Source of the DNA: Bacteroidota bacterium
GTDB lineage: Bacteria > Bacteroidota > Bacteroidia > B-17B0 > Aurantibacillaceae
Direction of reading: 5' to 3'
Assembly: GCA_030692515.1 (NCBI GenBank)
Contig: JAUXZS010000030.1
Span: forward strand, 1-64,000
DNA: 64,000 nt
A program made the translations under genes and the position numbers. This document shows positions 1 through 64,000 of this stretch, piece after piece. A model generated the notes under the pieces. The model saw nothing but the letters and a program-made list of their open reading frames with translations. It was not told where the DNA came from and searched no databases. Each line of letters begins with the position of its first letter. Position 1 is the stretch's first letter.

Positions 1-134
1 GAACACCAAACACAGCGGGTAAAACAGGAACAAGCAAATTACCAACAGCAACTTATTTCTATATTTTAGATCTAGGTACAGGTACAGGTGAGAAAGAAGA
101 TATTAAAAGAGGATTTATTCAATTACAATATTAA
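1..134 (+). CDS. C-terminal end of a T9SS type B (gliding-associated C-terminal domain) surface protein, partial
   Basis: Only the last 43 residues lie in the window; the reading frame is open from base 3 to the TAA at 132-134. The tail contains ATYFYILDLG followed by a charged stretch and RGFIQLQY at the very end. This matches the end of the gliding motility-associated C-terminal domain, a type B sorting signal used by the type IX secretion system, which typically ends in a strand of the form GTYFYVLDL and then KGFVxLxx. The PorP/SprF-type gene starts 18 bp downstream, the partner expected for type B cargo. The size and the N-terminal repeats of the protein cannot be seen. The family assignment rests on a short match. 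Confidence 0.7.
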   Translation, partial: TPNTAGKTGTSKLPTATYFYILDLGTGTGEKEDIKRGFIQLQY

Positions 135-152
135 AATATAAAACAAGATCAA

Positions 153-1082
153 ATGATTAAAAATCTAAAAATAGTAAGTTTAATTGTAATGAGCTTTTTG
201 AGCATTACGTTATCTGCGCAGCAAGAGGTGCAAAATTCATTTTACATGTTTAACTCCTCAATATTAAACCCGGCTTATGCTGGTAGTCGCGATGCATTAA
301 GCGTTGTGTTAGACGCAAGAAGCCAATGGACAGGATGGAAAGGCGCACCTAAAACAAATAGTTTTATTATGCACACGCCCTTAATGAATGAATCAATTGG
401 TGTAGGATTAAATATTGTAAATGATGTAATCGGGCCAACAAATAAAACAGCAGTATTTGGCGATTTTGCTTATCGTATTCGCTTAAATAAAAACAATGAT
501 CGTTTGTGTTTTGGTCTTCGTGCAGGAGCAGATTTAAATAGAAATAATATAGGAAGTTTAGCGGTAATTGACGCAACAGACCCGGTAGTTATTAATAATA
601 CTAACTTTAACACAAACACTTTTAACACAGGAGCAGGAGTTTATTATTATGGTAAACGTTTTTTTGTAGGATTAACAGCTCCAAAAATTATTCCGACTAA
701 AATGAGTAAGGATATAAATTTTGCAGATTCAAAACAAGTATTGCACTATTATTTAATTGCAGGATACGTTATAAAATTAAATAGTTTGTGGGATTTAAAA
801 CCAGGTTGCGCAATAAAATACACTCAAAATGCACCAGTATCAATTGATGGAAATTTATCAGTTTTGTTTAATGAAAAAATTTGGTTTGGTGTTATGTATC
901 GTCATGGTTCAGCTGCTGGCGCAAACATAGTTTATAATTTCACCAAACAATTACGTGTAGGTTATGCTTATGATTATTCGATAAACAATATGGGAAAATA
1001 TAGTCCGAGCTCACATGAGGTAATTATTGGATACGATTTTCTTTCAAGTCAAAAATCACTTAAGTCACCTCGTTATTTTTAA
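153..1082 (+). CDS. PorP/SprF family type IX secretion system membrane protein
   Basis: 309 residues with a signal peptide ending near residue 22 (SITLSAQ). The mature start contains the family signature LNPAYAG at residues 38-44, and the rest is rich in alternating hydrophobic strands such as GVGLNIVND and LRVGYAYDYS, as in an outer-membrane beta-barrel. SprF/PorP proteins work with T9SS to bring type B cargo to the surface, or anchor such cargo. It sits between a type B cargo tail and an OmpA/PD40 gene (37 bp gap), the classic Bacteroidota three-gene order adhesin-PorP-OmpA. The family is clear; which cargo it serves is inferred from adjacency. Confidence 0.92.
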   Translation: MIKNLKIVSLIVMSFLSITLSAQQEVQNSFYMFNSSILNPAYAGSRDALSVVLDARSQWTGWKGAPKTNSFIMHTPLMNESIGVGLNIVNDVIGPTNKTAVFGDFAYRIRLNKNNDRLCFGLRAGADLNRNNIGSLAVIDATDPVVINNTNFNTNTFNTGAGVYYYGKRFFVGLTAPKIIPTKMSKDINFADSKQVLHYYLIAGYVIKLNSLWDLKPGCAIKYTQNAPVSIDGNLSVLFNEKIWFGVMYRHGSAAGANIVYNFTKQLRVGYAYDYSINNMGKYSPSSHEVIIGYDFLSSQKSLKSPRYF

Positions 1083-1119
1083 TTTTTAAATAAGTAAATA
1101 AATCAAAGATTTTAATAAA

Positions 1120-3327
1120 ATGAAAAAACTAATAGTACTACTTTTAATATTAACTACACCCTTAATTAAAGCGCAGTCTGTTAAGGAAAAAATTGCCGAT
1201 AAACGTTTTGATAATTTGGAATTTGTTTCAGCATCCGAAATGTATGAAGAGTTATCGCGCAGCAAACATCCAAAAATTAAATATTACGTACGTGCAGGCG
1301 AGAGTAATTTAAATATGGGAGATTACCGTAAAGCTCAAGTGTATTATGATAAGGCATATAATAACACCGGAATGACGGATAGGGATTTGTATAATTATTA
1401 TCAGGTTTTAAAATACAATTCAAATTATAATAAAGCTTCTGAAGTTTTTTCTAAAATTAATGATAATCAATATAAATTAATTAGAGATAATTTATCAAAG
1501 AAAAAATTGAAAGTTGAGGAATTAAAAAAGGATTCGAGTAATTTTTCTTTAAAAAGATTGGCGATTAATTCAGATGAAAATGATTTTTGTCCGTATGTTG
1601 TAAATAACGAAATGTATTTTCTTTCATCTCGCAGAAACACTTCAATTGTTGGAGCAAAGTATGGTTGGGATGATTCTTATTACTTAGATGTATATAAAGG
1701 ATACATTGAAGGTAACGATGTAAAAAACGAGCATGCAGTAAAAGAAGGATTGAAAACAAAAGTGCATGAAGGCCCAGTTTGTTTTACAAAAGATGGGAGC
1801 ACACAATTTATTACGCGTAATAATTATATAGAAAAGAAATATAAAAAAGGAAAGGAAGGCCGTGTAAATCTTAAAATTTTTACCAGAAAAAAAGAGGGAG
1901 AAGAGTGGGGCGAGTTTGTTGAATTTCCTTTTAACAGCGATGATTATTCTTGTGGACACCCAGCGGTAAGTGGAGATGGAAAAACTTTATATTTTGTTTC
2001 TGATATGCCTGGCACTTTAGGATTAACAGATATTTGGGTAAGTAATTTTGAAAATAATACTTGGACAAAACCTGAAAATTTAGGCCAATCTGTAAATTCA
2101 GAAGGGAGAGAAATGTTCCCTCAGATATTTGAAGATGAAGTTTTATTTTATTCAAGTGATGGGAAAGTTGGTTTAGGTGGTTTAGATATATTTTATACGG
2201 TTCCGGCAGGCGATGCTTATTTTGAAGCACAAAATTTAGGATACCCTTTAAATTCTCAGTTTGATGATTTTGGTTTTTATGCCAGAACTACAACTACAGG
2301 TTTTGTTACCTCAAACAGAGGAAAAACAAAAGATGATATTTACAGTTTTGTTTCTAAAAAACCAATAATTAGTAGCGCTATTAATTTAATTGTAAAAGAT
2401 AATCTTTCAAAAGAAATTATTCCAAACACTACTGTGGTTTTAATAGATGAGTCTGGAAAGCCAGTTTACGAAGGGAAAACAGATGATAATGGAGAAATTA
2501 AATTTAATGTATTGCCAGGTAAAGGCTACAAAACTAAAGCAACTAAAGATGGCTATAAAGAAAGTGTAGGTATAATTAAGGAAGAAGAAGTTGCAGCATT
2601 AGCTAATTCGAAAAAAGAAATTTTAGTTGAGAAAAAAATCATTGGCTTACTTGGTTTAATTGCCGATGCTGATGATCTTACACCAATTGAAGGAGTAAAA
2701 ATCACAATCACTGATGGTTTTAATAAATCTGAGTTTATGAAATTTACTACTAACAAAGATGGAGACTTTAGACACATTTATAAAGATAAAAAAGTAGGGG
2801 ATGATTTATCTTATGTTATTAAATTAGAAAAAGAAGGGTATATCACCAAAATTCAACCTGTTGATATTACTATTAAAAAAGAAGGTTATGTTTTATTACA
2901 TGATTATTTAAATACTAAAATGTACAAAATAAAATTAGGTGCAGATATTGGAAAAGTTGTTGATTTACGTCCTATTTATTTTGATTTAGGTAAATCAACG
3001 GTTAGAGAAGATGCAAAAGGTGAGTTAAATAAAATTGTAACATTGTTAACCGATAACCCAAGTATTGTTATAGAATTAAGTTCTCACTCAGACTGTAGAG
3101 GAAGTGCAGCAAGCAATCTTTCTTTGTCTGATAGACGTGCAAAAGCATCAGCAGGATATGTTGTATCAAAAGGAGTTAGCCCTACTCGTATTTACGGTAA
3201 AGGTTATGGAGAATCTAAATTAATAAACGATTGTAAGTGTGAAGGCAAGATTGTTGTTCCTTGCAGCGAAGAGCAACATGCTGAAAATCGTAGAACAGAA
3301 TTTAAAATTGTAAAAATAAAACCTTAA
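1120..3327 (+). CDS. OmpA family protein with TPR, PD40 beta-propeller and carboxypeptidase-regulatory domains
   Basis: 735 residues with a signal peptide (about 1-19, ending IKAQ). Order of domains: TPR-like helices about 25-130 (YRKAQVYYDKAYNN); WD40-like PD40 blades about 140-410, with repeats such as FPFNSDDYSCGHPAVSGDG and GGLDIFYTV; two CarboxypepD-reg-like beta domains about 420-600; and a C-terminal OmpA peptidoglycan-binding domain about 610-730 with the FDLGKSTVR and LSLSDRRAKA motifs. This architecture is common in Bacteroidota beside PorP/SprF genes. The likely role is to tie the outer-membrane T9SS/gliding assembly to peptidoglycan. It ends 16 bp before a strong terminator, so it closes the operon. 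Confidence 0.9.
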   Translation: MKKLIVLLLILTTPLIKAQSVKEKIADKRFDNLEFVSASEMYEELSRSKHPKIKYYVRAGESNLNMGDYRKAQVYYDKAYNNTGMTDRDLYNYYQVLKYNSNYNKASEVFSKINDNQYKLIRDNLSKKKLKVEELKKDSSNFSLKRLAINSDENDFCPYVVNNEMYFLSSRRNTSIVGAKYGWDDSYYLDVYKGYIEGNDVKNEHAVKEGLKTKVHEGPVCFTKDGSTQFITRNNYIEKKYKKGKEGRVNLKIFTRKKEGEEWGEFVEFPFNSDDYSCGHPAVSGDGKTLYFVSDMPGTLGLTDIWVSNFENNTWTKPENLGQSVNSEGREMFPQIFEDEVLFYSSDGKVGLGGLDIFYTVPAGDAYFEAQNLGYPLNSQFDDFGFYARTTTTGFVTSNRGKTKDDIYSFVSKKPIISSAINLIVKDNLSKEIIPNTTVVLIDESGKPVYEGKTDDNGEIKFNVLPGKGYKTKATKDGYKESVGIIKEEEVAALANSKKEILVEKKIIGLLGLIADADDLTPIEGVKITITDGFNKSEFMKFTTNKDGDFRHIYKDKKVGDDLSYVIKLEKEGYITKIQPVDITIKKEGYVLLHDYLNTKMYKIKLGADIGKVVDLRPIYFDLGKSTVREDAKGELNKIVTLLTDNPSIVIELSSHSDCRGSAASNLSLSDRRAKASAGYVVSKGVSPTRIYGKGYGESKLINDCKCEGKIVVPCSEEQHAENRRTEFKIVKIKP

Positions 3328-3343
3328 TAAAATTTCTAAATAT

Positions 3344-3373
3344 AAAAAGCGAAGTGAGAACTTCGCTTTTTTT
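3344..3373 (+). terminator. Intrinsic terminator after the PorP-OmpA operon
   Basis: A perfect stem AAAAAGCGAAGT / ACTTCGCTTTTT around a GAGA loop, continuing into a T run. It lies 16 bp after the OmpA-family stop codon. Confidence 0.85.
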
Positions 3374-3462
3374 GATTAATTTATTTGCCAAAAGTCAAAC
3401 CACTCAATAAACCCAACCACTTATAAAAAAATCAGTGCGTTTCATCAATACTAAAGATTAAA

Positions 3463-3490
3463 TTGTATTATTATAAGTAACTTAGCTTTA
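3463..3490 (+). promoter_or_regulatory. Possible promoter of the PKD-repeat gene
   Basis: TTG at 3463-3465 is followed after 17 bp by TAGCTTTA at 3483-3490, resembling the Bacteroidota -33/-7 pattern with a weak -33 element and A instead of G at the last -7 position. The start codon is 16 bp downstream. Confidence 0.35.
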
Positions 3491-3505
3491 TTAAAAATTA
3501 TTAAC

Positions 3506-5203
3506 ATGAAAAAAATATTTACTAACCTATCGCTCGTTCTTAGCTTATTGCTTGTGTTAAACATCGGTAACTCTTTGGCACAATGTACAGCAAATTTTAA
3601 CTATACGTTAAATGCAAATGGTAATGTGCAATTTGAAAGCGCCAACGCTTCTACTAATACAAACCCAACAAGTTATTATTCATGGAATTTTGGCAATTCG
3701 GCAACTTCTACTGGAAGCACAGTTACCTTCCCGTCTGCTACATACACTGCAAATGGAACGTATATCGTAAGTTTAATATTTACTACAACTGTGCCGTCAT
3801 GTTCAGTAAGTTCTCAGCAAACTATAACAATTTCAAATATAATTACATCAACATGTAATGTAAACGCCAATTTTTCTTCTACCCAAGGCAGTAACGGTCA
3901 AGTTACTTTTACTAGCACATCAACTGGCACAGTTGCAGGGACAACTTATGCATGGAATTATGGTGATGCCTCGGTTAATGGAAGTGGAGTTTCAACATCG
4001 CATACATATAGTTCAAACGGTGTATATAGTGTTATTTTATATGCAAATAATAATTTTACTTCAACTTGCATGGACTCTTCGGTTATTTCAGTATTTGTTA
4101 ATTCTTACCCCTGTGTATTAAACGCTAATTTTTCTTTTACACAAGGTGCTAATGGTTTGGTTAATTTTAGCAGTACTTCAACAGGAACGATAGCGCAGAC
4201 AACTTATTCTTGGAGTTTTGGTAATAACACATTTGGTAGCGGAGCAAATCCCTCACAAACTTATGTAAACAACGGAACATTTACCGTTACATTATCTGCA
4301 ATGAATAATTTTTCAAATTGTGTTAGTACAACTTCTCAAGTAGTTACAGTTACTTCAAATACATGTAACATTAATGCTGGTTTCACAAACACACAAGGTG
4401 CAAACGGCCTAGTTAATTTTAATAGCACTTCAACAGGTACAAATGCTAACACAAGCTACTATTGGAATTTCGGCGATGGTTTTACAAGTACTTCAAACTC
4501 TCCTTCCCATACATATACTAGCAGCGGAGCATACTCTGTTTATTTTAAGGCTTACGACTCAAATAATATTTTTTGTAAGGATAGTATAATACAGTTGGTT
4601 AATGTAACAAGTGCACCTTGTGTTGCTAATTCAAATTTTAGTCTCGCTCCAAACACTAGTACAACTTCTTTTGTTTGGGATGCAACCCCTGCATCTCCTT
4701 GGAATGTTGTTGCGGCAACATGGAGCTGGGGAGATAATAGCGTAAGCAATACATTGTATACTTCGCACACTTATTCTGCTTCCGGAACATATAGTATTTG
4801 TTTAACCGTTACGGTATCTTGTGGCGGATCATCTTCAACTTGCGTAAATCAATTTATTTTTAAAACTACAAGTTCTCAAAACATGCAAATGATTCAAGTA
4901 AATGTTGTTGCACCAGCTTTAATACCAACAGGGATTAAAAATGCCGAGATTGAAACTATCAATTATGAAATTTATCCGAATCCAAACAATGGACAATTTG
5001 AATTAAAATTGAATAATTCAAGAAATGAAATAGTAAAAATTAAGGTTTATAGTTTAATTGGCGAATTAGTTTATGAAACAGACACTAAAAACGATAATTT
5101 GATTAAAAATATAAATTTAAGCGATGTTTCAAACGGTGTTTATTTTATAAAAGTTAATTCAAATAATAAAGAACTTACTAAAAAGATTATTATTGCCAAG
5201 TAG
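3506..5203 (+). CDS. Secreted PKD-repeat protein with T9SS type A sorting domain
   Basis: 565 residues. A signal peptide (about 1-25, ending NSLAQ) is followed by five PKD-type Ig-like repeats (about 26-450), each with a WNFG/WSFG/WGDN core and a SHTYxxxGxY strand. Repeats 2-4 are nearly the same in sequence (NANFSSTQGSNG, NANFSFTQGANG, NAGFTNTQGANG), pointing to recent internal duplication. The last 80 residues form a T9SS type A sorting domain: YEIYPNPNNGQFELKLN, then GELVYE, and a basic end KKIIIAK. The protein is expected to be exported by T9SS and attached to the surface or released; PKD repeats act as spacers or carbohydrate/protein-binding modules. There is no catalytic domain. It is monocistronic, between two terminators. 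Confidence 0.9.
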   Translation: MKKIFTNLSLVLSLLLVLNIGNSLAQCTANFNYTLNANGNVQFESANASTNTNPTSYYSWNFGNSATSTGSTVTFPSATYTANGTYIVSLIFTTTVPSCSVSSQQTITISNIITSTCNVNANFSSTQGSNGQVTFTSTSTGTVAGTTYAWNYGDASVNGSGVSTSHTYSSNGVYSVILYANNNFTSTCMDSSVISVFVNSYPCVLNANFSFTQGANGLVNFSSTSTGTIAQTTYSWSFGNNTFGSGANPSQTYVNNGTFTVTLSAMNNFSNCVSTTSQVVTVTSNTCNINAGFTNTQGANGLVNFNSTSTGTNANTSYYWNFGDGFTSTSNSPSHTYTSSGAYSVYFKAYDSNNIFCKDSIIQLVNVTSAPCVANSNFSLAPNTSTTSFVWDATPASPWNVVAATWSWGDNSVSNTLYTSHTYSASGTYSICLTVTVSCGGSSSTCVNQFIFKTTSSQNMQMIQVNVVAPALIPTGIKNAEIETINYEIYPNPNNGQFELKLNNSRNEIVKIKVYSLIGELVYETDTKNDNLIKNINLSDVSNGVYFIKVNSNNKELTKKIIIAK

Positions 5204-5226
5204 TAATTGGATGATTTTTTTTAATA

Positions 5227-5257
5227 AAAAAAGGTTGTCGATTTAGCAACCTTTTTT
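5227..5257. terminator. Bidirectional terminator between convergent genes
   Basis: Stem AAAAAAGGTTG / CAACCTTTTTT with a 9-nt loop. A runs on one side and T runs on the other let it serve both the PKD gene and holB, whose stop codon overlaps its edge. Confidence 0.8.
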
Positions 5258-6377
5258 ATTTTAAATTAATTAACTCATTGGTTTTTAAAATCAAATCCAT
5301 AAATAAAATTTTAGGATTTGCATTTCTTTCGATATAGTAATAGTTACTATTAAATTCTTCGACTAACTTTTCGTAATTTTTTTGATTTACAAATGGCGCA
5401 AATTTTTCTAGAAATTGTTTTTCTTGCCCACTTAACCTCACTAAGTTTTTGTCGCCAAAATTATACATTAAACTATCTCTAAAAACTTCTAAGCCATATT
5501 GCAAAAACTGTTTTTGTTTTTCGCGACCAGTCGCTGCATTTTCATCAATCCATGTTATTGCTTTGCCTGCGTCAAATTTAAGTGCCAAGCGCATAAAATT
5601 TTGAAAGTGACTTAAAAAAGACACACTTTCTTCGTTATGAGTTAATAAACTAACAGCTTCAGCGTAATTTCCATTTGCAAGAATAGCAGTTTGTTTTGCA
5701 ATTTCTGGATTAACTTTATAGTTATAAATTAAGGCATCCGAAATTTCTTGCTCAGTAGAGCTGTAAAATGGAATTTGTTGCACTCGCGAAATAATCGTGG
5801 CTAACAATTGTTCGCTATGATTACTAACTAAAATAAAAATTGTTTTTTCAGGAGGCTCTTCTAATATTTTTAAGAGTTTATTAGCAGCTTCGGCATTCAT
5901 TTTTTCTGGCTGCCAAATAAGCATTATTTTATAGGAGCCTTCGTAGCTTGTATAACTTAATTTTTTTAAAATATCGTTGGCTTCTTCAACCGGAATTATT
6001 GGTTGTTTATTCTCAGCGTCTAGCTCATTAAACCAGTCAGTTAAACTTATGTAAGGATTTGCTAAAAAGGTTTCTCTAAATTCTTTAATTAAATCATTGC
6101 TGCTTTTAACTTCTTTGCTTTTAGCAATAGGAAAAACAAAATGTAAATCAGGATGTATTAATTTTGAAACTTTATTACATGAGGTGCAAGATCCACAAGC
6201 TCCTATTTCTGTTTTGTTTTTACAAAATAAATGTTGGGCAAATGCAAGGGCGGCGGGAAGATTGCCACTACCTTCTTTTCCGGTAAATAATAAGGCATGC
6301 GGAACTCGTTCTTCAACAACCATTTTAATTAAACGGTGCTTGGCTTCTTTTTGTCCTATTATTTCACTGTAAAGCAT
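5256..6377 (-). CDS. holB: DNA polymerase III subunit delta'
   Basis: 373 residues. The AAA+ clamp-loader fold starts at IIGQKEAKHRL. The P-loop position is degenerate (FTGKEGSGN), as usual for delta', which loads the sliding clamp without hydrolysing ATP itself. Four cysteines at 52, 61, 64 and 67 (CGSCTSC) form the zinc module. The Walker-B-like region reads NKLLKILEEPPEKT and is followed by LVSNHSEQLLATIISRVQQI, the sensor/SRC-like segment. It is downstream of pth (22 bp). On the coding strand TATCTTTA lies exactly 4 nt before the ATG, so a separate near-leaderless promoter is possible. Confidence 0.93.
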   Translation of the reverse strand: MLYSEIIGQKEAKHRLIKMVVEERVPHALLFTGKEGSGNLPAALAFAQHLFCKNKTEIGACGSCTSCNKVSKLIHPDLHFVFPIAKSKEVKSSNDLIKEFRETFLANPYISLTDWFNELDAENKQPIIPVEEANDILKKLSYTSYEGSYKIMLIWQPEKMNAEAANKLLKILEEPPEKTIFILVSNHSEQLLATIISRVQQIPFYSSTEQEISDALIYNYKVNPEIAKQTAILANGNYAEAVSLLTHNEESVSFLSHFQNFMRLALKFDAGKAITWIDENAATGREKQKQFLQYGLEVFRDSLMYNFGDKNLVRLSGQEKQFLEKFAPFVNQKNYEKLVEEFNSNYYYIERNANPKILFMDLILKTNELINLK

Positions 6378-6399
6378 TATTTAAAGATAATAGAAAAAA

Positions 6400-6966
6400 T
6401 TACTTGTTGTTAAACTCATTCATACAGCGTGGTAAACCAATAAACGAAAATGCTTTTACGGCATCTGCTGCTATTTTAATTCTATCGTTTAATGTTTTTA
6501 ATTCTTCTTCATTCCACTCTCCTAAAACGTAATTTACTTGCGCACCTTTATTAAATTCATTACTGATACCAAAACGTAAACGCGGATAGTTAGCAGTATT
6601 TAAAGTTTCTTGAATGCTTTTGAGGCCGTTATGTCCACCATCGCCACCTTTTGGACCAATACGAATTTTCCCAAATGGTAAAGCTAAATCGTCAACAATA
6701 ACCATTGTGTTTTCAATTTCAATTTTTTCGGATTGTAGCCAATAGTTAACGGCTTTACCGCTTAAATTCATGAAAGTGTTTGGCTTAATAAGAATAAGTT
6801 GTTTGCCTTTGTATTTTAACTGTGCTACATCAGCATATCTTTCTGAAGTAAACTTTACGCCTGAATCTGCAGCTAAATAATCAACAACTTTAAAGCCAAT
6901 ATTGTGGCGAGTTTCATTGTATTCGTCACCAATATTACCTAAACCAACTATTAAAAATTTACTCAT
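6400..6966 (-). CDS. pth: Peptidyl-tRNA hydrolase
   Basis: 188 residues, the normal length for bacterial Pth. It frees tRNA from peptidyl-tRNAs that drop off ribosomes. The N-terminus FLIVGLGNIGDEYNETRHNIG carries the conserved Asn11 and catalytic His21 (Asn10/His20 in E. coli). FMNLSGKAV and VDDLALPFGKIRI, containing the conserved Asp, follow, then GGDGGHNGLKSI. Its C-terminus is slightly extended. It is followed after 22 bp by holB on the same strand. Confidence 0.97.
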   Translation of the reverse strand: MSKFLIVGLGNIGDEYNETRHNIGFKVVDYLAADSGVKFTSERYADVAQLKYKGKQLILIKPNTFMNLSGKAVNYWLQSEKIEIENTMVIVDDLALPFGKIRIGPKGGDGGHNGLKSIQETLNTANYPRLRFGISNEFNKGAQVNYVLGEWNEEELKTLNDRIKIAADAVKAFSFIGLPRCMNEFNNK

Positions 6967-7034
6967 TATAAAATTTAATTAATCGTTAGCTTACTAATTT
7001 TTAAATTAGAATAAAGATAGTATTATTTTGTTTT

Positions 7035-7442
7035 TTAAAAATTGTGCTTAATATTATATCTAACACAATCCCAGTATTCTTTAGTGTAATTTACAAAAAT
7101 CTCTTCTCCAGCTTCAATATCTCGCGAAGAAACGATATAACATTTGTTGCCAAAAATTTCATAATTAGCATTGTTTTTTAAACCTTTTACACGACCAAGG
7201 CCAGCCGCATCGTTTGCAAATCTGGCAAGGTGTTGCGGTGTATCAAAAGCATCTATGCAACGCTTTTTATTGATATAAAATAAATAACCGTCTCTGTTAA
7301 GTAATACTCTTTTTTCATATTCTTTCCAGTCAATAATTTCACCTTTATACTCAATAACTTTCGAATTTTTTTTAATAGGTTTAGTTGTGAATAAGCCTTT
7401 TCCGGCATTGGGTAATTTTGATTTTTTTACTAGTAAACTCAT
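7035..7442 (-). CDS. Small SET domain-containing protein
   Basis: 135 residues, essentially a bare SET domain. Seen: GKGLFTTKPIKKNSKVIEY (SET-N), a central RFANDAAG where eukaryotic SET enzymes have RFxNHxC, and the C-terminal GEEIFVNYTKEYW matching the GEEL-x-x-DY motif. SET domains transfer methyl groups from S-adenosylmethionine to protein lysines. The Asn of the NH motif is kept but His is replaced by Asp, and there are no pre- or post-SET cysteine clusters. Small SET proteins are found in many Bacteroidota; their substrates are unknown to me. TATTTTTG lies 8 nt before the ATG on the coding strand, consistent with its own promoter. Confidence 0.85.
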   Translation of the reverse strand: MSLLVKKSKLPNAGKGLFTTKPIKKNSKVIEYKGEIIDWKEYEKRVLLNRDGYLFYINKKRCIDAFDTPQHLARFANDAAGLGRVKGLKNNANYEIFGNKCYIVSSRDIEAGEEIFVNYTKEYWDCVRYNIKHNF

Positions 7443-7527
7443 AAGTGCTGCAAAAATAATAGTTTAATTAAATAATTGCTGTGTTTTTTTTAGAATGTTT
7501 GTAAGTTACAAAGATATAGAGGTAGAA

Positions 7528-8271
7528 TTATATAAATCCGCCACCCATTTCTTGAAAAACTTTATTTGTTTTGGCTTCTGATACTGGTATTAGTTCTATA
7601 CCAGAATTAGAAATAACTAATAGTTTAGAGCAATATTTTAAAAGTAAATCTAAATCGTGAGAACTAACCAAGACACATTTATTTTGGTCTGTTGCTAATT
7701 TTTTTAATAATAAAAATAAATTATGTTTAGAAGAATAGTCTAAAAATGCGCTTGGCTCATCCAGTAACATTATTGGAGTTTCTTGAGCCAGCGCTTTTGC
7801 AATTATTGTTTTTTGAAATAAACCATCACTTAATTCGTTTAATAATTTATGCTCATGATTTTTTAAATCACAAGCATTAATAGCGGCTTCAATTATTTCT
7901 AAATTTTTAGAATGTAATTTGTTAAATGAATTTGTATAAGGCATTTGTCCCGCAGCAACCACATCATAAGATGTTAAATTAAAGCCGCCAATTTTTTCAG
8001 TTAAAACAATGGCAATTTTTTTTGCTAATTCGTTTAGATTATAGCTAGAAATAGATTTTTGGTTAATTAATATTTCACCACTTAATAGCGGTAAAAGACC
8101 ACAAAGACTTTTTAATAAGGTTGATTTTCCAATGCCATTTAAGCCAACTATTCCAACAAAATCTCCTTGGTAAAAACTAAGGTTAATCTCTTTTAGAACG
8201 CAAGTGTCTTGGTTATTTTTTTTATAACCTAACGATGCATTTTTAAAAACTATGCTTTCTTTTTTTTCCAT
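7528..8271 (-). CDS. Iron/cobalamin-type ABC transporter ATP-binding protein (FecE/BtuD-like)
   Basis: 247 residues from the ATG at 8271, which overlaps the permease stop by one base (TAATG); a TTG two codons upstream is less likely. Walker A is GLNGIGKSTLLKSL, the signature is LSDG (from LSGGQ) and Walker B is PIMLLDEPSAFLD. It energises the FecCD-type permease next to it for import of a siderophore, haem or cobalamin. It is the last gene of the array mfd - histidine kinase - binding protein - permease - ATPase. The substrate cannot be fixed from sequence, and no TonB receptor gene is adjacent. Confidence 0.9.
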   Translation of the reverse strand: MEKKESIVFKNASLGYKKNNQDTCVLKEINLSFYQGDFVGIVGLNGIGKSTLLKSLCGLLPLLSGEILINQKSISSYNLNELAKKIAIVLTEKIGGFNLTSYDVVAAGQMPYTNSFNKLHSKNLEIIEAAINACDLKNHEHKLLNELSDGLFQKTIIAKALAQETPIMLLDEPSAFLDYSSKHNLFLLLKKLATDQNKCVLVSSHDLDLLLKYCSKLLVISNSGIELIPVSEAKTNKVFQEMGGGFI

Positions 8272-9257
8272 TACCAACTTTTGTTTTTAAACATAAGGTA
8301 TATAACTAAAGGGGCACCAATAAATGTGGTTAACATATTTATTGGCAGAGAAATATTTTTAATAACAGAGTTAGCTAGCGTATCTGAAAGTAAAAGAATA
8401 ATACTACCAAGTAATAAACATGAAATAATGTGTAAGTGTTGTTTTGAGTTTTTAAAAATCATTCGAGATAATATTGGCACGGCAATTCCAATAAAAGCAA
8501 TAGGGCCACAAAACGCAGTTGTTAATCCTGTTAATACCGATGAGATTAATATCAAATAAAATCGACTTGATTTAAAATTAATGCCAATATTTTGAGAATA
8601 ATTTTCACCTAACAATAATGCGTTTAGGGGTTTTACAAAAAAGATAATGGCAATTAAAAAAATTAATGCAATTGGAAAATAGATTAGCAGGTCGAAGTTA
8701 GTTGTGTTTGAGAGTGAACCCATTCCCCAAACTACAAAACTCTTTAAACTGTTAGCGTCTGAAAAATATTCTAATGCGGTTTGAATTGCCCCACAAATTT
8801 GTGAAATCATTAAGCCAATAAGTAATAAAACAATATTGCTATTTACTTTTTTTGAGATTGCCAATATAAGAGCAGTCACCAACAAGCTTCCTGTAATTGC
8901 CGATAAGACTATAATCGTTTTACCAATAAAAAAGTCTGAGAGTAGATGTAGCGAACTTCCTGCAAGAATGCTAATGGCAACCATTAATGAAGCGCCAGAA
9001 CTAATGCCTAAAACATATGGACCAGCTAGCGGATTTCTAAATATAATTTGCAAAATTAAACCCGCTGCCGAAAGTGTACAACCTGCGATAATTGCCGTAA
9101 TGGTTTTTGGAAAGCGTATTTGCCAGAATATAAAGTTGTTTAATGAAAGCTCATGAAAGTTTATGGTTTCGCTGCCCCCAAAAAATAAGCTTAAAAAGCC
9201 AGCTGTTATTAGAAGGCAAATTAAAATCAAAAATTTTATAGTAGTTTTTTTCTCCAA
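8271..9257 (-). CDS. FecCD family ABC transporter permease
   Basis: 328 residues, mostly membrane-spanning. The first helix is IKFLILICLLITAGFLSLFF, followed by the FecCD hallmarks IRFPKTITAIIAGCTLSAAG, NPLAGPYVLGISSGA and, near the end, FCGPIAFIGIAVPILSR. It forms the inner-membrane channel for the transporter encoded with its neighbours. The start used is TTG at 9257; no ATG exists before the first transmembrane segment, so a non-ATG start is needed. It lies 3 bp after the binding-protein stop and overlaps the ATPase start by one base. Confidence 0.92.
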   Translation of the reverse strand: MEKKTTIKFLILICLLITAGFLSLFFGGSETINFHELSLNNFIFWQIRFPKTITAIIAGCTLSAAGLILQIIFRNPLAGPYVLGISSGASLMVAISILAGSSLHLLSDFFIGKTIIVLSAITGSLLVTALILAISKKVNSNIVLLLIGLMISQICGAIQTALEYFSDANSLKSFVVWGMGSLSNTTNFDLLIYFPIALIFLIAIIFFVKPLNALLLGENYSQNIGINFKSSRFYLILISSVLTGLTTAFCGPIAFIGIAVPILSRMIFKNSKQHLHIISCLLLGSIILLLSDTLANSVIKNISLPINMLTTFIGAPLVIYLMFKNKSW

Positions 9258-9260
9258 AAT

Positions 9261-10418
9261 TTAATTTAATTGCTCGTAGTAATAATAATTATTTTTAATT
9301 TCCGATTTTAATTCGGGATGAAAAATTTGAATTAAGTCGCTTAAAATTTTATCGGGATAAATCATGCCGGTTTCCCAATAGGTACTATATCCTTTTTTAT
9401 TTGTTGTTTTGGTATTATTAAACAAATTACCATTTTTAAATGCTTTAAATTCAGAATAACGTTTATCAAAACTTAATAATTCTGTTTTTGTTTTTAGCGT
9501 AGATTGATTTATCCAAAAATCGGCCTCCTTAGCTTTAACATATACCTGCTCAAAACTCAAGGGAATACTCCCATAGTTAGCATCGTCTCTCCATAAGTAA
9601 TTTGCACCAGCATCATTAATTAAATTTGCTACATAACTTTTACCTCCGGGCATAAACCACGAATCACTGTATTTTACATCATTAAAAACAGAAGGTTTAT
9701 TTTCAACTGAACTTGCAAGAGCTGTTAATTCATTGTATTTTTTTTCAACTGAATTAAAAATAGAGTCTGCCAGTTCTTTTTTATTTACAAAGGCGGCAAA
9801 AAACTTAATCCATTCTGCGCGCGCTAAGGGAGATTCTTCTTTATGATCTAAACTAATTGCTACAGGAATTTTAGTTTGTAAAAGTTTTGGGTTTACATCT
9901 TTTTTTGGGTCACCCATTCCGAAAGTAAAAATAATATCGGGATTTAATTGAATGGTTTGTTCCAAATCAATATCAATTCCTTTAGAGAGTTCTATTATTT
10001 GGTTAGAATTGAATCTAGAAATTATTTCTGCATTATTGTAATAATCAATATTATCTATTGCTATAATATTATCTATTAATCCTAATTCACACAACATGGT
10101 GGCATAAATGCTGCTAAGTGCGGCAATGTTTTTACAAGGACTTTTTACAGCCGTAATGTTTTTTGGAATGTTTTCTATTGCACTGGAGTCGGCGTAGACT
10201 ATGTAAGTGGCTGTTGTGTCAAAATTATCTTTGTTTCCAAATAGATACAACATTGTAATATTATTATTACTTGCAATGGCAAAACGTTTCGCGTATTTAA
10301 TACTTGTGTCTTTTGTAAGCGTTATTGCTGCTTTTTCTTTATTATCATTTGAAGTCTTACAGCCTAAAAGGAGCAAAATTAAAACACAAATAATATTTTT
10401 AAAAAATTTAACTAGCAT
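9261..10418 (-). CDS. ABC transporter substrate-binding lipoprotein (FecB/BtuF-like)
   Basis: 385 residues from the ATG at 10418; an in-frame upstream start at 10445 would add nine residues before the signal peptide. The N-terminus has a lipobox LLLLGC, so this is a lipoprotein facing the periplasm. The helical-backbone fold is supported by NIAALSSIYATMLCELGLID, a typical start of the binding domain, and ELSKGIDIDLEQTIQLNPDI. It should capture the metal chelate or cobalamin and hand it to the FecCD permease. It overlaps the end of the histidine kinase gene by 11 bp, so translation is probably coupled. Confidence 0.9.
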   Translation of the reverse strand: MLVKFFKNIICVLILLLLGCKTSNDNKEKAAITLTKDTSIKYAKRFAIASNNNITMLYLFGNKDNFDTTATYIVYADSSAIENIPKNITAVKSPCKNIAALSSIYATMLCELGLIDNIIAIDNIDYYNNAEIISRFNSNQIIELSKGIDIDLEQTIQLNPDIIFTFGMGDPKKDVNPKLLQTKIPVAISLDHKEESPLARAEWIKFFAAFVNKKELADSIFNSVEKKYNELTALASSVENKPSVFNDVKYSDSWFMPGGKSYVANLINDAGANYLWRDDANYGSIPLSFEQVYVKAKEADFWINQSTLKTKTELLSFDKRYSEFKAFKNGNLFNNTKTTNKKGYSTYWETGMIYPDKILSDLIQIFHPELKSEIKNNYYYYEQLN

Positions 10419-11382
10419 TAAAGTGTATTTCAAAATTACTACCAATGGGCAAATTGTTTTTTACTGTTACGGAAGCATTGTGATTTTTTACAATGTATTT
10501 TACAATATATAATCCAAGTCCGGTTCCTTTAGAGTTGCGAGTGCTTTCGTTTCCTGCTCTATAAAATTTAGTAAATATTTTTTCTTTATCTGAATCGGAA
10601 ACACCAAGGCCGTTATCTTTAACTCGCAATAAAATATTGCTTTTTTCTTCTAATAAATCGATCAAGATTTCTTTTTGTTCTGGTGAATACTTAATGGCGT
10701 TATCAACTAAATTTGTAATAATAGAGGGAAAAATTGTAACATCAATTTCCGCAAAAATATTTTCTTGTATTTTTAATTTTAGTTCGCCTTTATCAATTTC
10801 TTTTTTATAATAGCGATTTAAGATTTTAAGTGTTAATTCGCTAATATTTTGCTTTTCAAGTTTAAAGATAAACTCACCGGCATCTAATCTGCTTGCTAAA
10901 AGCACATTATCAATTAATGAATTTAATCTTTCGGTTTCTGTTAATGCATTTGCAATTAATTCTTGTTGAGTAATTTCAGATAACTTTTGTTTTTGTAAAG
11001 TTTGTAATTGTAATTTAGTTGCTGCTATTGGTGTTTTTAATTCATGCGTAATACTTAAGAAAAAATTCTTTTGTTGATTATTAAGAGCCGTTTCTTTATC
11101 CTGCGCTTGTTTAATTTTATAAATCCCAAATAAAAGCAGCAATAAGAAAATAGTTCCTTCACCCACTACCATTATTACTTGCATTTTCTTTTTTTGATGC
11201 AGGAAATTTATTTCCCTGATTAATTCTGAATCATTAGTAAGAGTGAGTTCTGATATTTTTTGTTTTAGATCGATTATTTGACCAGTTTGTTTTACTAATA
11301 AAACTTCCCACCACAAAAATTGTAGCAGGATATATCCAAACAGCAGCCCTAAAATAATTATGGTTCTTGATCTAGCTTTCAT
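10408..11382 (-). CDS. Sensor histidine kinase, no adjacent response regulator
   Basis: 324 residues. Two membrane segments at about 8-30 and 68-88 enclose a short periplasmic loop of some 37 residues. The HisKA motif is FFLSITHELKTPIA with phospho-acceptor His113. ATPase boxes follow: N box IITNLVDNAIKYS, G1 DNGLGVSD, F box FTKFYRAG and G2 GTGLGLYIVKYIV. It is a complete kinase, but there is no response regulator in its array. It overlaps mfd upstream and the binding-protein gene downstream by 11 bp each, suggesting co-translation. The short sensor loop suggests that it senses a membrane signal or a partner such as the transporter; that is inference. Confidence 0.93.
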   Translation of the reverse strand: MKARSRTIIILGLLFGYILLQFLWWEVLLVKQTGQIIDLKQKISELTLTNDSELIREINFLHQKKKMQVIMVVGEGTIFLLLLLFGIYKIKQAQDKETALNNQQKNFFLSITHELKTPIAATKLQLQTLQKQKLSEITQQELIANALTETERLNSLIDNVLLASRLDAGEFIFKLEKQNISELTLKILNRYYKKEIDKGELKLKIQENIFAEIDVTIFPSIITNLVDNAIKYSPEQKEILIDLLEEKSNILLRVKDNGLGVSDSDKEKIFTKFYRAGNESTRNSKGTGLGLYIVKYIVKNHNASVTVKNNLPIGSNFEIHFNAS

Positions 11383-14300
11383 TTTGTGATACTTCTGGGA
11401 ATTGAATTAAATCTTCTATTTGTGTTAATACTTCTGCTGAGCGTTTTACGGAATCAACATCTTCTACAGTTAAATACAGTTTTTTATTTTGTTCTTTTAA
11501 AGTACAAAGATTAGGATATTTTTGGGCAAAAAGCAAAGCCGCCTGAAACATGGGACTAGAAAAATAATCGCTTTCTTGTTTATTTAAGAAATAAGCCAAT
11601 AACTTTTTGTTTTTTAAAGTTAATTTTTCAAAACCTAACTTCATCGCTTTCCAACGCATGCGCACAACGTTTATTAATTCAATTGCTTCTATTGGAAGTG
11701 CGCCGAACCTATCTTTTAAATTATTTTCAAACTTTAATAAGTCTTCTTCTTTTGTAATGTTATCCAGTTCTCTGTATAGTAATAATCTTTCGGTTAAACT
11801 GGTTACATAAGTATCTGGAATTAATAAAGGTAAGTCTGTATCAATAACCGTTTCTTTTACAAACTGACGAGAGAAAATAGATTTATCAGATTCATGCTCA
11901 TCGCCAACAACATCTTTATACCAATCTTCTTCTTTTAATTCTTCAATGGCTTCATTCAAAATTTTCATATAGGTATCAAAACCCATATCGTTTATAAATC
12001 CACTTTGTTCTCCGCCTAATAAATTTCCAGCTCCACGAATATCCAAATCGCGCATGGCAATTTGAAAACCACTTCCAAGATCGCTAAAATCTACAATTGC
12101 TTTTAATCTTTTTTGTGCTTCGCTGGTGAGCATAATTTGTGATGGCGCAAGTAAATAGCAAAATGCTTTTTTATTGCTTCTACCAACACGACCACGCATT
12201 TGGTGTAAATCGCTTAATCCAAAATTTTGAGCGTCGTTAATAATAATTGTATTAGCATTACTAATATCTAAACCACTTTCAATAATTGTTGTGGCAACTA
12301 AAACATCATAATCGCCTTCCATAAAACCCAACATCACATCTTCTAATTTATCTCCATCCATTTGGCCATGACCAATTGCAATTCGAGCATCAGGAACTAA
12401 GCGTTGAATGATGCCAGTAATATCCATAATGTTTTGCACTTTGTTGTGTACAAAAAATACTTGGCCGCCACGTTTTAATTCGTAGCTAATAGCATCACGA
12501 ATAAGTTCTTCATCAAAGGAATGTAATTCGGTTTGCACAGGATAGCGGTTGGGTGGAGGAGTAGAAATAACAGACAAATCGCGAGCCCCCATTAAACTAA
12601 ATTGTAGAGTTCTGGGAATTGGAGTTGCAGTTAATGTCAAAGTATCTATATTGGTTTTAAAAGTTTTTAATTTATCTTTTATACTAACGCCAAACTTTTG
12701 TTCTTCATCAATTATTAATAAGCCGATATCTTTAAACTTAACATCTTTACCAACTAATTTATGTGTGCCAATAATAATATCTAATTTTCCTTCAGCTAAA
12801 TTTTGTAAAGTTTCTTTTACTTGTTTAGGTGATCTAAAGCGATTAATATAATCTACATTACAAGGTAAATCTTTTAAACGCTCTTTAAAAGTTTTAAAAT
12901 GCTGATAAGCTAAAATAGTTGTAGGAACTAAAATGGCGACTTGTTTGCTATCGCACACTGCTTTAAATGCTGCTCGAATAGCAATTTCTGTTTTTCCAAA
13001 ACCAACATCACCGCACACTAATCTATCCATAGGATGCGGTTTTTCCATATCTCGTTTTACATCTTTGGTAACCTTTATTTGATCAGGCGTATCCTCGTAA
13101 ATAAAGGAAGCTTCTAATTCGTGTTGTAAATAATTATCTTTTGGAAAAGCATGTCCGGGTCTTGATTTTCTTTCTGCATATAATTTTATTAAATCATAAG
13201 CTAATTCTTTTACATTGCGCTTAGTTTTTAATTTTAAGTTTGCCCAATTTGAACTTCCTAATTTATCGATACGAGGAGCATGACCTTCTTTACCGCTAAA
13301 CTTACTTATGCGATGTAAACTATGAATACTTACATAAAGTATATCATTATCTCTAAATAATAATTTTACACTTTCTTGTACTTTACCGTTTGTATTTATT
13401 TTTTGTAAGCCAGCAAAACGCCCAATACCATGGTCGATGTGAGTTACATAATCTCCAGGATTTAAAGTGAGGAGTTCTTTAATTGTAAAGGCTTCGGCAC
13501 TTTTATGTTTTAATTCTTTAAGCTTAAATCTATGGTAACGTTCAAATATTTGATGGTCGGTGTAAACAGCTATTTTAAATTCGTCATCTATAAAACCTTC
13601 GTGAATGTCTAATTGTAAATAATCAATTATTGTATCATAGGTTCGGTGTTCTTTCGCAAGCAAATCGTTAAAGATGCTTATTAATCTATCAGCTTGTTTT
13701 ACATTATCTGTTAAGAAAAAATTTTCGTAACCTTTTGCTTTGTTTTCTTTTAAGTTGGCAATTAATAAATCAAAATTTTTATTGAAGGATGGTTGAGGAC
13801 GCTGATTAAAAATTATGTTTTCAGAAGAAAGAATTGATCTAAGTCCAAACTCGAAACAAGTAAAGTTTTTAAATTGTTCTTTTAATTCTTCAGATTTTGC
13901 ATATAATTTTTCGGGTTCTATTTGTTTTATTTCGCCAGCATATTGTTGAAAGGCTTTTTCTGCCGCGTCAAATTTTTTATCAAAAACATCTAAAACGTGT
14001 TGCGCATCTTCAATAAATAAAAAAGCATTGTTTTTATTAAAATAATTAAACAACAAAACTTTTTCTTCAGTAAAAACGTTTGAATTAATGTTTGGAATTA
14101 TAGTTACAAAATCAAATTTAGCGTTTGATAATTGATCGGCCGGATCAAAAGTTTTAATAGCGTCTACCTCATTGCCAAACAATTCTATTCTATAAGGAAA
14201 TTCGTTTGCAAACGAAAAAATATCAATTATACCTCCTCTAACACTAAACTGACCAGGTTCAAAAACAAAATCTACATTTTCAAAATCAAAGGATAATAAA

Positions 14301-14758
14301 AACTCAGAAATAAAATCGATGGAAAGTTTTTCTCCTTTTTTAATTTGAAGTGTATTTTGAAGAAGTTTTTGTTTTAGCGTTACTCTTTCGGCAAGAGCTT
14401 GAGGATAAGTTATTACTATTCCAAGATAATTATCTTTTGTTAAGAGATTTAAAACCTCAGCTCTTTCCTGAATATTAGCATTGGTTGTTTTTTCTATTTG
14501 ATAAGGTTGCCGGTATGATTCCGGAAAAAAAGAAATTTTTTCGTTTGGCAAAAGCGTTTCTAAATCATTTAGTAAATAGGCTGCCTTTTCTTTATCAGAG
14601 GCAACAATAACACAACTTTTTTTTTGAGTTAAATAAAGTGATTGAATAAAAAAAGACAATGAGGATCCGTTTAAACCTTGTAGCCAATGGTTTTGGTTAA
14701 GGTTTATGGTTTGAAATTTTGAATTAAAAATCCCCTCAAGCTTTTTATTTAGGATCAT
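11372..14758 (-). CDS. mfd: Transcription-repair coupling factor
   Basis: 1128 residues, the usual length. Mfd removes RNA polymerase stalled at lesions and recruits UvrA. The N-terminal UvrB-like module includes GQFSVRGGIIDIFSF; the CarD-like RNA polymerase-interacting domain is at about 430-500 (LNPGDYVTHIDHGIGRF); the helicase core has Walker A CGDVGFGKTEIAIRAAF, LLIIDEEQKFGV and TLTATPIPRTLQFSLMGARD; the C-terminal domain follows. TAATTTTG on the coding strand ends 7 nt before the ATG, so the mRNA leader may be very short. It is the first gene of the array leading into the histidine kinase and ABC transporter. Confidence 0.97.
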   Translation of the reverse strand: MILNKKLEGIFNSKFQTINLNQNHWLQGLNGSSLSFFIQSLYLTQKKSCVIVASDKEKAAYLLNDLETLLPNEKISFFPESYRQPYQIEKTTNANIQERAEVLNLLTKDNYLGIVITYPQALAERVTLKQKLLQNTLQIKKGEKLSIDFISEFLLSFDFENVDFVFEPGQFSVRGGIIDIFSFANEFPYRIELFGNEVDAIKTFDPADQLSNAKFDFVTIIPNINSNVFTEEKVLLFNYFNKNNAFLFIEDAQHVLDVFDKKFDAAEKAFQQYAGEIKQIEPEKLYAKSEELKEQFKNFTCFEFGLRSILSSENIIFNQRPQPSFNKNFDLLIANLKENKAKGYENFFLTDNVKQADRLISIFNDLLAKEHRTYDTIIDYLQLDIHEGFIDDEFKIAVYTDHQIFERYHRFKLKELKHKSAEAFTIKELLTLNPGDYVTHIDHGIGRFAGLQKINTNGKVQESVKLLFRDNDILYVSIHSLHRISKFSGKEGHAPRIDKLGSSNWANLKLKTKRNVKELAYDLIKLYAERKSRPGHAFPKDNYLQHELEASFIYEDTPDQIKVTKDVKRDMEKPHPMDRLVCGDVGFGKTEIAIRAAFKAVCDSKQVAILVPTTILAYQHFKTFKERLKDLPCNVDYINRFRSPKQVKETLQNLAEGKLDIIIGTHKLVGKDVKFKDIGLLIIDEEQKFGVSIKDKLKTFKTNIDTLTLTATPIPRTLQFSLMGARDLSVISTPPPNRYPVQTELHSFDEELIRDAISYELKRGGQVFFVHNKVQNIMDITGIIQRLVPDARIAIGHGQMDGDKLEDVMLGFMEGDYDVLVATTIIESGLDISNANTIIINDAQNFGLSDLHQMRGRVGRSNKKAFCYLLAPSQIMLTSEAQKRLKAIVDFSDLGSGFQIAMRDLDIRGAGNLLGGEQSGFINDMGFDTYMKILNEAIEELKEEDWYKDVVGDEHESDKSIFSRQFVKETVIDTDLPLLIPDTYVTSLTERLLLYRELDNITKEEDLLKFENNLKDRFGALPIEAIELINVVRMRWKAMKLGFEKLTLKNKKLLAYFLNKQESDYFSSPMFQAALLFAQKYPNLCTLKEQNKKLYLTVEDVDSVKRSAEVLTQIEDLIQFPEVSQNES

Positions 14759-14820
14759 TTTGCCGCAAAATTAGGGAATAAAAGTCAGGTTTTGAACCCA
14801 ATATTTAACATTTAGGGAAA

Positions 14821-14851
14821 TTTGCTTTATCGTTTTAGTTTATTACATTTG
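14821..14851 (+). promoter_or_regulatory. Bacteroidota-type promoter
   Basis: TTTG at 14821-14824, a 19-bp spacer, then TACATTTG at 14844-14851: an exact match to TTTG-N19-TAnnTTTG. It should drive the Omp28-like gene starting 42 bp downstream. Confidence 0.8.
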
Positions 14852-14893
14852 TTAGAGAAGTTTTTAATACAGCTTTTTAATTAAAAAAATAAA

Positions 14894-16819
14894 ATGAAAA
14901 AAAATTTACTTTTAACAACATTAGTATTTGCAGCAGTTACTGCATTTGCTCAAACGCCTCGTTTATCTTTATGCGAAGAGTTTACAGGAGAAAATTGTCC
15001 GCCATGTGCAAGCACTAACCCTGGTTTAAATGCTACTTTAAACGCAAATTCAGCAAAAATAATTGCTATTAAATGGCAAGTGGCAATACCTTCTGCGCCA
15101 AGCAATACTTGGTCTTTGTACCAAACTAATAAAACAGAAATTAATATTAGAAGTACTTATTACGCAATAAATTCAGCGCCATCAGGCAGAATTGATGGGC
15201 AAAACTTAACAGCTTTTGGTGCTTCTTCTGATCATGCTGGAAATATAACTACTGGATTAATAAACACTGCGCAGGCAATAACTTCACCATTTTCAATTAC
15301 AATGAATCGTGCTTGGGGAAATGGTTGTAACTCTGTTGACGTTACGGTTACGGTGCAGGCTACTCAAAACTATACCGCTTCAACAAATGCTTTAAAATTT
15401 CGTACAGTTATGGTGGAAAGACTAATTTCCTTTGCATCTGCTCCAGGTACAAATGGCGAGAAGAATTTTGAAGATGTTGGTATAAAATCTTTTCCATCTA
15501 TAAACAATGGGTTTGTGTTGCCAAATGCATGGGTAAGTGGACAAACTTATACTTTTGCAATTAATTGTCCAATTCCTTCTTACACTAGAAATAAAAGCGA
15601 AATTGCTTTTGTTGGTTTTATTCAAAACGAAACAAATAAATTTGTTTTACAAGCTGTAAGAGCTGATAAGGTTCCTTTTCCTGCAACGTTTAGTTTAACT
15701 GCTGTTGATGCAAATGTAAATGTATCTTGTACTTCTACAATTGCTTCACAAGTAACTTTTCAAAACAATGGTCCATCTGCATTAACGTCATGCACAATTA
15801 TTCCATTTACCGATGGAATTGCAGGTAACACAACTGCTTGGTCTGGCAACCTAGCAGTTAATGCTTCTACGACAATTGTTTTAAACGCCATCACTACTCC
15901 AACGGCAACTGGTGCCCATACTTTTTCATACCAAATAGCAACAAGCACTCCATATTATTTAATTAATGAATCATTAACATCAAAGCAATATTTAGTGGCT
16001 TCAGATTACCAATCAACACCGGTAAGCGAAGAATTTAATTTATCTACATTTCCTCCATTAAAATGGACAGGTATAAATTCATTTAACAGTATTACTTGGA
16101 GTAGAGAAGTTAACGCCGGAAGTTTTGCTAATACTGCTAATGATGGGTGTGTTAAAATGAATTTTTTTAATAATACTTTAATTGGTGATGTAGATGAATT
16201 GTATTTACCACCGGCAGATTTAAGTGGGGCGGTAACGCCAACTTTATCATTTGATTTATCTAAAGCGGTTAAAAATAATGAGAATGACCAATTAGATGTT
16301 TTGGTTTCAAATGATTGTGGTGTAACATGGACAAACGTATACAGTAAGGCTGGACAACAACTTATTACAACAGGTGTTTCAGCAACTGCATTTATTCCGT
16401 CTTTAGCGCAAGACTGGATAAATGAAAAGATTGCTCTGACAGGGTTTAATAGCCCGAATGTTTTAGTGAAATTTAAAACTACTAATGATAATGGTAACAA
16501 TTTGTATATTGATAATATTAACCTTTCCGTTTTACCTTTAGGAGTTACAAAAAATAGTCGCGATGATTCAAATATTTCGCTTTACCCAAATCCGGCAAAT
16601 AATGGCACTACTGTAAAAATTAAATCTGACAATGCAAGTATCTCAAATGTTAAAATAATTAATGTTATTGGACAGATTATTTATTTAAAACAAGTGGTAT
16701 TAAATCCAAGTTCAAACCATCTATACATTGATACTAGTGATTTTGACAATGGCGTTTATTTTGTGGTAATTGATTCGGGCAAAAGTTCTAGTATCAAAAA
16801 ATTAATTATCTCAAAATAA
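14894..16819 (+). CDS. Omp28-like secreted protein with CPPC motif and T9SS type A sorting domain
   Basis: 641 residues with signal peptide 1-20 (VTAFAQ). Immediately after it comes LCEEFTGENCPPCAS, a thioredoxin-like CxxC (Cys35, Cys38) in the position typical of the Omp28-related family. A middle region with CARDB-like beta repeats is followed by a choice-of-anchor/jellyroll segment (YLPPADLSGAVTPTLSFDLS). The last 80 residues are a T9SS type A domain (ISLYPNPANNGT ... KKLIISK). It is a close paralogue of the gene at 19262, with the same module order. The reaction is unknown; a redox role of CPPC is inferred. An extra Cys27 before the motif is not shared with the paralogue, which has Phe there. 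It is monocistronic. Confidence 0.88.
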   Translation: MKKNLLLTTLVFAAVTAFAQTPRLSLCEEFTGENCPPCASTNPGLNATLNANSAKIIAIKWQVAIPSAPSNTWSLYQTNKTEINIRSTYYAINSAPSGRIDGQNLTAFGASSDHAGNITTGLINTAQAITSPFSITMNRAWGNGCNSVDVTVTVQATQNYTASTNALKFRTVMVERLISFASAPGTNGEKNFEDVGIKSFPSINNGFVLPNAWVSGQTYTFAINCPIPSYTRNKSEIAFVGFIQNETNKFVLQAVRADKVPFPATFSLTAVDANVNVSCTSTIASQVTFQNNGPSALTSCTIIPFTDGIAGNTTAWSGNLAVNASTTIVLNAITTPTATGAHTFSYQIATSTPYYLINESLTSKQYLVASDYQSTPVSEEFNLSTFPPLKWTGINSFNSITWSREVNAGSFANTANDGCVKMNFFNNTLIGDVDELYLPPADLSGAVTPTLSFDLSKAVKNNENDQLDVLVSNDCGVTWTNVYSKAGQQLITTGVSATAFIPSLAQDWINEKIALTGFNSPNVLVKFKTTNDNGNNLYIDNINLSVLPLGVTKNSRDDSNISLYPNPANNGTTVKIKSDNASISNVKIINVIGQIIYLKQVVLNPSSNHLYIDTSDFDNGVYFVVIDSGKSSSIKKLIISK

Positions 16820-16832
16820 AAAGATGGTTTTC

Positions 16833-16868
16833 AAAAAACGGTGGCTATAATTAGGCCGCCATTTTTTT
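16833..16868 (+). terminator. Intrinsic terminator
   Basis: An A run, GGTGGC paired with GCCGCC (one G-T wobble) around a 9-nt loop, and a T run, 13 bp after the preceding stop codon. Confidence 0.8.
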
Positions 16869-16880
16869 AACAGATTAACA

Positions 16881-16911
16881 TTGGTTTTAAATAATTTATT
16901 TATTACCTTAG
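16881..16911 (+). promoter_or_regulatory. Probable Bacteroidota-type promoter
   Basis: TTGG at 16881-16884, a 19-bp spacer, TACCTTAG at 16904-16911. Spacing is exact and each element deviates by one base from TTTG/TAnnTTTG. It lies 42 bp before the next start codon, the same distance as for the promoter at 14821. Confidence 0.6.
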
Positions 16912-16953
16912 TACTTAAAGTTCGAAAAAGTATAACTAACAAAAAAAATAAAC

Positions 16954-18126
16954 ATGAAAAAACAATTACTAAGTATTATAGCTGCAACCACTGCTTTTAC
17001 AGCGTTTGCTCAACTACCCGTAAGTACAACGCCTTCAAATAGAAAACTTATTTTAGAAGAGTTCACGGGTATCACTTGCACATATTGTCCTGATGGACAC
17101 AAAAAAGCAGATCAAATTATTGCTTTTTATCCGGGTAATGCATATGCAATTAACATCCACGTAGGAGGTTATGCAAACCCAGCATCTGGTGCTCCTGATT
17201 TCAGAACTGCTTTTGGAACGGCAATTGCTGGCCAATCAAATTTAACTGGTTATCCTGCTGGAACTGTTAACAGACAGTTATTCTCAGCGTATAGTCAAAA
17301 TACTACAACTCCTGGCACAGCCCAAAGTCGTGGTTATTGGGCCACAACTGCTGCTCAAGTTATTAATCAAGCTTCTAATCTAAATGTTGCTTTACAAGGA
17401 ACAATTGACGCTGCAACGAATATATTAACTGTTGCTGCAGAAGTATATTATACTGGTAACAGTGTAAATCCTACAAATTATTTTAATTTAGCATTAGTTC
17501 AAGACAGTGTTTTAGGACCACAAACGGGGGGCCTTACATATTATCCGGCAATGTGGTATGCTTCAAACCCTGTTGGAAAACAATATCAACATAACAAAAT
17601 GTTACGTCACATGATTACTGGTCAATGGGGCGACTTAATTAGTACAACAACTACTGGTTATACTTTTGCAAAAACGTATACTTATTCTATTCCTGCACAA
17701 TACCCTTTAACAGTAAGTGGTGGCGCTATTAAAACTAACGTTTTGCTTTCTAAATTAAAATTAGTTGCATTTGTTACAGAAACTCAACAAAATATAATTA
17801 GTGGAAATAGTGGTCCAATAACTATTGTTAATGGGTTTCCTACTGGAGTTACTAAATATGACGCATCTGAAGAATTTTCTGCAAATTTATTTCCAAACCC
17901 TACTTCCGATAAGGCAACTTTAGCTTTATTGATAAGTAAGAACGAAAAAGTAGCTGTTAAAATGTTTAATATTTTAGGAGCTGAAGTATTTAATTATTCG
18001 GCAGAATTAGAAAAAGGAATTCATTCAATTGAATTAGATGCTTCAAACTTAACAACAGGGATTTATTTTGTAAAAATAATTGTAGGAAATAAAATAACTA
18101 CAGAGAAACTTACTGTTTCTAAATAA
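16954..18126 (+). CDS. Short Omp28-like secreted protein with CTYC motif and T9SS type A sorting domain
   Basis: 390 residues with a signal peptide ending TAFAQ at residue 20. A thioredoxin-fold-like domain starts with LILEEFTGITCTYCPDGHK, giving Cys42-x-x-Cys45-Pro. This is the Omp28-related family, named after the Porphyromonas gingivalis surface protein. It lacks the long beta-sandwich middle part of the 14894 and 19262 proteins. The T9SS type A domain spans about 315-390 (ANLFPNPTSDKATLAL ... KLTVSK). The small paralogue gene at 18206 follows after a terminator-like hairpin. Function beyond secretion is not known. Confidence 0.86.
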   Translation: MKKQLLSIIAATTAFTAFAQLPVSTTPSNRKLILEEFTGITCTYCPDGHKKADQIIAFYPGNAYAINIHVGGYANPASGAPDFRTAFGTAIAGQSNLTGYPAGTVNRQLFSAYSQNTTTPGTAQSRGYWATTAAQVINQASNLNVALQGTIDAATNILTVAAEVYYTGNSVNPTNYFNLALVQDSVLGPQTGGLTYYPAMWYASNPVGKQYQHNKMLRHMITGQWGDLISTTTTGYTFAKTYTYSIPAQYPLTVSGGAIKTNVLLSKLKLVAFVTETQQNIISGNSGPITIVNGFPTGVTKYDASEEFSANLFPNPTSDKATLALLISKNEKVAVKMFNILGAEVFNYSAELEKGIHSIELDASNLTTGIYFVKIIVGNKITTEKLTVSK

Positions 18127-18143
18127 TTTTATTTAATTTGTTA

Positions 18144-18177
18144 TAAAAGCTGACCATTTTGGTCGGCTTTTATTTTT
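18144..18177 (+). terminator. Terminator-like hairpin between an Omp28-like gene and its small partner
   Basis: AAAAGCTGACC / GGTCGGCTTTT (one wobble) and then ATTTTTT. The next start codon is only about 28 bp downstream, with no recognisable promoter in between, so the partner may depend on readthrough. Confidence 0.75.
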
Positions 18178-18205
18178 TAATTATCACTTATCTAAACTAA
18201 AAAAA

Positions 18206-19021
18206 ATGAAAAAATTATTTACTTTAATTGCTGTTAGTTTTTCTGCGATTTGTTTTGCTCAAAGCTTTTCTGTTTATAAAACAAACGCGAGTTTTGTTCC
18301 AACTGCAACTCTTTCAAATGGTGGTTTTATTTATGAATCAACTTCACCAAATGTTTTAGAAATTACAAAAATGCTAATTAAAAATAATGCTACCATTACA
18401 CAAACCTTTAATGTAACAAGGACAATTATTTCTCAATCTCCAATGTTAGATCAAACCATTGCAGCAAACGCACCAACAACTTATTTTTGTTTTGGATTCA
18501 ATTGTTTTACCCCTCCCGTAAGCACACCTAGCTCCGCTGACTACACTATTTTATTAGCTTCTGGCCAAACAAGCACTACTTTTCCCTTTGCAGATAACAC
18601 AAAAGACAATGGCCAGCCATTTTCAATTGATTTAGAAGAGGGACCAAGTACTGGAAGTTACGTTGTGAAGTATAAAGTTTTTAACGTTGCTAACGCAAAT
18701 GATACTTTGGCATTTTTTTTAGGTTATAACCAACCTTTAGGATTAAGACATAACAATGAGACCTCGAGTTTTTCATTAAATGTCTTTCCAAATCCAGCTA
18801 TTGATAACGTAAATGTTACGGTTAATTCAAACGACGTTAATGATATTACATTAAAAATTATGAATGTAATGGGGCAGGTAGTATATAGCAATTTGTATAA
18901 ATTAACTACAGGTACTAACACTATTAATTTTGAATCTAAAAATTTGTCTTCTGGAATTTATAATGTAATAGTAGAGTCAAATGAAATAAAAAAATCAACA
19001 AAACTTATTATTACAAAATAA
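18206..19021 (+). CDS. Small secreted T9SS cargo protein (partner family of Omp28-like genes)
   Basis: 271 residues with signal peptide 1-19 (ICFAQ). The beta-rich body has a YFCFGFNC motif near residue 95 and a VVKYKVFNVANANDT strand motif. Both are shared with the 253-residue protein at 21339 (YFCFAGSC and LVKYTFVNTANANDS), so the two are paralogues. The C-terminal 80 residues form a T9SS type A sorting domain (LNVFPNPAIDNV ... KLIITK). I recognise no named family for the body. It follows a short Omp28-like gene, mirroring the 19262/21339 pair. The two conserved cysteines might be a substrate for the CxxC protein; this is inference. Confidence 0.8.
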   Translation: MKKLFTLIAVSFSAICFAQSFSVYKTNASFVPTATLSNGGFIYESTSPNVLEITKMLIKNNATITQTFNVTRTIISQSPMLDQTIAANAPTTYFCFGFNCFTPPVSTPSSADYTILLASGQTSTTFPFADNTKDNGQPFSIDLEEGPSTGSYVVKYKVFNVANANDTLAFFLGYNQPLGLRHNNETSSFSLNVFPNPAIDNVNVTVNSNDVNDITLKIMNVMGQVVYSNLYKLTTGTNTINFESKNLSSGIYNVIVESNEIKKSTKLIITK

Positions 19022-19041
19022 TTAATCATTTTTTGTATTTG

Positions 19042-19075
19042 AAAAAGCTGCATTTCAAAAAAGTGCAGCTTTTTT
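19042..19075 (+). terminator. Intrinsic terminator
   Basis: Stem AAAAAGCTGCA / TGCAGCTTTTT with an 11-nt loop and a T tract, 20 bp after the stop codon. Confidence 0.85.
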
Positions 19076-19192
19076 ACTTCATAAACTTTAGCTTTTGAGC
19101 TAATATGGAATTATATATCTTATAGTTGCCTTGATAGCCTATATTTATTGGTTTTGAAAGAGCAAAAACCCTTTGTTTTTAACACTATTCTA

Positions 19193-19224
19193 TTTGATAC
19201 TATTAATTTTGATGGTTATATTTG
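19193..19224 (+). promoter_or_regulatory. Bacteroidota-type promoter
   Basis: TTTG at 19193-19196, a 20-bp spacer, TATATTTG at 19217-19224. It lies 37 bp before the start of the 671-residue Omp28-like protein. Confidence 0.75.
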
Positions 19225-19261
19225 CTATAATATTAACTAAATCAATTTAAAAATTAATCAC

Positions 19262-21277
19262 ATGAAAAAAAATCTATTAACCTTAGGTTTAATGATTGCT
19301 GGAATGACTGTGTTTGCTCAGAGTCCACGTTTATCATTATTCGAAGAATTCACAGGGGAAAATTGTCCTCCGTGTGCATCAACAAATCCTGGCTTAAACA
19401 TTACTTTAGCTAGCCCTACAAACACAACTAAGGTGGTAGCGATTAAGTGGCAAGTGCCTATTCCATCAGCACCAACAAATACTTGGTCTTTATGGAAAAC
19501 AAATCAATCAGAAATTCAATGGCGTTATGGCGCTTCTCCTGCAGGATATGGTTATATGTCTGCTTGGACTTCTACGACTGCTCCTACAAGCGGAATTAAC
19601 TCTGCTCCACAGGCAAGAATAGATGGTGAACACCTTTGGGCTATTCCAGGTGGTGGAGCCGCAAATGACCATGCTTTTTATGGAAGCAACGCTTTATTTG
19701 CTGCTGCATCTTCTTATACATCACCATTCTCAATTTCAATGAATCGTGCTTGGAATCCAACATTTACAGCAGTTACTGTTACTGTTAATATTCAAGCAAC
19801 AGCAAACTATACATCTACTGGCGCTTTAGTTTACCGTTTAGTTATGATTGAAAGACATATTAATTTTGCAACTGCTCCGGGAACAAATGGAGAAAAAGAT
19901 TTTGAAGACGTAGCTGTAAAATCGTATCCTACAACTCAATCAGGAACAGTTACAACAAGTATGGGAACTGCAATGGCTTCTGCCTGGACTGTTGGTCAAA
20001 CACAATCATTTACCATCAACTGTGTATTACCTTCATATATCAGAGATAAATCTGAAGTTGCTTTTGTTGGATTTATTCAAGATGATGGAAACAAAAAAGT
20101 TCAACAGGCTAGCTTAGCAAATATTGCCGGTTTATTAAATGATGCTAAGGCAATATCTGCAAACATAGGTGCTGTTGTTTGTTCTACTACTCTAATTCCA
20201 ACTGTTACTGTTAAAAATATTGGTTCTAATGCAATTACTGCATTTACTGTTTCTCCTGCATTAGATGCAGTTGCTGGCCCAAATGTTGTTTGGACAGGTA
20301 ACCTTGCTGCTGGAGCTTCTACAACAATTCCAATGAATATGTTAACTACTACAGCTGGTTCTCATACATACTCTTATAATATTTCTGGAGTTAGCGGTGG
20401 CGAATTTAACGTATCTAATAATAAATTAAGCCAAGGTTTTATTTGTTCACCTACTTATTTTGCAGGACCTGTTGTTGAGCCTTTTACGGCTGTAACATTC
20501 CCTCCAGCAAACTGGACTTTAGTTAACGCAAATGCTGGTCCAACTTGGAGCAGAAATGGTGCTGTTGGTGCTTATGGTAGCAATACTGGTGCTGCTAAAT
20601 ATGATTTCTATAATAATTCTGCAAATGGAGACGCTGATGATTTATATTTACCACCATCTGATTTAACTGCAATCAATGCGCCGGTGTTATCTTTTGATGT
20701 TGCTTATGCTCCTTATACTGCAGCTCCAAATATGGAAGTTGATAAATTAGAAGTTAAAGTTTCTACTGATTGTGGAGCTAATTGGGCAACGGTATTTAGT
20801 CAAGCTGGTGCAGCTTTAGCTACTTCTCCAAACGTAACATCTGCTTTCGTTCCAAATGCTACGCAATGGAAAACGGTTAACGTTGCATTAACTTCTTATT
20901 CAAATGCACCACAAGTTTTAGTAAAATTTGTTGCTACATCCGATTATGGAAATAACATGTATGTTGATAATATCAACTTAGCACAAGCTAATCCAACTTC
21001 AATTAAAAATAACGTTTCTAGTAATGTTAGTTTTGATTTGTATCCAAACCCTACAAATGGAGAAACTACCTTAAATATTAGTTCTGTGCTTTCTGGAAAC
21101 GCAAACGTTGTTGTAATTAACACATTAGGACAAGTTGTTTTTAGTAAACAAGTTCAATTAGCTGTAGGTGTTAATACTATTCAATTAGATGCTAAAGAAT
21201 TTGCATCTGGTTTGTATAATGTAATGGTTGAATCGAATAATGGTTCAATGGTTAAAAAATTAACTGTTACTAAATAA
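19262..21277 (+). CDS. Omp28-like secreted protein with CPPC motif and T9SS type A sorting domain (second copy)
   Basis: 671 residues, paralogue of the 14894 gene: signal peptide 1-20 (MTVFAQ), LFEEFTGENCPPCAS with Cys35/Cys38, the GTNGEKDFEDVAVKSYP segment shared with its sister, a CARDB-like middle domain, a choice-of-anchor segment (YLPPSDLTAINAPVLSFDV) and a T9SS type A domain (FDLYPNPTNGETTLNI ... KKLTVTK). It differs by an insertion of about 28 residues near 100-130, rich in Trp, Thr and Ser. It is expected to be displayed on or shed from the cell surface. It is followed by a small partner gene behind a terminator-like hairpin. Confidence 0.88.
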   Translation: MKKNLLTLGLMIAGMTVFAQSPRLSLFEEFTGENCPPCASTNPGLNITLASPTNTTKVVAIKWQVPIPSAPTNTWSLWKTNQSEIQWRYGASPAGYGYMSAWTSTTAPTSGINSAPQARIDGEHLWAIPGGGAANDHAFYGSNALFAAASSYTSPFSISMNRAWNPTFTAVTVTVNIQATANYTSTGALVYRLVMIERHINFATAPGTNGEKDFEDVAVKSYPTTQSGTVTTSMGTAMASAWTVGQTQSFTINCVLPSYIRDKSEVAFVGFIQDDGNKKVQQASLANIAGLLNDAKAISANIGAVVCSTTLIPTVTVKNIGSNAITAFTVSPALDAVAGPNVVWTGNLAAGASTTIPMNMLTTTAGSHTYSYNISGVSGGEFNVSNNKLSQGFICSPTYFAGPVVEPFTAVTFPPANWTLVNANAGPTWSRNGAVGAYGSNTGAAKYDFYNNSANGDADDLYLPPSDLTAINAPVLSFDVAYAPYTAAPNMEVDKLEVKVSTDCGANWATVFSQAGAALATSPNVTSAFVPNATQWKTVNVALTSYSNAPQVLVKFVATSDYGNNMYVDNINLAQANPTSIKNNVSSNVSFDLYPNPTNGETTLNISSVLSGNANVVVINTLGQVVFSKQVQLAVGVNTIQLDAKEFASGLYNVMVESNNGSMVKKLTVTK

Positions 21278-21295
21278 TAATTTGTATTAATAATT

Positions 21296-21326
21296 AAGCC
21301 TTGCCATTTACGGCAAGGCTTTTTTT
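21296..21326 (+). terminator. Terminator-like hairpin immediately before the small partner gene
   Basis: AAGCCTTGCC / GGCAAGGCTT, 10 perfect pairs with a 6-nt loop and a run of T. The next ATG is 12 bp downstream, leaving no room for a separate promoter. Confidence 0.85.
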
Positions 21327-21338
21327 AAATTTATAAAA

Positions 21339-22100
21339 ATGAAAAAATCAATACTTATTTTACTTTCTGTTTTTTGTCTAAACGGTTTTTCACAGTCGAG
21401 CATTTTACTTACCAATAGTAGCGCATCAGCAACACTCGCGGCTAATGAAATTGTTGTTGTTACAACCACTGCAAGCACAAACGTAAAAACTACGTTTGAT
21501 ATTACTAACACAAGTACATCAACGAAATCATATAATGCTAAACGTTACGATATTGTGTTACATAGTGCAGCCTCAACTACAGCTTCTGCTTATTTTTGTT
21601 TTGCTGGTTCTTGCTACGGCGATCAAGTTTTTGTGTCGCCAACATCTCTTACGCTTACTGCAGGGCAGAGCGCTTCAGAACTTCAAGGCTCATACAATAT
21701 GTTAATTGCTGATTTAGATGAAGCTGCAACAGTTGGATATAGCCTAGTAAAATATACATTTGTAAATACAGCAAACGCTAATGATTCGGTTCAAATAAGT
21801 GTTAAATATAATGCGGTTTTAGGTGTTAATGAAATAACCAATAATGCATTATCTTCTCTTGAATTATTTCCAAATCCAGCTAATGAAGTAACATTTTTAA
21901 AAGTTAACTCTCAAAAAGCAATGGATGCAAAAGTAATTGTTTGTAATGCACTTGGTGCAGTTGTTTTCGAAAAGCCTGTAAGTATTTTAGAAGGAAAAAA
22001 CAAGATTGAAGTTAACGTTGCTAACCTTAGCTCAGGTGTTTATTTCGCACAAATAAAAACTTTAAACGGCACTGTTACCAAAAAATTAGTAGTCAAATAA
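21339..22100 (+). CDS. Small secreted T9SS cargo protein (second copy of the partner family)
   Basis: 253 residues with signal peptide 1-18 (LNGFSQ). The body carries YFCFAGSCYGDQV and ends with a strand LVKYTFVNTANANDS, both aligning with the 18206 protein. The T9SS type A domain covers the last 80 residues (LELFPNPANEVT ... TKKLVVK). The gene sits 12 bp after a strong terminator-like hairpin and 61 bp after the large Omp28-like gene. The repeated arrangement (Omp28-like, hairpin, small cysteine-pair protein) suggests a functional unit that was duplicated. Function unknown. Confidence 0.8.
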   Translation: MKKSILILLSVFCLNGFSQSSILLTNSSASATLAANEIVVVTTTASTNVKTTFDITNTSTSTKSYNAKRYDIVLHSAASTTASAYFCFAGSCYGDQVFVSPTSLTLTAGQSASELQGSYNMLIADLDEAATVGYSLVKYTFVNTANANDSVQISVKYNAVLGVNEITNNALSSLELFPNPANEVTFLKVNSQKAMDAKVIVCNALGAVVFEKPVSILEGKNKIEVNVANLSSGVYFAQIKTLNGTVTKKLVVK

Positions 22101-22120
22101 TAGAATTATTTTCTCATCAG

Positions 22121-22157
22121 AAAGCCCAGCGTCAATTGATTTGAAGCTGGGCTTTTT
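22121..22157 (+). terminator. Intrinsic terminator
   Basis: AAAGCCCAGC / GCTGGGCTTT, 10 perfect pairs around a 15-nt loop, then a T run. It ends the secreted-protein cluster. Confidence 0.85.
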
Positions 22158-22223
22158 GTTTAGAACTTATAACTAAAATCCAATTTTTTTTAGTTTCTTT
22201 ACATTCTAAATTTAATATTTAAC

Positions 22224-23234
22224 ATGGAATTATACTTAGACTCAGCTAATTTAAAAGAAATAGAAGAAGGCTTTAAATTAGGCTTCCTAAATGGATTAAC
22301 TACTACTCCTACTTTTATGCAAAAGGAGGGAATTATTGATATTGATGCAACTATTGTAAAACTTAGTAAAATTGTTCCTATACTTCAAATTGAAGCATTA
22401 GGAAATACCGCAGAAGAAGTTTTGGCAGAAGCAGAGCGCCAAGTTAAATTGGGCTTAGATCCTCAAAAAACAGTTTTTAAGATACCGGTGTCTTTAGAAG
22501 GTGTTCGCGCTTGTAAATTATTACGCGACAAAGGATATTTAGTAAATGTGCATTTAGTTTACACTTTACAACAAGCTTATATGGCAATGCAAGCAGGAGC
22601 AACTTATGTTTGTCCTTTAGTTGGTCGTTTACAAGATCAAGGACATGATGCTTTAGCATTGGTAGAACAATGTGTTGATGCAGTTGAAATTTATGGCTAC
22701 GATACAAAAATTATGTTTTCGTCAGTTAGAACTGTTGAACATGTGCGTAATGCAATTAATATCGGTGTTCACACAATTACAGTGCCTCTAAAAATATTAA
22801 AGCAATTAACAGAAAATAATTTTACCACTGTAGGAACAGACCAATTCATTATGGATACGCGTTTAATGATGGTAAAAGTAAAAGAAGCAATTAATGGTGT
22901 TAATCCGATTGTTCCTGAAGAGACAAATATAACCGATGCAATAATAAAATTAACTGAATTTAATTTTGGCGCAATTACTGTTGTAAAAAAAGATGGCAGC
23001 ATAAAAGGAGTGTTCACTGACGGAAGTTTGCGTAAATTATTAGGAGAAAAAGGAAGAGATGTTCTTTCAAAAAAACTAGGCGATTTAGAATACCGCGAGC
23101 CAATTACAATTGATGGAAACGTATTGTTAAATGAAGCAAATAATTTATTTAAAAAGACAAGTGTTGATACAATTGTAGTTACAAATAATGGTAAGCCTGT
23201 TGGGATGCTGGATATACAAGACTTAAAGTCATAA
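22224..23234 (+). CDS. Transaldolase/fructose-6-phosphate aldolase-like enzyme fused to a KdsD-type CBS pair
   Basis: 336 residues. Residues 1-215 are a TalC/FSA-type barrel: YLDSAN keeps Asp6, TVFKIPVSLEG carries the Schiff-base Lys86, and SSVR keeps the phosphate-binding Ser/Arg. Two key places differ: TTNPS, near-universal in the family, is TTTPT (Thr28), and the Phe/Tyr of SPFxGR is Leu132 (CPLVGR). Residues 225-336 are two CBS domains whose TDGSLRKLL and GMLDIQDL resemble the CBS pair of arabinose-5-phosphate isomerase KdsD rather than other CBS proteins. The next gene is KdsC-like. A sugar-phosphate aldolase role in making an ulosonate-like sugar is inferred; a plain pentose-phosphate transaldolase is the alternative but would not explain the CBS pair. 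Confidence 0.82.
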   Translation: MELYLDSANLKEIEEGFKLGFLNGLTTTPTFMQKEGIIDIDATIVKLSKIVPILQIEALGNTAEEVLAEAERQVKLGLDPQKTVFKIPVSLEGVRACKLLRDKGYLVNVHLVYTLQQAYMAMQAGATYVCPLVGRLQDQGHDALALVEQCVDAVEIYGYDTKIMFSSVRTVEHVRNAINIGVHTITVPLKILKQLTENNFTTVGTDQFIMDTRLMMVKVKEAINGVNPIVPEETNITDAIIKLTEFNFGAITVVKKDGSIKGVFTDGSLRKLLGEKGRDVLSKKLGDLEYREPITIDGNVLLNEANNLFKKTSVDTIVVTNNGKPVGMLDIQDLKS

Positions 23235-23247
23235 TTTAAAAAACATT

Positions 23248-23273
23248 AAGCCCTTTTAGTAGGGCTTTTTTTT
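23248..23273 (+). terminator. Terminator-like hairpin abutting the next start codon
   Basis: AAGCCCT / AGGGCTT with a 6-nt loop and a T run that ends at 23273; the ATG of the KdsC-like gene begins at 23274. It either terminates with partial readthrough or regulates ribosome access. Confidence 0.75.
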
Positions 23274-23981
23274 ATGCAAGAAATTGAAAATTTATATTCT
23301 GATTTGGGCGGAAAGTTTATTTCCCCAATTAATGACATTAAAAGCAAATTAAGTCATATTAAAGCTTTTGTATTTGACTGGGATGGCGTTTTTAATAACG
23401 GCCAAAAAGGAAATGGTGGAAGTAGTGATTTTAGTGAGGTAGATAGTATGGGAACTAATTTATTAAGATACTCTCATTTTTTAAAACATGGTAAATTGCC
23501 ATTAACTGCAATTATTAGTGGAGAGAAAAATGAAACAGCCTTTTATTTTTGTCAAAGAGAATGTTTTAATTATTCTTTTTTTAAGGTAGCGGCAAAGCTA
23601 AACGCTTTAAATTCAATTTGTGAAAATGAAAACATTCAGCCAAATGAAATAGCGTATTTTTTTGATGATGTTTTAGATTTATCTATTGCTGAGGTTTGCG
23701 GTGTGCGAATATTAGTTAACCAAAAAGCAAATCCATTATTTATTAATTATTGCGTAAAAAATAATTTAGTAGATTATTTAACCGCATCGCAGGGTGGGCA
23801 GTTTGCCGTTCGCGAAGCAACGGAATTATTAATTGCATTGAATGGAAATTATGATGAGGTAATTACCAATCGAAAAAATTCTACAGATGATTATTTGAGT
23901 TATATCGAAAAAAGAAAAGTAGTGAAAACAAAATTCTTTACAGTAATCGATAATAAAATTGAGCAAGTAAATCTAACTTAA
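23274..23981 (+). CDS. KdsC-like HAD-family phosphatase
   Basis: 235 residues. The HAD core has motif I FVFDWDGVFNNG (nucleophile Asp35, acid/base Asp37), motif II in TAIISGEKN and motif IV in FFDDVLD, laid out as in 3-deoxy-D-manno-octulosonate 8-phosphate phosphatase (KdsC), which has no large cap domain. It is longer than KdsC (about 170-190) through an N-terminal lead of about 28 residues and a C-terminal tail. It directly follows the transaldolase-CBS gene, so it may dephosphorylate that enzyme's product. The ATG is the first possible start; upstream in-frame codons give no alternative before a stop. The gene overlaps the convergent ABC transporter gene by 9 bp. Confidence 0.82.
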   Translation: MQEIENLYSDLGGKFISPINDIKSKLSHIKAFVFDWDGVFNNGQKGNGGSSDFSEVDSMGTNLLRYSHFLKHGKLPLTAIISGEKNETAFYFCQRECFNYSFFKVAAKLNALNSICENENIQPNEIAYFFDDVLDLSIAEVCGVRILVNQKANPLFINYCVKNNLVDYLTASQGGQFAVREATELLIALNGNYDEVITNRKNSTDDYLSYIEKRKVVKTKFFTVIDNKIEQVNLT

Positions 23982-25805
23982 CTCAAATTGCATTTTGCTT
24001 AGTTTATGATATAAGCCGGTTTCATTTAACAGTAATTGTTGATGAGTACCAACTTCTTGCACCATGCCGTTTTGTAATACAATTATTTTGTCGGCATTTC
24101 TTATTGTTGCAAGCCTATGTGCTATAACAATACTTGTTCTTCCAACCATTAATTTGTCTAAAGCTTCTTGCACTAAATGTTCGCTTTCGCTATCTAAACT
24201 ACTTGTAGCTTCATCTAAAATTAAAATGCTTGGGTTTTTTAATACAGCGCGAGCAATAGCAATTCTTTGTCTTTGTCCGCCCGACAGTTGTATGCCTCTT
24301 TCGCCAACCAATGTATTAAATTGATCAGGGAAAGATTTAATAAAGTCAAATGCATTTGCTTTTTTTGCGGCCTCTTCAATTTCTAAATCTGTAGAATTTG
24401 GTTTGCCATAAGCAATATTATCTTTAATTGTACCAGCAAATAAAATAACATCCTGCGGCACCAAAGCAATTTGTTTTCTTAGTTCTGTAAGCGAAATCGT
24501 TTTTGAATCAATACCATCAATTAATATTTTACCATTTATAGGATCGTAAAAGCGAAGAATTAGCGCGGCAATGGTTGTTTTTCCAGAGCCGCTAGAGCCT
24601 ACCAGAGCCACGGTTTGACCCGCGCCCGCTTTAAATGAAATGTTTTGTAGCACTTTAAATTCAGGGCGAGAAGGATAATTAAACGAAACGGAATTAAATT
24701 CTATTTCACCATTGGTTTGTTTTGAGGGTGTATTTTCTTTTAAGAAATCAATATTTTCGATTTCGCCATCTATCAATTCAAAAACTCTATCGGTTGCACC
24801 TAATGCGCGTTGTATAGATGCAATTTGTTCTGGCAAACCACCCAGAGAGCCTGCAACAAATAGCGATAGCATCATGAATGTGCCAAAGGCTTCAGCGGTT
24901 ATGGTTTTGTCAACTTTTAATGCAAAAAGCATTTGCCATAAAATAAAGAATACAGACCCAAAAACAAACACCATTACAAATGAAAAGAACAGCCCTCTGA
25001 AAATCCCATATCTTAAACCAAATTCGCGAATGCTGTTAGATATTTTATCGTACTTATTTATTTCATATTCTTCGTTTGTAAATGTTTTTACATTAGTAAT
25101 TCCTGTTAAAGCTTCCCCAACAATTACGTTTGATTCTGCAATTTTTTCTTGATAGGTTTTTGAAAATTTTCTTATTTGTTTTGAAAATAAAATGGCTACT
25201 ACTGTTAATGGTGGAATAATAATAAGAAACCATTTAGCAATTGCACCAGTAGTTGTGATTAATAGTATTAAGCCACCAACACCAACAATACTTTGTCGTA
25301 TAAACTCTGCAATATTTATTGTAAAAGCATCAGAAATAACCGTGATATCAGTCGCCATTCTACTACTTAACTCAGCCACTTGATTTTTAGAGAAAAAACT
25401 CATTGGCATTTGTATTAAACGCTTAAAAGTATCTTTTCTAATTGATTTTAAAATGTTTTCAGTTACCTGCGCAAAAAAGTAAACACGCCCAAATGAAAAT
25501 GCGGCTTGAACCAATAAAATAATTAACAAAACCAAGCCAATGCTCATTAATTCGCTTCTAACTTGATCAACAGGCTTTGAATTTTCGGCTAAATACCCAA
25601 GCATTTGCCCAGATTTTAAAGGAAATATTAATCCAACCCCTGCACTTCCCACTAAAAAAAACATACCCAAAACAAACTTCCATTTCTGTTTTCCCAAATA
25701 GCCGAAAAGTCTTGTAGAACGTTTAAGATTTGCTAAGGTTAACTTAGCTTTTGGTAATTCGTCGGTTTCACCGTTGGTTGGGCCAGCCCCTCTGCGTTTT
25801 GCCAT
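23973..25805 (-). CDS. MsbA-like ABC exporter (fused permease and ATPase)
   Basis: 610 residues. The N-terminal half has six membrane helices (about 40-330; for example FVLGMFFLVGSAGVGLIF and LVLLIILLVQAAFSFGRVYF). The C-terminal ATPase has Walker A GSSGSGKTTIAALIL, signature LSGGQRQRIAIARA, Walker B ILILDEATSSLDS and H-loop IAHRLATI. These homodimeric exporters flip lipids or expel drugs and peptides; lipid A precursor transport is the textbook role, but the substrate cannot be read here. The coding strand shows TAATTTTG 8 nt before the ATG, a likely -7 element with a short leader. It is convergent with the KdsC-like gene. Confidence 0.9.
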   Translation of the reverse strand: MAKRRGAGPTNGETDELPKAKLTLANLKRSTRLFGYLGKQKWKFVLGMFFLVGSAGVGLIFPLKSGQMLGYLAENSKPVDQVRSELMSIGLVLLIILLVQAAFSFGRVYFFAQVTENILKSIRKDTFKRLIQMPMSFFSKNQVAELSSRMATDITVISDAFTINIAEFIRQSIVGVGGLILLITTTGAIAKWFLIIIPPLTVVAILFSKQIRKFSKTYQEKIAESNVIVGEALTGITNVKTFTNEEYEINKYDKISNSIREFGLRYGIFRGLFFSFVMVFVFGSVFFILWQMLFALKVDKTITAEAFGTFMMLSLFVAGSLGGLPEQIASIQRALGATDRVFELIDGEIENIDFLKENTPSKQTNGEIEFNSVSFNYPSRPEFKVLQNISFKAGAGQTVALVGSSGSGKTTIAALILRFYDPINGKILIDGIDSKTISLTELRKQIALVPQDVILFAGTIKDNIAYGKPNSTDLEIEEAAKKANAFDFIKSFPDQFNTLVGERGIQLSGGQRQRIAIARAVLKNPSILILDEATSSLDSESEHLVQEALDKLMVGRTSIVIAHRLATIRNADKIIVLQNGMVQEVGTHQQLLLNETGLYHKLSKMQFELS

Positions 25806-25893
25806 AAAAGCAACAAAATTAAGGGATAAAATGACTTTTCATGTCATTAAATTGTAATAATGACTTTTAAAAACGGTTAAATTTTAAATAAAG

Positions 25894-25924
25894 TTTGTTG
25901 GAATAAAAATTACCGCTATATTTG
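25894..25924 (+). promoter_or_regulatory. Bacteroidota-type promoter of rpmH
   Basis: TTTG at 25894-25897, a 19-bp spacer, TATATTTG at 25917-25924. The bases after it (CAATCCATTTTTAAAA) are nearly the same as those after the promoter at 26240. Confidence 0.85.
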
Positions 25925-25968
25925 CAATCCATTTTTAAAAGTACAATTAACATTAAATATTTAATATC

Positions 25969-26124
25969 ATGAAAAGGACCTTTCAACCATCGCAACGTAA
26001 GAGAAAAAATAAACACGGATTCAAAGAGCGTATGGCAAGTGCAAACGGTCGTCGTGTATTAGCTTCACGCCGTTCAAAAGGACGTAAAAAACTAACTGTT
26101 AGCAGCGAAAAAACGCATAAATAA
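25969..26124 (+). CDS. rpmH: 50S ribosomal protein L34
   Basis: 51 residues beginning [20 protein letters not shown], with [15 protein letters not shown], the invariant L34 core. The tail [12 protein letters not shown] is typical for Bacteroidota. It is a rRNA-binding protein of the large subunit. It has its own consensus promoter and a strong terminator, so it is monocistronic. The common neighbours rnpA and dnaA are not present. Confidence 0.98.
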
Positions 26125-26139
26125 CTAATACTAATATTC

Positions 26140-26176
26140 AAAAAGTCGTTTTGGTGAATACTAAAACGACTTTTTT
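26140..26176 (+). terminator. Intrinsic terminator of rpmH
   Basis: AAAAGTCGTTTT / AAAACGACTTTT, 12 perfect pairs with a 10-nt loop, followed by more T. Confidence 0.9.
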
Positions 26177-26239
26177 GTTTATGAATATTTAGTAAAACTA
26201 TAAAACATTTTAGATTGCGGAATCTAAATGTTAATAAAT

Positions 26240-26269
26240 TTTGTAAGTCAAACAAAAAACCTATATTTG
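26240..26269 (+). promoter_or_regulatory. Bacteroidota-type promoter of DUF177-rpmF
   Basis: TTTG at 26240-26243, an 18-bp spacer, TATATTTG at 26262-26269, 22 bp before the ATG. The downstream CAGTCCTTTTTAAAA resembles the rpmH initial transcribed region. Confidence 0.85.
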
Positions 26270-26291
26270 CAGTCCTTTTTAAAAAGAGGAT

Positions 26292-26834
26292 ATGGGCAAA
26301 AGTAAGTACATAATACAATTTGGAGGCTTACCCATTGGTTTACACGAATTTGAATTTGAAGTAAACGATACGTTCTTTAGTAACATTGAAAATAGTGAAA
26401 TACAAAGTGGAGAAATTGACATTACCGCTACCCTTACAAAACAAAATCATTTATTACAAATGCATTTTAATTTTGAAGGAACAGTAAAGGTTGATTGTGA
26501 CAGGTGTTTAAAGCAATTCGATTTTCCAATAGAAGGAGAAGAGAATCTTGTAATTAAACACGGAAATCCTGATGAAAGCAATGACGAAATTTTAGTTATT
26601 GAAGAGGGAAGCGAAGAGTTTGATGTTTCACAATATTTATATGAATACATTATTTTAGCTATTCCTGCGCGACGTGTGCCCTGTGAACTTGATGAAAAAG
26701 AGTTTATATGTGATTATGAAACCTTGGATAAATTAAATAGTTTAACTTCTGAATCGGATGAAAGCGAAACAGATGCAAACAAAAACCCTTTGTGGGACCA
26801 ATTGAATAAATTAAAAAAGTTTAATAAAAATTAA
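26292..26834 (+). CDS. YceD/DUF177 family protein (large-subunit rRNA accumulation)
   Basis: 180 residues. The family core is [16 protein letters not shown] with a CxxC pair, followed by [17 protein letters not shown], the conserved helix of DUF177, and a late Cys in [12 protein letters not shown]177/YceD proteins are needed for normal 23S rRNA levels in bacteria and plastids, and their gene lies beside rpmF almost everywhere, as here (11 bp gap). The acidic C-terminus ([16 protein letters not shown]) ends in the WxxL motif often seen in the family. It is co-transcribed with rpmF. Confidence 0.92.
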
Positions 26835-26845
26835 AGTTAGAAACC

Positions 26846-27028
26846 ATGCCAAATCCAAAACGAAAACTATCACGTTCACGTAGAGACTCTCGTCGTGCAA
26901 CATACAAAGCACCATCAATGACAATTTCAAAAGATTCAACAACAGGCGAAGCGCATTTAATGCACCGCGCTCATTGGTTTGAAGGAAAACTTTACTATAA
27001 GGGTAAAGTTGTTATGGAAAAAGCATAA
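26846..27028 (+). CDS. rpmF: 50S ribosomal protein L32
   Basis: 60 residues starting [20 protein letters not shown], the L32 signature with the Bacteroidota [14 protein letters not shown] end. It has no cysteines, so this is the zinc-free form. It is second in the DUF177-rpmF operon and followed by a strong terminator, so plsX-fabH is not simply read through. Confidence 0.98.
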
Positions 27029-27052
27029 TATTCATTAGTAATAAACTTTATT

Positions 27053-27080
27053 AAAAAGCAGGTATTATTACCTGCTTTTT
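27053..27080 (+). terminator. Intrinsic terminator of rpmF
   Basis: AAAAAGCAGGTA / TACCTGCTTTTT, 12 perfect pairs with a 4-nt loop. Confidence 0.9.
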
Positions 27081-27367
27081 ATGTTTTTGCTAATTATAAA
27101 CAAGAGGTTTTATTCAATTAGTTTAAAATTCAATTAATAGGAGAGCAAATTAAAAGAAAATAGGGTTTGAAAACCAGTGCTTTACGAGTTTTTAAATAAA
27201 CACTTTGCCTTAACGCACAATAAGTTAAGATTTTAGTTGGGTATGATTGAGAAATTAGAATATTTCTTCAACATAAAATCTTAATAAATCAGAGAGCCTC
27301 AATTGAATTTAAACATTTAAAAATTGTATTATTGTAGTTTGGTAAAAATTTGACGATTAAATTATTT
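27081..27367. other. Intergenic stretch before plsX
   Basis: 287 bp without a gene. It must hold the plsX promoter because a terminator precedes it, but I see no clear TTTG-N19-TAnnTTTG match and no conserved leader structure. Confidence 0.5.
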
Positions 27368-28306
27368 ATGAAAATTGGTTTTGATATTTCAGGCGGCGAT
27401 TTTGCTCCGAACAATTGTTTAGAGGGAGCTATTTTAGCAGCCAAAGAGCTACCGTCAACAGCTAGAATAGTTTTAGTTGGCGATAGTGTGGTAGCCCAAG
27501 ATTATTTTAAAAAACAAGGTGTTGATACTACTATTTTTGATTACGTTCACACTACTGAGGTAATTGAAATGGGTGAGCATCCTACAAAGGCATTCTCTCA
27601 AAAACCAAACAGCAGTATTAATGTAGGCTTTAAATTATTAAAAGAAGGTGAATTAGATGCTTTCATTAGCGCTGGAAATACCGGAGCTATGTTAGTTGGT
27701 TCGATGTTCACTGTAAAAGCAATTCCAGGGGTTATTCGCCCTTGTATAACTTCTATATTGCCAAAAGAAAACGGAACTTTTGGTTTAATTCTGGATGTAG
27801 GTACAAATTCTGATTGCAAGCCAGACGTGCTATTTCAATTCGGAATTTTAGGTTCTATTCTAGCTAAAGAAATTTATAAAATTGATAATCCTAGAGTAGG
27901 TTTATTAAACATTGGCGAAGAACCTGAGAAAGGTAATCTTGTTTCTCAAGCTACTTATGCATTGATGAAAGACACTAAAGACTTTAATTTTATTGGAAAT
28001 ATAGAAGGCGGAGATCTTTTTAAAGATAAAGCAGATGTTGTAGTTTGTGAAGGGTTTGTTGGAAATGTTGTTCTAAAAATGGCAGAGGCTTTTTATACCG
28101 TAACTAAAAAACTTAATCTTGGTCACGAATATTTTGATAAGTTTAATTATGAATTATATGGCGGAACTCCAATTTTGGGAGTAAATTCTAATGTAATAAT
28201 CTGTCATGGGATTTCAAGTCCTTTAGCTTTTAAAAATACTTTATTATTAGCTAAAAACATTATAGATGTTAAGTTAACTGATAAAATAAAACAAATATTT
28301 CAATAA
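27368..28306 (+). CDS. plsX: Phosphate acyltransferase PlsX
   Basis: 312 residues from the ATG at 27368 (MKIGFDISGGDFAPN, the PlsX start); a TTG at 27350 would add six unlikely residues. PlsX makes acyl phosphate from acyl-ACP for phospholipid synthesis. Seen: EMGEHPTKAFSQKPNSS, ISAGNTGAMLVGSM, GLILDVGTNSDCKPD and VCEGFVGNVVLKMAE, all in family order. The stop codon overlaps the fabH start (TAATG), the conserved rpmF-plsX-fabH neighbourhood. Confidence 0.96.
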   Translation: MKIGFDISGGDFAPNNCLEGAILAAKELPSTARIVLVGDSVVAQDYFKKQGVDTTIFDYVHTTEVIEMGEHPTKAFSQKPNSSINVGFKLLKEGELDAFISAGNTGAMLVGSMFTVKAIPGVIRPCITSILPKENGTFGLILDVGTNSDCKPDVLFQFGILGSILAKEIYKIDNPRVGLLNIGEEPEKGNLVSQATYALMKDTKDFNFIGNIEGGDLFKDKADVVVCEGFVGNVVLKMAEAFYTVTKKLNLGHEYFDKFNYELYGGTPILGVNSNVIICHGISSPLAFKNTLLLAKNIIDVKLTDKIKQIFQ

Positions 28307-29310
28307 TGATTAGAGCCGCAATAACAGCAGTAGCCGGCTTTTTGCCAGATAACATTGTAACTAACGCTGATCTTGAAAAAATTATCGATACTACTGATGA
28401 ATGGATAACGTCTCGCACTGGTATTAAACAACGTCATTTAGAAAATGATCCAACAAAAGCCACTTCCGACATGGGAGCTGAGGCTGTAAAGTTATTGTGC
28501 AAAAAACGCGGAATAAACCCTGATGAAATTGATTTATTAATTTGCGCTACAGTTACACCTGATATGGTTTTTCCTGCAACCGCAAATTTAATTGCGACAA
28601 AAATTGGAGCTACGAATGCTTGGAGTTTTGATCTTGGCGCGGCATGCTCTGGCTTTATTTATGGTTTAACAACCGGAGCTCAATTTATTGAGTCGGGGAG
28701 ATATAAAAAAGTAGTTGTTGTTGGAGCTGATATGATGAGTAGAATAATTGACTATACTGATAGAACTACTTGTGTTATTTTTGGGGATGGAGCAGGCGCG
28801 GTATTATTAGAGCCAAGCACAGAAGATGTTGGATTAGTTGATTTTATATTGCATGCTGATGGTAACGGCGCCAATCATTTGCATATGAAAGCTGGCGGTT
28901 CTCTAAATCCTGCGAGCCATGAAACAGTAGATAATAAAATGCATTTTGTTTATCAAGAAGGTCAGGCTGTTTTTAAACATGCGGTTTATAATATGGCTGA
29001 GGTAAGTGTACAAATAATGGAGAAAAATAATTTAACCCATAACGATGTAACTTGGCTTGCTGCTCATCAAGCAAATAAACGTATCATTGATGCTACATCT
29101 AGCCGTATGGGTATTGGTGCAGAAAAAGTAATGATGAATATTGAGCGCTATGGTAACACAACGGCCGGCACTATACCGCTTTTACTTTGGGATTACGAAA
29201 AACAATTAAAAAAAGGCGATACAATTATTTTAGCTGCCTTTGGCGGTGGTTTTACTTGGGGCGCTGTTTATTTAAAATGGGCTTACGACGGTAGTAAAAC
29301 GGGGAAATAA
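28306..29310 (+). CDS. fabH: 3-oxoacyl-ACP synthase III
   Basis: 334 residues, thiolase fold. It starts fatty acid synthesis by condensing an acyl-CoA with malonyl-ACP. The active-site Cys is in DLGAACSGFIYGL, His in AAHQANKRII and Asn in GNTTAGTIPLLLWD; DEWITSRTGIKQRH marks the N-terminal CoA-binding loop. Its start overlaps plsX by one base. Its stop codon directly abuts the stop of the convergent MORN lipoprotein gene, with no terminator in between. Confidence 0.97.
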   Translation: MIRAAITAVAGFLPDNIVTNADLEKIIDTTDEWITSRTGIKQRHLENDPTKATSDMGAEAVKLLCKKRGINPDEIDLLICATVTPDMVFPATANLIATKIGATNAWSFDLGAACSGFIYGLTTGAQFIESGRYKKVVVVGADMMSRIIDYTDRTTCVIFGDGAGAVLLEPSTEDVGLVDFILHADGNGANHLHMKAGGSLNPASHETVDNKMHFVYQEGQAVFKHAVYNMAEVSVQIMEKNNLTHNDVTWLAAHQANKRIIDATSSRMGIGAEKVMMNIERYGNTTAGTIPLLLWDYEKQLKKGDTIILAAFGGGFTWGAVYLKWAYDGSKTGK

Positions 29311-29823
29311 TTAATTCCCAGCTAGTTTTTTTACCATTTTATCGTTTTTAAACAAAACTTTTTCGGCAACTTTTCCAATTGTATCATAGTATAACCATAT
29401 ACTATCTCGCATATCATTTTTATAATAACCGGAGTAACGCAATTTCCCATTTTCAAAATAAGTTAAGTTTGGCCCTTCTCGTAAACCTTTATCATAATGC
29501 AATTCGCTCCAGGCTAAGCCGTTTGGGTAAAACGACATCCATTGTCCGTGACGTTTTCCAAATCTAAAATTACCTTTAAACTTAATAATTCCGTTCCCGT
29601 ATTTGTCTACATATTCCCCGGTATAATTACTGTCTGGAGGTAAAATCAATAAAGGATTTTTCTTTTTTAAAGAATCTACAACTATTTTTTGTTGGAGTTT
29701 AGAAATGGAATCAGCAACCGCAGTTTTATGTTCTGTTTCTGGAGTTTCAGTCTTTGTATCGTTCTTACACGAAAAAAGAAATGATATAAAGACAGATAAA
29801 ATTATAAGTGTTATTTTTTTCAT
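29311..29823 (-). CDS. MORN-variant (YwqK-like) repeat lipoprotein
   Basis: 170 residues. The lipoprotein signal ends FLFSC at Cys19. After a linker there are about five MORN-variant repeats of the type YGNGIIKFKGNFRFGKRHG, YPNGLAWSELHYDKGLREG and FENGKLRYSGYYKNDMRD. Such proteins are often annotated as toxin-antitoxin YwqK family, but in Bacteroidota lipoproteins of this kind the name is not supported by function. The role is unknown. It lies 24 bp downstream of the polyprenyl synthase gene on the same strand. Confidence 0.85.
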   Translation of the reverse strand: MKKITLIILSVFISFLFSCKNDTKTETPETEHKTAVADSISKLQQKIVVDSLKKKNPLLILPPDSNYTGEYVDKYGNGIIKFKGNFRFGKRHGQWMSFYPNGLAWSELHYDKGLREGPNLTYFENGKLRYSGYYKNDMRDSIWLYYDTIGKVAEKVLFKNDKMVKKLAGN

Positions 29824-29847
29824 TCTTAAATTGTCTAAACTTTAAAA

Positions 29848-30825
29848 TTAATTTTTTCTTTCAATGGCGTAAACTAATAATTTTTCTAAGCTATCACGAG
29901 AATCGTTTTTTGGTAGATTTTCTAATATAGCTAGAGCTTTATTTTTATATTCATGCATAACTTTATTCGCATATGCAATACCACCTTTTTCAATTACAAA
30001 ATCAATAACAGTTTTCACTTGTTCACTTTCTTCGTTATGATTTTTTATAATGTTAATTATTTTTCGTTTTTCTAACCAAGTGCAATTATTTAAAGCATAA
30101 ATTAAAGGTAAGGTCATTTTTTTCTCTTTAATATCTATGCCAGTTGGTTTGCCAATTTGATCGTCGTTTCCAAAATCAAATAAATCATCTTTTATTTGAA
30201 AAGCAATTCCTGTAAGTGTTCCAAATTCTTTTGATAAGGCTATTACTTTTTGATCTTCGTTAACAGATGCTACACCGGCAGCGCAACAAGCAGCAATTAA
30301 CGTTGCTGTTTTTTTTGTAATTATTTCAAAATAAATTTCTTCCGAAATATCTAAACGTCTGGCTTTTTCTATTTGTAATAATTCGCCCTCACTCATTTCG
30401 CGAACAGCGTTACTTACAATTTTTAACAAATGGAAATCGTTATTGTCTAAAGAAAGTAACAAACCTTTTGAAAGTAAAAAATCGCCAATTAAAACAGCAA
30501 TTTTGTTTTTAAATAAAGCGTTTACACTAAAAAATCCCCTGCGCTCATTGCTGTCATCTACAACATCGTCATGAACCAAAGTAGCTGTGTGTAATAATTC
30601 AATTAATGCAGCTGCGCGATAAGTACTCTCATTTATTGTTCCTGCATTTTGAGCGCTTAAAAAAACAAATAAGGGACGGATTTGTTTGCCTTTACGTTTT
30701 ACAATGTAGTTCGTAATTTTGTCTAATAAAGGCACAGAGCTTTTCATAGCATCTTTGAATTTTTCTTCAAAGGCTAGCATGTGTTCTGCTACCGGGTGTT
30801 TTATTTGATTTATTGCTTTAGACAA
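29848..30825 (-). CDS. Polyprenyl (all-trans) diphosphate synthase
   Basis: 325 residues, class I isoprenoid synthase. The first aspartate-rich motif is LVHDDVVDDSNERRG and the second IAFQIKDDLFDFGND; KRKGKQIRPLFVFL is the N-terminal substrate motif. It extends isopentenyl diphosphate chains, most likely to octaprenyl or similar for menaquinone side chains; the chain length cannot be read with confidence. It is co-directional with rlmN (20 bp apart) and the MORN lipoprotein. Confidence 0.93.
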   Translation of the reverse strand: MSKAINQIKHPVAEHMLAFEEKFKDAMKSSVPLLDKITNYIVKRKGKQIRPLFVFLSAQNAGTINESTYRAAALIELLHTATLVHDDVVDDSNERRGFFSVNALFKNKIAVLIGDFLLSKGLLLSLDNNDFHLLKIVSNAVREMSEGELLQIEKARRLDISEEIYFEIITKKTATLIAACCAAGVASVNEDQKVIALSKEFGTLTGIAFQIKDDLFDFGNDDQIGKPTGIDIKEKKMTLPLIYALNNCTWLEKRKIINIIKNHNEESEQVKTVIDFVIEKGGIAYANKVMHEYKNKALAILENLPKNDSRDSLEKLLVYAIERKN

Positions 30826-30845
30826 AGTGGTTCTAAATTAAACTT

Positions 30846-31916
30846 TTATTTTAATTGTTCCATAGCTAATTTATTTTTATTTGCTAATTGTCCGCAAGCT
30901 GCATCAATGTCTTTTCCGCGGCTATGACGTACATTACAAATTATTCCGTTTTTTTCTAAATGATCGGTAAACGCTTTTAAACGCTCACGAGTGGTTTGTT
31001 TAAATTCCCCATCATCAATTGGATTATATTCAATGATGTTTACTTTGCTTTTTACTTTTTTACAAAAATTTACAAGATCTTGTGCATCAGAAATAGAATC
31101 GTTATAATCTTTAAAAGCAATATATTCAAAAGTTGGACGGGTGCCGGTTTTATCAATAAAATAATTTAAAGATTGCGCTAAATTTTCTAGAGAATTTGTT
31201 TCGTTAATTGGCATAATATGATTTCTTTTTTCATCACTTGCCGCATGAAGCGAAAGTGCTAAATGAAATTTTACGTTATCATCGGCTAATTTAGCTATCA
31301 TTTTAGCAACGCCAGCTGTAGAAACAGTAATACGTTTAGCCGCCATACCTAAACCTTTCGGACTTGTAATTTTTTCAACCGAACTTAACACTTCGTTATA
31401 ATTAAGCAAGGGCTCTCCCATGCCCATGTAAACTATATTAGTGAGTGGTGCATTATACCTTTCCATAGCTGTGTTTTTTACTAAAACAACTTGGTCGTAT
31501 ATTTCATCTGCATTTAAATTACGCATACGTTTCAACTTTCCTGTTGCACAAAACTTACAAGTTAAACTGCAACCCACTTGCGAAGAAATACAAGCGGTAA
31601 AACGAGTTTGATGCGGAATTAAAACGCTTTCAACAACATAATTATCATGCAGTCGCATGGCGCACTTTATGGTTCTGTCTGAGCTAACCTGAAGTTCGCT
31701 AATTTGAACGGCATTAATGGCAAAATTTGTATTTAAGTAATCTCTTAAATTTTTTGAGAGATTTGACATTTGGTCAAAATTAACTGCGCTTTTTGCCCAT
31801 AGCCAGTCATAAACCTGTTTAGCTCTAAAAGCAGGCTCATTTATTTCTTGAAATAATTGGGCTAATTGCTCAACTGTTAACGCGCGTATGTCTTTTTTAA
31901 CCATTAAATTAATCAT
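30846..31916 (-). CDS. rlmN: 23S rRNA (adenine2503-C2)-methyltransferase / tRNA A37 methyltransferase
   Basis: 356 residues. The radical SAM cluster motif is CSLTCKFCATG, with GMGEPLLNY and RITVSTAGVAKMI downstream and the C-terminal NVRHSRGKDIDAACGQL holding the methyl-carrying Cys. The ATG at 31904 (MVKKDIRAL) is an equally good start, since family members begin close to KxDIRxL. TAAGTTTG at 31931-31938 on the coding strand is a plausible -7 element. Divergent from the amidohydrolase gene. Confidence 0.96.
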   Translation of the reverse strand: MINLMVKKDIRALTVEQLAQLFQEINEPAFRAKQVYDWLWAKSAVNFDQMSNLSKNLRDYLNTNFAINAVQISELQVSSDRTIKCAMRLHDNYVVESVLIPHQTRFTACISSQVGCSLTCKFCATGKLKRMRNLNADEIYDQVVLVKNTAMERYNAPLTNIVYMGMGEPLLNYNEVLSSVEKITSPKGLGMAAKRITVSTAGVAKMIAKLADDNVKFHLALSLHAASDEKRNHIMPINETNSLENLAQSLNYFIDKTGTRPTFEYIAFKDYNDSISDAQDLVNFCKKVKSKVNIIEYNPIDDGEFKQTTRERLKAFTDHLEKNGIICNVRHSRGKDIDAACGQLANKNKLAMEQLK

Positions 31917-31958
31917 GTAAAGATACCATACAAACTTATAAATAACTAACTTTACAAG

Positions 31959-33116
31959 GTGCGTTTTTTAGCTGCAAATAGGATATTTGATGGTAAGCAG
32001 TATTTGCCAGAAGGCTCGGTGTTGTTACTGGATAGCCAAAATAGGTTAAAAGAAGTTGTTTTAGAATCTGCTATCGAAAAAAAAGAAATCGAATTCTTTG
32101 ATGGGATAATTACACCCGGCTTTGTAAATACACATTGCCATTTAGAATTAAGTCATTTAAAAAATAAGATACAAAAACACACAGGTATACCCGAATTTGG
32201 AAAACAAATTATTACCCAGCGAATGAGCGGTTTTACAAAAGAAGAAATTTTTGAAAATGCAAATGCCGCGGATAAAGAAATGTGGGATAACGGTATTGTT
32301 GCAGTTGGAGATATTAGCAACAATGATGATAGCTTTAAAACAAAACAAAATTCTAAATTATTTTACCACACTTTTGTTGAAGTCCTCGGATTAAATCCAA
32401 TAAATCAATTAATGATGTTGGATTTTGGTTTAACAATTTTAAAACAACTACAACAAAATAATTTAACTGGAAGTATGGCTGCGCATGCGCCTTATAGCAC
32501 TTCCCTTGAGCTGATAGAAAGCATTGCTAATTATGACAAAGAAAACAATTTACCTTTTTCGATACATAATCAAGAAACCGAAGAAGAAACAAAGTTTTTT
32601 TTAGGGCAAGAGAATGATTTCAAAAAATTATATGATTTTTTAAAACTAGATATTTCTTGGTTTAAAGCACCCGGTTGTTCTAGCTTAAAATCTTTTATTG
32701 ATGTAGTAAAAAACCAAAGGGCTATTTTAGTACACAACACTTTTTCTAGTTGCGAAGATGTTGCTTTAGCTTCAGAAAAAAATTGCTTTTTTTGTTTTTG
32801 TCCGAATGCTAATTTATATATTGAGAATAAACTGCCGGACTTTAATTTATTTAAGAATTTTACAAATTCTATTTGTATTGGCACAGACAGTCTAGCAAGC
32901 AATGACGCTTTAAATTTAGTAGAGGAAGTAAATTTACTTCTTAATAACACAGCTATTTTTACTCTAGAAAATTGTTTACAAATGATAACTTTTAATGGAG
33001 CAAAAGCCTTAAATATTACTAACGAATTTGGACAGTTATTAGTCGGAAAAAACGCAGGTTTAAATTTGATTGATTTTAAAAACAATCAACTAAAATTTAT
33101 TAAAAAACTTACATAA
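31959..33116 (+). CDS. Amidohydrolase family (cytosine/adenosine deaminase-like) enzyme
   Basis: 385 residues. Metal-binding signs: FVNTHCHLELSH (HxH), the later SIHNQETEEE, LVHNTFSS and IGTDSLASNDALNLVEE with the catalytic Asp. The layout fits the SsnA/aminodeoxyfutalosine deaminase group, which removes an amino group from purine-like or related compounds; the true substrate is open. The start is GTG: no in-frame ATG exists near the N-terminus. TAACTTTA ends exactly 4 nt before the GTG, so the mRNA may be leaderless. The MBL-fold gene follows 10 bp later. Confidence 0.86.
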   Translation: MRFLAANRIFDGKQYLPEGSVLLLDSQNRLKEVVLESAIEKKEIEFFDGIITPGFVNTHCHLELSHLKNKIQKHTGIPEFGKQIITQRMSGFTKEEIFENANAADKEMWDNGIVAVGDISNNDDSFKTKQNSKLFYHTFVEVLGLNPINQLMMLDFGLTILKQLQQNNLTGSMAAHAPYSTSLELIESIANYDKENNLPFSIHNQETEEETKFFLGQENDFKKLYDFLKLDISWFKAPGCSSLKSFIDVVKNQRAILVHNTFSSCEDVALASEKNCFFCFCPNANLYIENKLPDFNLFKNFTNSICIGTDSLASNDALNLVEEVNLLLNNTAIFTLENCLQMITFNGAKALNITNEFGQLLVGKNAGLNLIDFKNNQLKFIKKLT

Positions 33117-33126
33117 ATTTATAATT

Positions 33127-33765
33127 ATGCTTTACTTAAAATCATTTTGTTTTAATCCCTTTCAACAAAACACTTATTTATTATATGATAATGAGGGAAC
33201 AGCTTTTATTATTGACCCAGGAAATTATACTGCATCAGAAAACAGCATTCTCAAAAATTTTATTCAGGAAAAAAATTTAAAACTAACGCGCTTGCTTCTA
33301 ACGCACGCGCATATTGATCATATTCTCGGAAATAAATTTATTTTTGACACCTATGGTTTACTTCCAGAATCTCATGTTGAAGAATTATATTTTATTGAAA
33401 AACTTCCGCAAACCGCAGCAATGTATGATGTGCCCTGCGACCCTTCTCCGTTTCCGGAAAAATTTATTGTGCCCGGTGATAAAATTAAATTAGGTGAGTA
33501 TGAATTCGACACTATTTTTACGCCTGGGCATTCTCCGGGAAGCATCTCGTTTTATAATAAAGAAAATAAATTATTAATTAGCGGCGATGTTCTTTTTCAG
33601 AACAGTATTGGCCGTACAGATTTGCCAAAAGGCGATCACGAAACATTAATTAAATCCATTAAGGAAAAATTGTTTTGTTTGCCAAACGACGTTAAAGTTT
33701 ACAGCGGGCACGGACCAAGTACAACAATTGGTTATGAAAAGGAAAACAACCCTTTTTTAGTTTAA
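33127..33765 (+). CDS. MBL-fold metallo-hydrolase (glyoxalase II-like)
   Basis: 212 residues. The metal ligands are visible in order: THAHIDH (HxHxDH), FTPGHSPGSISF, ISGDVLFQNSIGRTD and YSGHG. This is the common small YcbL/GloB-like subgroup without the long C-terminal domain of glyoxalase II proper. Probably a thioester or lactone hydrolase; the substrate is unknown. It lies 10 bp downstream of the amidohydrolase, so the two likely share a transcript. Confidence 0.92.
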   Translation: MLYLKSFCFNPFQQNTYLLYDNEGTAFIIDPGNYTASENSILKNFIQEKNLKLTRLLLTHAHIDHILGNKFIFDTYGLLPESHVEELYFIEKLPQTAAMYDVPCDPSPFPEKFIVPGDKIKLGEYEFDTIFTPGHSPGSISFYNKENKLLISGDVLFQNSIGRTDLPKGDHETLIKSIKEKLFCLPNDVKVYSGHGPSTTIGYEKENNPFLV

Positions 33766-33857
33766 AATTTTACCACTTAACAATAATATCGGGCATTTTA
33801 AGAAGTTTCGGGGCATATAATTAGGCTCTAAATTAATATTCTGGTTATCTTTACGCC

Positions 33858-34490
33858 ATCAGAATAACTGCATTCATAATCACTTTTTTATTTGGTCTAA
33901 ATCTTTTAGCTCAAGAGCCCGTACTTATTCCAGCTCCTGAAAAACCTAAATATGATAGAAAGGAGGAGATTATACACGATGGAAAAAGATATAGGTTATA
34001 CAATGATTATATTACTCTTGGAGGCTCATTTTTTAATACAAGTTTAAGATTTGATTCTCAACAAGCAGTTGCTTTAGATTTTCATTTTCATATTCGTCGT
34101 CAATATTTTCAAGCAGGAATTGCAATTAGTGGAAATAAATTTTTAGACAATAGTCAAACACAAGGCCGGCTTGGTTATGGTTATAGAAAAGAAACCTCAA
34201 AATTTAACCTTGCATTTTTTGGCGGACCAACTTTTTTTACAGGAGTATATGGCGTTCCTGATACTGCTGGAACTTATAGGCCAGAATTTTATCAAGGAAT
34301 TGGAGCATATGTTTGTGCTCAAGGAGTGATAAAATTAGCGTACGATATAGGTATTGGCGCCGAGTTATTTTCCGAAATAAATTACAAGCAAAGAGTAGTA
34401 GGCATAAAAATTTTCTTGTTTTTTTCAGGTGCTTATCGTGGCGTAAAAAGAAATTATAATCCAAACGTTAGATCCGAGAATAAAAAATGA
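33858..34490 (+). CDS. Predicted secreted outer-membrane beta-barrel protein with apparent AUC start
   Basis: The frame is open from just after a stop at 33834-33836 to TGA at 34488-34490. From the codon ATC at 33858 it gives 210 residues: RITAFIITFLFGLNLLAQEP is a perfect signal peptide, then strands such as YITLGGSFFNTSLRF, LAFFGGPTFFTGVYG and LAYDIGIGAELFSEINY. No ATG, GTG or TTG lies ahead of or inside the signal peptide; ATC stands where ATG is expected. TATCTTTA ends 4 nt before that codon. The TGA overlaps the next ATG (ATGA), a sign of real coupling. Options: true AUC start, a start-codon mutation, or a base error. Confidence 0.7.
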   Translation: MRITAFIITFLFGLNLLAQEPVLIPAPEKPKYDRKEEIIHDGKRYRLYNDYITLGGSFFNTSLRFDSQQAVALDFHFHIRRQYFQAGIAISGNKFLDNSQTQGRLGYGYRKETSKFNLAFFGGPTFFTGVYGVPDTAGTYRPEFYQGIGAYVCAQGVIKLAYDIGIGAELFSEINYKQRVVGIKIFLFFSGAYRGVKRNYNPNVRSENKK

Positions 34491-35545
34491 TTGAATTTAT
34501 TATTGTTGGTAGGGGTTTGGCAGCATCTGTTATCGCTCATGCTCTGCACCAAGAAAATATTTCCTTTAAAATAATTGGCAACGAAAGTTTAAGTAATTGC
34601 TCAAAAGTTGCGGCAGGAATTTGGAATCCAATAGTTTTTAAGCGACTAACAAAAAGTTGGTTAGCCGATGAAATTATTCCTTATTTAAATCAATTTTATT
34701 CCCAAGTTGAGAAGAAAGTAAATAAAAAATTAATTACACAAAGGGCATTAATAAAACCTTTTACAGAAGAGCAAGAAAAAAAACTTTGGCAAAAAAAAGC
34801 AAGTTTAGAGTTATCTGATTTCCTCGATGACACTATTTATAATGCTGATTCTACTAATCTAAACAACTGTAAGATTATTAATCAATATGGTATTGTTAAA
34901 CAAAGTGGAAATTTGGATGTTAATGAATTTTTAAAAAGCACCAATTCTATTTTTACCGAGAGCGTTATTGATGAGGTTTTTGATTATAACGAGTTAAAAA
35001 TAAATTCTGATTTCGTTTCCTACAAGAACATCAAGACCAAAAATATTATTTTTTGTGAGGGATATTTAGTAAAAAATAATCCTCATTTTAATTGGATTAA
35101 ACTTAAACCAGCAAAAGGCGAAGTGCTCACGCTTGTTAGTTCGGATTTAAAATTAAAAAATCAGATTTTAAATAGAAATGGGTTTTTAATGGATCTAGAC
35201 AATGATACTTTTAAGCTTGGTGCAACTTATGAATGGGATGATCTTTCGGAGGAGCCTACTCAAAAAGGCTTAGTAGAGCTACAGACGAAGCTCCAGCAAT
35301 TAATTTCTTGTGAGTACACCATACAAAGCCATCAAGCCGGCGTTAGGCCGTCTTCTAGCGATAGAAGACCAATTATAGGCCCACATCCTGCCCACAAAAA
35401 CCTGTTTATTTTTAACGGCTTAGGAACAAAAGGTGTAATGTTAGCGCCTTATTTTGCAAAAAAGTTCGTAAATTTCTACTTGAAAAAAGAAACATTACAT
35501 AATGATGTAATGGTTAACCGTTTCTATTCGCAATATGCTCAATAA
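34487..35545 (+). CDS. FAD-dependent oxidoreductase, DAO (glycine/D-amino acid oxidase) family
   Basis: 352 residues. The dinucleotide-binding start is FIIVGRGLAASVIAHAL and the substrate/FAD end is SHQAGVRPSSSDRRPIIGPH followed by NGLGTKGVMLAP, typical for the DAO family. AAGIWNPIVFKRLTKSW near residue 45 is the arginine-rich insertion of a Bacteroidota subgroup. It would oxidise an amine or amino acid; the substrate is unknown. It overlaps the preceding barrel gene by 4 bp and the RimK-partner gene by 11 bp, so it appears to belong to the rimK operon. Confidence 0.87.
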   Translation: MIEFIIVGRGLAASVIAHALHQENISFKIIGNESLSNCSKVAAGIWNPIVFKRLTKSWLADEIIPYLNQFYSQVEKKVNKKLITQRALIKPFTEEQEKKLWQKKASLELSDFLDDTIYNADSTNLNNCKIINQYGIVKQSGNLDVNEFLKSTNSIFTESVIDEVFDYNELKINSDFVSYKNIKTKNIIFCEGYLVKNNPHFNWIKLKPAKGEVLTLVSSDLKLKNQILNRNGFLMDLDNDTFKLGATYEWDDLSEEPTQKGLVELQTKLQQLISCEYTIQSHQAGVRPSSSDRRPIIGPHPAHKNLFIFNGLGTKGVMLAPYFAKKFVNFYLKKETLHNDVMVNRFYSQYAQ

Positions 35546-36005
35546 AAAAAATGTTATAAAATTAATTGGTAGGCGAGAGTTTGTAGATTTTCCTTTACTT
35601 GGTGTTTTTAATATTGAAGCAAAAATAGATTCTGGCGCCTACACTTCTTCAATTCACTGCTCTGAAATTTATATTAAAGAGGAAAATAATAAATCTATAC
35701 TTTGTTTTGTTGTTTTTGCTGAACCCAAAAATCAAAATCTGCAATGTTTTGATGAATTCTATCTAAAGAAAATAAAAAATTCTTTCGGGGAAATTGAAGA
35801 GCGCTATGTCATAAAAACAAACATAAAAATTGGAGGCAAAACCATCAAAACCACAGTGTCCCTTTCTGATAGAGTTAATATGCGTTATGATGTTTTAATA
35901 GGACGTAAATTACTTAAAGGAAAATTTATTATTGATGTCAATCAAATTCATACAGGTGGTAAACAATTACCCGAAGAAATTCTCAACTCAACCCTAATAA
36001 AATAA
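35535..36005 (+). CDS. Retropepsin-like RimK-associated protein (annotated ATP-dependent zinc protease, RimB-like)
   Basis: 156 residues. IGRREFVDFPLLGVFNIEAK is followed by the aspartic-peptidase-like triad KIDSGAYTSSIH with Asp32-Ser-Gly. The second conserved block is SLSDRVNMRYDVLIGRKLL. The family (DUF/Zn_protease, PF05618-like) accompanies RimK in many bacteria; in Pseudomonas the related RimB is reported to trim poly-glutamate added by RimK. The name zinc protease is historical; the fold points to a retropepsin-type aspartic peptidase. It ends 3 bp before rimK, so the pair is certainly co-expressed. Confidence 0.9.
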   Translation: MLNKKNVIKLIGRREFVDFPLLGVFNIEAKIDSGAYTSSIHCSEIYIKEENNKSILCFVVFAEPKNQNLQCFDEFYLKKIKNSFGEIEERYVIKTNIKIGGKTIKTTVSLSDRVNMRYDVLIGRKLLKGKFIIDVNQIHTGGKQLPEEILNSTLIK

Positions 36006-36008
36006 TTT

Positions 36009-36905
36009 ATGAAAATTGCGATTTTGTCTCGTAATAAAAATTTGTACTCTACTAAAAGATTAATAGAGGCAGCCGAAATTCGGGGTCACGAAGCACTGTT
36101 ATTAGATCACATGAAATGTGTTTTAGTAATAGAACAAGGCCGACCCCATATTTATTTTAATGGGAAAGAAGTTACGGATGTTAACGCTGTAATACCGCGT
36201 ATTGGGGCCTCTGCAACGTTTTATGGCTCTGCGGTAGTTCGTCAATTTGAAATGATGAAAATATTCACAGCTGTTGAATCGCAAGCCTTAGTACGTTCTC
36301 GTGATAAATTAAGGAGTTTGCAAATTTTAGCCCGTGCAGGAATTGGCATTCCTAAAACCGCATTTGCATCTTCGCCAAAAGATAAAGATTTGGATAATGT
36401 AATTGACAGTGTTGGCGGCGCACCTTGCGTTATTAAGCTTTTAGAAGGCACTCAAGGTATTGGCGTTATTTTAGCCGAAAATCAAAAAGCTGCTAAAAGT
36501 GTATTAGAAGCTTTTATGAAATTAAAAGAAAATATGTTAGTGCAGGAATTTATTAAAGAAGCGGGTGGTGCTGATATACGTGTTTTTGTTGTTGATGGAC
36601 AAATTGTTGGTGCCATGAAACGTCAGGCAAAAGAGGGAGAATTTAGAAGTAATTTACACAGAGGAGGAACCGCAAGTGTTATTGTTTTAACACCTGAAGA
36701 ACGTTCAACAGCAATTAAGGCTGTAAAAAAATTAGGGCTTGGTATAGCAGGCGTTGATATCTTACAATCAAGTCGCGGGCCGTTAGTGATGGAAGTTAAT
36801 TCATCTCCCGGTTTAGAAGGAATTGAAGGTGCAACGCAAGTGGATATTGCCGGAAAAATAATTGAGTATGTTGAAAGAAATGAATTTAATAAACCCGGAG
36901 AATAA
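36009..36905 (+). CDS. rimK: RimK-type ATP-grasp ligase (ribosomal protein S6 glutamylation)
   Basis: 298 residues. [20 protein letters not shown] is the RimK start; [54 protein letters not shown] and [20 protein letters not shown] are the ATP-grasp blocks in order, with the metal-binding Glu/Asn in MEVNSS. RimK adds glutamates to the C-terminus of ribosomal protein S6 in Escherichia coli and makes poly-glutamate. It is flanked by the retropepsin-like partner (3 bp) and a deacylase (8 bp). Confidence 0.94.
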
Positions 36906-36913
36906 TTTTTAAA

Positions 36914-37864
36914 GTGCAAAAAACAATTACAATAAATAATCAATCAATAGAGCCGGGTGAAAGTAAAACGGTCATTTTAAATTCGTATGAGCTTCATACA
37001 AAAACAAAAATAGAAATTCCAGTTCATGTAATTCATTCTAAAGTAAAAGGACCATCTTTATTATTATCTGCCGGAATGCATGGAGAAGAAACTAATGGTA
37101 TAGAGATTGTTCGAAAAATTATTTCTCGCGATGAGATTCAAAATTTAAAATGTGGTACGCTCATTGCAATACCGGTTATTAATGTTGTTTCTTTTTTATA
37201 TGGTAGTCGCGATTTGCCAGATGGACGCGATTTAAACCGTTGTTTTCCGGGAACAAAAAATGGCTCTTTAGGAAGTAGAATTGCCTATGATTTAATGAAA
37301 CATATTTTACCAATTATTGATTTTGGAATTGATTTTCATACGGGAGGCGCCAAAATTAATAATTACCCTCAATTGCGATGTGTGTTTGATTTTCCTGATA
37401 ATGTTGCTTTAGCTGAAAGATTTTCAACCCCATTAATTATTGATAGTACTTATCGTGATGGAACATTTAGAAAAGAAGCTTCAAAAAAGAATAAACCAAT
37501 TTTGGTTTACGAAGGAGGCGAAAGTATGCGATTTGATTATTTAGCAATTAATGAAGGCGTAAATGGTTGTTTGCGTTTAATGAAATCGTATAATATGATA
37601 GATTTTGATTTGCCAAGTAATCCTTCCGTTAAAATAAAAAAAGATACATGGGTGCGGGCGCAGAGTAGTGGTTTATTTCACATGAACGCTAATAATGGGG
37701 CTCATGTGAGAAAAGGCGACCTTTTAGGTGTGATTATTAATCCTTTTGGTGATATTGAAGATAAAATAATTAGTACTGTAAACGGTTATATTGTTGGGAT
37801 AAACAATCAACCAGTGGTAAATCAAGGAGATGCATTAATTCATTTAGGAATTGAAGAAGATTAA
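36914..37864 (+). CDS. Succinylglutamate desuccinylase/aspartoacylase family deacylase
   Basis: 316 residues, M14-like zinc hydrolase. The zinc ligands are His56 and Glu59 in AGMHGEETNG and His142 in GIDFHTGG; substrate Arg in DGRDLNR. The C-terminal beta domain (HMNANNGAHVRKGDLLGVI) is the usual one of the AstE/AspA-like subgroup. Start is GTG at 36914. Standing directly after rimK, it may remove acyl or glutamyl groups; this pairing is recurrent in bacteria, but the reaction is inferred. Confidence 0.88.
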   Translation: MQKTITINNQSIEPGESKTVILNSYELHTKTKIEIPVHVIHSKVKGPSLLLSAGMHGEETNGIEIVRKIISRDEIQNLKCGTLIAIPVINVVSFLYGSRDLPDGRDLNRCFPGTKNGSLGSRIAYDLMKHILPIIDFGIDFHTGGAKINNYPQLRCVFDFPDNVALAERFSTPLIIDSTYRDGTFRKEASKKNKPILVYEGGESMRFDYLAINEGVNGCLRLMKSYNMIDFDLPSNPSVKIKKDTWVRAQSSGLFHMNANNGAHVRKGDLLGVIINPFGDIEDKIISTVNGYIVGINNQPVVNQGDALIHLGIEED

Positions 37865-37881
37865 TTTATTAGTTAACTTTG
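37850..37881 (+). promoter_or_regulatory. Probable promoter of the small peptide gene and tatA
   Basis: ATTG at 37850-37853, a 20-bp spacer, TAACTTTG at 37874-37881, ending 4 nt before the ATG at 37886. It overlaps the end of the deacylase gene. Confidence 0.6.
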
Positions 37882-37885
37882 AGTA

Positions 37886-37993
37886 ATGAAAAGTACGATG
37901 GATATAAGTGATTTTTTAATTATAGCCTTTGTTGCTATCGTTTTTATTACTGGTGCAGTAGTTGTTTTTAAATTTATGCGAAGAAAAAATTAA
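37886..37993 (+). CDS. 35-residue single-pass membrane peptide
   Basis: MKSTMDISDFLIIAFVAIVF is followed by ITGAVVVFKFMRRKN: one hydrophobic segment of about 20 residues (10-30) with a positive end, so the C-terminus is likely in the cytoplasm. The stop is 1 bp before the tatA ATG. It has a good -7 box 4 nt upstream. I do not recognise a family. It might be a small membrane subunit working with TatA; that rests on position only. Confidence 0.6.
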   Translation: MKSTMDISDFLIIAFVAIVFITGAVVVFKFMRRKN

Positions 37994-37994
37994 G

Positions 37995-38246
37995 ATGGGA
38001 ATAAATCAATTTATATTATTTTTGAATTTAGGCGGGGGCGAAGTTGTTATAATTTTATTTGTAATTCTACTTTTATTTGGCGGCAAAGGCATTCCAAGTA
38101 TTGCAAAAGCTTTAGGAAAAGGGATAAGAGAATTTAAAGATGCGACTGATGGAATACAAAAAGATATTCAAAAAAGCACAAGCGGCATTACCGAGCAAAT
38201 TAACGAACAAATTCAAGAAGTAAAAAAAGAAATCGAAAAAGAATAA
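37995..38246 (+). CDS. tatA: Sec-independent protein translocase subunit TatA
   Basis: 83 residues from the ATG at 37995 (an in-frame TTG start further upstream would only add a run that overlaps the membrane peptide gene). A membrane helix GGEVVIILFVILLLFGG is followed by the signature FGGKGIPSIAKALGKGIREF and an amphipathic, charged tail. TatA forms the pore for folded proteins with twin-arginine signals. tatC is about 9 kb away at 47174 on the other strand; no tatB is in the window, as in many Bacteroidota, where one TatA/E protein may do both jobs. Confidence 0.95.
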   Translation: MGINQFILFLNLGGGEVVIILFVILLLFGGKGIPSIAKALGKGIREFKDATDGIQKDIQKSTSGITEQINEQIQEVKKEIEKE

Positions 38247-38255
38247 CATTCTAAA

Positions 38256-38288
38256 ATACCTGTCAGGTTTTAAAAACCTGACAGGTAT
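38256..38288. repeat. REP-like perfect palindrome
   Basis: Two 16-base arms, ATACCTGTCAGGTTTT and its exact complement, around a single central A. No T run follows on either strand, so it is not a normal terminator. The sequence type is familiar to me as an intergenic palindrome recurring in Bacteroidota genomes; its copy number here cannot be seen beyond this one. Confidence 0.7.
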
Positions 38289-38319
38289 ATGCAAGCTCTT
38301 TTTTATAAATCTGATATTA

Positions 38320-38778
38320 ATGAAATACATTTTCTTTTTCTCTTATCTTTTTATTTTTGCAACTACAACTGCTCAAACACCCGATAAAATTAAATTCCAA
38401 AAAAATTCTTCGCTTATTTATTTTTTCCAAAAGGGAACATCTAAAGATTCTGTTATAAAAAATTCAAGCGATTTATTTTATTTAGTCATTCCTGATTCTT
38501 TAAAAAAACACGTTGTTGTGTATGTTGAGAATGGAAAATTAATTAAAACCGCTAATGATAGCATCGTAAAATTAAATTACATGCAAGGCCTAAAGTACGA
38601 ATCTCAGTTTGTAATAAATGAGTTGCCTGTTGAAGCAAATTCTAAGAGTTTAAAAAAGAAATTTGAAATGATTAGTTTAATAAATGGAGCTTCCTCTTAT
38701 TCAAAAAATAAAATTCTCATACAAATAATTAATAAAAAGGAAGAAAAAGTAGTGGTTGAAAATATTTTCTTTTATTAA
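38320..38778 (+). CDS. Secreted protein of unknown function
   Basis: 152 residues with signal peptide 1-19 (FATTTAQ). The mature part is rich in Lys, Ser and beta-forming residues (YVENGKLIKTAND, VKLNYMQGLKYESQ) with no motif I recognise and no C-terminal sorting domain. It should be periplasmic or surface located. It lies 31 bp after the REP-like palindrome and abuts the convergent punA gene by 2 bp. Confidence 0.65.
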   Translation: MKYIFFFSYLFIFATTTAQTPDKIKFQKNSSLIYFFQKGTSKDSVIKNSSDLFYLVIPDSLKKHVVVYVENGKLIKTANDSIVKLNYMQGLKYESQFVINELPVEANSKSLKKKFEMISLINGASSYSKNKILIQIINKKEEKVVVENIFFY

Positions 38779-38780
38779 GA

Positions 38781-39596
38781 TTAAATCCTTCTAATCAACT
38801 CTTTCATTAATAAACTCATTTTTGGCTCTTGCATTTTTGCAATGTGTTGCACTTCTTCGTGGCTCACATTTTGCACAACTCCTTCAACACCTAAATCTGT
38901 TACTATGCTTATTCCAAAAACATCCATGCCGCCATGTATCGCTACAATTACTTCTGGTACGGTACTCATACCAACAACATCAGCGCCTGTTCGCCATAAA
39001 TAACGATACTCCGCAGGTGTTTCAAAACAAGGGCCGCTTAGTCCCGCATAAATGCCTTCGCTTACTTTAATATTATTTTCTTTTGCAATTGCTTTTGCTA
39101 ATTCAACATAACTTTTTTTGTAAGCTTCGCTCATGTCTGGGAAACGTGGACCTAAAGCATCAATGTTTTTTCCAATTAATGGGTTAGTTGGAAATAAATT
39201 AATATGATCGTTAATAATCATTATTTCGCCCACTTCAAATTTTGGATTCATTCCGCCACTAGCGTTACTTACACAAACTGTTTTTACACCTAGGGCTTTC
39301 ATCACTCTCACCGGAAAAGTAACTTGTTGCATGGTATAACCTTCATAAAAATGAAAACGACCTTGCATGGCCATAACTTTTTTGCCACCTAACTCACCAA
39401 AAATTAATTTGCCGCTGTGTCCTTGTACTGTACTAACTGGAAAATTGGGAATTTCTGTATAAGGAATTGAAAACTCGATATTTATTTCATTTACTAAACC
39501 GCCTAAACCTGTTCCAAGAATAATACCAACTTGTGGTAAAAAATTATTGGTTTTTTCACGAATACTTTTGGTGGTAAATTCTATTTGTTCTAACAT
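38781..39596 (-). CDS. punA: Purine nucleoside phosphorylase I
   Basis: 271 residues, trimeric type. PQVGIILGTGLGGLVNEI at the N-terminus, the phosphate-binding QGHSGKLIFGE, RFHFYEGYT, SNASGGMNPKF and AEYRYLWRTGADVVGMSTV carry the active-site features in order. It splits inosine and guanosine with phosphate for purine salvage. Its start overlaps lpxK by 41 bp. Confidence 0.96.
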   Translation of the reverse strand: MLEQIEFTTKSIREKTNNFLPQVGIILGTGLGGLVNEINIEFSIPYTEIPNFPVSTVQGHSGKLIFGELGGKKVMAMQGRFHFYEGYTMQQVTFPVRVMKALGVKTVCVSNASGGMNPKFEVGEIMIINDHINLFPTNPLIGKNIDALGPRFPDMSEAYKKSYVELAKAIAKENNIKVSEGIYAGLSGPCFETPAEYRYLWRTGADVVGMSTVPEVIVAIHGGMDVFGISIVTDLGVEGVVQNVSHEEVQHIAKMQEPKMSLLMKELIRRI

Positions 39597-40644
39597 ACTT
39601 TAATATTTCTTGATTAAATTCTTCTTCTTTATCCTTAAACGTCATTTCAACGGGCAAGATGTAAATATTCATTCTCTGAGCAATTTTCCAAACCAAATTA
39701 CTTTTTAAACGCATAAAATCTTTTTCGGTTGTAACTAATATTTTATTTCCGCCCTCAAAGCTATTATAATATCTTTCAATATCTTCCAAATCTTTAACAG
39801 AAAACCCGTGATGGTCGTTAAATGGTAAATGTTTTACATCTGCACTATATTCTTTTAAATAGCTCACCATGGTTTGTGCATTTGCTATTCCTGCAAAAGA
39901 AATAATCCTGTATCTAAACAAATCATTTAACGTATTAATTTTTTCATTACTATTATTTATGGAATATAATTCCCCATAATTTAAATAACTAAAAAATACT
40001 TGTTGATGGGCTTTAGGATTAATATCTTTTAAAATATTTCTAATTTCAACCGGACTAGTTCTATCGGGAACTTTTGTAACGATAATTATATCTGCTCTAA
40101 TAATTCCGCTTTTAAATTCGCGCAAAGTTCCTGCAGGCAGCATGGTGTCGTTAAAATATAAATTATTGAAATCGCTTACCACTATATTTAAGCCACATTT
40201 AATGGCTCGGTGTTGAAAAACATCATCGAGTAAAATTATTCTTGGTGCATTTTCTTCAATGGCAATTAATTTTTTTACGCCGTTTACTCTATTGGCATCA
40301 ACAGCAACTTGAATATTGTATTTGTATTTATAGATTAATGGTTCGTCACCTATATCCTCGGCCGTGCTGTTATTATCAGCCAAAATAAAACCAGAAGTTT
40401 TTCTTTTGTAGCCTCTGCTAAGAGTGGCTATTTTAGTTTCTTCTGTTCTAAGTAAACGAATTAAATATTCAACTAAGGGAGTTTTTCCAGCGCCACCAAC
40501 AGAAAGGTTACCGACCCCAATTGTGTGCACATCAAATCTTGATACTTTTAAAATGCCACTATCATATAAGCGGTTCCTTATTAAAGTAATTACACCGTAA
40601 ATAAATGCAAAGGGTAGAAGCAGTATTTTCAGTCCTTGGTTCAA
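39556..40644 (-). CDS. lpxK: Tetraacyldisaccharide 4'-kinase
   Basis: 362 residues. An N-terminal membrane-associated helix (LLLPFAFIYGVITLIRN) precedes Walker A VGNLSVGGAGKTPLVEYL, then ATLSRGYKRKTSG, ILLDDVFQHRAIK (the conserved DDxxQH) and LLPAGTLREF-like MLPAGTLREFKSG. LpxK phosphorylates the 4' position of the lipid A precursor, confirming LPS or lipid-A-like outer membrane. Start is TTG at 40644; no ATG is in a better place. It overlaps punA by 41 bp. Confidence 0.95.
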   Translation of the reverse strand: MNQGLKILLLPFAFIYGVITLIRNRLYDSGILKVSRFDVHTIGVGNLSVGGAGKTPLVEYLIRLLRTEETKIATLSRGYKRKTSGFILADNNSTAEDIGDEPLIYKYKYNIQVAVDANRVNGVKKLIAIEENAPRIILLDDVFQHRAIKCGLNIVVSDFNNLYFNDTMLPAGTLREFKSGIIRADIIIVTKVPDRTSPVEIRNILKDINPKAHQQVFFSYLNYGELYSINNSNEKINTLNDLFRYRIISFAGIANAQTMVSYLKEYSADVKHLPFNDHHGFSVKDLEDIERYYNSFEGGNKILVTTEKDFMRLKSNLVWKIAQRMNIYILPVEMTFKDKEEEFNQEILKYVRTNRIYHQKYS

Positions 40645-40710
40645 ACAGGTTAAATATGCTTATTTTTTTCGAAAAACTAAAATATTTACCCTAAAGTAAT
40701 GTATTTATAT

Positions 40711-41475
40711 TTACTCTTCGTCTGTAGCTGATTGAAATCCTAATTGCGGCTTATTTGGATCGAATTGAATGTCATAAAACTTAGAGCCTCTGTGATAACT
40801 TACTTTTAAAATTGTAGAGGTATCCCAAGCTGTAATCTTTTCCTTAGTCATGTTGGTAATTGTTTTAATACAAGAATTAATATTCTTTAATTTCCATTTA
40901 GCAACATTAGTTTTTGGATTCCATTTTACAAAATATAATTTTTGTTCTTTACCCGCGTTGCAAGTTCCACCGTCTGATTTAGATTTAGTGTAAGCCTGAA
41001 TAAATATTACCATGTAGGTAGTATCTCCAATTTCTTTTTCAAATAATAACTTTTTAATTTCGGGGTCTTTACAAATAGAATCGTTAACGCAATAAGTTAA
41101 GTTGGTGTCTTTATTTGCAATATTAATGCATAATTGAATTTGTTGAGGGCCTTTAAATTTTGGATTAGGATATTTTGTTTTTACCCAAAACGACATTTTA
41201 GTTTTTCTTTGCTCAAGCCTTAAGGCGTTTCTTAAAGAGTCATTTTTAATCTTTCTATCTTTATGAAAAACTTTTGCGCCCGTGATAGCATCTATTTCTA
41301 TTTCAGGCTGAAGGGTTAATTCTAATAATTGTTCTGGCGTTTTTTCCTCGTCCAGTTCTGTTGCGGTAGAGTCTACTTGAGCAACTTTTGTTTTTCCTTT
41401 TGTGGTTTTAGATTTTTTTTGGCCGCTTACTGTAAACGATACAAAAAGTAAAGCAATAACTAATAATTTATACAT
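40711..41475 (-). CDS. Secreted protein of unknown function (252-254 residues)
   Basis: 254 residues from the ATG at 41475, chosen because the signal peptide YKLLVIALLFVSFTVSGQ starts there; a longer frame to 41520 would place it internally. A Lys/Thr-rich linker is followed by a domain with KMSFWVKTKYPNPKFKG, a Cys-rich middle (LCIN, YCVNDSICKD, GTCNAGKEQKLYFVKWN) and NSCIKTI. The paired cysteines suggest disulfides in the periplasm. No family recognised. It lies 25 bp after the DUF4294 gene. Confidence 0.65.
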   Translation of the reverse strand: MYKLLVIALLFVSFTVSGQKKSKTTKGKTKVAQVDSTATELDEEKTPEQLLELTLQPEIEIDAITGAKVFHKDRKIKNDSLRNALRLEQRKTKMSFWVKTKYPNPKFKGPQQIQLCINIANKDTNLTYCVNDSICKDPEIKKLLFEKEIGDTTYMVIFIQAYTKSKSDGGTCNAGKEQKLYFVKWNPKTNVAKWKLKNINSCIKTITNMTKEKITAWDTSTILKVSYHRGSKFYDIQFDPNKPQLGFQSATDEE

Positions 41476-41500
41476 ATAGCGAAAATAATAAAATTTTTGA

Positions 41501-42148
41501 TTAAAACTGACCGTTTTCAACTAATTTTATTGCACGTTCAATCATAATATCTTCGATTTTGGCATCATATTCTGTTTTCATATTATGCCCAAAAATGCAG
41601 GCAACGGCTTGCCACATTACTGCTTGAAAGTTTCCCCTTAGCTGTTTTACCACGTCGTATGTGGTTTTACCGGTTTCACGGTCTATTAATTTCATTAAAA
41701 CTTTTCCCTGCGATACTGTCAATCCTTTTAATTCATCTTCAAATTCTTTCCTTAAATCTTTTTCGCATACTTTTAAAAAGGCTTTTTTTAAACCCTCATC
41801 CGTCATTTTTTCTAAAGCCTTATCGTATTCTTTAAGCTTGGCCGCCGCAAGTATTGCATAGGGATATACTTTTTTAACATTGTGTTTAGTTCTGGTCCAA
41901 AGCTCATATTGGTGGAGATTTTTAAAAACGTAATCTGTATAGACATAAACTGTATTAAGGTCCACTAACGGCAAGGTATCACGACCAACAATTTCGGCCC
42001 GGCATCGGAATCCAACTTTTGGGGGCACTGTAAAATCCTGAAAGTTTGATTGTGCTTGCGTTGAATAAGAGCAGAGTTCTACAAAAGCAAAACATATTAC
42101 TTTTAAAAATGAAAATTTGACAGAATATTTAAAAAAATAATTGTTCAT
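41501..42148 (-). CDS. DUF4294 domain secreted protein
   Basis: 215 residues from the ATG at 42148 (an ATG three codons upstream is also possible), with a signal peptide ending STQAQ near residue 32. The body has GRDTLPLVDLNTVYVYTDY, ELWTRTKHNVKKVYPYA and LIDRETGKTTYDVVKQLRG, all features of DUF4294, a Bacteroidota family without known function. The helical, basic region resembles a periplasmic adaptor more than an enzyme. It follows accC (49 bp) and precedes a secreted unknown. Confidence 0.85.
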   Translation of the reverse strand: MNNYFFKYSVKFSFLKVICFAFVELCSYSTQAQSNFQDFTVPPKVGFRCRAEIVGRDTLPLVDLNTVYVYTDYVFKNLHQYELWTRTKHNVKKVYPYAILAAAKLKEYDKALEKMTDEGLKKAFLKVCEKDLRKEFEDELKGLTVSQGKVLMKLIDRETGKTTYDVVKQLRGNFQAVMWQAVACIFGHNMKTEYDAKIEDIMIERAIKLVENGQF

Positions 42149-42197
42149 TATAATCATTTATTATCTTTTACGCAGATAGTAACCCGCAAGTTGCGGG

Positions 42198-43682
42198 CTA
42201 ATTAAGTCTATTTGTTTTCCATTTACTTTTTTTAACGGAATTTTCGGGTAAATTATTGCTAGTTCCTTTGTTAATGTCAAAAATAATAGAGCCAGCAATT
42301 GCTGCTACCTCTGCGTATTCTTGGTTTTTAACATTTAATACCTCAGGAGTGTAATATTTAGGAATAAACCCAGTGTCAAAGTTACCGCTAACAAAGGCTT
42401 CGTGTTTTAAAACAAATTTGCAAAAATCTAAAGTTGTTTCAACACCAATAATTTTGTAATCATCAATTGCTCGAAGCATTTTTTCTATTGCCTCGGTTCT
42501 GTTTTTACCATGAACGATCAATTTTGAAATCATTGGGTCGTAAAAAATCGAAATTTCCATCCCTTCTTCAAAGCTATCATCCACTCTAATTCCTGGGCCA
42601 CTTGGTGTTTTATAAACAACTAATTTCCCCACATCTGGTAAAAAATTATTAGTTGGGTCCTCTGCACAAACCCTAACCTCAATAGCATGACCATTAATTT
42701 TAAGATCTTCTTGAGAAAAGCTTAATTTTTCGTTGCGTGCTACTTTTATTTGTTCTTTAACTAAGTCCAGACCGGTTATTAATTCAGAAACCGGATGTTC
42801 TACTTGTAAACGCGTATTCATTTCTAAAAAGTAGAAATTATGTTTGTCGTCCAATAAAAACTCAACTGTTCCTGCGCCGCTATAATTGCATGCTTTAGCA
42901 ACATCTACGGCACATCTCCCCATTTTTTCGCGCAATTCTGGAGATAAAACGCTACTTGGTGCTTCTTCTATTAATTTTTGATGTCTACGCTGAATGCTAC
43001 ACTCTCTTTCAAATAAATAAACGCAATTGCCATGATTATCTGCTAACAATTGAATTTCGATATGACGCGGACTAGTAGCATATTTTTCAATAAAAACAGC
43101 ACCATTACCAAAGGCAGAAATAGCTTCGCTAATAGCCATTTTCATTTGCTCTTCAATTTCCGTTTCTTTTTCAACTAAACGCATTCCTTTTCCGCCACCA
43201 CCGGCGCTGGCCTTTATCAACAAAGGAAAGCCAACTTCTTTAGCAACTTTAATGGCTTCTTTTAAATCGCTTATGGCGCCATCAGAGCCAGGTATCATTG
43301 GCACATTGTATTTTTTTGCAGTGGCTTTTGCGCTTAATTTATCGCCCATTAAATCCATGCTTTCTGCACTTGGACCAATAAAAATTATGCCGGCTTTTTT
43401 TACTTTTCTTGCAAAATCAGCGTTTTCGCTTAAAAAACCATAGCCAGGGTGTATTCCATCTACAGATAGTGTTTTGGCGATTTCAATTATTTTATCTCCT
43501 TGTAAATACGATTGTGAGCTAGGTGGTGGCCCAACACAAACAGCTTCATCTGCATATCTCACAAAAAGAGCGTTTCTATCTGCCTCAGAAAAAATGGCAA
43601 CTGTTTTAATTCCCATTTCGCGTGCACTACGCATAATACGCAAAGCAATTTCGCCACGGTTAGCTATTAATATTTTTTTCAT
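42198..43682 (-). CDS. accC: Acetyl/acyl-CoA carboxylase biotin carboxylase subunit
   Basis: 494 residues, longer than classical AccC (about 450) by a C-terminal tail. ILIANRGEIALRIMRSA starts the fold; KASAGGGGKGMRLVE is the ATP loop; EMNTRLQVEHPVSELITG the catalytic block; RVCAEDP follows. It carboxylates biotin on a carrier protein with bicarbonate and ATP. No accB or carboxyltransferase gene is nearby, so the partner complex (acetyl- or propionyl-CoA carboxylase) cannot be told; the tail suggests the acyl-CoA type. A short GC-rich hairpin CCCGCAAGTTGCGGG lies directly after the stop. Confidence 0.93.
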   Translation of the reverse strand: MKKILIANRGEIALRIMRSAREMGIKTVAIFSEADRNALFVRYADEAVCVGPPPSSQSYLQGDKIIEIAKTLSVDGIHPGYGFLSENADFARKVKKAGIIFIGPSAESMDLMGDKLSAKATAKKYNVPMIPGSDGAISDLKEAIKVAKEVGFPLLIKASAGGGGKGMRLVEKETEIEEQMKMAISEAISAFGNGAVFIEKYATSPRHIEIQLLADNHGNCVYLFERECSIQRRHQKLIEEAPSSVLSPELREKMGRCAVDVAKACNYSGAGTVEFLLDDKHNFYFLEMNTRLQVEHPVSELITGLDLVKEQIKVARNEKLSFSQEDLKINGHAIEVRVCAEDPTNNFLPDVGKLVVYKTPSGPGIRVDDSFEEGMEISIFYDPMISKLIVHGKNRTEAIEKMLRAIDDYKIIGVETTLDFCKFVLKHEAFVSGNFDTGFIPKYYTPEVLNVKNQEYAEVAAIAGSIIFDINKGTSNNLPENSVKKSKWKTNRLN

Positions 43683-43781
43683 TACTTAAAAAACTTTCAA
43701 TTGTTATAGTGCTTAAAGATAATCAATATTCATATTGTAAATTATCTAATAAATGGTTTAGTTTGTTATTATTTTAAATTC

Positions 43782-44549
43782 ATGTTTTTCTTTTTATCAA
43801 AAATACTAGCTTTTATCATTTCCCCGGTTGTTTGGGTATTTGGTTTATTGGTGTATGCCTTTAAAACAAAAAACGAATCAAGAGCAAAAAAAACACGAAT
43901 TACGGCTATTATTATTTTATATGTGTGTTGTAATTCTTTTGTAGTTGACGAGTGTTTTAGACAATATGAGCCCGTAACACCCGATTATGATTTAATGAGC
44001 ACAAAATACGATGGGGCTATTATTTTAGGCGGCATTGGGAATATAGATGTAAGATTAAAAAAAATAAATTTTGGCGGGAGTGCAGATAGACTTTTTCAGA
44101 TTTTACCACTCTATTATAAAGGGAGAGTTAAAAAATTAATTTTTACAGGTGGTAGCGGGAGTATAGAGTTTCCAGAAAGCAAAGAAGGGATTTACATTAA
44201 AAAGTATTTAAAATCCATTAATATTCCTGATAGTGCAATGATTATTGAATCGGAAAGCAAAAATACTTTTGAGAATGCTGTTTTCACAAAAAAAATATTG
44301 GATAGTTTAAATTTTAAAGGCAATTTTTTATTGGTTACCTCTGCTTATCATATGCCACGCTCTTTAGCAGTTTTTAAGAAAGCCGGGTTTACAAATATTA
44401 CGCCTTACATCACCAACAAATCAAGTGGTATTCGTCGTTATAGTCTTGATCATTTATTTATTCCTAATCCGGATGCTTTATTTTCGTTACAATTATTAAT
44501 TCACGAATGGTTAGGTTTTATAGTTTACAAGATTAGAGGGTATGCCTAA
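43782..44549 (+). CDS. YdcF/SanA family (DUF218) membrane protein
   Basis: 255 residues. Two N-terminal membrane segments (FFFLSKILAFIISPVVWVFG and TAIIILYVCC) precede the DUF218 domain: GAIILGGIGN, LIFTGGSGS, SKNTFENAVFTKKIL and LLVTSAYHMPRSLAVFKKAG. DUF218 proteins such as SanA/ElyC act in envelope polymer assembly, probably on lipid-linked intermediates, but the reaction is not settled. It overlaps the DUF2851 gene by 8 bp. Confidence 0.9.
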   Translation: MFFFLSKILAFIISPVVWVFGLLVYAFKTKNESRAKKTRITAIIILYVCCNSFVVDECFRQYEPVTPDYDLMSTKYDGAIILGGIGNIDVRLKKINFGGSADRLFQILPLYYKGRVKKLIFTGGSGSIEFPESKEGIYIKKYLKSINIPDSAMIIESESKNTFENAVFTKKILDSLNFKGNFLLVTSAYHMPRSLAVFKKAGFTNITPYITNKSSGIRRYSLDHLFIPNPDALFSLQLLIHEWLGFIVYKIRGYA

Positions 44550-45819
44550 ATTTAATGAAGAACTTCTGCAATTTTTATGGCAGCATAAAATCTTAAAGCC
44601 ATTACCTTTTATTACAACTAGTGGTAAAGAAATTACCGTAATAAAAAACGGGGAGTTAAACAAAGATTCTGGACCGGATTTTTTTAATGCTCAGATTAGG
44701 GTTGGAGAAATTGTTTTGGTTGGTAATATAGAAATTCATATTAAAACAAGCGATTGGTTAAAACATAAACATCAGCAGGATAAAAATTACGACAATATAA
44801 TTTTGCATGTTGTATATGAACATGATGTTGATTTAGCACAAAATAAAATGAATAATGTGGAAGTTTTGGAATTAAAAAATTTAATTTCCGAAAGTACTTT
44901 AAGCTCTTACAATCAACTTTACACCTCCAAAACTAAAATTCCTTGTCATAACCAACTGGGTACTATTGATGATTTTAAATTTATTACTTGGCTTGAGAGG
45001 ATGACCATAGAACGTCTTGAGAGAAAAGTAAATGCAATTGAAGAATATTTTAATTCTGTTAATAGCGATTACACCCAAACCTTTTATTTTTTGTTACTTC
45101 GCAATTTTGGCTTTAATGTAAATAGTTTGCCATTTGAAATGATTGCGAAAAATTTACCTATAACCATTTTGTTGCAACATGCAGATAATCTTTTGCAGTT
45201 AGAAGCACTTTTATTAGGAGTATCTGGTTTATTAGAAAATCAATTCGAGGATAAATATATCAGGCAACTTCAAAACGAATTCGACTATTTAAAAAATAAA
45301 TATAAAATTATTCCTTTAAGCAAAGAAATTTTTAAGTTTTCAAAACTTAGGCCGGCAAATTTTCCTACAATTAGGTTAGCGCAGTTTGCAAGATTAATCC
45401 ACACTAATTCAAATTTGTTTATTGCACCCTGCGATTTTTCTAATTATAATGAAGTTTTTAAGGCCCTAACAATTAATCTAGACGGCTATTGGAAGAACCA
45501 TTATAGTATGGATGGAAAGTTAACAACAAAAGATTTAACTCTTGGTTTAACGTCTATCGAAAATTTAATCATAAATACTTTTGCTCCTTTTTATTTTTTT
45601 TATTCCAGAAAAACCGGTAAGGATGAGATAGGAGATATTGCAATTGAATTATTAAATAATTGTGCATTTGAACAAAATGCAAAAACAAAATTGTTTGTTG
45701 AAAAGAAAATGGTTTTAAAAAGTTCTGCCGATAGTCAAGCTACTATTAACTTATACGATAATTATTGCAGTAAAAAATTATGTTTAAAATGTGGAGTGGC
45801 TACATTTCTGCTGAAGTAA
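44542..45819 (+). CDS. DUF2851 family protein
   Basis: 425 residues. The N-terminus MPKFNEELLQFLWQHKIL, GELNKDSGPDFFNAQIRVG and GNIEIHIKTSDWLKHKHQQD are the family signature. The rest is helical, and the end NYCSKKLCLKCGVATFLLK has a C-x4-C-x2-C cluster. DUF2851 is widespread in Bacteroidota; the acidic residues of GPDFFNA and EIHIKTSDW recall a nuclease-like core, but no function is established. Translationally coupled to YdcF. Confidence 0.9.
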   Translation: MPKFNEELLQFLWQHKILKPLPFITTSGKEITVIKNGELNKDSGPDFFNAQIRVGEIVLVGNIEIHIKTSDWLKHKHQQDKNYDNIILHVVYEHDVDLAQNKMNNVEVLELKNLISESTLSSYNQLYTSKTKIPCHNQLGTIDDFKFITWLERMTIERLERKVNAIEEYFNSVNSDYTQTFYFLLLRNFGFNVNSLPFEMIAKNLPITILLQHADNLLQLEALLLGVSGLLENQFEDKYIRQLQNEFDYLKNKYKIIPLSKEIFKFSKLRPANFPTIRLAQFARLIHTNSNLFIAPCDFSNYNEVFKALTINLDGYWKNHYSMDGKLTTKDLTLGLTSIENLIINTFAPFYFFYSRKTGKDEIGDIAIELLNNCAFEQNAKTKLFVEKKMVLKSSADSQATINLYDNYCSKKLCLKCGVATFLLK

Positions 45820-45831
45820 GCAATTTTTTTT

Positions 45832-45839
45832 TATTTTTG
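45832..45839 (+). promoter_or_regulatory. Possible -7 promoter element for the PspC-like gene
   Basis: TATTTTTG, an exact TAnnTTTG match, ends 4 nt before the ATG at 45844. No clear TTTG is seen at -33. Confidence 0.5.
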
Positions 45840-45843
45840 TATT

Positions 45844-46080
45844 ATGGTTAAAAAAATAATACAGTGGTTTGAGCAACAAGCATTCGGGGTTTGCGAATGG
45901 TGGGGCAAATTATTAGGTATTAAAACTACCAACGTTCGAATGTATTTTATTTATTTGTCGTTTTTTACATTCGGTAGCCCAATAATTATTTATTTTATTA
46001 TGGCTTTTATTTTAGAACACAAAAATTACTTTAAACCTTTTAAATCGCGCAAGCGAAAAAGCGTTTGGGATATTGAATAA
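45844..46080 (+). CDS. PspC domain protein
   Basis: 78 residues. FGVCEWWGKLLGIKTTNVRM is the PspC-type amphipathic start, then one membrane helix TFGSPIIIYFIMAFILE and a basic tail. PspC proteins sit in the inner membrane and sense envelope stress with PspA in other bacteria; no pspA is in view. The next gene starts 16 bp later. Confidence 0.85.
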   Translation: MVKKIIQWFEQQAFGVCEWWGKLLGIKTTNVRMYFIYLSFFTFGSPIIIYFIMAFILEHKNYFKPFKSRKRKSVWDIE

Positions 46081-46096
46081 TTTAAAAAATTTAAAC

Positions 46097-46765
46097 ATGA
46101 AAAATCTGTTAACTATTAGCGCAATTTGTTTTGCCAGCCAAATTTTTTGCCAAGCAATTCAAACAAAGGAGGCAAACGAAAAATTTAGTGTGGGAAGTCA
46201 AAATGCAATTGTTACAACCATTTATGAAAATAATGCAAACGATGTAATTAGTGAGTGGAAAAAAGTGTTGAAAGATTTTAAAAACGAAAAGGTTAAAGAT
46301 AGCGATAACGAAGTTTTTGGAGATAATATTTTAATAAAAGACTGGGGAAATAACCCTGTAGATTTTTACACCAAATTTGAAGATGATAAAAAGACGAAGA
46401 CTGTTAAAATGAGTGTTGCTGTTGATTTAGGAGGAACTTATTTAGCAGCATCATCCGACAAAGATAAGTATAAGTTTGTTGAAAAAATGGTGAAAGAGTT
46501 CGCAATAAAAATGACTAAAGAGCCCGTTATCGCAGCAGTTAAAGTTAACGAAAAACAACTAGATAAATTGGTAGACGATCAAAAAGACCTCGAAAAAGAA
46601 AAGAAAAATTTAGATGATGAAATTGATGACTATAAAAAGAAAATTGAAAAAGCCGAAAAAAAAATAAAGGAAAACGAAGAAAATCAAAGTAAAAAGAAAG
46701 CAGAGATTGATACACAAAAAAAATTAGTTGAAGACAGCAAGAAAAAACTAAACGCAATTCACTAA
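46097..46765 (+). CDS. Secreted protein with C-terminal coiled coil
   Basis: 222 residues from the ATG at 46097 (a TTG eight codons earlier overlaps the PspC gene and would bury the signal peptide). Signal peptide 1-20 (IFCQA). A globular part of about 120 residues (NAIVTTIYENNANDVISEWK, VSVAVDLGG-like) is followed by a Lys/Glu-rich coiled coil from about 155 to the end. No family name. The gene may act with the PspC-like protein in the envelope, from position only. Confidence 0.7.
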   Translation: MKNLLTISAICFASQIFCQAIQTKEANEKFSVGSQNAIVTTIYENNANDVISEWKKVLKDFKNEKVKDSDNEVFGDNILIKDWGNNPVDFYTKFEDDKKTKTVKMSVAVDLGGTYLAASSDKDKYKFVEKMVKEFAIKMTKEPVIAAVKVNEKQLDKLVDDQKDLEKEKKNLDDEIDDYKKKIEKAEKKIKENEENQSKKKAEIDTQKKLVEDSKKKLNAIH

Positions 46766-46766
46766 A

Positions 46767-46802
46767 ACAAAAAAGCCATTTCAATTGAAATGGCTTTTTT
46801 GT
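46767..46802. terminator. Bidirectional terminator
   Basis: A perfect 36-bp palindrome from ACAAAAAAGCCATTTCAA to its complement, with A and T runs on both ends, between the convergent coiled-coil gene and the end of the trp-aro-tatC array. Confidence 0.9.
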
Positions 46803-46812
46803 TTAATCATAT

Positions 46813-47154
46813 TCATTTATTTAATTCTTCCCAAAATTCAGCACCCCTGCGTGTGTGAGGAATTACAATTGTGCCACCAACAATGTTCGCAACCGCAAAT
46901 ACTTCGTAAATTTCTTCGGTACTGCATTTTTGTTCTTTGCATTTTTCTAAATGATATTTAATACAATCATCACAACGCAAAACCATGCTCGCAACTAAGC
47001 CCAACAACTCTTTTGTTTTAACATCTAAAGCTCCGGCAGAATAAGTTTGGGTATCTAAATTAAATAAGCGTTTAATTACCAAATTATCTTTTCCTAAAAT
47101 TACCTCGTTCATTTTTGAACGGTAATCGTTAAATTCTTTTACTTGTTTCGACAT
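46813..47154 (-). CDS. AhpD-like/carboxymuconolactone decarboxylase family protein
   Basis: 113 residues. The reactive-centre motif is CDDCIKYHLEKC with Cys61-x-x-Cys64-x3-His68, and the tail PHTRRGAEFWEEL is usual for the subgroup. AhpD-type proteins reduce peroxides or pass electrons through the Cys pair. Substrate and partner not evident. It is the last gene of the trp-aro-tatC array, 19 bp after tatC. Confidence 0.88.
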   Translation of the reverse strand: MSKQVKEFNDYRSKMNEVILGKDNLVIKRLFNLDTQTYSAGALDVKTKELLGLVASMVLRCDDCIKYHLEKCKEQKCSTEEIYEVFAVANIVGGTIVIPHTRRGAEFWEELNK

Positions 47155-47173
47155 AAAATTTATTTTGAAATGA

Positions 47174-48016
47174 TTATCCTAATTTATGTTTTTTAATTAC
47201 CCAGGCAGATACAAACACGCTTAATTCGTATAATAAATACATGGGTATTGCTACAACCATTTGTGAGGTAACATCTGGGCTTGGTGTAATTATAGCCGCA
47301 GCAATTAAAATAATAATTACTGCATGTTTGCGGTATTTGCGCATAAACTGCGGCGTCAATAAAGTCATTCGAGTTAAAAAGTAAACTAAAATTGGCATTT
47401 CAAAAATAATTCCCGCCACCAAAGTCATTGTGCTTATTAAAGATATATAATCATCAAACGTATTTTGTGTTTGCACAATGCCACTTGATGAAACTTGATA
47501 ATTAATTAAAAAATTGTAACTCATAGGAAACAATAAAAAGTATCCAAAGAAAATCCCTGTTAAAAATAAAACAGAAGCAATAACCACAAATATTTTAACT
47601 GGGCCAATTTCTTTATTTTTTAAAGCTGGTCTCACAAACTTCCATAATTCCCATAACACAAAAGGAAAACCAAGAATGATGCCGCTCAAAAAAGAAATCC
47701 ACATGTGATTAAAAAATTGCTCGGACGCACTTAAAGTTTGAAGATGTGCAGGTTTAATAGTCATACACATTACATCTCCTGCTCCAATTTTTTGGCCAAG
47801 CTGACATAAAACTCTGTAAGAAATAAAATCTTGTTTTAATGGACCAAAAATTACTGTGTCAAATAAAAAGTCGTTTAAACAAAAAGCGGTAATGGCAAAT
47901 ATTGCAACAACAGCCGCGCTCCTAACTAAGTGCCAGCGAAATTCTTCTAAGTGCTGAAGAAAAGACATTTGAGTGCCTTCTGTTTTTGTTGTTTTATCTG
48001 AACCAAAAAATGCCAT
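47174..48016 (-). CDS. tatC: Sec-independent protein translocase subunit TatC
   Basis: 280 residues with six membrane helices. MSFLQHLEEFRWHLVRSA is the conserved N-terminus with the twin-arginine-binding Glu region; LFLTGIFFGYFLLFPMSY and TPSPDVTSQMVVAIPMYLLYE mark helices 3 and 5-6. It recognises twin-arginine signal peptides. The start codon directly abuts the aroA stop, so it should be translated from the trp-aro transcript. An extra loop after helix 1 (GQKIGAGDVMCMTIKPAH) is typical for Bacteroidota. Confidence 0.96.
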   Translation of the reverse strand: MAFFGSDKTTKTEGTQMSFLQHLEEFRWHLVRSAAVVAIFAITAFCLNDFLFDTVIFGPLKQDFISYRVLCQLGQKIGAGDVMCMTIKPAHLQTLSASEQFFNHMWISFLSGIILGFPFVLWELWKFVRPALKNKEIGPVKIFVVIASVLFLTGIFFGYFLLFPMSYNFLINYQVSSSGIVQTQNTFDDYISLISTMTLVAGIIFEMPILVYFLTRMTLLTPQFMRKYRKHAVIIILIAAAIITPSPDVTSQMVVAIPMYLLYELSVFVSAWVIKKHKLG

Positions 48017-49264
48017 TTATGGCTGCAAATTTACATTAAAACCAACTGATTTCAAATCCTCCCAAAATAAGGGGTATGATTTAGTAACTACTTCTGGATT
48101 TTCGATGGCGATTTGCTTGTAAAGCAATGCTAGTGGTGCAAAACTCATAGCCATACGGTGATCGTTGTAAGTATTTATTGGGTTTCTTGTTTCTTGTTTC
48201 TTATTTCTTGTTTCATGGATAAGGATGGAACTGTCTGTTGTTTCAACAATTGCTCCCAATTTTTCTAATTCTGTTTTTAAAGCAATTATTCTATCGCTTT
48301 CTTTTAATTTCAATGTTTTTAAACCTGTTAATTTTGCTTTAATACCCAAACCAAAACAAGTTATTGCAACCGTTTGGGCAATATCCGGACAGTTTGTAAA
48401 ATCGTACTCAAAATAATTAGTTGTTGCAGAATTTTTTGTCAGACAAATTTCTTCGTTTTTGAATTGCGCTAACACACCCAATTCTTTATAAATCGTAGGT
48501 AAAACAGCATCTGCTTGTGATGATTTGTTTTTTAAACCTGTTAATTTTATTTCTGCATCTTTACTAAGAGCAACAATGCTAAACCAATATGAGGCAGATG
48601 ACCAATCTGATTCAATATTATAAATGTTAGATTTTAGAGGTGAAATTTTAGATTTCTGAACAGATATTAAATTATTGGATTTTTTAATTATAATTCCAAA
48701 TTCAATTAAAATATCAATTGTCATTTGAATATATGGCCAAGAAACAATTTCGTTTTTTAATCTAAGTTCTAATCCAATTTCAAAGCTTGGCGCTATTAAT
48801 AATAATGCAGAAATAAATTGACTACTAATACTTCCGTCAATTTCAATTTTTCCGCCTTTTAGTTTTTTCCCAGTTATTTTCAAGGGAGGAAAATTTTCTT
48901 TTTCCAAAAAAGTAATTTCGGCACCTAAAGATTTTAAAGCGTCAACTAATTCACCAATTGGTCTTTCCTTCATTCGGTCAGAACCAGTTAATATCCACTC
49001 TCCTTCTTTGGTTGCTAATAGTGCAGTTAAGAAACGCATGTCGGTTCCTGCATGGTGAATATCTATTGTTCCTTTATTTTTATTTTTTATTTCGTGTAAT
49101 GCCTTTTTTAAAAGCAGAGTGTCTTCTGATGTAGAACTATTTTCAAAATTTAAATCCAAATCAAGCACATCATTTAATATCAGCATACGATTATGAATGC
49201 TTTTTGAGCCAGATAGCTTTATAGTTGAATTTATAAATTGTTCAGTTGAAGAAAATAATAGCAT
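48017..49264 (-). CDS. aroA: 3-phosphoshikimate 1-carboxyvinyltransferase (EPSP synthase)
   Basis: 415 residues. Seen: LSGSKSIHNRMLILN, GTDMRFLTALLA, GSDRMKERPIGELVDALKSL, LKESDRIIALKTELEKLGA and TYNDHRMAMSFAPLAL. It joins shikimate-3-phosphate with phosphoenolpyruvate on the chorismate pathway. Between the beta strand SSILI and TYNDHR the protein carries HETRNKKQETRNP, encoded by a heptanucleotide repeat (see repeat at 48183). The start overlaps aroB by one base and the stop touches the tatC start. Confidence 0.96.
   Translation of the reverse strand: MLLFSSTEQFINSTIKLSGSKSIHNRMLILNDVLDLDLNFENSSTSEDTLLLKKALHEIKNKNKGTIDIHHAGTDMRFLTALLATKEGEWILTGSDRMKERPIGELVDALKSLGAEITFLEKENFPPLKITGKKLKGGKIEIDGSISSQFISALLLIAPSFEIGLELRLKNEIVSWPYIQMTIDILIEFGIIIKKSNNLISVQKSKISPLKSNIYNIESDWSSASYWFSIVALSKDAEIKLTGLKNKSSQADAVLPTIYKELGVLAQFKNEEICLTKNSATTNYFEYDFTNCPDIAQTVAITCFGLGIKAKLTGLKTLKLKESDRIIALKTELEKLGAIVETTDSSILIHETRNKKQETRNPINTYNDHRMAMSFAPLALLYKQIAIENPEVVTKSYPLFWEDLKSVGFNVNLQP
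48183..48214 (-). repeat. Heptanucleotide tandem repeat inside aroA
   Basis: On the coding strand, GAAACAA-type units, about four and a half copies, one with T for C. Encodes the HETRNKKQETRN insert. The unit length (7) is not a multiple of three, so any copy-number change would shift the frame. Confidence 0.9.
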
Positions 49265-50325
49265 TATACAGAAGTGTTATAAAAGTCTATAGCTTTTTTT
49301 AGTTGGGTTTCGGTTACTTCTATGTCATATTTGCAAGCCCCAATTTTATTTAATAACGAAAACTGGAATTTGTTTTTTAATGTTTTTTTATCGTTTCTCA
49401 TCAATTCTAGAAGTGAATTAAAATTGATAGGCTTTATTTTTTTTAAGTCAAAAACTTCTTTAAAAACTAAAGTTATTTCCGATAATTCGGTTTTAGAAAG
49501 TAATTTTTTCTGGAAAGCCAAATGACTTTCGATTAACATGCCAATTACAATGGCTTCTCCATGTAATAATTCTTCTTTTGTTCCTAACAACAATGATTCA
49601 ACAGCATGACCAATAGTGTGACCAAAATTCAAAATTTTCCGAATGCCTTTGTCGAAAGGGTCTTTTAAAACTATTTTGTTTTTTAAAGCAACACTTTTTG
49701 ATAGTATGAGCTCGGTATTGTTTTCTGGATTTGAAGTTTTTAATTCAATCCAGAATTTTTTATCTGCGATTAAGGCTATTTTATAAATTTCGGCTAAACC
49801 ATTTTCGTAATGACGTTTTGGTAAGGTTTCCAAAAAATGCGGATTAATAAATACAGCTTTTGGTTGCGTAAATGTGCCAATAGAATTTTTTAATCCAGCA
49901 AAATCTATTCCGGTTTTACCGCCAACACTGGCATCAGCCATCGAAAGAAGTGTAGTGGGGATATTAATAAAATCAATTCCACGTTTATAGGTTGAAGCAC
50001 AAAACCCGCCTAAATCGCTTACAACGCCGCCACCCAAATTAATCACCAACGAATTTTTATCGGCTTTATTTTCAATTAAAGTATGCCAAATGTGTGCGCT
50101 AATCTCAATGGACTTACTTGCCTCGCCGCTCTCTATTTCAATTATATGTGCATCGCGAAGTTTTACGCAATTTGTAATTAATTGTGGTAAACAATATTGA
50201 AATGTATTTTCATCGCAAATAACGAAGTAAGAAGAGTAGTTATTGTTTTTTAAAAATGCAGAAATAGTTTTAAAAACTTGCATACCAATTTCTACATTAT
50301 AGCCATTTGATTTTATTGAAAGCAT
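49264..50325 (-). CDS. aroB: 3-dehydroquinate synthase
   Basis: 353 residues from the ATG at 50325, 8 bp after the DAHP synthase stop; a TTG two codons earlier is possible. INLGGGVVSDLGGFCASTYK is the NAD/metal block, with DASVGGKTGIDF, ENGLAEIYKIALI and NFGHTIGHAVESLL following. It makes 3-dehydroquinate from DAHP. Its stop overlaps the aroA start by one base. Confidence 0.96.
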   Translation of the reverse strand: MLSIKSNGYNVEIGMQVFKTISAFLKNNNYSSYFVICDENTFQYCLPQLITNCVKLRDAHIIEIESGEASKSIEISAHIWHTLIENKADKNSLVINLGGGVVSDLGGFCASTYKRGIDFINIPTTLLSMADASVGGKTGIDFAGLKNSIGTFTQPKAVFINPHFLETLPKRHYENGLAEIYKIALIADKKFWIELKTSNPENNTELILSKSVALKNKIVLKDPFDKGIRKILNFGHTIGHAVESLLLGTKEELLHGEAIVIGMLIESHLAFQKKLLSKTELSEITLVFKEVFDLKKIKPINFNSLLELMRNDKKTLKNKFQFSLLNKIGACKYDIEVTETQLKKAIDFYNTSV

Positions 50326-50333
50326 AACCAAAG

Positions 50334-51344
50334 TTAATTGAAAATTAATGATTGATAAAGTAATTTTATTTTTTCTATAAGTTGGCTAGATTCCATAAAA
50401 TTTAAGGTCTGTTGCCCGTCAGACAAAGCCTCTTCAGGTTTTTCGTGCACCTCATAAATTATTCCGTTAGCGCCACTTAATAAAGCCGACAATGCTAATT
50501 TAGGAACAAACGACCTTATGCCAACACCATGAGACGGGTCGGCAATTACAGGTAAATGGGTTTTTTCTTTTAATACCTGAATTGCGTTAATATCAAAAGT
50601 GTTTCGGTAAGCTGTTTCAAATGTTCTGATACCTCGTTCACATAAAATTAATTTTTCGTTGCCCTTACTAAAAACGTATTCGGCTGATGAAAGTAATTCT
50701 TCAATCGTACCGCTAACGCCTCTTTTTAGGAGAACTGGTTTATCAATTTCACCAAGAGCATCTAGCAAATTAAAATTCTGCGAATTTCTGGCTCCCACCT
50801 GAAATACATCTACAAATGGTAACATCTCTTCTATTTGTGAAACTTGCATTACTTCGGTAATTATTTTTATGTTATGTGGTTTACATTTTTCATACATCAT
50901 TTTTAAACCATCAATTCCTAAACCTCTAAATGCATAGGGAGAACTTCTTGGTTTAAAAACGCCACCTCTTATAATTTTAATGTTTTGTTCTAATAAATGC
51001 GCTACAATTTTATCTATTTGTTCTTCGCCTTCAACAGAGCAGGGCCCGGCCATAATAGAAGGATTATCTTTGCCAATAAAAACATTATTACCTAAATCAA
51101 TGCTGGTATCTTTTACTTTCCATTTTTTACTTACTAATTTATAACTATCAGAAACTACATGAACATCTTTAATCCCTGGCAAATTTCCAAAATCTCGAAT
51201 ATCTATTTCGTTTTTACCAATGCAAACAAGGTATTTTTCGAGTTGAGTATTAACTTCATTTATCGAAAATTTATTTTCGACTAGTTTATTAAATAAGTTT
51301 TCTTTTTGACCTTCTGTAATAGTATTATTTAATTGAATTATCAT
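50334..51344 (-). CDS. aroF: DAHP synthase (3-deoxy-7-phosphoheptulonate synthase), type I-beta with N-terminal ferredoxin-like domain
   Basis: 336 residues. Residues 1-70 form the ferredoxin-like regulatory domain seen in Thermotoga-type enzymes, where Tyr and Phe bind. The barrel has IMAGPCSVEGEEQ, GGVFKPRSSPYAFRG, LLKRGVSGTIEELL and PVIADPSHGVG in order. It makes the first shikimate-pathway compound from phosphoenolpyruvate and erythrose-4-phosphate. Its ATG overlaps the trpA stop (ATGA), so the first common step is tied to the trp operon. Confidence 0.95.
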   Translation of the reverse strand: MIIQLNNTITEGQKENLFNKLVENKFSINEVNTQLEKYLVCIGKNEIDIRDFGNLPGIKDVHVVSDSYKLVSKKWKVKDTSIDLGNNVFIGKDNPSIMAGPCSVEGEEQIDKIVAHLLEQNIKIIRGGVFKPRSSPYAFRGLGIDGLKMMYEKCKPHNIKIITEVMQVSQIEEMLPFVDVFQVGARNSQNFNLLDALGEIDKPVLLKRGVSGTIEELLSSAEYVFSKGNEKLILCERGIRTFETAYRNTFDINAIQVLKEKTHLPVIADPSHGVGIRSFVPKLALSALLSGANGIIYEVHEKPEEALSDGQQTLNFMESSQLIEKIKLLYQSLIFN

Positions 51345-52132
51345 GATGCAATTTTTTTATTTTTTATAGAATTAATGAATTGGGGTATATCTTTTTTTAG
51401 GTTGTTTGAATTTTCTACCACTTGAATAAATGCAGACCCTATTATGGCACCGTTACTGATGCTGCAAGCCTTATTATAATGTTTAGCATTTTTAATTCCG
51501 AAACCAATTAGTAATGGAATTTTTAATCCAAGTGATTTTAAATCTTTTATTTTTTCAGATAAGTCCAATTTGGTTTCGATTGTGTTGCCAGTAGTAGAAT
51601 TTGATGAAACCATATAAACAAATCCCGAACTATGGTTTGCTAAATCCAAAGCTCTATTGTGGTAAGTTGATGGACTAATTAGGAAAATAAAATCGAGTTG
51701 GTATTTTTTAATTAAAACCTCATGATCTTTTTTATATTCTAGCAAAGGAAGGTCTGGAATTATTAAACCATCTACACCAGATTCACAACAAGTTTGATAA
51801 AAATCTTCGAGGCCAAATTTTAAAATAGAATTTAAATATCCCATTAATACAATTGGTTTTGAAATGAGAGACCTAACTTCTTTTATTTGCTTTAAGAGCA
51901 AAAACAAAGTCATTCCGTTATCTAATGCAATATTGCTACTTTGTTGAATTATAGGCCCGTCAGCAAGTGGATCGGAAAAAGGAATACCAATTTCTATAAT
52001 GTCACAATCAGAATTTTCTAACAGTGGAATTATCTCAAGTAAGCTCTCCTTTTTAGGAAAACCTGCGGTAATAAAAACAGACAAGTTTTGATCTGGTTTA
52101 TTTAAAAATAAGTGCTGTAATTTTGTTTTCAT
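51341..52132 (-). CDS. trpA: Tryptophan synthase alpha subunit
   Basis: 263 residues. CDIIEIGIPFSDPLADGPII carries the catalytic Glu and Asp, then VLMGYLNSILKFG, GLIIPDLPLLE and LLIGFGIKNAKHY. It cleaves indole-3-glycerol phosphate to indole, channelled to TrpB. The gene is 5 bp after trpB and overlaps DAHP synthase by 4 bp. Confidence 0.96.
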   Translation of the reverse strand: MKTKLQHLFLNKPDQNLSVFITAGFPKKESLLEIIPLLENSDCDIIEIGIPFSDPLADGPIIQQSSNIALDNGMTLFLLLKQIKEVRSLISKPIVLMGYLNSILKFGLEDFYQTCCESGVDGLIIPDLPLLEYKKDHEVLIKKYQLDFIFLISPSTYHNRALDLANHSSGFVYMVSSNSTTGNTIETKLDLSEKIKDLKSLGLKIPLLIGFGIKNAKHYNKACSISNGAIIGSAFIQVVENSNNLKKDIPQFINSIKNKKIAS

Positions 52133-52137
52133 TTTTT

Positions 52138-53331
52138 TTAGTTATAATATTTTAAATAAGTATCTAAATCTTTATCGCCTCTCCCAGATAAATTAATAAT
52201 TACAATTTCCTCTGGCTTAAATTTTATTTTATTCAAAGCCGCAAATGCATGAGCACTTTCCAGTGCTGGAATTATCCCTTCTAATTTCATTAATTCAAAT
52301 GCTGCTTTTAAAGCTTCCTCATCTGTTGCCGATAAATAGGATGCGAGTTCGGTTTCATTTAAATAAGCGTGTAATGGACCAATTCCAGGATAATCTAGCC
52401 CTGCTGAAATACTGTAGGGCTCAGTTATTTGTCCATCATCGTTTTGCATTAAAAATGTTTTACTGCCGTGAATAATTCCAACTGAACCAACTTGCAAAGT
52501 AGAGGCAGTATGTTGAGTGTGTTTTCCTTTCCCTTCGGCTTCAATTCCTATTAGTTTAACTTTTGAATTGCCAATAAAATCACAAAAAGCACCCGCAGCA
52601 TTACTTCCACCACCAATACAAGCTAAAATATAATCAGGATTTTCTTTTCCCTCTAACTCATATAATTGTTTTTTTATTTCTTTACTTATTATTGATTGAA
52701 AACGCGTTACCAAGTCTGGATAAGGATGCGGACCAACAACCGAACCTATAATGTAGTATGAATCGGTGTTATTAATCCAATAACGAATTGCTTCGTTGGT
52801 GGCATCTTTTAAAGTTTTTGTGCCACTGCATGCAGGAATTATTTTTGCTCCTAACATTTTTATTCGTGAAACGTTGGGGGCCTGACGTTCAATATCTACT
52901 TCGCCCATAAAAATGGTACAGTCTAAACCTAAAAGCGCACAGGCAGTTGCGGTTGCAACGCCATGCTGTCCGGCACCTGTTTCGGCAATAATTTTTTGTT
53001 TACCTAATTTTTTTGCGAGAAGCGCTTGCCCTAATGCGTTATTTATTTTGTGAGAACCAGTGTGATTAAGATCTTCTCGTTTTAAATAAATTTTAGCATT
53101 ATATTTTTTGGATAAATTTTTAGCAAAATAAAGTGGAGTTGGGCGACCAACATAATCATGTAACAGCAAGTTTAATTGTTTTTTAAAATCTTCATCTTCT
53201 GTAATTTTTAAGTAATTATCAGTTAGTTCTTTTAAGTTTTTGTAAAGAAGTTCGGGGATATAGGCTCCGCCAAAATCACCATAATACCCATTTTCTGTTA
53301 TGTTATATCCTTTATTTAATTGTGTTTGCAT
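52138..53331 (-). CDS. trpB: Tryptophan synthase beta subunit
   Basis: 397 residues. [14 protein letters not shown] start; the pyridoxal phosphate lysine is in [54 protein letters not shown] and [13 protein letters not shown] complete the set. It condenses indole with serine. Spacing to trpF is 3 bp and to trpA 5 bp. Confidence 0.97.
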
Positions 53332-53334
53332 AGT

Positions 53335-53946
53335 TTATTTTTTTAATAATTGTTGTATTTTTTCTAAGTCTTTTAATCCGGGGTTAATTTCAAATTTTGA
53401 GTTAACGTCTAGTCCAATAAGGTTTTTTATAGATAGATTTTTAAGTTCAGAAACATTATCTAGCGAAACTCCTCCACTAATAAAAAAGGGTTTGTTTATT
53501 ACAATATCACTTAATAAATGCCAGTTAAAAGCTTGTCCGCTACCACCGTAATTTGGAGTAGATGTGTCGAATAAAAAATAATCACACACGTCTGAATAGT
53601 TCTGAATTTTTAAAATTGAACTTTTATCTTTTATCGATATGGTTTTTATGATCTTTACACTTGACAATAAATCTCGACAATAATCAATGCTTTCTTCTCC
53701 GTGTAATTGAACAAAGTCTAAATCGTAATGCGCAATACTATTAAAAACTGAATAGATAGGTTCATTTACAAAAACACCAACTTTTTTAATGTGTTTGGGA
53801 ATTTGTCTTGCTTCGTCAAACGAGAGGGCATTATTAAAATAGCGTGGCGAATTTTTATAAAAAATAAAGCCTAATAAATTAATTTTCATTTGAGAAATTG
53901 CAAAAATATTATCTCGATTGTTTAAACCGCACACTTTAATTTGCAT
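53335..53946 (-). CDS. trpF: Phosphoribosylanthranilate isomerase
   Basis: 203 residues. KVCGLNNRDNI with the catalytic Cys, GFIFYKNSPRY, VGVFVNEPIYS, VQLHGEES, LFDTSTPNYGGSGQAFNW with the catalytic Asp and FFISGGVSLDNV are all in family order. It overlaps trpC by 11 bp and precedes trpB by 3 bp. Confidence 0.96.
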   Translation of the reverse strand: MQIKVCGLNNRDNIFAISQMKINLLGFIFYKNSPRYFNNALSFDEARQIPKHIKKVGVFVNEPIYSVFNSIAHYDLDFVQLHGEESIDYCRDLLSSVKIIKTISIKDKSSILKIQNYSDVCDYFLFDTSTPNYGGSGQAFNWHLLSDIVINKPFFISGGVSLDNVSELKNLSIKNLIGLDVNSKFEINPGLKDLEKIQQLLKK

Positions 53947-54754
53947 AGCTTAAATTTTTTTTAATTGTTTCGTTTTGAAGAGAAGTAATAAATTCTTTAC
54001 AGGCTAAAGAAGGTTCTGGATGTTTCATAAAGTGGGAGCCAATTAAAAAACCGGAATACCCAATTTTCTTTAATTTCAAGATGTTTTCAATTGTTTCTAT
54101 TCCGCTCTCGGCAACTTTGGTTTTTTCTTTGGGAAGTTTATCAGCCAAATTAAAACTTGTATTAAGATCAATTTTTAAAGTTTTAAGATTGCGGTTATTA
54201 ATACCAATAATGTTTGTTTTTGACGAGGTTTTTTCAATTTCTGTTTCGTCGTGAATTTCTAAGAGTACTTCTAAACCTAAGCCTGCAGCTAAATTGGTAA
54301 AAGAGTTAATTTCAGTTTTTGTTAAACAAGCCGCAATTAATAAAATTGCATCAGCGCCTATTGATTTGGCTTCAATAATTTGGTACTCATCAATAATAAA
54401 TTCTTTTCTGAGAATGGGGCAAAAATTAAATTTCCGAGCAATACGTAAATCTTCATTACATCCTCCAAAAAATGTTTTGTCGGTTAGCACAGATATGGCG
54501 CTTGCACCTGCCTGCATATAACCAATAGAAGTTTTTTCAACGTTAAGGTATTTATTAATAATTCCTTTCGAAGGAGATTGTTTTTTAATTTCAGCAATTA
54601 TTCCGCTCTTGTCTTTTCTCAATAGATATTTGTTTAAAGAAACGGTAGATGTATTAAAGTAGAGTGATTGTTCTAACAATTTAGTTGGGTACAATTTTTT
54701 TGTTTCCTCAACTTCCAATTTTTTGGTTGCAATTATTTTTTCTAATGTATTCAT
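53936..54754 (-). CDS. trpC: Indole-3-glycerol phosphate synthase
   Basis: 272 residues. GIIAEIKKQSPSKGII, AISVLTDKTFFGG, ILRKEFIIDEYQI, ILLIAACLT, IIGINNRNLKTLKID and VAESGIETIEN give the full active-site barrel. It is a single-function protein, not fused to trpF. Spacing to trpD is 3 bp. Confidence 0.96.
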   Translation of the reverse strand: MNTLEKIIATKKLEVEETKKLYPTKLLEQSLYFNTSTVSLNKYLLRKDKSGIIAEIKKQSPSKGIINKYLNVEKTSIGYMQAGASAISVLTDKTFFGGCNEDLRIARKFNFCPILRKEFIIDEYQIIEAKSIGADAILLIAACLTKTEINSFTNLAAGLGLEVLLEIHDETEIEKTSSKTNIIGINNRNLKTLKIDLNTSFNLADKLPKEKTKVAESGIETIENILKLKKIGYSGFLIGSHFMKHPEPSLACKEFITSLQNETIKKNLSYAN

Positions 54755-54757
54755 GGT

Positions 54758-55735
54758 TTATTGGTTAATGATGTTTTTAAATAGGTTATAGGCTTTTTTT
54801 GATTCAATAGCTTCTTTTGATTTTGCTATACATTCGGTTAGTGTTAAATTGGAGTAATAACAATTCATTGCTAAAGCAGTGTTTGCTAGCACAACTTCTT
54901 GCTGTGCATTTGTACCTTTATTTTGCAAAACGTTTACGAATATTTCTGCAGCGCTTTCAATTGTATTGCCTGCGTGCAAATCTTCAGTCTGTAATTTTTT
55001 AAACCCAAAATCTGCATTCGATATGAGGGTTTCTTTAGTATTTGAGTAAACTTTTGTTTCACTGGTTAAACTTATTTCGTCGTATCCATCTAAAGAATGC
55101 ACAATAGTATAGTGGTGTTTGGATTCTTGCAGCATATAATTATACATCCTGGCAATTTTACTGTTAAACGTTCCTATATATCTATACTTTGGGTTTGCAG
55201 GGTTTACCATAGGCCCCAACAGATTAAAAAAAGTTGTTATTCCTAAACTTTTACGAATGGGGGAAGCAATTTTTAAGCTTGGATGAAAAAGTGGTGCGTG
55301 AATAAAACAAATATTATGTTTTTCGAGGTCGTAATTTAATTCGGATGGATTACTTTTAAATTGATGACCAAAATATTTTAAAATATCTGATGAACCTGAA
55401 ACACTTGACGCGCCAAAATTTCCATGTTTTGCAACGGGCACTCCGGCAGATGCTAATATGATCGCTGATAATGTTGAAATATTGAAGGTTTTTTTTTTGT
55501 CACCTCCGGTTCCGCAAACATCTATACACGGTTTATGCAAATCTATCTTAATAGCAATTTCTAATAACGCGTTTTTAAAGCCATTTAATTCTTGCAACGA
55601 AATATGGCGTGTTTGAAAAATCCCAATTAGGATACTAATTTGGTAGTCGTTTAGTTTTTGAGAGGCTAAGTCTAGCATTAAGGTATAAGCTTCCCGCTCG
55701 GACAATATATGTCCAGTACAAAGTTTTTGAAACAT
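54758..55735 (-). CDS. trpD: Anthranilate phosphoribosyltransferase
   Basis: 325 residues. DVCGTGGDKKKTFNISTLSA holds the GTGGD phosphoribosyl-diphosphate loop and KHGNFGASSVSGSSDIL the anthranilate site; FNLLGPMVNPANPKYR is the second family block. It lies 48 bp after trpG, the widest gap in the array. Confidence 0.96.
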   Translation of the reverse strand: MFQKLCTGHILSEREAYTLMLDLASQKLNDYQISILIGIFQTRHISLQELNGFKNALLEIAIKIDLHKPCIDVCGTGGDKKKTFNISTLSAIILASAGVPVAKHGNFGASSVSGSSDILKYFGHQFKSNPSELNYDLEKHNICFIHAPLFHPSLKIASPIRKSLGITTFFNLLGPMVNPANPKYRYIGTFNSKIARMYNYMLQESKHHYTIVHSLDGYDEISLTSETKVYSNTKETLISNADFGFKKLQTEDLHAGNTIESAAEIFVNVLQNKGTNAQQEVVLANTALAMNCYYSNLTLTECIAKSKEAIESKKAYNLFKNIINQ

Positions 55736-55783
55736 TGATTCTAATTTTTAAAAATTAATAATGGATTGAGTATGTAGTTTTAA

Positions 55784-56350
55784 TTAGGCGCTGAGCCAAT
55801 TATGAATTATGGTTTCGCCGTATTCTGATAAAATAGATTCTGGATGAAATTGAACCCCTCGAACGTCATACGTTTTATGTTTAGCCCCCATGATATTATT
55901 TTTTTCGTCGGTAGCAGTTACAATTAAGTTCTGAGGTAAATTTTCATTTTTTATTACCCATGAATGGTATCTTCCTACATTAAATGTTTTTGGGCAGCCA
56001 TTAAAAATTACATCCTCATTAATTAAATTAACTGGAGTAGCAATTCCATGATATACAGTTTCAAGGTTTTCAAGTGTTGCGCCAAATGTTTCTCCTATTG
56101 CCTGAAGGCCTAAACAAACTCCAAAAATCGATTTTGTTTTGTGATAATGTTTTAAAAGGTCGGGCATAATTCCAGAATCTTTTGGTAAACCAGGCCCAGG
56201 GGATAATAATATCTTTGAATAGTTGTTTACGGCATCTAGTGAAATTTTATCATTGCGAATAACATCAAAAGGTATATCGCTCACTTTTTCTACTAGGTGA
56301 ACTAAGTTGTAAGTAAAGCTATCGTAATTATCAAGCACTAATAGTTTCAT
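55784..56350 (-). CDS. trpG: Anthranilate synthase glutamine amidotransferase component
   Basis: 188 residues, class I amidotransferase. LLVLDNYDSFTYNLVHLVEK, SPGPGLPKDSG, FGVCLGLQAIGETFG with the nucleophile Cys, and VQFHPESIL with the His-Glu pair. It feeds ammonia to TrpE. Overlaps trpE by 20 bp. It could also serve folate synthesis (pabA), since no other candidate is in view. Confidence 0.95.
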   Translation of the reverse strand: MKLLVLDNYDSFTYNLVHLVEKVSDIPFDVIRNDKISLDAVNNYSKILLSPGPGLPKDSGIMPDLLKHYHKTKSIFGVCLGLQAIGETFGATLENLETVYHGIATPVNLINEDVIFNGCPKTFNVGRYHSWVIKNENLPQNLIVTATDEKNNIMGAKHKTYDVRGVQFHPESILSEYGETIIHNWLSA

Positions 56351-57773
56351 GGCTGTATGAAGGTATGGATTTATTAATTTTTCGAGCTTCTTTAATTGCT
56401 TTTTTTAGGGCGCTTATTTTATTGTATATCTCTAAATTTTCAGATTCAGGGTTACTTGCATTTACAATTCCTGCCCCTGCTTGGTAATAAAGTACATTAT
56501 CTTTACTTAAAAATGTTCGAATCATAATGGCGTGATTTAATTCATTTTTGTTTGAAATAAATCCAATCGATCCACCATAATAACCGCGAGATGTAGGTTC
56601 ATACTTATTAATTAGCTCTAATGCTCTATATTTAGGGGCGCCAGATAAAGTTCCTGCAGGAGATGAGTTTGCCAATACGTCATAGAGTTGTACATTCGGT
56701 TTTAGTTCTCCCTCAATTTTACTTACTAGATGGATAACATGAGAATAGAGTTGTATTTGTTTTATATATTTTGGAGCCACATTTGAACAATATTTACTCA
56801 GGTCGTTTCTTGCAAGATCTACTAACATCATGTGTTCTGCATTTTCTTTTTTATCTTCTACTAATTTTTTAGCATTTGCTATATCTTCAAGATCGTTGCC
56901 AGTTCTTTTATAAGTTCCTGCAATTGGATTTATTTGTGCTTTATTGTTTTTAATAATTAATTGTGCTTCAGGCGAGGAACCTATTAATCTAAATTTACCT
57001 GTATCAAAATAAAACAAATAGGGCGAAGGATTAATGTTTTTAAGTGCGCGGTATAAATTAAAATCGTCGCCAATATACGATTGAGAAAATTGGCGAGATA
57101 ATACAATTTGAAAAACATCACCTTTTTGGCAATGATCCTTTCCTTTATTGGCTAATTCAATAAAATCCTGATCTGTTAGGTTAGAAGATTCTTTGCCAAT
57201 AGCGTTAAAATTAAATTCTGTTATTTGTTCCGTCTTTATTTTTTCATCCAAATCCTCTAATTGAGCTCTTGCAATTTCTTCATTAAATGCATGAGAAATA
57301 AGGTGCAAATTATTTGTAGTATGGTTAAATACTAATATCAATGAGTATAAATGATAAATAATTTCCGGAATCTGTTGGTTATTATCTTTTTGTTTAAGGT
57401 TGATATCTTCAAAATATTCTACGGCATTAAAGCTTGAATAGCCAAAAATACCTCCGGTACAAAATTTAAATTCCAGTTCATCAAAAATAAATTGCTCTTT
57501 AAAGTTCATCAATTCTTTGATGATAGTTTTGTTTGAAGGAGGAAAAGCAGTATTTGTGGATTTGGAATTGACTGTGATTTTTAAATTTTGATTAAAAAGT
57601 TCGAAGGTGGCAATTGGATTAAAGCATAAATAAGAATAATGATCCTGTTTATTGTTATAATCAGAGCTTTCGAGTAAAAGCGGTTGCTGGTAATAATCTC
57701 TAAGTGCCATAAAAATTCCTGTCGGAGTTTTTGTATCGGCGAGTATTGTTTTTGTATGTGTTTTTAATTTCAT
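56331..57773 (-). CDS. trpE: Anthranilate synthase component I
   Basis: 480 residues. The feedback-binding LLES motif is present (residues 33-36, QPLLLESSDYNN), so tryptophan should inhibit the enzyme directly. The chorismate core has INPIAGTYKRTGND, LVDLARNDLSKYC, SSPAGTLSGAPKYRALELI and GGSIGFI. It makes anthranilate from chorismate with TrpG. The ATG is 17 nt after the T run of the attenuator terminator. Confidence 0.97.
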   Translation of the reverse strand: MKLKTHTKTILADTKTPTGIFMALRDYYQQPLLLESSDYNNKQDHYSYLCFNPIATFELFNQNLKITVNSKSTNTAFPPSNKTIIKELMNFKEQFIFDELEFKFCTGGIFGYSSFNAVEYFEDINLKQKDNNQQIPEIIYHLYSLILVFNHTTNNLHLISHAFNEEIARAQLEDLDEKIKTEQITEFNFNAIGKESSNLTDQDFIELANKGKDHCQKGDVFQIVLSRQFSQSYIGDDFNLYRALKNINPSPYLFYFDTGKFRLIGSSPEAQLIIKNNKAQINPIAGTYKRTGNDLEDIANAKKLVEDKKENAEHMMLVDLARNDLSKYCSNVAPKYIKQIQLYSHVIHLVSKIEGELKPNVQLYDVLANSSPAGTLSGAPKYRALELINKYEPTSRGYYGGSIGFISNKNELNHAIMIRTFLSKDNVLYYQAGAGIVNASNPESENLEIYNKISALKKAIKEARKINKSIPSYSHETISA

Positions 57774-57790
57774 TGTTGTTACGTTTAAAA

Positions 57791-57827
57791 AATAAAAAAG
57801 GCCCGCTGTTATTGAACAGCGGGCCTT
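57791..57827 (-). terminator. Attenuator terminator of the trp operon
   Basis: On the coding strand AAGGCCCGCTGTT / AACAGCGGGCCTT, 13 perfect pairs around a CAAT loop, followed by TTTTTTATT. This is by far the most GC-rich hairpin of the region and lies between the trp leader ORF and trpE. Confidence 0.93.
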
Positions 57828-57853
57828 GAAGTATGCCTTAGGTAAATATAAAT

Positions 57854-57916
57854 TTAGCTGTTCACAATTTTATTTGCAAACCACCACCACATTTTATTTA
57901 CGTTATTATTTTTCAT
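57854..57916 (-). CDS. trpL: trp operon leader peptide with three consecutive Trp codons
   Basis: A 20-residue ORF, MKNNNVNKMWWWFANKIVNS, with codons TGG TGG TGG at positions 10-12. It starts 9 nt after a TAGGTTTG -7 box and ends 26 nt before the attenuator terminator. Its last bases, TGAACAGC, overlap the stop region and are complementary to GCTGTTCA in the terminator's 5' arm and loop. The expected mechanism: with low charged tRNA-Trp the ribosome waits on the Trp codons and leaves TGAACAGC free to block the terminator; otherwise it runs to the stop, covers this segment, and transcription ends. Confidence 0.92.
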   Translation of the reverse strand: MKNNNVNKMWWWFANKIVNS

Positions 57917-57925
57917 TTCCGTGTA

Positions 57926-57933
57926 CAAACCTA
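57926..57933 (-). promoter_or_regulatory. Probable -7 element of the trp operon promoter
   Basis: TAGGTTTG on the coding strand, exact TAnnTTTG match, 9 nt before the trp leader ATG. No good TTTG is found 18-20 bp further upstream, where the sequence is T-rich. Confidence 0.6.
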
Positions 57934-58088
57934 AACAAAGTTTTTTATAAAAAAAAATTATTTTGTTAAATTGAAAATTATCTGCCTTGTTTTGTCGCTG
58001 AAAGACTCACTGTTATTGGTTTAATGTTTGATTAATTTATTTTCGTTATGAGAATTCAAAATTAAGGCTATTAATTGTAATTTAGAAT

Positions 58089-58760
58089 ATGCAAAAAAAT
58101 TTCATTTACCTTTTTTTAATGACACTAATGTTTTCAAATTTCAAAGAAAAAAAACCGCAAACGATAAATTATTTACCACTGGGTGATTCTTATACTATAT
58201 GTACTGGCGCAACAGAAAGTGATTCCTGGCCAGTTTTACTTACAAAACATTTAAATGAAAATAAAATTAATTGTAAATTATTAGACAATCCTGCGCGCAA
58301 TGGTTTTAGTACCCAAGATTTAATAGACAATGAGTTGCCTTTACTTAAAAAGCTGAAACCAAATTTTGTTACATTATTGATTGGTGTGAATGATTGGGTT
58401 AGGGGAGTGACAAAAGAAAACTTCACAAAAAACTTAATTTATATTTTGGATGAGGTTCAAAAAAACATTCCTGATAAGAAAAAAGTCATTTTAATTACTA
58501 TTCCAGATTTTGGAGTAACACCTCAAGGCAAAAATTATGGTAACGGAAGAGATATTCAAAAAGGACTAGCTGAGTTTAATGCCGTTATTAGTAACGAAGC
58601 AAAAAAGAGAGAATTACCATTAGTCGATATTTTCGGGTTATCTCAAAAAATGAAAGATGACGCTACTTTGGTAGCTATTGATGGTCTTCATCCATCAGCT
58701 AAGGAGTATGCCTTGTGGGAAAAGTTAATTTTAAAAGAGACACTAATAATTTTAAAATAA
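58089..58760 (+). CDS. SGNH/GDSL hydrolase
   Basis: 223 residues. An N-terminal hydrophobic segment (FIYLFLMTLMFS) suggests export. Block I is PLGDSYTICTG with Ser34, block III LLIGVNDWVRG (usual GxND) and block V DGLHPSAKEY with Asp and His. It should cleave an ester, such as an acylated sugar or lysophospholipid. Single gene, followed by a strong terminator; divergent from trp. Confidence 0.92.
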   Translation: MQKNFIYLFLMTLMFSNFKEKKPQTINYLPLGDSYTICTGATESDSWPVLLTKHLNENKINCKLLDNPARNGFSTQDLIDNELPLLKKLKPNFVTLLIGVNDWVRGVTKENFTKNLIYILDEVQKNIPDKKKVILITIPDFGVTPQGKNYGNGRDIQKGLAEFNAVISNEAKKRELPLVDIFGLSQKMKDDATLVAIDGLHPSAKEYALWEKLILKETLIILK

Positions 58761-58793
58761 AAAAAGCGGAATGGTTAACCATTCCGCTTTTTT
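58760..58793. terminator. Bidirectional terminator
   Basis: AAAAAAGCGGAATGGTTAACC and its complement: a perfect palindrome with A and T flanks between the GDSL gene and DUF3276. Confidence 0.9.
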
Positions 58794-58807
58794 AAAAAAA
58801 TTGAATT

Positions 58808-59173
58808 TTATTTTCCTAAATCTTCAAATTTAACTTCTGAACTTGATGAATCGTGATTGTCACCATTATCATGGTTATCATGATTGTTGTACTCCTGTCT
58901 CGGTTCAATTTCAGGGGCATTTTCCTTAATATGAGCAACTGCTTCATTTAAACCTTCTACAAATTTTTCAAAATCTTCTTTATATAAAAAGATTTTGTGT
59001 TTTTCATAACTAAATTTACCGTCAGTTCCAAAGCGCTTCTTGCTTTCAGTAATAGTTAAGTAATAATCATTTCCACGTGTACTCTTTACATCAAAAAAGT
59101 AAGTGCGTTTTCCAGCTCTTACAGATTTTGAGAATAAATCTCCACTTTCGTTTTTTTCAAATTCTTCCGACAT
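58808..59173 (-). CDS. DUF3276 (PUR-alpha-like nucleic-acid-binding) protein
   Basis: 121 residues. The PUR-type repeat is SVRAGKRTYFFDVKSTRGN, YYLTITESKKRF and HKIFLYKEDFEKFVEGL. The family is small, in Bacteroidota and spirochaetes (the Borrelia member binds DNA/RNA). The Asp/Asn/His-rich tail (about 100-115, HDNGDNHDSS-type) is unstructured. A single-gene unit. Confidence 0.93.
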   Translation of the reverse strand: MSEEFEKNESGDLFSKSVRAGKRTYFFDVKSTRGNDYYLTITESKKRFGTDGKFSYEKHKIFLYKEDFEKFVEGLNEAVAHIKENAPEIEPRQEYNNHDNHDNGDNHDSSSSEVKFEDLGK

Positions 59174-59416
59174 AATTTATAGTTTGACTTAGGACAAATA
59201 TTAGAAAAACTTTTTAAGGTTAGCTATGGTGTTAATAATTTGTCTTTATTGTTAATAGCCCAAAAAATGGACAACGCAATAATTTCAAGTTTTAAATCTC
59301 GAATTAAGAGATAATTACGGTTATTGTGATTATTAAAAGTATTTAATAGACCAAATAGTGATGCTTGTTTTAAACTGAAGAATTACAAAGAAATTATTTC
59401 ACAACTTGGGTGCATG
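59174..59416. other. Intergenic stretch, no feature recognised
   Basis: AT-rich, no ORF with coding character on either strand. The DUF3276 promoter must be at its start; I see only a weak -7-like AATATTTG on the minus strand. Confidence 0.5.
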
Positions 59417-59452
59417 AAAAAAGCCGCTTCGGTTATCCGAAACGGCTTTTTT
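59417..59452 (-). terminator. Intrinsic terminator after the lipoprotein gene
   Basis: AAAAAAGCCG(C)TTCGG / CCGAA(A)CGGCTTTTTT with one mismatch and a 4-nt loop, 15 bp after the stop codon on the minus strand. Confidence 0.8.
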
Positions 59453-59467
59453 ATAAAAGAGAATTGA

Positions 59468-59998
59468 TTAAGACTTCTCTTGTTTTTTAATTTCTTTGAT
59501 GTTTTTTCCGCTATCAAACATTTTTTGAGTTGTTTCCTTGTCAAAAGGTTCAGTTTCTGTACTTCTTAAATCTTCGATACAATAATCAGTTGTTCCAATT
59601 TTTTGATTTACAACAAAATGAAACTCAGGCTTAATAATTTCACTTTCCCAGAAAATTGCTGTTGGTTCATCAATGATGTAGTTTTTAAATTTTAAAACCT
59701 CATCTTCTTTAATGTCTTTTTTCTTTAATTCAATATCAGCAGCTTGTTCATTAATCGTAATTGCAAAATTTGTCCCCACTTTTATATCAAGTGCGCCAGA
59801 TGATTGCTCAATTACTAAAAGCTTAGCTGTAGTTGTATCGGGTACAAAAATCGCAAAGGGTTTTCCATATCTGGTTAAATCTAAAACGTTCATGCCCTGT
59901 GGGGCAACAATAGCTTCTTGCTCATCCTTTTTTCCACCACAAGAAATTAAAGTTGATGTGATAATTGCAGCGGATAGTAAATTAATTAGTTTTTTCAT
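59468..59998 (-). CDS. Lipoprotein of unknown function
   Basis: 176 residues. The lipobox is TLISC with Cys20. The mature domain shows LDLTRYGKPFAIFVPDT, KVGTNFAITINEQAADI and KNYIIDEPTAIFWES, a beta-rich fold that I do not recognise, and no transmembrane segment. Anchored in the outer or inner membrane. A single gene with its own terminator; TATATTTA at 60023-60030 is a plausible -7 element. Confidence 0.75.
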   Translation of the reverse strand: MKKLINLLSAAIITSTLISCGGKKDEQEAIVAPQGMNVLDLTRYGKPFAIFVPDTTTAKLLVIEQSSGALDIKVGTNFAITINEQAADIELKKKDIKEDEVLKFKNYIIDEPTAIFWESEIIKPEFHFVVNQKIGTTDYCIEDLRSTETEPFDKETTQKMFDSGKNIKEIKKQEKS

Positions 59999-60074
59999 CT
60001 TTTTCTTTTTTTATTAATAATGTAAATATAAATAAATTTTTAGATGATTAAATTTCTTTAAGGAATAAAAGGGC

Positions 60075-60102
60075 AAAAAAAAACCCCGCTAGTGCGGGGC
60101 TT
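60075..60102 (-). terminator. Terminator of the histone-like gene
   Basis: Coding strand AGCCCCGC ACT GCGGGGTTTTTTTT-type hairpin (loop ACTA), immediately after the stop. Confidence 0.85.
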
Positions 60103-60106
60103 ATTT

Positions 60107-60226
60107 TTACTTTTTCTTAGCTGCTTTTTTCTTAGGAGCTGCTTTTTTCTTAGCTGCTTTTTTTGCTGCTTTCTTAGGAGCTGCTTTTTTTGCTGTAGCT
60201 TTTTTAGCTGTTGCTTTTTTTGCCAT
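60107..60226 (-). CDS. Histone H1-like Ala/Lys/Pro-rich DNA-binding protein
   Basis: 39 residues: MAKKATAKKATAKKAAPKKA and continuing with AKKAAKK and KAAPKKK units. Only Met, Ala, Lys, Thr and Pro occur, a bare H1 C-terminal-tail type protein. Similar but longer Lys/Ala-rich histone-like proteins occur in many bacteria. It should bind DNA through charge. It has its own terminator and is followed by the lipoprotein gene on the same strand. Confidence 0.88.
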   Translation of the reverse strand: MAKKATAKKATAKKAAPKKAAKKAAKKKAAPKKKAAKKK

Positions 60227-60507
60227 GGTTTTTTGTTTTTGAGATTTGTTGATACGAAGTAAATAAATTTTTCTATGTTATCTAATTATTAAGTGATTAT
60301 TTTTTCAACATTGAATTGTTGAAATTGTTAATAGCGGAATATATCACCTTAAAGAATTACAACAGTTTGATTTTTTTTATGAATGAGTAATTTTTAAATG
60401 TTGTGTAACTATTGATTTCATTGCTATTTCAAGGCAGTAAGTGTTTTATAAAAAAAATTGAATGCAAGTTTTTGGAGAAATTAGCTAAAAACTCAAAGAA
60501 TATTTTT
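60227..60507. other. Intergenic stretch upstream of the histone-like gene
   Basis: 281 bp, AT-rich. It must hold the promoter of the histone-like gene and the end of the Ig-like lipoprotein transcript; I see no clear promoter or hairpin in it. Confidence 0.5.
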
Positions 60508-62148
60508 TTATTCTTTAATTAAAATTTCTTCCTCAATTTCCCAGTCCGATAAAACTTTTATTGGTTTTGGATGAATAAAAACATGTTCAGGTTGAATTTT
60601 TGAATTAAAATTTCCGGTGTCCCATTTTTTATTCTCGTTTGCATCAAAAATAATTTTAATAAAGTAAGTGCCTGGTGTAACATTAGTAAAATTAACTGTT
60701 ACAGCGTTACTACTGGATAAACTGAATGAAATAAATTCTTCTTTTACAATTTGTTCTTGCTCATTTGTAAGTTGAATTAAATAGCTTTGTTTTTTATTAA
60801 AAAGAAGTTTTAATGATATTTTTCCCAGTTCAGTTTCACTTTCGGTTTGGAAATTTAACTTTAAGCTGTCATTTTTGATACCTCTTTCATCAAAAAAAGC
60901 ATTTGTGTCTATTTTCAAAGTATAATTGGTTCCCTGTTTTAATTTATTAGTGATTTGAAGTGTGTTAATGTTTAACCATTTGTATTTTATTTTCTCGAAT
61001 TCAATCAAACTATCTTGCTTACTCGCGAGTTTAAGTTTTGAAATATCTATTGAAGCTGTATCCATCCAATTCAAAAAAGAAAGTTGTAGATTGCTCAGAA
61101 CCGGGATGTTCCCTCTTGTTGTGTTTAAAGTGATAGAACTAATTTTCTTTTTACTGTCAGGTTTTTTTGGTAGTTGAACTTTAAGGGTGTCTGTTTTTTT
61201 GAATGAGCTGTTTTTCAGAATTAGGGCTATGGTATCTTTCAAATCTTTATAAAAGAAAGATAAAGTGTCTTTTTCTTTACCTTTATTTGTTTCATATATA
61301 TTTTTTTCGTCGGCTTTATTTAGAGTATTTAGACTTAAAACACTTTTTTTATTGAGGATGATTTGGCTAAAACCATAATAAGGCGAGATAATTTTTTTAA
61401 CAAAGATTTTGGATGGTTCTTCTTTAAACGTTATTAATTTAATGATTGTATCTCCTTTAAGATTAAAATCTGAATCTAAATAGGCTAGTTTTTCAATATC
61501 TCCGTCATACAAATAGTTTTTATTTTTGTCTAAAAGGCCAAACACCTTATATATACCTTTTGGTAAATTGCTAAAGGCAAACTCTCCGCTTTCAGAACTT
61601 CTAGTTATATAGTTAGGCGTTTTTTTATAAGGTAAGCTATCTATTTCTTCGTCCTTATTATATAGACCTATAATTGCACCAGCTTCCGGTTTATTATTAA
61701 AACCATTAATTATAGCGCCTGTTATTTTTAAAGTGTCAATATTATCTCCCGTTGAAAATATGTATTCAAAGTTTGGGATACTGTTACCTTCAGTCATATC
61801 AATTATTGATTTGCCAAAAGAAAAATGGTAAGTAGTGTTTGGCAAGAGTGTTTGCTTCTTAAATGAAATCGTTAGTTTTTTACCATCCGTTTCAATTTGA
61901 GGTTCAAACCCTAGTTTTGGCGTAATGATTAATTGATTTGGTAAATCTTTCAACTTAATGTGCTCGTCGAATTTTAGCACTATAAGATCGGAACTAAAAT
62001 TTTTTGTTTTGTTTGCAGGAATTGCTTCAACTAGTTTTGGCGGTATTACGTCTCGATTACCCCCGCTTAACGGAGCAACTTGTGCGCACTTCTCAAAAAT
62101 AAGAATCAAAAAAAGCGCGAAAAATATTTTAATTACCGGTTTAATCAT
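60508..62148 (-). CDS. Ig-like domain (Big_5) lipoprotein
   Basis: 546 residues. The signal region ends LILIFEKCAQVAPLSGGNRD; Cys21 is the lipid site by comparison with the Bacteroidota family (usually xGCAxxxxPxGGPxD), though Lys before the Cys is unusual. RDVIPPKLVEAIPANKTKNF begins the Big_5 Ig-like domain, followed by a carboxypeptidase-regulatory-like beta domain (GEFAFSNLPKGIYKVFGL) and further beta domains ending GTYFIKIIFDANENKKWDTG. This very widespread Bacteroidota lipoprotein has no settled role. Confidence 0.9.
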   Translation of the reverse strand: MIKPVIKIFFALFLILIFEKCAQVAPLSGGNRDVIPPKLVEAIPANKTKNFSSDLIVLKFDEHIKLKDLPNQLIITPKLGFEPQIETDGKKLTISFKKQTLLPNTTYHFSFGKSIIDMTEGNSIPNFEYIFSTGDNIDTLKITGAIINGFNNKPEAGAIIGLYNKDEEIDSLPYKKTPNYITRSSESGEFAFSNLPKGIYKVFGLLDKNKNYLYDGDIEKLAYLDSDFNLKGDTIIKLITFKEEPSKIFVKKIISPYYGFSQIILNKKSVLSLNTLNKADEKNIYETNKGKEKDTLSFFYKDLKDTIALILKNSSFKKTDTLKVQLPKKPDSKKKISSITLNTTRGNIPVLSNLQLSFLNWMDTASIDISKLKLASKQDSLIEFEKIKYKWLNINTLQITNKLKQGTNYTLKIDTNAFFDERGIKNDSLKLNFQTESETELGKISLKLLFNKKQSYLIQLTNEQEQIVKEEFISFSLSSSNAVTVNFTNVTPGTYFIKIIFDANENKKWDTGNFNSKIQPEHVFIHPKPIKVLSDWEIEEEILIKE

Positions 62149-62189
62149 TAATTAACAGCGTAAAAGTAAAACATTATTCCATTAAAGCA

Positions 62190-62197
62190 TATCTTTA
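62190..62197 (+). promoter_or_regulatory. Possible -7 element of the radical SAM gene
   Basis: TATCTTTA, 10 nt before the TTG start at 62208. Same 8-mer as upstream of holB and of the AUC-start gene. Confidence 0.4.
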
Positions 62198-62207
62198 CCT
62201 AACGCGC

Positions 62208-63236
62208 TTGATTAGCTATTATCTTAAAATATTTAAAAAACTATCGATTTATAAAGTATTTAACTTTTTAAAGCTAGCTTTTGGATTTTATTATTCACGA
62301 ATGAGTAATAAGCCCGTGCAAATTGGCTTACCTTTTTTTATTAGTATTGAGCCAACTACAAGTTGTAATTTAAGGTGTCCGCAATGCCCAAGTGGATTAA
62401 GAGAATTTACCCGGCCAACCGGAATGCTTCAAAATCAATTATTCGAAAAAATAATTCTTCAAACCAAAAAACACTTACATAGCCTAACTTTTTATTTTCA
62501 AGGCGAACCTTATTTAAACCCCGATTTTTTAAAAATGGTTTCTTTTGCCAGCAACAATAAAATTTTTACCATTACTAGTACCAATGCACATTATTTAACT
62601 GAAGAAAACGCGAAACAAACTGTTTTAAGCAAATTGGATAAATTAATTATTTCGGTAGATGGCATTACTCAAGATGTTTATGAAAAATATAGAATAGGCG
62701 GACAGGTGAATAAAGTAATTGAAGGGACTAAAGAAATTTTAAAACAAAAACAACTATTAAAGAGTAGTTCTCCGCATGTAGTATGGCAATTTGTAGTTTT
62801 TAAAACAAATGAGCACCAAATTGAAGCGGTTAAAAAACTAGGGAAAGAGTTAGGGGTGGATGAAGTAAAAATTAAAACCGCTCAAATTTATGATTTTGAA
62901 AACGGACACGATTTGATTCCGGATAATGAAGAATATTCGCGCTACAAAAAGAGTGATTCTGGAAATACCGATAGACCTCAATACGAGTTAAAAAATAAAT
63001 TATTAAACCAATGCTGGCGAATGTGGCAAGGTTGTGTAATTACCTGGGACGGAAAAATTGTACCTTGTTGTTTTGATAAAGACGCCAAATACAAATTAGG
63101 AAATTTAGAAACTGATACTTTTGAGAGCATTTGGTTTTCGGAACCCTATAATAATTTTAGACGTTCTATATTAAAGAGTAGAAACCAAATTGATATTTGT
63201 ACAAATTGTACTGAGGGAACAAAAGTTTGGTCTTAA
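62208..63236 (+). CDS. Radical SAM/SPASM domain protein
   Basis: 342 residues from a TTG start. The 4Fe-4S radical SAM motif is PTTSCNLRCPQCPSG (CxxxCxxC), and the SPASM auxiliary-cluster region has NQCWRMWQGCVITWDGK, IVPCCFDKD and ICTNCTEG. Typical for enzymes that modify peptides or carry out dehydrogenations; substrate unknown, no precursor peptide gene seen nearby. The first ATG, at 62301, would remove 31 residues that relatives keep, so TTG is preferred. Confidence 0.9.
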   Translation: MISYYLKIFKKLSIYKVFNFLKLAFGFYYSRMSNKPVQIGLPFFISIEPTTSCNLRCPQCPSGLREFTRPTGMLQNQLFEKIILQTKKHLHSLTFYFQGEPYLNPDFLKMVSFASNNKIFTITSTNAHYLTEENAKQTVLSKLDKLIISVDGITQDVYEKYRIGGQVNKVIEGTKEILKQKQLLKSSSPHVVWQFVVFKTNEHQIEAVKKLGKELGVDEVKIKTAQIYDFENGHDLIPDNEEYSRYKKSDSGNTDRPQYELKNKLLNQCWRMWQGCVITWDGKIVPCCFDKDAKYKLGNLETDTFESIWFSEPYNNFRRSILKSRNQIDICTNCTEGTKVWS

Positions 63237-63277
63237 GAGCAGCGCTCTTTTTTCGCCGCTAAACGTTTTCTTTTTTG

Positions 63278-63349
63278 CCACGAATTTCACGAATTTGCAC
63301 TAAGAGATTTGTTTTTAAGCCGCAGATTTCGCGGATTTTCACAGATTTG
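63278..63349. repeat. Degenerate short direct repeats in an intergenic region
   Basis: Two related segments, CCACGAATTTCACGAATTTGC and GCCGCAGATTTCGCGGATTTT, each built of repeating CxCGAATTT / CGCxGATTT units. The first ends before a GCACTAAGAG spacer. This type of sequence is found between genes in many bacteria; no coding or hairpin role is evident. Confidence 0.6.
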
Positions 63350-63470
63350 TTTTTTTAATAAATTAACGAGAAGTTTTGCTTAATAAAATATCACTTCAAA
63401 TTAAAGCATCATTAACATTCGAGATAATGATTAGTGTAATTCGTGCAATTAGTGGCTTAATATATAGCGA

Positions 63471-64000
63471 CTATTCTCCTTCCCCAAAAATCTTTAATAT
63501 AACGTCTTTATTTTTTTCGGTGATAAACTTTCGTTTTAAACTGAGCTTTGGAGTTATTTCTCCCGATTCAACTGCCCAGTTGCCAGCAATAAGTTGACAA
63601 CGTTTTAATTGTTCGAAAAGAGCTAAAGTTGTGTTAACTTTTTGAATGTGTGCATTTATTATTTTTTTTATTTCGTCATGGTCATGAATATTATCATTTC
63701 CGGGCCAGTCGATATTGTTTTCATTAAAGTGTTCTTTAAAATTTGCAATAGATGGTATTATTAATGCTGAGGCATGTTTTTGTCCTTCGCCAATAACAAT
63801 ACAATGTTCTATAAACTTGCTTTCTTTTAATTTATTCTCAATAGCAACTGGCGAAATATATTTTCCAGAGCTATTTTTAAAGATTTCTTTTTTACGGTCG
63901 GTAATTTTTAAGAATTTGCCACCCACAAATTTTCCAATATCGCCGGTATGAAACCAACCATCTTTATCAATTGCCTCCTCCGTTACCTCAGGGTTTTTAT
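63471..64000 (-). CDS. Long-chain acyl-CoA synthetase, C-terminal part (runs off the window)
   Basis: The C-terminal 176 residues are visible, open to the window edge: DGWFHTGDIGKF, LKITDRKKEIFKNSSGKYI and KLSLKRKFI are the family's terminal AMP-binding blocks, including the mobile-domain hinge and the catalytic Lys near the end. It activates long-chain fatty acids with ATP and CoA. The N-terminus is outside, so the exact family member cannot be stated. Confidence 0.93.
   Translation of the reverse strand, partial: KNPEVTEEAIDKDGWFHTGDIGKFVGGKFLKITDRKKEIFKNSSGKYISPVAIENKLKESKFIEHCIVIGEGQKHASALIIPSIANFKEHFNENNIDWPGNDNIHDHDEIKKIINAHIQKVNTTLALFEQLKRCQLIAGNWAVESGEITPKLSLKRKFITEKNKDVILKIFGEGE

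Follow-up and report, generated by a model that had tools for sequence, protein, structure and literature searches.

The window analysed here, a 64,000-nt stretch of DNA from a Bacteroidota bacterium, carries a tryptophan operon on its minus strand. From their spacing and common strand, the genes from trpE through aroB are inferred to form one transcript. The trpE product matched Anth_synt_I_N above the cut-off. Its best NCBIfam model, trpE_most, scored 419 bits, below that model's cut-off of 517.7, but for the naming of trpE this is offset by the other trp genes downstream. The best NCBIfam models of trpG and trpF were likewise below their curated cut-offs; trpG passed the subfamily model trpG_papA, and trpB passed the trpB model itself. 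Upstream of the trpE leader, a divergent gene (58089-58760) lies on the plus strand. The features of the leader and the operon are as follows.

57926..57933, minus strand: TAGGTTTG, a -7 box of the Bacteroidota primary sigma factor type (sequence match to TAnnTTTG)
57921, minus strand: putative transcription start placed from the box position, giving a 5-nt 5' UTR (57921-57917, CGGAA)
57916-57854, minus strand: leader ORF MKNNNVNKMWWWFANKIVNS, 20 codons in 63 bases, ATG to TAA, stop codon at 57856-57854
57895..57901, minus strand: GTAAATA, upstream of the Trp codons, forming the 5' strand of outer helix P1 (fold, partner swapping)
57881..57889, minus strand: TGG TGG TGG, three Trp codons, the proposed stall site
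57874..57886, minus strand: segment 1, TGGTGGTTTGCAA, the second and third Trp codons plus the codons that follow (fold, alignment)
57855..57867, minus strand: segment 2, TTGTGAACAGCTA, the end of the ORF, predicted to pair with segment 1 or 3 (fold, alignment)
57864-57857, minus strand: TGAACAGC, the antiterminator strand within segment 2, candidate partner of segment 3 (sequence, alignment)
57842..57848, minus strand: 3' strand of P1, TATTTAC, 3' of the stop codon (fold, partner swapping)
57813..57820, minus strand: core of segment 3, GCTGTTCA, from the terminator 5' arm into the first two bases of the loop (fold, alignment)
57827-57798, minus strand: intrinsic terminator 3:4, 13 bp, loop CAAT, followed by a T-rich tail (terminator scan, alignment)
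56331..57773, minus strand: trpE, the gene that opens the controlled operon (Anth_synt_I_N, NCBIfam)
49264..56350, minus strand: trpG, trpD, trpC, trpF, trpB, trpA, a DAHP synthase gene and aroB (best NCBIfam models)

A sequence-only reading of the window had described the Trp-codon ORF, the -7 box before it and the 13-bp terminator, and all three were confirmed at these coordinates. The leader region held this one terminator-like site with 13 pairs, against an average of 0.2 when the region was shuffled, and 26 nt separate the ORF from the hairpin. The distance of 17 nt to trpE given in that reading holds when counted from 57791 within the T-rich tail, but 24 nt lie between the end of the stem and the trpE ATG (57773). 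Similarly, the reported complementarity of TGAACAGC with GCTGTTCA is exact over 8 bases, but the last two bases of GCTGTTCA lie in the terminator loop and not in its 5' arm. A sigma-70 promoter scan of 57700-58150 found no promoter.

Subsequently, the leader was compared with those of related genomes. It was found in all 11 trpE-bearing genomes among the 36 same-genus genomes searched (G001-G036, 5 of which are less than 90% complete); tryptophan synthesis is thus patchy within the genus. The alignment contained 21 leaders: that of the window, 11 from the same genus (one per trpE-bearing genome), two from the same family and seven others. These were picked by eye, partly via an AACAGC/GCTGTT motif, and therefore the conservation of helix 2:3 in this set is partly selected. 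Duplicates (L002, L003, L004 and L006, equal to L083, L085, L084 and L091, respectively) and relatives with a different leader arrangement, such as L096, L098, L103, L144, L164 and L165, were omitted. The conserved Trp leader ORFs that had been proposed as a check were indeed present, the ORF being open with two or three Trp codons in 21/21 aligned leaders, and the box, ORF, Trp codons and terminator kept their order and spacing in the relatives.

In the minimum-energy fold of the window leader, the Trp-codon region and the following codons pair with TTGTGAACAGCTA, that is, helix 1:2 is formed. Over the 21 leaders, this helix comprised 14 pairs, 6 of which changed on both sides, and 89.0% of the cells were paired; helix 3:4 comprised 10 pairs with such changes at 6 and 96.7% paired; helix 2:3 comprised 9 pairs with such changes at 2 and 89.2% paired. 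When 1:2 and 3:4 were taken jointly, the observed covariation score and number of doubly changed pairs were reached in 0/500 shuffles and the number of pair types in 18/500, figures that, like every shuffle-based test here, are inflated by kinship among the leaders. Sliding the partner by 1-3 columns lowered the paired cells of these two helices from 92.2% to 31.7-52.6%, and RNAalifold recovered both without an input structure. In 1:2, non-standard cells occurred in some leaders at 9/14 pairs, most often at columns 50-53 (9/21) and 45-58 (8/21). In L092, GUUUGCAA/UUGUGAAC of the window are replaced in 1:2 by GUUUAUAA/UUAUAAAC; the first bases of the terminator loop are also changed, and 2:3 therefore persists. 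Since the 3' strand of P1 slides between sequences, P1 was tested by partner swapping and not by pair counts on MAFFT columns. In this test, 0/5000 permutations equalled the own partners for each of P1, 1:2 and 3:4.

Helix 2:3 is the weakest-supported of the helices. Its percentage of paired cells was reached in 3/500 shuffles and its covariation score in 1/500; in partner swapping, a fraction of 0.018 of the permutations was as good, a weaker result than for the other helices. Compensating changes, which had been suggested as a check, were seen at 2/9 pairs, but 108/500 shuffles had as many. In L088 and L089, 2:3 can form only with a bulge. Taken together, the ORF, Trp codons and terminator are read from the sequence, and comparison shows the conservation of P1, 1:2, 2:3 and 3:4. 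A further conserved stretch, 57839-57832 (AAGGCATA in the window), lies between P1 and the terminator and also occurs in L083-L086, L090 and L091. No pairing partner of this stretch was seen, and it is perhaps a pause site.

We also folded the 21 leaders in different ribosome states, which the sequence-only reading had proposed as a check, assuming a ribosome footprint of 15 nt on either side of the P site. With the terminator 3' arm still absent, the free nascent RNA gave a probability above 0.5 for 1:2 in 18/21 leaders. When a ribosome masked the Trp codons, 2:3 exceeded 0.5 in 19/21, and with a ribosome at the stop codon neither helix did so (0/21 each). The predicted nascent RNA thus switches between 1:2 and 2:3, but the full-length RNA at equilibrium formed the terminator in all of the ribosome states (mean probability of 3:4, 1.00). 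Given this preference of the complete RNA, the choice must be made kinetically, while transcription is under way.

These results suggest that the trp operon is very probably controlled by ribosome-mediated transcription attenuation, and that its leader has the canonical layout of four segments. The predicted fold of 1:2, its recovery by RNAalifold, its 6/14 doubly changed pairs and the match of the same-genus leader L086 to the Rfam Trp_leader model (see below) argue for four segments. The earlier proposal of a Trp-codon attenuator with TGAACAGC as the antiterminator is supported, with the leader in 11/11 trpE-bearing genomes of the genus and 2:3 paired at the level given above. When tryptophan is plentiful, the ribosome would pass TGG TGG TGG, reach the stop codon and hide segment 2; the 3:4 terminator would then form and transcription would end ahead of trpE. 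When charged tRNA-Trp is scarce, the ribosome would halt on the Trp codons, occupying segment 1 together with the P1 5' strand, and the freed segment 2 would pair with segment 3 before segment 4 is synthesised, so that trpEGDCFBA and the aro genes would be transcribed. On a leader that carries no ribosome, P1 and 1:2 would sequester segment 2 and the terminator would form, a default off state. The stalling, the kinetic competition and the dependence on Trp are inferred here, as is the transcription start.

The sequence-only reading had instead held that the leader lacks a four-segment layout and is a compact two-state device, in which segment 2 competes with the terminator alone and no protective 1:2 exists. 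We consider this very unlikely. It would account for the support of 2:3 and 3:4, and since segment 2 is within the ORF, occlusion by the ribosome alone could work the switch. However, the predicted fold of the window leader contains 1:2, this helix covaries across the 21 leaders, as the exchange in L092 illustrates, and without 1:2 the ribosome-free nascent RNA could form the antiterminator, whereas folding gives 1:2 in most leaders. The four-segment attenuator corrects the idea of a reduced design, and shows a textbook device retained far from Proteobacteria.

In the E. coli Trp_leader (RF00513), four segments are present with the Trp codons in segment 1, and segment 2 is located after the leader stop codon. 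The window leader likewise has four predicted segments with Trp codons in segment 1, and differs in that segment 2 is placed within the ORF, in the extra outer helix P1 and in the inferred 5-nt 5' UTR. Two of these departures from the E. coli case can be tested, namely the location of segment 2 in the ORF and the shortness of the predicted 5' UTR. The window scored 21.5 bits against RF00513, whose gathering score is 41. Among 16 related loci scanned, only L086 passed (42.4), the other matching loci being below 41, and none of 295 genomes of the class was above the cut-off.

At gathering score, an Rfam scan of the whole window gave no match. Against RF01692 (Bacteroid-trp), the window scored 27 bits (E 0.54; gathering score 49), which is not significant alone, and the best scores among the 16 related loci, 45.0 and 44.7, were also under 49. 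The window nevertheless aligned over the whole model (1-131), with the AUG, Trp codons and outer helix in register; it has the anatomy of that family (Trp ORF, outer helix, terminator and downstream trp gene), and both are found upstream of trp genes in Bacteroidota. Since the window is below both Rfam thresholds, we filed it in neither RF01692 nor RF00513. A short leader ORF with consecutive Trp codons precedes the first trp gene, a predicted protector hairpin 1:2 has Trp codons in segment 1, the predicted antiterminator 2:3 is mutually exclusive with 3:4, and the terminator lies between the ORF and the first gene. As judged from these features, the leader is classed by mechanism among the ribosome-mediated four-segment trp attenuators.

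With strict search filters, RF01692 was above the cut-off in 10/295 genomes of the class and at only 6/61 trpE leaders. This suggests that the model covers only a minority of the leaders in the class, and a broader model is therefore warranted. A search model built from the window's subfamily (R1) recovered the leader in 29/29 loci found by RF01692 at E <= 1e-3, 27 of which were above the RF01692 cut-off; the R1 E-values at these loci were 2.6e-6 to 0.067, with the score coming partly from the terminator. Among the extra matches of R1, 10/20 regions had no Trp codons (L224, L227-L229, L231, L233 and L240-L243) and were set aside as plain terminators. In L112, L121, L128 and similar RF01692-type leaders, an antiterminator candidate, GTCGTGA, matched by eye the terminator loop and 3' arm (TCACGAC). 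As the 5' arm is not matched, this pairing is possibly a different way of breaking the hairpin. Among the matches listed in our search of open-access full texts, no Bacteroidota-wide account of trp attenuators was found; a comparative paper by Lopatovskaya and others (2010) may bear on this subject.

Ribosome-mediated trp attenuation had been noted as best known from Proteobacteria; the novelty is limited, since earlier reports concern Bacteroidota. RF01692 is an Rfam family from Weinberg 2010 (PMC2864571, Table 1). According to a passage of PMC6414381, the Bacteroid-trp element is found ahead of the Flavobacterium psychrophilum trp operon and resembles the trp leader of E. coli. Passages of PMC9723704 report clues to leader-peptide attenuation before amino-acid operons of this organism, and structured 5' elements upstream of hisG, pheA and other genes. 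F. psychrophilum resembles the present case in being a member of Bacteroidota for which leader-peptide attenuation of amino-acid operons was proposed; it differs in belonging to another lineage of the phylum, and the passages on its leaders give no four-segment comparison. The trpE leader is real and well conserved, and its mechanism is of a known kind, which it extends.

In the even sample of 295 class genomes, trpE was found at E <= 1e-60 in 91 genomes at 92 places. Before counting, L145 and L161 (less than 120 nt upstream) and L211 (trpE start not found) were dropped, leaving 89 upstream regions. The strict criteria, an ORF of <=45 codons with TGGTGG and then a terminator, were satisfied by 61/89 regions, compared with 0/1780 dinucleotide shuffles and 0/89 reverse complements; the relaxed criteria gave 69/89, compared with 0/890 shuffles. 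L152 and L098 passed the strict test and failed the relaxed one, which demands ATG. For L181 and L140, both counted in the 61, the script printed another ORF than the evident leader, which can be seen further along in the same line. Among repeated codons in these ORFs, TGG came first (69/89) and AAT second (25/89), a codon-specific signal. Vibrio-type loci, as the positive control, gave 29/32, after L063, L064, L074 and L075, where the trpE match starts too late, had been removed from 36 loci. The negative controls gave 0/8 for pabB-like loci and 1/53 for window ORFs of >=150 aa, the one being trpE itself. A general test for 2:3 complementarity reached the 5% shuffle level in 30/61 class leaders, compared with 62/305 for foreign arms and 11/29 for Vibrio-type leaders; it is a blunt test.

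The remaining 28 regions failed the strict criteria, and 26 of them were inspected by reading. They included W-x-W leaders, such as L157, L162 and L169, and sound leaders whose terminators are less regular (L097, L179 and L185). At L205 and L208, trpE is directly behind the end of another gene, and an RF01692 leader lies further upstream in the genome; the same holds for L116 and L207. Reading of the upstream sequences of L156, L159, L170, L189 and L200 revealed no recognisable leader. In L100, L192 and L198, the trpE leaders are related to one another and carry one Trp codon each (L100: MKLWQKYYSPKPLLIKGMG), followed by a terminator.

Two other explanations of the locus were considered. The locus might be a plain terminator beside a conserved small protein gene whose Trp-rich peptide acts in trans, with no switch; the trp leader peptide of Sinorhizobium is reported, in the abstract of PMC7298713, to be active in trans, and the peptides of the 21 aligned leaders are alike. 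Outside the Trp codons, however, peptide length and sequence vary over the class, and the stop codon moves (before segment 2 in L096 and L103, to its start in L091) while the RNA pairings persist, which makes this reading highly improbable. The idea that the hairpin terminates another transcript and the TGG run arose by chance can draw on the divergent gene upstream, but that gene is transcribed away from the terminator, the leader elements keep their order and spacing in relatives, and no shuffle reproduced them, so that it deserves hardly any credence. As for an alternative regulator of the operon attenuated in this way, TrpR had no match in the window's genome and was above the cut-off in 2/198 genomes of the phylum.

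The consensus of the Bacteroidota box, TAnnTTTG, is placed at -12 to -5 in the relevant passage of PMC9723704; therefore a gap of g bases between box and AUG implies a 5' UTR of g - 4. Measured to the farthest in-frame ATG, the box lay no more than 60 nt away in 50/61 class leaders, and 11/61 had no such box. The gap was <14, implying a 5' UTR of <10 nt, in 38/61, and exactly 4, implying a leaderless mRNA with a 5' UTR of zero, in 9/61. As a control, 5/46 window ORFs of >=200 aa had a gap <14, a count that uses first ATGs and includes operon-internal genes. In published data, approximately 3.7% of 5' UTRs are <10 nt in B. thetaiotaomicron and 5.5% of mRNAs are leaderless in F. psychrophilum (PMC9723704), and a passage on the latter organism describes Shine-Dalgarno sequences as absent in the phylum (PMC9723704).

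The short 5' UTRs of the trp leaders in the class are a sequence-based estimate. It is conceivable, and we offer it tentatively, that these mRNAs start approximately at the AUG and use leaderless-type initiation, that P1 locks unloaded transcripts, and that this amounts to a distinct, Shine-Dalgarno-free attenuation. Under such initiation, the ribosome would load once the RNA emerges, and otherwise P1 would close over the Trp codons. If true, this would be a variant of trp attenuation largely overlooked by the Rfam models. These inferred 5' UTRs of <10 nt are mildly new, as is the His leader that the window's genome carries ahead of hisG, described below.

Leaders were also found where the trp genes are split, the genes at these loci being named via NCBIfam matches to the first 150 codons. 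Trp leaders with terminators precede trpD at L225, L230, L232 and L239, all four of the Trp-Trp-Trp type, and trpB at L235-L237. Three genomes with trpD leaders (G568, G548 and G155) also have trpE leaders that pass the strict test (L177, L183 and L176); in the fourth, G194, the trpE leader is of the W-x-W type (L162).

The genome of the window (G000) lacked matches to both ilvD (PF00920) and prephenate dehydratase (PF00800), each of which was matched in 14/14 control genomes. It is probably dependent on external branched-chain amino acids and phenylalanine, yet trp and hisG are kept. Before hisG in this genome, a His-rich leader ORF, VKATMHIHHHHNLHQVGCVCIAF, is followed by a terminator.

2268-2197 (ORF) and 2170-2146 (terminator), minus strand: hisG leader L244 (G000:C25:17792-17670; sequence)

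Within this ORF, AGGTAGGCTG pairs with the 5' arm of the terminator at -12.4 kcal/mol. The hisG leader is probably a second amino-acid attenuator in which segment 2 is inside the ORF.
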